Assembly: GCA_029931885.1 (NCBI GenBank)
Contig: JAOZRJ010000026.1
Span: 1-11,199, forward strand
Origin: Candidatus Omnitrophota bacterium
GTDB taxonomy: Bacteria > Omnitrophota > Koll11 > Zapsychrales > Aceulaceae
Reading direction: 5' to 3'
DNA: 11,199 bases
In this document: one piece after another, positions 1-11,199 of the stretch
Position numbering within the stretch: the stretch's first letter is position 1
How the letters are laid out: each line of letters begins with the position of its first letter
The notes under the pieces: model-generated
Told to the model about the DNA's origin: nothing
Seen by the model: the letters and a program-made list of their open reading frames with translations, nothing else
Database searches by the model: none
Translations under genes and position numbers: made by a program

Positions 1-840
1 AAACCAAGGCATTTTTCCTACAAACATTAGCATGATATAAAAATACCAATTATCTAGCCGTGCATGTTCTGAGGCAAAAAGTCGACGCACATGAACATTG
101 CCAAAGTATTCCGTCAAAAACCACTGGCCGTGTTGCATGTACATTAATATATGCCACGGGAGCGTAAGCCCTAAAAATAAAAGTATTGCCCACAGGCTTG
201 CCTTGCATTTTAAAAACTTTAAATCCCGCCTATATAGTAAAAACATCAACGCCGGTGCGGCAAAGAATGTTATCCCCAGTAATCCCTTAGTTAAAACTGC
301 CAACGATACTAAGGCGCTTGATAATAAAAGCCCCTTTGTCTTATGCTGTGTATTTTCGTAGGCATAATAAAACATTCCCAATGAAGCCGCAACGATAACG
401 GAAAATATCATATCGGTTAAGACTGCGCGAGAAAGAGCCAAATATATAAAACTGGATCCCAGTATAATTCCTGACAAGAAAGCTAATCGCTTTCGATGAA
501 ACAGCATAAAAGAAATCCAATAAGTTACACACAATCCGATAATCCCAAAAAGGGCTGGAAAAAAACGGCAAACAAACGGATTTAATCCAAACCACTTAAC
601 CCCTGCGGCAAATAACGCAAAAGCAACAAATGGCTTTTCAAACTGCACCTCACCAAAAATCATTGGAGTAAACCACTTATTATTGGCAACCATTTCTCTA
701 GCACTCTGAATATAAAAAACTTCATCTGGATGCGTTATGCTAACAATGCCGTTGCCGAACATTAAAAGAATGTATCCAAATGCAAGCAAAATTAAAATCA
801 ATTTTAAATGACTTGTTCGCTCAAAAAAATCTTTTATCAT
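1..840 (-). CDS. ArnT/PMT-family (GT39-like) membrane glycosyltransferase, N-terminal part
   Basis: This open frame starts with ATG at 840 and runs off the window edge, giving 280 residues without a stop. It has a short cytoplasmic N-terminus, a first membrane helix (about residues 12-30), then a periplasmic loop with the acidic HPDE motif (about 37-40) followed by FYIQSAREMV. This is the position of the conserved Asp-Glu of GT39/ArnT-type enzymes. Many hydrophobic helices follow, then PWHILMYMQHGQWFL (about 226-240), also typical of the family. These enzymes move a sugar from a polyprenyl-phosphate donor to a lipid or protein acceptor on the outer face of the inner membrane; donor and acceptor cannot be told here. 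A strong Shine-Dalgarno sequence, AAGGAG, lies about 6 bases before the ATG. The gene has its own promoter and a leader with a terminator-like hairpin. The C-terminal part is outside the window. Confidence 0.85.
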   Translation of the reverse strand, partial: MIKDFFERTSHLKLILILLAFGYILLMFGNGIVSITHPDEVFYIQSAREMVANNKWFTPMIFGEVQFEKPFVAFALFAAGVKWFGLNPFVCRFFPALFGIIGLCVTYWISFMLFHRKRLAFLSGIILGSSFIYLALSRAVLTDMIFSVIVAASLGMFYYAYENTQHKTKGLLLSSALVSLAVLTKGLLGITFFAAPALMFLLYRRDLKFLKCKASLWAILLFLGLTLPWHILMYMQHGQWFLTEYFGNVHVRRLFASEHARLDNWYFYIMLMFVGKMPWF

Positions 841-854
841 TTCACTCCTTGCAT

Positions 855-910
855 AAAAAAACCAACATCGTTTTCCGCCACAGTCAGTGACTAGAATTTC
901 TTGATGTTGG
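855..910 (-). terminator. Terminator-like hairpin in the leader of the glycosyltransferase gene
   Basis: On the minus strand, the 8-base arms CCAACATC (910-903) and GATGTTGG (869-862) pair perfectly and are followed at once by seven U residues (861-855). The 33-base loop holds a smaller dyad, AGTC-ACT-GACT. The Shine-Dalgarno sequence of the glycosyltransferase begins only a few bases after the U tract. A promoter candidate lies upstream at 980-1007, so this could be an attenuator in the gene's own leader or simply the end of the DUF2294 transcript. The hairpin is seen directly; its role is inferred. Confidence 0.6.
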
Positions 911-925
911 CTTACTTTGCAACTA

Positions 926-942
926 CCTTTTATTTTAAAAGG
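926..942 (-). other. Small leader hairpin upstream of the terminator-like hairpin
   Basis: The minus strand reads CCTTTT-AAAAT-AAAAGG, a 6-bp stem with a 5-base loop. It is flanked by GGCAAA on the 5' side and by GCAAAG and GCC on the 3' side. The neighbouring palindrome AAAGGCCTTT (938-947) offers an alternative pairing. Together with the terminator at 855-910 this makes a leader of about 130 bases with several possible structures. I could not match it to a named riboswitch class. Confidence 0.35.
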
Positions 943-979
943 CCTTTGCCTTAGTCTTCCAAAATGCTTTACCTAAAAT

Positions 980-1007
980 AGAATATCAAATAAAACTTCG
1001 AAGTCAA
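980..1007 (-). promoter_or_regulatory. Promoter candidate for the glycosyltransferase gene
   Basis: The minus strand has a -35 box TTGACT (1007-1002) and a -10 box TATTCT (985-980) with a 16-base spacer. They fit the sigma-70 consensus at 5 of 6 and 4 of 6 positions. The predicted start near 972 gives a leader of about 130 bases before the ATG at 840. The site lies just after the DUF2294 stop codon, so the glycosyltransferase can be expressed separately from the upstream genes. Confidence 0.5.
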
Positions 1008-1019
1008 ATATTTTTTAAT

Positions 1020-1385
1020 TTATTTAAATTTCTCTTCAAAATCCTTATCCAGAGAAAATATGAGTATCCTCTCTCCGGTTTTAGTGCTTATGTCAGAATG
1101 CAGGCTTCGTATTTTGCAGCCAGTAATGTCCAATACAATATTTTCCAGAAGCGCCCATGCTCCTTCGAGCAAATTAACACGAGCTTTTTTAACTAAATCA
1201 GCACCTTCGTCTGTTTTAGCCAAATGTTCTTCAGCGGGAGTAAGAACTCCTTTAAGACGCACAAAAATCATATCGTCAATAATGTAGGTTCTGGTTTCCT
1301 TAGGACCTCTGCCCATGTACTCTTTTTCAAACCTAATTATTGCTTCACTTATTTGAGCCTCAATTTGTCCTTTAGTTTTTTTCAT
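1020..1385 (-). CDS. DUF2294 / MpsC-like protein
   Basis: The 121-residue protein has the typical length and core of the DUF2294 family (COG5609, now named after MpsC). Recognisable segments are the N-terminal KGQIEAQISEAIIRFEKEYMG (1-26 region), RGPKETRTYIIDDMIFVRLKG (26-46 region), LTPAEEHLA (48-56) and a C-terminal segment with SDISTKTGERILIFSLD (98-114). No signal peptide or membrane helix is visible, so it is probably soluble. In Staphylococcus, MpsC belongs to the MpsABC system linked to membrane potential, but no MpsA- or MpsB-like gene is visible here, so that role cannot be carried over. The start is ATG at 1385; AAGG lies about 9-10 bases upstream. The gene follows ssrA on the same strand, 77 bases away. 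The molecular activity is unknown. Confidence 0.8.
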   Translation of the reverse strand: MKKTKGQIEAQISEAIIRFEKEYMGRGPKETRTYIIDDMIFVRLKGVLTPAEEHLAKTDEGADLVKKARVNLLEGAWALLENIVLDITGCKIRSLHSDISTKTGERILIFSLDKDFEEKFK

Positions 1386-1417
1386 CTACATCAACCTTTT
1401 TTCTCTTGTTCTAAACA

Positions 1418-1445
1418 AACGCCTATAACGGCAACAAGCCGTTAC
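1418..1445 (-). terminator. Possible terminator downstream of ssrA
   Basis: The minus strand reads GTAACGGC-TTGTT-GCCGTTAT, an 8-bp stem (one G-U pair) with a 5-base loop. It starts 18 bases after the tmRNA 3' end. A U-rich stretch (UUUGUUU) follows, but only after AGGCG, so the U tract is not directly attached. It may end the tmRNA transcript incompletely, with read-through into the DUF2294 gene. Confidence 0.4.
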
Positions 1446-1462
1446 AACAATTTCAAAGAAAT

Positions 1463-1863
1463 TGGTGGAGGTGCGGGGAATCGAACCCCGGTCCTTGGGT
1501 TACGCAATAAAAGCCTCTACATGTTTAGTTTGTTTTTTAAAATCTCATCCCAATCGCTCTAAACAAACAAACATTACTGGGACCAGCCTTTAAAATCTCA
1601 CTCCGCTGATAAAGGCACTCAACAAAGCCAGCCTACTAAATGTCCTTTCTCAAAGCCCGCAGGCAAAACCTTGAAAAAGGGCCTTACTTTATTTAAGCAA
1701 GGACTGGTTCGCTAGCGAAAACCGGATTAACGATTTCGTTAGCTTGCGCAATGAGTTTATCATTTGCATTTATTTTTGCTCGGATTATTTTACGAGGCCA
1801 ACCAAGCGTCCTCGACATGCCACTAGTACCACGATCAAACTCAAGTCGAGACCAATCACCCCC
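1463..1863 (-). ncRNA. ssrA: Transfer-messenger RNA (tmRNA)
   Basis: Both ends can be fixed from the tRNA-like domain. The 5' GGGGGTG (1863-1857) pairs over 7 bp with CACCTCC near the 3' end, followed by discriminator A and an encoded CCA ending at 1463. The third pair of the acceptor stem is G-U, the identity element for alanyl-tRNA synthetase. The T arm CGGGG-TTCGATT-CCCCG is perfect. TTGGCCTCGTAAAA and AAAAATAAATGCAAATGAT match the region before and at the tag start of E. coli tmRNA, which sets the resume codon. The length is 401 bases. With SmpB this RNA frees ribosomes stalled on broken mRNAs and marks the unfinished protein for proteolysis. smpB lies 64 bases upstream on the same strand. 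A promoter with a perfect TATAAT stands 11 bases before the mature 5' end. Confidence 0.96.
1693..1767 (-). other. tmRNA tag-peptide reading frame (24 codons plus stop)
   Basis: The resume codon is GCA at 1767-1765, placed by alignment of ATAAAT-GCA-AAT-GAT with the E. coli ATAGTC-GCA-AAC-GAC; the conserved U at -5 and A at -4 are present. The encoded tag begins ANDKLIAQANEI and ends SEPVLA, then stops at TAA (1695-1693). With the alanine from charged tmRNA the added peptide is 25 residues. The E. coli tag encodes 10 residues and ends ALAA; here the end is PVLA. Confidence 0.9.
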
Positions 1864-1874
1864 GACATCATGCA

Positions 1875-1902
1875 ATTATAACTGTTTTTTAGGATTTTGC
1901 AA
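1875..1902 (-). promoter_or_regulatory. ssrA promoter
   Basis: A consensus -10 box TATAAT (1880-1875) is preceded by TTGCAA (1902-1897) with a 16-base spacer. It lies between smpB and ssrA, so tmRNA can be made independently of smpB. The distance of 11 bases to the mature 5' end allows a short extension removed by RNase P. Confidence 0.75.
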
Positions 1903-1927
1903 GAAATGACAATTAACGGCGCAATTC

Positions 1928-2389
1928 TTAGTTGCGCGGCGGATGCGTGCGGACAATACGATCAATTTGTCTTTTAATATCGCGCTTCTTGATATCTTCT
2001 CTCTTATCATAAAGCTTCTTACCCTTAACAAGGCCAATCTCAATTTTAACAAGATTTCGGTTATTAAAATAAATCTTTGTCGGAACAAGTGCCAAACCTT
2101 TTTGCGCCATGCGCGCGCCAATCTTTTTTATCTCCTTTTTATGCAAAAGAAGTTTTCGCTTGCGGTCAGACTCCAAATTTAAATAACTCGCCTGAACATA
2201 AGGATCAATGTAGAGATTATGCAAAAACATCTCTTCTCCATCTATGCGGGCAAAACTATCTTTAAAATTCACATTCCCGCTTCGAACAGACTTAACTTCG
2301 CTGCCGGCTAACGTAATGCCGCATTCCCATCTCTCAACAATGAAGTAATCACGAAAAGCCTTTTTGTTTGTAGAAATCGTTGCACCCAT
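1928..2389 (-). CDS. smpB: SsrA-binding protein SmpB
   Basis: This 153-residue protein has the normal SmpB length. The family signatures appear in order: TNKKAFRDYFIVERWECGI (7-25), LAGSEVKSVRSGNVNFKDSF (27-46), the RKRKLLLHKKEI segment (76-87), GLALVPTKIYF (98-108), GLVKGKKLYDKRE (118-130), and a basic C-terminal tail (about 131-153) that enters the empty mRNA channel of a stalled ribosome. The protein binds the tRNA-like domain of tmRNA and places it in the A site. The tmRNA gene follows 64 bases downstream, a common pairing. The start ATG at 2389 lies 15 bases after the stop of the AEC permease gene; AAGGA overlapping that stop is a rather distant Shine-Dalgarno (about 12 bases), so coupling to the permease is likely. 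Confidence 0.97.
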   Translation of the reverse strand: MGATISTNKKAFRDYFIVERWECGITLAGSEVKSVRSGNVNFKDSFARIDGEEMFLHNLYIDPYVQASYLNLESDRKRKLLLHKKEIKKIGARMAQKGLALVPTKIYFNNRNLVKIEIGLVKGKKLYDKREDIKKRDIKRQIDRIVRTHPPRN

Positions 2390-2404
2390 TTATTGGTCTT
2401 TTCC

Positions 2405-3364
2405 TTAAAATACTTTTGTCATTTCTATGTAGATTGTTAAAAAAATCGGCATTGTTAAAAGTCCTGCCAAATGGCCATATAAAATTGCCTTACTGATAAA
2501 TTTTTCTTCCGCATCAAAATATTTTGCAATTACAACAAGTGTTGTCGCGCTTGGCACCACAGCCTGAAGCATAATAAGAAATCCAATGAGCCCTTTTAGC
2601 TTTAAAGCAAAAACTATCCCCAATGCAACAATCGGAATCAACACAACCTTAGTTATTACAGCCCAAAAAACTTCTTTTTTGTAAACTTTTACCTTAACGC
2701 TCATGGCAGCCAGATTTCCTCCGACAACCAAAACTGCAATCGGCAAGGCACAAACACCAAACATATCAATCGAGCTAGTTACCAAATCCGGAATAAATCT
2801 ATGAACGTTGATGAAAATAATAAAAAGAGAAAATATTGTTGCCAGCATCGGCGGATTAAGAACATCTCTTAGCTTGAAAACAAATTTTCCTTTACCGGTT
2901 ATTAAACTCACTCCTAAAGACCACATTGAAATATTCATTCCTATTAAAAAGAGAAAGATGTACATGTAAAGTTGGTTTGCCTGATCTCCTGAGAACACCT
3001 GAACTGTTATTACAAGAGGAATGTATCCCGCGTTCTGAAAAGATGTCAGCGCTAAAAATTCATTTTTAGCGCGAATATTCTTCACAAGCGATGAAACAAC
3101 TTGCCCAACAAGAAATCCGACCAAAGTTACCGTAAGGCTTAGCAATGGAAAAATCCACCAATACGGATATTTAGAGAAAGAAAAGGTTGCGATAAATTCA
3201 GAAAAGATCAAACACGGCAAAAAGACGCGAACAAGCAAAGTGCTTAATAGCTTTAATCCGTCTTCACGCAAAATATTCTTTTTTCCCAAAACATAGCCCA
3301 CGGATCCGGTTAAAAAGATCTGAAGTGTCGCAAGACTAATTGTCTGAAAAGATATGTTAAGCAT
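2405..3364 (-). CDS. AEC-family (auxin efflux carrier-like) permease
   Basis: The 319-residue protein has about ten hydrophobic segments in the AEC arrangement of two five-helix halves. Typical motifs are the N-terminal LQIFLTGSVGYVLGKKNIL (14-32), SFQNAGYIPLVI (108-119), NPPMLATI (170-177), LPIAVLVVGGNLA (207-219) and VVPSATTLVVIAKYF (269-283). Family members are secondary transporters of organic anions such as malate or malonate, or of other small molecules; the substrate cannot be set from sequence. The start at ATG 3364 fits the family's N-terminus. The gene has an extended -10 promoter so close that the mRNA would have only a few bases before the ATG. It stands first in a unit with smpB and ssrA; a functional link is not obvious. 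Confidence 0.9.
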   Translation of the reverse strand: MLNISFQTISLATLQIFLTGSVGYVLGKKNILREDGLKLLSTLLVRVFLPCLIFSEFIATFSFSKYPYWWIFPLLSLTVTLVGFLVGQVVSSLVKNIRAKNEFLALTSFQNAGYIPLVITVQVFSGDQANQLYMYIFLFLIGMNISMWSLGVSLITGKGKFVFKLRDVLNPPMLATIFSLFIIFINVHRFIPDLVTSSIDMFGVCALPIAVLVVGGNLAAMSVKVKVYKKEVFWAVITKVVLIPIVALGIVFALKLKGLIGFLIMLQAVVPSATTLVVIAKYFDAEEKFISKAILYGHLAGLLTMPIFLTIYIEMTKVF

Positions 3365-3373
3365 AATAGCGTT

Positions 3374-3401
3374 ATTATACCATAATCGAGTTTCCTCGCA
3401 A
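3374..3401 (-). promoter_or_regulatory. Promoter of the AEC permease gene
   Basis: The minus strand carries TTGCGA (3401-3396), a 16-base spacer and a perfect TATAAT (3379-3374), preceded by TG one base away (extended -10). Only 9 bases separate the -10 box from the ATG at 3364, so the transcript would start 2-3 bases before the start codon. Confidence 0.65.
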
Positions 3402-3431
3402 TCTGTTCTGAGGGATTATCGCTCCCAACAA

Positions 3432-3460
3432 TTGACACAGAAGAGTTTTATCGATATACT
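3432..3460 (+). promoter_or_regulatory. Promoter of the dihydrolipoamide dehydrogenase gene
   Basis: A perfect -35 box TTGACA (3432-3437) and a -10 box TATACT (3455-3460) are spaced by exactly 17 bases. The predicted start near 3467 gives a leader of about 57 bases. This leader holds a small hairpin, AAAACT-AAA-AGTTTT (3474-3488), of unknown importance. Confidence 0.8.
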
Positions 3461-3523
3461 TCTTACGAGCGCCAAAACTAAAAGTTTTATGCGCCTATTT
3501 AAGAAAATCAGGGAAAAACAAAC

Positions 3524-4939
3524 ATGGATCAATCCAAACATCTCGTTATCATTGGAGCCGGACCAGCCGGATACACAGCTGCTTTTTTAGCCGCAGACCA
3601 AGGCCTTCGTATTACCTTAATTGACAAAGATCCTTTTTTAGGAGGAACATGCCTTCACAATGGATGCATTCCATCCAAAGCACTTTTACATATTGCAAAA
3701 ATCATATCGAATAGCAAGCAAGCAGAAACGCTAGGGCTGACATTTGCTGACCCTCAAATTGATGTTGAAAAAATCCAAGCCTTTAAAGATCAAGTTGTTT
3801 CAAAATTAAGCGCCGGACTATCACATCTTTGTAAACAACGCAAAATTACACTTTTACAAGGAATGGCGAACTTTACTGATTCAAAAACACTTCGTATAAA
3901 AGATGCAAAAGATGAAAAACAAAATATCACCTTCGACCTATGTATCATCGCAACCGGCTCTCATCCGGCAAAGCCAGCATTCCTGCAAAAAGAATCAGAT
4001 GCTATTATCTTTTCGCAGCAAGCCTTGTCTTTGAAAAAAATACCGAAAAACTTTTTAATTGTCGGCGGAGGCTACATCGGACTTGAAATGGCAGAAATTT
4101 ATTCTTCCCTTGGTTCCCAGATAACTGTCTGCGAAATGGAAGACAGTCTACTGCCGGGAGTTGATTCTGATTTTGTTAAAGTGCTCGAGAGAAAATTACG
4201 TAAAAAAATTCATCAGCTAAAATTAAAGACAAAAGTAAAAAGTATTGATGCCTCTCAGGCACCCTTAAAAGTTACCTTTGAAAGCAAAGGCCAAGCAAAC
4301 GAAGAAACTTTTGATCAAATTCTTGTCGCAACAGGCCGCACGCCAAACACGGATTCTTTAAATCTCCAGAATGCAAACATTGATACGGATGAAAAAGGTT
4401 TCATTAAAACCGATGATGCTTTTAAAACCACTAATCAAAATATTTATGCTATTGGCGACGCAATAGGTAATCCTATGCTAGCGCACAAAGCATCTTATGA
4501 GGCGCATCTAACAATAAAAAACATATCGGGAGAAAATATTAAACCATCACTGGACACAATCCCTTCGGTTGTTTACACAAATCCAGAAATTGCTTATTGC
4601 GGACTAACAGAACTTCAAGCTAGAGAAAGGAATATTGATATTAAAATTTCGAAAACACCTTGGATTTCAAGTGGACGCGCCCTAACGCTCAATGAGCCTC
4701 AAGGCCTAACAAAACTTATCTTTGATGCGAAAAACGGAAATCTTCTTGGAGCAGGAATTGTTGGCGTAGATGCGGGTGAACTGATCACACAGGCCGTCAT
4801 CGCTATTAAGTCAAAACAATCAGCTCAAAACTTAACAGAGATAATCTATCCTCATCCAACGCTATCTGAAACTTTTAAGGAATGTATTCAATCTTTTTTA
4901 GGCGAGAATCCCCACAGCCTTCCACCAAAGAAATCTTAA
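3524..4939 (+). CDS. lpdA: Dihydrolipoamide dehydrogenase (E3)
   Basis: This 471-residue flavoprotein has all the marks of the family: the FAD Rossmann motif GAGPAG (11-16), the redox-active disulfide in GGTCLHNGCIPSK (Cys43 and Cys48), the NAD-binding motif GGGYIG (181-186), the second FAD motif YAIGD (308-312) and the C-terminal catalytic pair in HPTLSE (His444, Glu449), contributed to the partner active site in the dimer. It reoxidises dihydrolipoyl groups of E2 or glycine cleavage H protein with NAD+. No E1, E2, lipoate or glycine-cleavage gene lies in the window, so the partner complex is unknown. The start ATG at 3524 is supported by AGGG about 9 bases upstream and by family alignment. 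The gene stands alone with a strong promoter and converges with the histidine kinase gene, with 4 bp between stop codons. Confidence 0.95.
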   Translation: MDQSKHLVIIGAGPAGYTAAFLAADQGLRITLIDKDPFLGGTCLHNGCIPSKALLHIAKIISNSKQAETLGLTFADPQIDVEKIQAFKDQVVSKLSAGLSHLCKQRKITLLQGMANFTDSKTLRIKDAKDEKQNITFDLCIIATGSHPAKPAFLQKESDAIIFSQQALSLKKIPKNFLIVGGGYIGLEMAEIYSSLGSQITVCEMEDSLLPGVDSDFVKVLERKLRKKIHQLKLKTKVKSIDASQAPLKVTFESKGQANEETFDQILVATGRTPNTDSLNLQNANIDTDEKGFIKTDDAFKTTNQNIYAIGDAIGNPMLAHKASYEAHLTIKNISGENIKPSLDTIPSVVYTNPEIAYCGLTELQARERNIDIKISKTPWISSGRALTLNEPQGLTKLIFDAKNGNLLGAGIVGVDAGELITQAVIAIKSKQSAQNLTEIIYPHPTLSETFKECIQSFLGENPHSLPPKKS

Positions 4940-4943
4940 AATC

Positions 4944-6470
4944 TTAATCTTCAACCGCAGGAAATTTTACAAAAAACCGAACCCCTTTACCAGTCTTGTC
5001 CTGAATATTTTCAACCGAAACATCTCCACCATTTTCACAAATCAAATCTTTACATAGCGAAAGTCCAATACCGGTGCCATCCTCACGACCAGAGACAAAG
5101 GGATCAAAAATAACTTTTATTTCTTCCTTTGAAAGATGTGATCCCGAATTCTCAATAATTACAAAAACCTCATTCTTTGTGCTGTCAAATCCAGAAAAAA
5201 TCTTTACATAACGTTTTTCTTCTTTAGGCAATCTAACAAAAACATCCAAAGCATTAATAATAATATTCATAAACGTTTCCTGAATATGAATAGCATCCGC
5301 ATGAACAAGGGGAAGTTTTTTCTCTGGGAAAAAATCCCAATTCACACGCTTAATGCGAAGCTCATCTCTCACAAGATTTAAGGCTCGATCCATGCAAAGG
5401 TTTAAATCCACTCTCTTCTTATCCATCTCTCGATGACGCATCAAATCCATAAGATTATTCAGCATCTCTTTAAGATAAGACGACTGCTCAAAAATTAAAT
5501 CCACAGATTTGTAATAAGGGTCTTCTTTCTTCATGCCATTTTTCATAAACTTAACAAGTCCATGCATAGCTGTAATCGGCTGGCAAATCTGATGAAGAAT
5601 TCCGGCTGATAAAGACGCAAAAATCGAAGCCCTTCCCATGTCAACCAATTTTAATTTTACACTTTCAACATTCTGTTTTGCAACCACAACTTCTTCATCC
5701 TTTTGACGCATCTCGTTTCCCATTTTCCGCATCTCTTCTAAAAAAGTAACATTATGATATTTAATAAGGGCATACGACATCATAATAATTGCCAAAAACA
5801 AAGATACCGGGCCAAATGGATAAATGCTAATGCCATAATTATTTAAGACTGTAACATTGCTTAAAACAGTCAAAATAAAGCTTACCATGACAAACTCTAA
5901 TTTTCTTCGATACTGAAGATCGCTTTTTCTGCGCTGAGGTGATCTTAATGATTTTAAATAATGAAACAAAATCATTAAAAACGCATAAGCAAAACACACA
6001 ACGCTAAAAGCTACAAAGATTAATTGTGCACCTTTAGCCTTCGGAGAAAATCCCCAGGGATATTCTTCAATCCCGATAAAAAAAGGATCAAGCCATGTTT
6101 TTAAAAACAAGACAAAAACTCCAAAATAAGCAATCCAAAGGAAAAATCTCTTGTATCGATAGCGATTGGTAACAACAATGGAAAGATGCAGTAATGTTAC
6201 AGGAACTAAAACAATTCCTAAAAAAACAATACGTCCCCAAAAAAACGTAACAGGATCCACCCAGGCGTTTAAGCTCAGCGCAAAACCCAAAAACCATAAG
6301 GCCGAACTCATGTAAAAATAAGAAATTGACCGATGAAAACTTAAACGGCTCCCAATGCCTAAAATAAACATGCTAAAGAATAATGCAATGCTAAAGAAGA
6401 TAAACGGAAGCAGAGATGAGATATTAAAATAATAATATGGTGATTGGAGTATGGATGCTAAATTTATCAT
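4944..6470 (-). CDS. 7TM-sensor histidine kinase
   Basis: The 508-residue protein starts with seven predicted membrane helices (about 15-40, 47-68, 75-100, 107-126, 148-172, 191-212, 216-237), resembling the 7TM N-terminal domain of some sensor kinases. A short linker helix (about 242-278) leads to the H box SAGILHQICQPITA (phosphoacceptor His293) and to the ATPase domain: N box with Asn402 and Asn406, a degenerate G1 box IENSGSHLS (440-447), F box IFDPFV (454-459) and G2 box GTGIGLSL (465-472). It should autophosphorylate His293 and pass the phosphate to a response regulator, but no regulator gene is in the window. The H box has Gln after His, as in HQ..QP-type kinases. No Shine-Dalgarno precedes the ATG at 6470; a TAA lies directly before it, so a longer ATG-started form is impossible. 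It ends the pyrE operon. Confidence 0.9.
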   Translation of the reverse strand: MINLASILQSPYYYFNISSLLPFIFFSIALFFSMFILGIGSRLSFHRSISYFYMSSALWFLGFALSLNAWVDPVTFFWGRIVFLGIVLVPVTLLHLSIVVTNRYRYKRFFLWIAYFGVFVLFLKTWLDPFFIGIEEYPWGFSPKAKGAQLIFVAFSVVCFAYAFLMILFHYLKSLRSPQRRKSDLQYRRKLEFVMVSFILTVLSNVTVLNNYGISIYPFGPVSLFLAIIMMSYALIKYHNVTFLEEMRKMGNEMRQKDEEVVVAKQNVESVKLKLVDMGRASIFASLSAGILHQICQPITAMHGLVKFMKNGMKKEDPYYKSVDLIFEQSSYLKEMLNNLMDLMRHREMDKKRVDLNLCMDRALNLVRDELRIKRVNWDFFPEKKLPLVHADAIHIQETFMNIIINALDVFVRLPKEEKRYVKIFSGFDSTKNEVFVIIENSGSHLSKEEIKVIFDPFVSGREDGTGIGLSLCKDLICENGGDVSVENIQDKTGKGVRFFVKFPAVED

Positions 6471-6536
6471 TTAAATATTGTAACATAAAAGTTTTTCAAA
6501 AAACGGTTTAAATCCCTCTTTTTCATTATCTGTCAT
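6471..6536 (-). CDS. Possible 21-residue leader peptide ORF
   Basis: Between the DUF192 gene and the kinase gene lies an ORF of 21 codons. It begins MTDNEKEG, ends LLCYNI and starts 3 bases after the DUF192 stop codon. Its TAA stop (6473-6471) directly abuts the kinase ATG (6470-6468), in the same frame. It thus fills the gap exactly, and could pass ribosomes from the lipoprotein gene to the kinase gene, which has no Shine-Dalgarno of its own. Its own ribosome site is weak (TTAAGAA overlapping the upstream stop). It could also be a chance frame or the remains of a longer kinase N-terminus. No known family is recognised. Confidence 0.35.
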   Translation of the reverse strand: MTDNEKEGFKPFFEKLLCYNI

Positions 6537-6539
6537 TTC

Positions 6540-6983
6540 TTAATCTGTAACCATAATATTTGCATCATCATAAACATTAATATCATAAGCGTCAGTATAT
6601 CCGGCATTAACTTCCAAAACATAACGAACAAAATTATCAGGTCCGTATGAAGGGCATTCTTTATTTAAACAAGGTGCTGCATTTTTTTTAATGTAAATAA
6701 CCCTTCTGTTCTCATCAAGCCAAATCATATCCAGCGGGATCAATGTGTTTTTCATCCAAAACTTTGCTTGGACTAACTGCGGAAAAATAAACAACATTCC
6801 ATGATTTCTTTCCAGAGAATCTCGATATTGAAGCCCTTGAGATAATTCTTCCGACGTTTGAGCTATTTCAACTGAAACACACCTTTGACCAAAACAAACT
6901 TCTGGATCTTTATCTTTTCGACATCCTGAAGCGCAAAACAAAACCAAACAAATTAATACCATAAAAATACTTTTTCTCATCAT
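6540..6983 (-). CDS. DUF192 lipoprotein
   Basis: The 147-residue protein opens with a lipoprotein signal: MMRK, a hydrophobic stretch (5-17) and the lipobox ASGC with acceptor Cys21. The DUF192 domain follows: GLQYRDSL (50-57), GMLFIF (62-67), FWMKNTLIPLDMIWLDENRRV (75-95) and YVLEVNAGYT (121-130). Two CX4C pairs (Cys30/Cys35 and Cys105/Cys110) may form disulfides in the periplasm. The family has a small beta-barrel fold and no firm function. The start is either of two adjacent ATGs (6983 or 6980); AAGGAG inside the end of the upstream peptidase gene lies 9 bases before the first. Only one base separates it from the M48 stop codon, so the genes are co-transcribed and probably coupled. Confidence 0.9.
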   Translation of the reverse strand: MMRKSIFMVLICLVLFCASGCRKDKDPEVCFGQRCVSVEIAQTSEELSQGLQYRDSLERNHGMLFIFPQLVQAKFWMKNTLIPLDMIWLDENRRVIYIKKNAAPCLNKECPSYGPDNFVRYVLEVNAGYTDAYDINVYDDANIMVTD

Positions 6984-6984
6984 G

Positions 6985-7776
6985 CTAACGAGCTCCTTCC
7001 TCTTCTGTTAGGCGAATGTAATCGCGAAACGTCATCTTTCCTGAAATCGCCTGACTGACATTTGAAATTCTTTGCGATGTGTACGGATGTGTTCGCCAAT
7101 AACTAAATGGGCGAATAGGTTTTTTGGCATTAATCTTTTGAAGCTTTTCAAGAAATACAATCATCTCTTCGGGGTCATACCCTGCCTCTTCCATGTATTG
7201 TACCGCTACTCGATCTGCCAAAAATTCATCCTCACGGCTGTACCCGGTAATGATAGAGCCAAAAGCCAAATTAATCCCCGGAGACATATTTTGATTTCCA
7301 CTCGTGATAGCCAGCACTTGAAGAAGTGTGTATCCATAAACTGCCTGCATTCGCTTCATAGCGTGCCTGGCTGTAATGTGTCCGAACTCATGGGCAATGA
7401 CTCCAGCAAGTTGATCATCGTTATCAACTTCATCAAGGAGTCCCTTGTAAACATAAATGTATCCACCGGGAAGCGCAAAGGCATTAACCTCGTCTTCGTC
7501 AATTATCTGAACTGTGTAAAAAATCTCTGTGCGGTCACACACCTTTTCTATGCGCTTCGCAATATTCGTTACACGTTCATTAATATCAATGTCCGTGTTA
7601 ATTTCATACTCTTGATCAATGTAATGGGCAATAGAGTTTCCAACCGCAATTTCCTTTTCTACTCCAAAAATAAGCGTCTCCTGTTTCTGTGTCGCCAAAT
7701 TGTATTCCGTGGCGCATCCCGCAAGATAGACTGACATTAAAATTACTAAAATTTTTACACCGAACTTCTTTAACAT
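6985..7776 (-). other. M48 lipoprotein peptidase moiety with possible internal start
   Basis: If translation begins at Met183 of the fusion (ATG 7776-7774), the product is a normal secreted lipoprotein of 263 residues. Its n-region MLKKFGVK is basic, the h-region ILVILMSVY is hydrophobic, and LAGC is a canonical lipobox. Met177 (7794-7792) is an alternative start with a weak ribosome-site-like GGTGGG about 8 bases before it; no good Shine-Dalgarno precedes Met183. The same codons serve as the C-terminal tail of Maf, so the two proteins share this stretch in one frame. Confidence 0.6.
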
Positions 7777-8322
7777 CCGGCACAACTTTGCCATCGGTAA
7801 ACCCACCACATTAAAATAACACCCTTCAATTCTTTTAATAAAAAACGCGCCTCGCCCCTCAATGTCAAACCCTCCGGCTTTTCCCGCAGGAGGCGTATGG
7901 CGATAGTAGCTATTTATCTCCTGATCAGTCAACGGATTCATGTAAATTTTTGTTTTCTCATAACTGACCATTTGCTTTTTTGTTTTAGCGTCAATAACTG
8001 CCAGGCCTGAATAAACCCAATGCGGATTTCGAGAAAGCATTTTTAATGTTTTCTTGGCTTCCTTTAAATTCCGCGGCTTACCAATGATTTTTTTATTCTT
8101 AGCGTAAACAAGCGTATCGGACCCGATGACTACGCCTGAAGCGATGCGACCGGCGACATCTTGCGCCTTGAGCAAAGAATTTTTTTTGACCAAAGCTGCA
8201 CATCCGCGCGAAGCGTCAGAACTTTCTTGTATTTTGCTTTTGATAACACGAAAAGAAATCCCAAGCCGTTTTAATAACCGCTTTCTATGGGATGACTGAG
8301 AGGCTAAAATAATTTTAGTCAT
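6985..8322 (-). CDS. Maf nucleotide pyrophosphatase fused in frame to an M48 lipoprotein metalloprotease
   Basis: One uninterrupted frame of 445 codons joins two complete proteins. Residues 1 to about 190 are Maf: ILASQSSHRKRLL (5-17), GSDTLV with catalytic Asp69 (67-72), GKP (81-83), HWVYSGLAVID (101-111), GKAGGFDIEGRGAFFIKRIEG (147-167) and NVVGLP (171-176). Maf removes non-canonical NTPs in the cytoplasm. Residues 183-445 are an M48 peptidase with a signal peptide and lipobox (Cys203), the zinc motif HEFGH (His311, Glu312, His315), and the third ligand Glu366 in EDEFLAD. Related BepA/LoiP proteins act at the periplasmic side of the outer membrane. A single chain would place Maf and the protease in different compartments, so internal initiation or a recent loss of the maf stop codon is likely. 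The ATG lies 3 bases after the pyrE stop with no Shine-Dalgarno. Confidence 0.92.
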   Translation of the reverse strand: MTKIILASQSSHRKRLLKRLGISFRVIKSKIQESSDASRGCAALVKKNSLLKAQDVAGRIASGVVIGSDTLVYAKNKKIIGKPRNLKEAKKTLKMLSRNPHWVYSGLAVIDAKTKKQMVSYEKTKIYMNPLTDQEINSYYRHTPPAGKAGGFDIEGRGAFFIKRIEGCYFNVVGLPMAKLCRMLKKFGVKILVILMSVYLAGCATEYNLATQKQETLIFGVEKEIAVGNSIAHYIDQEYEINTDIDINERVTNIAKRIEKVCDRTEIFYTVQIIDEDEVNAFALPGGYIYVYKGLLDEVDNDDQLAGVIAHEFGHITARHAMKRMQAVYGYTLLQVLAITSGNQNMSPGINLAFGSIITGYSREDEFLADRVAVQYMEEAGYDPEEMIVFLEKLQKINAKKPIRPFSYWRTHPYTSQRISNVSQAISGKMTFRDYIRLTEEEGAR

Positions 8323-8325
8323 TTT

Positions 8326-8880
8326 TTATGATAAAAAATCTGAAATTGTAAATATCGAAACAAGCTTACAGCCATATGGCGCAATTGCCTGACTGCCGCC
8401 TTCTCCTCGATCAACGATGCAAATAGCTTTTGCCACAGGAATTTCTGCTTTTTTCATAACCTCTAAAGATTGAACAAAAGCCTTTCCTGTTGTGGCAACA
8501 TCATCAACCAAAACAACGCTTTTCCCTTTTAAAATCAAAGGGCCCTCGATTTGCTGCTGCTTTCCGTGAGCCTTAGGGGCTTTTCGGATAATAAAAGTTT
8601 TTGTCGGTTTTCCGTTTTGAAAACTTTGAGACGCAATCGCTCCCACCAAAGGATCGGCACCAAGCGTAGGGCCTCCGATTGCATCAATCTCATCGTCTTT
8701 AACCATTTCCAAAATAATTTTAGCGCATAAATATGCCCCCTCCGCTGACAATGTTACGCGACGGGCATCAATGTAATAATCACTTTCTTTACCAGATGAC
8801 AATACAATCTTTTCTTTAAAAAAAGCATCGGTGCGAAGAATCTCTAAAAGACGCTTTTTATCTTGTTCAATATTGGACAT
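8326..8880 (-). CDS. pyrE: Orotate phosphoribosyltransferase
   Basis: The 184-residue enzyme makes orotidine 5'-phosphate from orotate and PRPP in de novo pyrimidine synthesis. The N-terminal segment LSSGKESDYYIDARRVTL (27-44) is the orotate-binding region of the family. The flexible catalytic loop RKAPKAHGKQQQIEG (99-113) holds the usual Arg, Lys and His residues, and VVLVDDVATTGKA (122-134) is the PRPP-binding motif. The C-terminus VDRGEGGSQAIAPYG (156-170) is also typical. The start ATG at 8880 has a good Shine-Dalgarno, AGAGAGG, about 6 bases upstream. It is the first gene of the operon that continues into maf-M48, and has a near-consensus promoter. No other pyrimidine gene is in the window. 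Confidence 0.96.
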   Translation of the reverse strand: MSNIEQDKKRLLEILRTDAFFKEKIVLSSGKESDYYIDARRVTLSAEGAYLCAKIILEMVKDDEIDAIGGPTLGADPLVGAIASQSFQNGKPTKTFIIRKAPKAHGKQQQIEGPLILKGKSVVLVDDVATTGKAFVQSLEVMKKAEIPVAKAICIVDRGEGGSQAIAPYGCKLVSIFTISDFLS

Positions 8881-8928
8881 GGATAACCTCTCTTTTTAAA
8901 AAACCTAATTTATTTAATCTTTGGGGGT

Positions 8929-8957
8929 ATTGTACAATGATTGGCTTTTTATGACAA
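8929..8957 (-). promoter_or_regulatory. pyrE operon promoter
   Basis: The minus strand has TTGTCA (8957-8952) and TACAAT (8934-8929) with a 17-base spacer, each 5 of 6 to the sigma-70 consensus. The predicted start near 8922 gives a leader of about 40 bases. The -35 box lies inside the imperfect dyad at 8940-8963. Confidence 0.75.
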
Positions 8958-8963
8958 GCCGAT
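8940..8963. promoter_or_regulatory. Dyad overlapping the pyrE -35 box
   Basis: ATTGGCTT and AAGCCGAT form an inverted repeat with 8-base arms (one mismatch) and an 8-base centre. It covers the -35 box of the pyrE promoter, so it is placed as a repressor site would be. No regulator is known for it. Confidence 0.3.
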
Positions 8964-8973
8964 TATCAATAAA

Positions 8974-8985
8974 TAATAATTATTA
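8974..8985. repeat. AT-rich palindrome between divergent promoters
   Basis: TAATAATTATTA is a perfect 12-bp palindrome located between the pyrE and comF promoters, 9 bases upstream of the comF -35 box. It may be a protein-binding site, but in AT-rich DNA such palindromes also arise by chance. Confidence 0.25.
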
Positions 8986-8994
8986 GCCCGCTAT

Positions 8995-9023
8995 TTGACA
9001 CCAAAAAATGCACATGTTAAGAT
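8995..9023 (+). promoter_or_regulatory. comF-lptFG operon promoter
   Basis: A perfect TTGACA (8995-9000) is followed after 17 bases by TAAGAT (9018-9023), with TG one base upstream (extended -10). The predicted start near 9030 leaves a leader of about 15 bases that contains AAAGG as the ribosome site before the ATG at 9045. Confidence 0.75.
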
Positions 9024-9044
9024 ACGCTCCAAAGGCAATCAAAA

Positions 9045-9776
9045 ATGGCTAACAATCCCGCTCAAAACCTTTTTTCAAGCCTCCTCAATATTATTTATCC
9101 GAATAATTGCATCCTCTGCAAAACGCCTACGCACGACCGCAAAATAATTATTTGTAAAAGCTGTCAAAGCGGCATCCAACTCAATTTTCCTGTATTTTGC
9201 ACTCGCTGTTCACGTCACTTAGAGCACCCTGAAAAAAGCCCTTTATGCCCGCAATGTACAAAACATACACCCTCCTTTGATCAGGCAATAAGTGCTACGA
9301 TGTACAACAACACAATGAAACGCCTAATTCATCTTTTTAAATACAAAAATAAAACATCATTAAAAAAATTCCTTTGCGATTTAATATCGCACTTTATCCA
9401 AACGTATCGATTTGACTTAAATTCTTTTGATTTTATTGTTGCCGTTCCGCTACACCCTTCAAAATTTCGGGAACGCCAATACAACCAGTCGCAAGTGCTT
9501 GCAGGTGAACTTTCCAGGCGATTTGGAATCCCTGAGCTAAAAAATAACCTCCTACGATGCCGCACAACCAAGACACAGGCCTTACTTCATGAAAAAGAGC
9601 GCTGGACAAATATGAACGACGCCTTTAGAATAAGACGTCCTTCAGAGATTCTTAAGAAAAAAATCCTTGTTGTTGACGATTTACTGACAACCGGTGCCAC
9701 AGCCTGCGAAGCGGCACGTGCCTGCAAACAGGCCGGAGCAAATTTTGTTGGAATTTTAACATTATCAATAGCTTAA
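9045..9776 (+). CDS. comF: ComF-family phosphoribosyltransferase-like protein
   Basis: The 243-residue protein has an N-terminal zinc-ribbon region with four CXXC pairs (Cys22/25, 37/40, 52/55 and 68/71), then a type I phosphoribosyltransferase fold. Family motifs are AVPLHPSKFRERQYNQSQVLA (133-153 region) and the PRPP motif ILVVDDLLTTGATA (207-220). ComF proteins are linked to DNA uptake in naturally competent bacteria, but they are widespread and the enzymatic reaction is unknown; no other competence gene is present here. The start ATG at 9045 follows AAAGG by 9 bases. The gene is first in an operon with lptF, which begins 10 bases after its stop codon. It has a full domain set and no sign of damage. 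Confidence 0.93.
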   Translation: MANNPAQNLFSSLLNIIYPNNCILCKTPTHDRKIIICKSCQSGIQLNFPVFCTRCSRHLEHPEKSPLCPQCTKHTPSFDQAISATMYNNTMKRLIHLFKYKNKTSLKKFLCDLISHFIQTYRFDLNSFDFIVAVPLHPSKFRERQYNQSQVLAGELSRRFGIPELKNNLLRCRTTKTQALLHEKERWTNMNDAFRIRRPSEILKKKILVVDDLLTTGATACEAARACKQAGANFVGILTLSIA

Positions 9777-9786
9777 AGTTATTAAT

Positions 9787-10881
9787 ATGAAAATTTTACG
9801 CAATTACATTTTAAGAGAATGCATACTTCCTTTTATCCTATCTTTAAGCGTTCTAACGAGCGTCTTTCTTCTAGGAAACCTTATCCGCCTAACGAATATG
9901 GTTATCAATAAAGGTGTAAGTTTAGCACTTGTTGGAAAAGTCTTTTTTTATTACATTCCATTTTTCCTAACGTACACTCTTCCGATTTCATGCCTTGTTG
10001 CAGTCATTCTGACATTCGGACGTTTTTCTGCCGACAATGAAATCATGGCCATACGCGCAAGCGGAATACACCTGCGAAAACTCCTTTGGCCAGTTTTGAC
10101 TCTCGGCATAATGTTAAGCCTTTTCTCTATTGTTTTAAACATCAAAATTATTCCTCACGCGTATCATCAGCAACGCACACTTTTAAAAGAAATGGGAACA
10201 AAAAACCCCACCGCGCTATTGGAAGCCGGAACCTTTATTAATGATTTTAAAGATCAAATTCTTTTTATCTACCGCATTGAGGGCAACAAACTTTTCAATG
10301 TCCGCATTTATCAGCCTCAACCCGACGGAAAAATGACCCGCACCATCACAGCTAAAGAAGGCGAATTTACGCAAGTTCCAGGGGAAGATAAAATTAAATT
10401 AAAATTAATGAACGGAACAAGCGACGAGCCCGACTTGGAAAATCCAAACAACTTTTACAAATTAAAATTTAATACATTTTTTAAAACCTTAAACCTCTCG
10501 CAAGGTAAAAAAGGAAAAATAGAAAAAAAACCAAAGGGCATGACACTGGAAGAAGTTAAAGAAAAAATAACAGAGCTAGACACTTTGGGCGTTGATGCCA
10601 CACCGCTTGAAATTGAATTTCATCGAAAACTATCCTGGTCCTTCTCTGTTCTTGTTTTCATTATGCTGGGTTTCCCCTTAGCTGTTGTTACCCACAGAAG
10701 AGAAAAAACCGCAAACATCGCGCTTGCAATGCTTTGTGCCGCATCCTATTATTTGCTCACGCTTGGATGTGAAGCCCTGGCTATTCAAAAAATTCTACCA
10801 ATCGGAATAACCATGTGGACACCTAACATTATCGGCGGAACCATCGCCTTTGTTTTAAATTACAAATTATGCGCATCGTAG
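9787..10881 (+). CDS. lptF: LptF/LptG-family LPS transport permease (first copy)
   Basis: The 364-residue protein shows the YjgP/YjgQ architecture: N-terminal MKILRNYILREC, three membrane helices (about 13-33, 46-75 and 98-120), a large periplasmic beta-rich domain (about 125-265), and three C-terminal helices (about 280-302, 308-330 and 337-360). The segment FGRFSADNEIMAIRASGIHLRKLLWPVL (77-104 region) is the conserved cytoplasmic coupling region that contacts the LptB ATPase. With LptG and LptB it forms the inner-membrane ABC transporter that lifts LPS out of the membrane towards LptC. lptB and lptC are not in the window. Assignment as LptF rather than LptG rests on being first of the pair and is moderate. 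The ribosome site is weak (TTAAAG), so coupling with comF is likely. The 3' end overlaps lptG by 13 bases. Confidence 0.92.
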   Translation: MKILRNYILRECILPFILSLSVLTSVFLLGNLIRLTNMVINKGVSLALVGKVFFYYIPFFLTYTLPISCLVAVILTFGRFSADNEIMAIRASGIHLRKLLWPVLTLGIMLSLFSIVLNIKIIPHAYHQQRTLLKEMGTKNPTALLEAGTFINDFKDQILFIYRIEGNKLFNVRIYQPQPDGKMTRTITAKEGEFTQVPGEDKIKLKLMNGTSDEPDLENPNNFYKLKFNTFFKTLNLSQGKKGKIEKKPKGMTLEEVKEKITELDTLGVDATPLEIEFHRKLSWSFSVLVFIMLGFPLAVVTHRREKTANIALAMLCAASYYLLTLGCEALAIQKILPIGITMWTPNIIGGTIAFVLNYKLCAS

Positions 10882-11199
10882 AACGTTACATCTTAAACCT
10901 CATTGTTAAAATTTTCGTCTCGGCACTGCTTATCTTTTGTTTTTTGTATGTTTTAATTGATCTGGCAAGCAATTTAGACGAATTTATCAGACAAAAGGTT
11001 CCGATACAAATTTTGGTGCAATACTATCTTTCCTTTTTACCAATCATCATATCTCAGACAGCTCCTTTATGCTGTTTAATTGCATGCCTTTTAACCTTCA
11101 GTCATGCCAACAGCAATAATGAAATTATTGTTCTTCGTTCAGGGGGTTTAAACTTCTGGAAGATCACCAAGCCGGCGATTTGTTTTGGAATTCTTGTCT
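10869..11199 (+). CDS. lptG: LptG-family LPS transport permease (second copy), N-terminal part
   Basis: This frame starts inside the end of lptF, in another frame, and is open to the window edge (110 codons). It begins MRIVERYILNLIVKIF, the usual LptF/G opening, with helices at about 11-33 and 50-78. The coupling segment FSHANSNNEIIVLRSGGLNFWKI (76-98 region) parallels that of the preceding gene. The ATG at 10869 is chosen because it puts the family N-terminus at residue 1. No Shine-Dalgarno is seen, so translation probably depends on ribosomes ending lptF (13-base overlap). It would pair with LptF in the LptB2FG transporter. The rest of the gene is outside the window. Confidence 0.9.
   Translation, partial: MRIVERYILNLIVKIFVSALLIFCFLYVLIDLASNLDEFIRQKVPIQILVQYYLSFLPIIISQTAPLCCLIACLLTFSHANSNNEIIVLRSGGLNFWKITKPAICFGILV

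What the first reader, a model, noticed from the sequence alone, without database searches (positions are those of the whole stretch)
6985..8322. Cytoplasmic Maf pyrophosphatase fused in frame to a secreted M48 lipoprotein protease
One frame encodes a full Maf domain and a full M48 peptidase. The junction (residues 183-203) is a complete lipoprotein signal peptide with lipobox LAGC. If made as one chain, the signal would act as an internal anchor with Maf inside and the protease outside the inner membrane, and signal peptidase II could cut them apart. If Met177 or Met183 is used as an internal start, one gene gives two proteins sharing a stretch of codons. The domains and signal are seen directly; the processing route is inferred.
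Basis: partly seen in the sequence, partly recalled or inferred. Interest (0 to 1): 0.7.

Follow-up and report, generated by a model that had tools for sequence, protein, structure and literature searches.

The report
Cytoplasmic enzyme fused before signal peptide
In a group of uncultured bacteria, one gene joins an enzyme that should work inside the cell to a protease that should work outside it, with an export-and-cut signal exactly at the join, which suggests that the cell makes one long protein and lets its export machinery split it in two.

Summary
The fusion is real. Window 8322→6985 (minus strand) encodes one 445-aa frame: a complete Maf pyrophosphatase domain (3-187), a lipoprotein-type signal ending LAG-Cys203, and an M48 protease (251-424). 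It is not a missed stop: at least 106 of 384 sampled genomes of the same phylum (Omnitrophota) carry it (three cut at contig ends, one with a stop at the junction). In 109 distinct fused genes the lipobox Cys is invariant and both active sites are kept. Other genomes have maf and m48 side by side as separate genes in different frames (32 distinct loci, 15 with ATGA overlap). The state has switched repeatedly (11 changes on a tree, at least 7 forced).

Met177 and Met183 are probably not conserved internal starts, though an internal start in this one gene is not excluded. Best reading: one chain, Maf inside, its last helix serving as the signal's n-region, signal peptidase II releasing an ordinary M48 lipoprotein. 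Cleavage is inferred, not shown.

New here: Maf is also fused through signal peptides to DUF192 (20 protein clusters) and DsbD (7 clusters), mostly with signal-peptidase-I-like sites. Ten searches of the held paper library found no report of it.

The parts
6985..8322 (-). maf-m48 fusion gene, 445 aa
   Evidence: one open frame; Pfam Maf and Peptidase_M48
7762..8316 (-). Maf domain, residues 3-187
   Evidence: PF02545, 179.4 bits; S10, R13, E33, K52, D69, K82 present
7717..7794 (-). junction, residues 177-202: last Maf helix doubling as n-region, then hydrophobic core
   Evidence: alignments of 109 fused genes
7714..7716 (-). codon of Cys203, predicted lipidation and signal peptidase II site
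   Evidence: Cys in 109 of 109 fused genes
7792..7794 (-). codon of Met177, possible but poorly conserved internal start
   Evidence: ATG in 16 of 109
7774..7776 (-). codon of Met183, a common Maf residue, not a conserved start as such
   Evidence: ATG in 79 of 109 fused; Met in 25 of 32 unfused split-locus Mafs
7051..7572 (-). M48 peptidase domain, residues 251-424, with HEFGH (311-315) and Glu366
   Evidence: PF01435, 119.2 bits; conservation
6540..6983 (-). next gene, DUF192 lipoprotein-like protein; in other genomes its family is itself fused to Maf
   Evidence: PF02643
8326..8880 (-). preceding gene, pyrE-like orotate phosphoribosyltransferase
   Evidence: TIGR00336

Best explanation
A two-enzyme precursor split by the export pathway. 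Shown by sequence: maf and m48 form one open frame in which the end of Maf runs straight into a lipoprotein-type signal, with no separate n-region, so that Maf's last helix (MLKKFGV) stands where the basic n-region should be. Inferred: the ribosome makes one chain; the hydrophobic stretch engages Sec with the Maf domain held in the cytoplasm; M48 is exported; Lgt lipidates Cys203 and signal peptidase II (LspA) cuts before it. The products are an ordinary M48 lipoprotein, with the same mature start as in most species with separate genes, and a Maf enzyme carrying the spent signal as a short C-terminal membrane tail. The fusion would then be nearly silent for M48 and would at most tether Maf to the inner membrane and fix its ratio to the protease, which would explain why fused and split states interchange and why DUF192 or DsbD can stand in M48's place.
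For: Fusion in at least 106 of 384 genomes. In 109 distinct fused genes Cys203 109, Gly202 107; Maf and M48 catalytic residues each in at least 107. Last charged residue to Cys: median 16, range 11-24. Fused Maf ends (177-190) are more basic (mean net +3.5) than Mafs of split loci (+2.4, n 32; p 2e-6, not corrected for kinship) and of other phyla (+0.05, n 40). Mature start C-x-T/S-E-Y/F-N alike in fused and most split genes. LspA in 39 of 40 fused genomes tested; in 39 of those 40 the fused gene is the only Maf match. 6 of 109 have no ATG, GTG or TTG at codons 172-189. Synonymous diversity at 176-189 is 0.94-0.97 of expectation, gene mean 0.91, so no hidden start signal shows. Maf-signal-DUF192 and Maf-signal-DsbD families exist.
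Against: No protein-level data: no cleavage, topology or single-chain product has been seen. Internal starts are possible in most single genes, the window's included (before Met177 a weak Shine-Dalgarno-like stretch, -5.4 kcal/mol). The maf starts lack strong Shine-Dalgarno sites too (17% of 104 at or below -5), so their absence at the junction says little. L143, within a fused clade, has a stop at codon 192 and an ATG beyond it, so separate translation seems to work there. Two split M48s (L211, L224) lack the lipobox, so lipidation is not always needed. No trained signal-peptide predictor was available.
Confidence: 0.66

Rival explanations
1. Nested genes: Maf is read through, and M48 is made separately from an in-frame internal start near codon 177 or 183, so that one frame gives a (perhaps useless or degraded) long product and a normal pre-lipoprotein.
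For: 82 of 109 fused genes have an ATG and 103 of 109 an ATG, GTG or TTG at codons 172-189; from Met177 or Met183 the window would give a standard lipoprotein signal; some single genes have strong Shine-Dalgarno-like pairing before codon 183 (L114, L138 at -12.1; L021, L108 at -9.2).
Against: No start codon at one place is conserved; Met183 is as common in unfused Mafs; 6 of 109 have no start codon at 172-189; junction ATGs pair no better than other internal ATGs (11% of 110 against 16% of 911 at or below -5), while 52% of 31 split m48 starts do; synonymous diversity is not reduced.
Confidence: 0.2
2. Uncut signal-anchor protein: the hydrophobic stretch stays as a membrane anchor joining Maf inside to M48 outside as one working two-domain enzyme.
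For: One frame, both active sites kept; no cleavage data.
Against: Invariant lipobox Cys and short core, and LspA present in 39 of 40; fused and split genes interchange on the tree, which a needed link would hardly allow; in the DUF192 and DsbD fusions the junction looks like other kinds of cleavable signal.
Confidence: 0.12
3. Assembly or sequencing artefact: a lost stop codon or indel.
For: The window's own genome is not held and no reads were seen; split relatives exist.
Against: The same fusion in at least 106 of 384 genomes from many assemblies and in all 120 listed database relatives.
Confidence: 0.01

Closest known systems
Bradyrhizobium FbcH, cytochrome b / cytochrome c1 polyprotein cut at an internal signal by signal peptidase (recalled; searches found no text on it)
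   Same: two proteins from one gene, split at an internal signal sequence
   Different: there the first part is a multi-pass membrane protein and the cut is by signal peptidase I (recalled); here the first part is a soluble enzyme and the site is a lipobox
ASMTL: Maf fused to a methyltransferase domain (passage of PMC3899018)
   Same: Maf as N-terminal domain of a fusion
   Different: partner is a predicted methyltransferase, not an exported protein behind a signal peptide (that no signal lies between is recalled)
M48 proteases BepA and LoiP
   Same: related M48 domain
   Different: scores far below the equivalog cut-offs (BepA 108.6 of 570 bits, LoiP 77.9 of 365); no Maf there (recalled)
Adjacent maf and m48 genes of other Omnitrophota
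   Same: same two genes in the same order; mostly the same mature lipoprotein start
   Different: stop and frame shift between them, and a separate n-region on m48

Membership tests
Maf nucleotide pyrophosphatase family | PF02545 / TIGR00172 above cut-off | tested here: met
   179.4 bits, cut-off 27; TIGR00172 161.5 bits, cut-off 117.15
Maf nucleotide pyrophosphatase family | S-R-E-K-D-K signature (PMC3899018 passage) | tested here: met
   all six in the window, each in at least 107 of 109 fused genes
Maf nucleotide pyrophosphatase family | pyrophosphatase activity | not testable with these tools
   needs an assay
M48 metallopeptidase family | PF01435 above cut-off, HExxH and downstream Glu | tested here: met
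   119.2 bits, cut-off 20.3; H311, E312, H315 109 of 109, E366 108 of 109
Bacterial lipoprotein | basic n-region, short hydrophobic core, lipobox Cys | tested here: met
   by sequence features, no trained predictor
Bacterial lipoprotein | signal peptide at the start of the chain | tested here: not met
   as encoded, the signal lies behind a whole Maf domain
Bacterial lipoprotein | host has LspA | tested here: met
   39 of 40 fused genomes tested, of 106; window's own genome not held; Lgt not tested
Bacterial lipoprotein | lipidation and cleavage at Cys203 | not testable with these tools
   needs expression, globomycin, mass spectrometry
Signal-peptidase-processed polyprotein | one frame, two complete domains, signal-type junction | tested here: met
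   sequence level only
Signal-peptidase-processed polyprotein | two mature products shown | not testable with these tools
   no protein data

The most novel reading that the evidence does not exclude
Omnitrophota use signal peptidases to mature polyproteins: the cytoplasmic Maf enzyme is repeatedly placed in front of the signal peptide of an exported protein (M48 lipoprotein, DUF192 protein, DsbD), its last helix serving as n-region, so that one translation event yields a membrane-tailed cytoplasmic enzyme and an envelope protein. To my knowledge it would be the first conserved natural family in which signal peptidase II acts on an internal signal behind a folded cytoplasmic enzyme.
Probability: 0.55. 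Interest if true: 0.75.

Novelty: new variant of a known kind. Interest (0 to 1): 0.62.

Why it matters
Signal peptides are usually sought only at the start of a protein (established practice, recalled). At least 106 of 384 sampled genomes of a phylum carry one behind a 190-residue enzyme. If the chain is made whole, export and lipoprotein maturation tolerate a large folded cytoplasmic passenger, and nature supplies ready constructs (three partners, two kinds of cut site, fused and split forms) to test how Sec, Lgt and the signal peptidases read internal signals, and whether a housekeeping enzyme gains anything from the membrane. It also warns that an annotation such as 'septum formation protein Maf' (source names) can hide an exported protease.

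Tried and rejected
Artefact: rejected by recurrence. Met183 as a conserved internal start: rejected as a rule, since unfused Mafs have it as often. Shine-Dalgarno strength: weak evidence, since the maf starts are weak too. Single origin of the fusion: the Maf tree needs 13 changes between fused and not fused (outgroup left out; at least 3 forced by starred branches), the Maf+M48 tree 11 (at least 7 forced). L143 was labelled fused and split; L186 (cut at a contig end) was dropped, and L187 has under half of the columns. Both are quick trees without bootstrap. Which state is ancestral was not settled. Constant neighbourhood: not so; among fused loci with long flanks pyrE lies upstream in 21 of 37 and DUF192 downstream in 12 of 20 (a first count with short flanks is not usable). 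A general habit of internal lipoprotein signals: the filter found one other candidate (L033) among 221 ORFs, not followed. Long Maf frames in genomes without the M48 fusion: of nine frames of 251-922 aa, eight were read; seven are stand-alone Mafs with open frame upstream, one (G033) is Maf-DsbD; G091 (251 aa) was not read. Maf-like matches in giant frames: two of three were fetched in part (L240, L241) and not resolved. AlphaFold2 (mean pLDDT 81.5, pTM 0.55, residues 193-203 below 50) gives two domains matching solved Maf and M48 folds but no reliable relative placement. Lgt and a trained signal-peptide predictor were not tried. Literature: ten searches listed no paper on this fusion; PMC3899018 and PMC10066038 were seen as passages, all others as search listings with abstract starts.

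Full report
What is there. The reading frame is on the minus strand, 8322→6985, 445 aa, ATG start, no internal stop. It holds a complete Maf domain (3-187) and an M48 domain (251-424). By sequence the nearest solved relatives are the M48 peptidase 3c37 and B. subtilis Maf 1ex2 and 4heb; an AlphaFold2 model (69 sequences) matches the same folds. Between the domains lies RMLKKFGVKILVILMSVYLAG-C203: basic stretch, hydrophobic core, lipobox. The Maf signature named in PMC3899018 (passages) is present as S10, R13, E33, K52, D69, K82; the M48 motif is HEFGH (311-315) with Glu366.

It is a conserved gene. All 120 listed relatives, of 2,894 matches, carry both Pfam domains (P0107 is a partial record). 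The closest named ones are Candidatus Aceula and other Omnitrophota (75% identity to L001, Ca. Aceula lacicola), so I place the window in that phylum; its own genome is not held. With the genome of L001 as centre, 384 genomes of its phylum (drawn evenly from a larger group) were searched: 106 carry the fused gene, counted from a list that ends at about E 6e-74, so at least 106. Three of these are cut at contig ends (G138, G292, G373) and one (G372, L143) has a stop at codon 192. After removing duplicates I compared 109 distinct fused genes, the window, L143 and the cut L186 included. Cys203 is present in 109, Gly202 in 107; the residue after Cys is S, A or T in 98. Among the 120 listed database proteins 119 fit a Gly/Ala/Ser-Cys pattern before the (E)YN motif and the last, P0050, has Gly-Cys by eye.

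The split state. 34 loci (32 distinct) carry maf and m48 side by side as separate genes. In all 32 the genes are in different frames; in 15 the m48 ATG overlaps the maf stop as ATGA. There Maf ends a median of 16 residues from position 177, about where the hydrophobic core starts in fused genes, and m48 has its own start and n-region. The mature lipoprotein begins alike in fused and most split genes. Exceptions: L211 and L224 have signals without a lipobox, ending AHA and SYA before EFN; L032 and L187 were not resolved. On the Maf tree the state changes 13 times (at least 3 forced), on a tree of Maf plus M48 without the junction 11 times (at least 7 forced). The two states have interchanged repeatedly; the direction is not settled. 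L143 lies among fused genes but has a stop at codon 192 followed by a new ATG: a likely recent fission, or an assembly error.

One chain or two starts? Codon 183 is ATG in 79 of 109 fused genes, but Met is as common there in Mafs that are not fused (25 of 32 split, 5 of 8 Maf-only Omnitrophota, 13 of 40 from other phyla), so it reflects the Maf helix. Codon 177 is ATG in 16 of 109. 27 of 109 have no ATG at 172-189 and 6 (L020, L160, L165, L176, L181, L182) no ATG, GTG or TTG; in those six the nearest upstream start codons lie at 128-148 or before, inside Maf. Junction ATGs show no more Shine-Dalgarno-like pairing than other internal ATGs (11% of 110 against 16% of 911 at or below -5 kcal/mol), whereas 52% of 31 split m48 starts do (the best of the possible ATGs was taken there, which favours that class). 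Against leaning on this: the maf starts themselves are weak (17% of 104), and a few fused genes do pair strongly before codon 183 (L114 and L138 -12.1, L021 and L108 -9.2). Synonymous codon diversity over 176-189 is not lowered (0.94-0.97 against a gene mean of 0.91, s.d. 0.11). Together this favours one chain for the family; it does not exclude an internal start in single genes, the window's included.

The Maf end as n-region. In fused genes the last Maf helix stands where the n-region should be. Net charge of 177-190 is +3.5 on average in fused genes, +2.4 in split ones, +0.05 in other phyla (p 2e-6 fused against split, not corrected for kinship). From the last charged residue to Cys there are 11-24 residues, median 16, short for a permanent anchor. 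The distance from Pro176 to Cys203 varies between 24 and 40, 27 being commonest (43 of 109).

The cell can probably do the cut. LspA is found in 39 of 40 fused genomes tested, of 106; the miss, G352, is a 0.9-Mb assembly. In 39 of the same 40 the fused gene gave the only Maf match; G310 has further weak matches in a 1788-aa frame. So Maf itself is not spare. The window also encodes LptF/LptG-type permeases, in line with an outer membrane.

The same Maf with other exported partners. In L027 and L030 Maf is fused to DUF192, the family that follows m48 in the window; a pyrE-like gene precedes and a kinase-like gene follows, as in the window (both neighbours judged by eye). Their genomes hold no further match to the window protein. 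A search with the L027 protein shows 20 Maf-DUF192 clusters among the best 120 listed of 7,674 matches, down to 50% identity. Of 19 read (P0137 was not fetched), 2 (P0138, P0200) have a lipobox-like SGC and 17 a signal-peptidase-I-like end, judged by eye. In the 278 genomes without the M48 fusion, 206 have a Maf match. Nine frames there are 251-922 aa long, giant frames apart; of eight read, seven are stand-alone and one, G033, is Maf fused through a signal to DsbD. Seven clusters of Maf-DsbD exist. So three kinds of exported partner follow directly after the last Maf helix. One search also lists Maf fused to families that I recall as cytoplasmic (PF00294; PF05958, named by a source as an rRNA methyltransferase), so Maf is a ready fusion partner in general, which tempers the claim that the signal itself drives fusion.

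How it most likely works. One chain; Sec takes the internal signal with Maf held inside; M48 is exported, lipidated at Cys203 and released by LspA; Maf keeps the spent signal as a tail. The mature protease is then the same as from most split genes, which would explain why the state can switch so often. All steps after translation are inferred, and translation as one chain is itself supported only by comparison.

Novelty. Polyproteins cut at an internal signal are known in bacteria (FbcH, recalled). Ten searches of the held library listed no report of this fusion or of a signal-peptidase-II case; most subscription papers are not in it. I rate it a new variant of a known kind.

Noticed in passing
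L027:6001-6987, L030:6001-6987; P0121-P0139, P0200: Maf fused in frame to DUF192 through a signal peptide; mostly signal-peptidase-I-like ends, two with a lipobox-like Cys.
   Followed up: partly
L234:1980-4733 (G033); P0241-P0247: Maf fused through a signal peptide to a DsbD-like protein (DsbD_N, DsbD_TM, thioredoxin), 896-969 aa, seven clusters.
   Followed up: partly
L143 (G372): Gene of a fused clade with an in-frame stop at codon 192 and a new ATG beyond it: recent split or assembly error.
   Followed up: partly
L211, L224: Split m48 genes whose signal has no lipobox Cys and looks like a signal-peptidase-I signal.
   Followed up: no
G010:C20 (8375-aa frame), G083:C110 (3508 aa), G310:C166 (1788 aa): Weak Maf (PF02545) matches inside very long open frames; nature of these proteins unknown.
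   Followed up: no
G244:C2:120085-120471: A weak LspA-family match lies in a stop-free frame of 57,756 aa, a giant gene or an artefact.
   Followed up: no
window 1463-1863 (-) and 1928-2389 (-): tmRNA gene directly beside smpB.
   Followed up: no
window 4944-6470 (-): Histidine kinase with a 7TM N-terminal region (HisKA_7TM) next to the operon; a kinase-like gene also follows maf-DUF192 in L027 and L030 (by eye).
   Followed up: no
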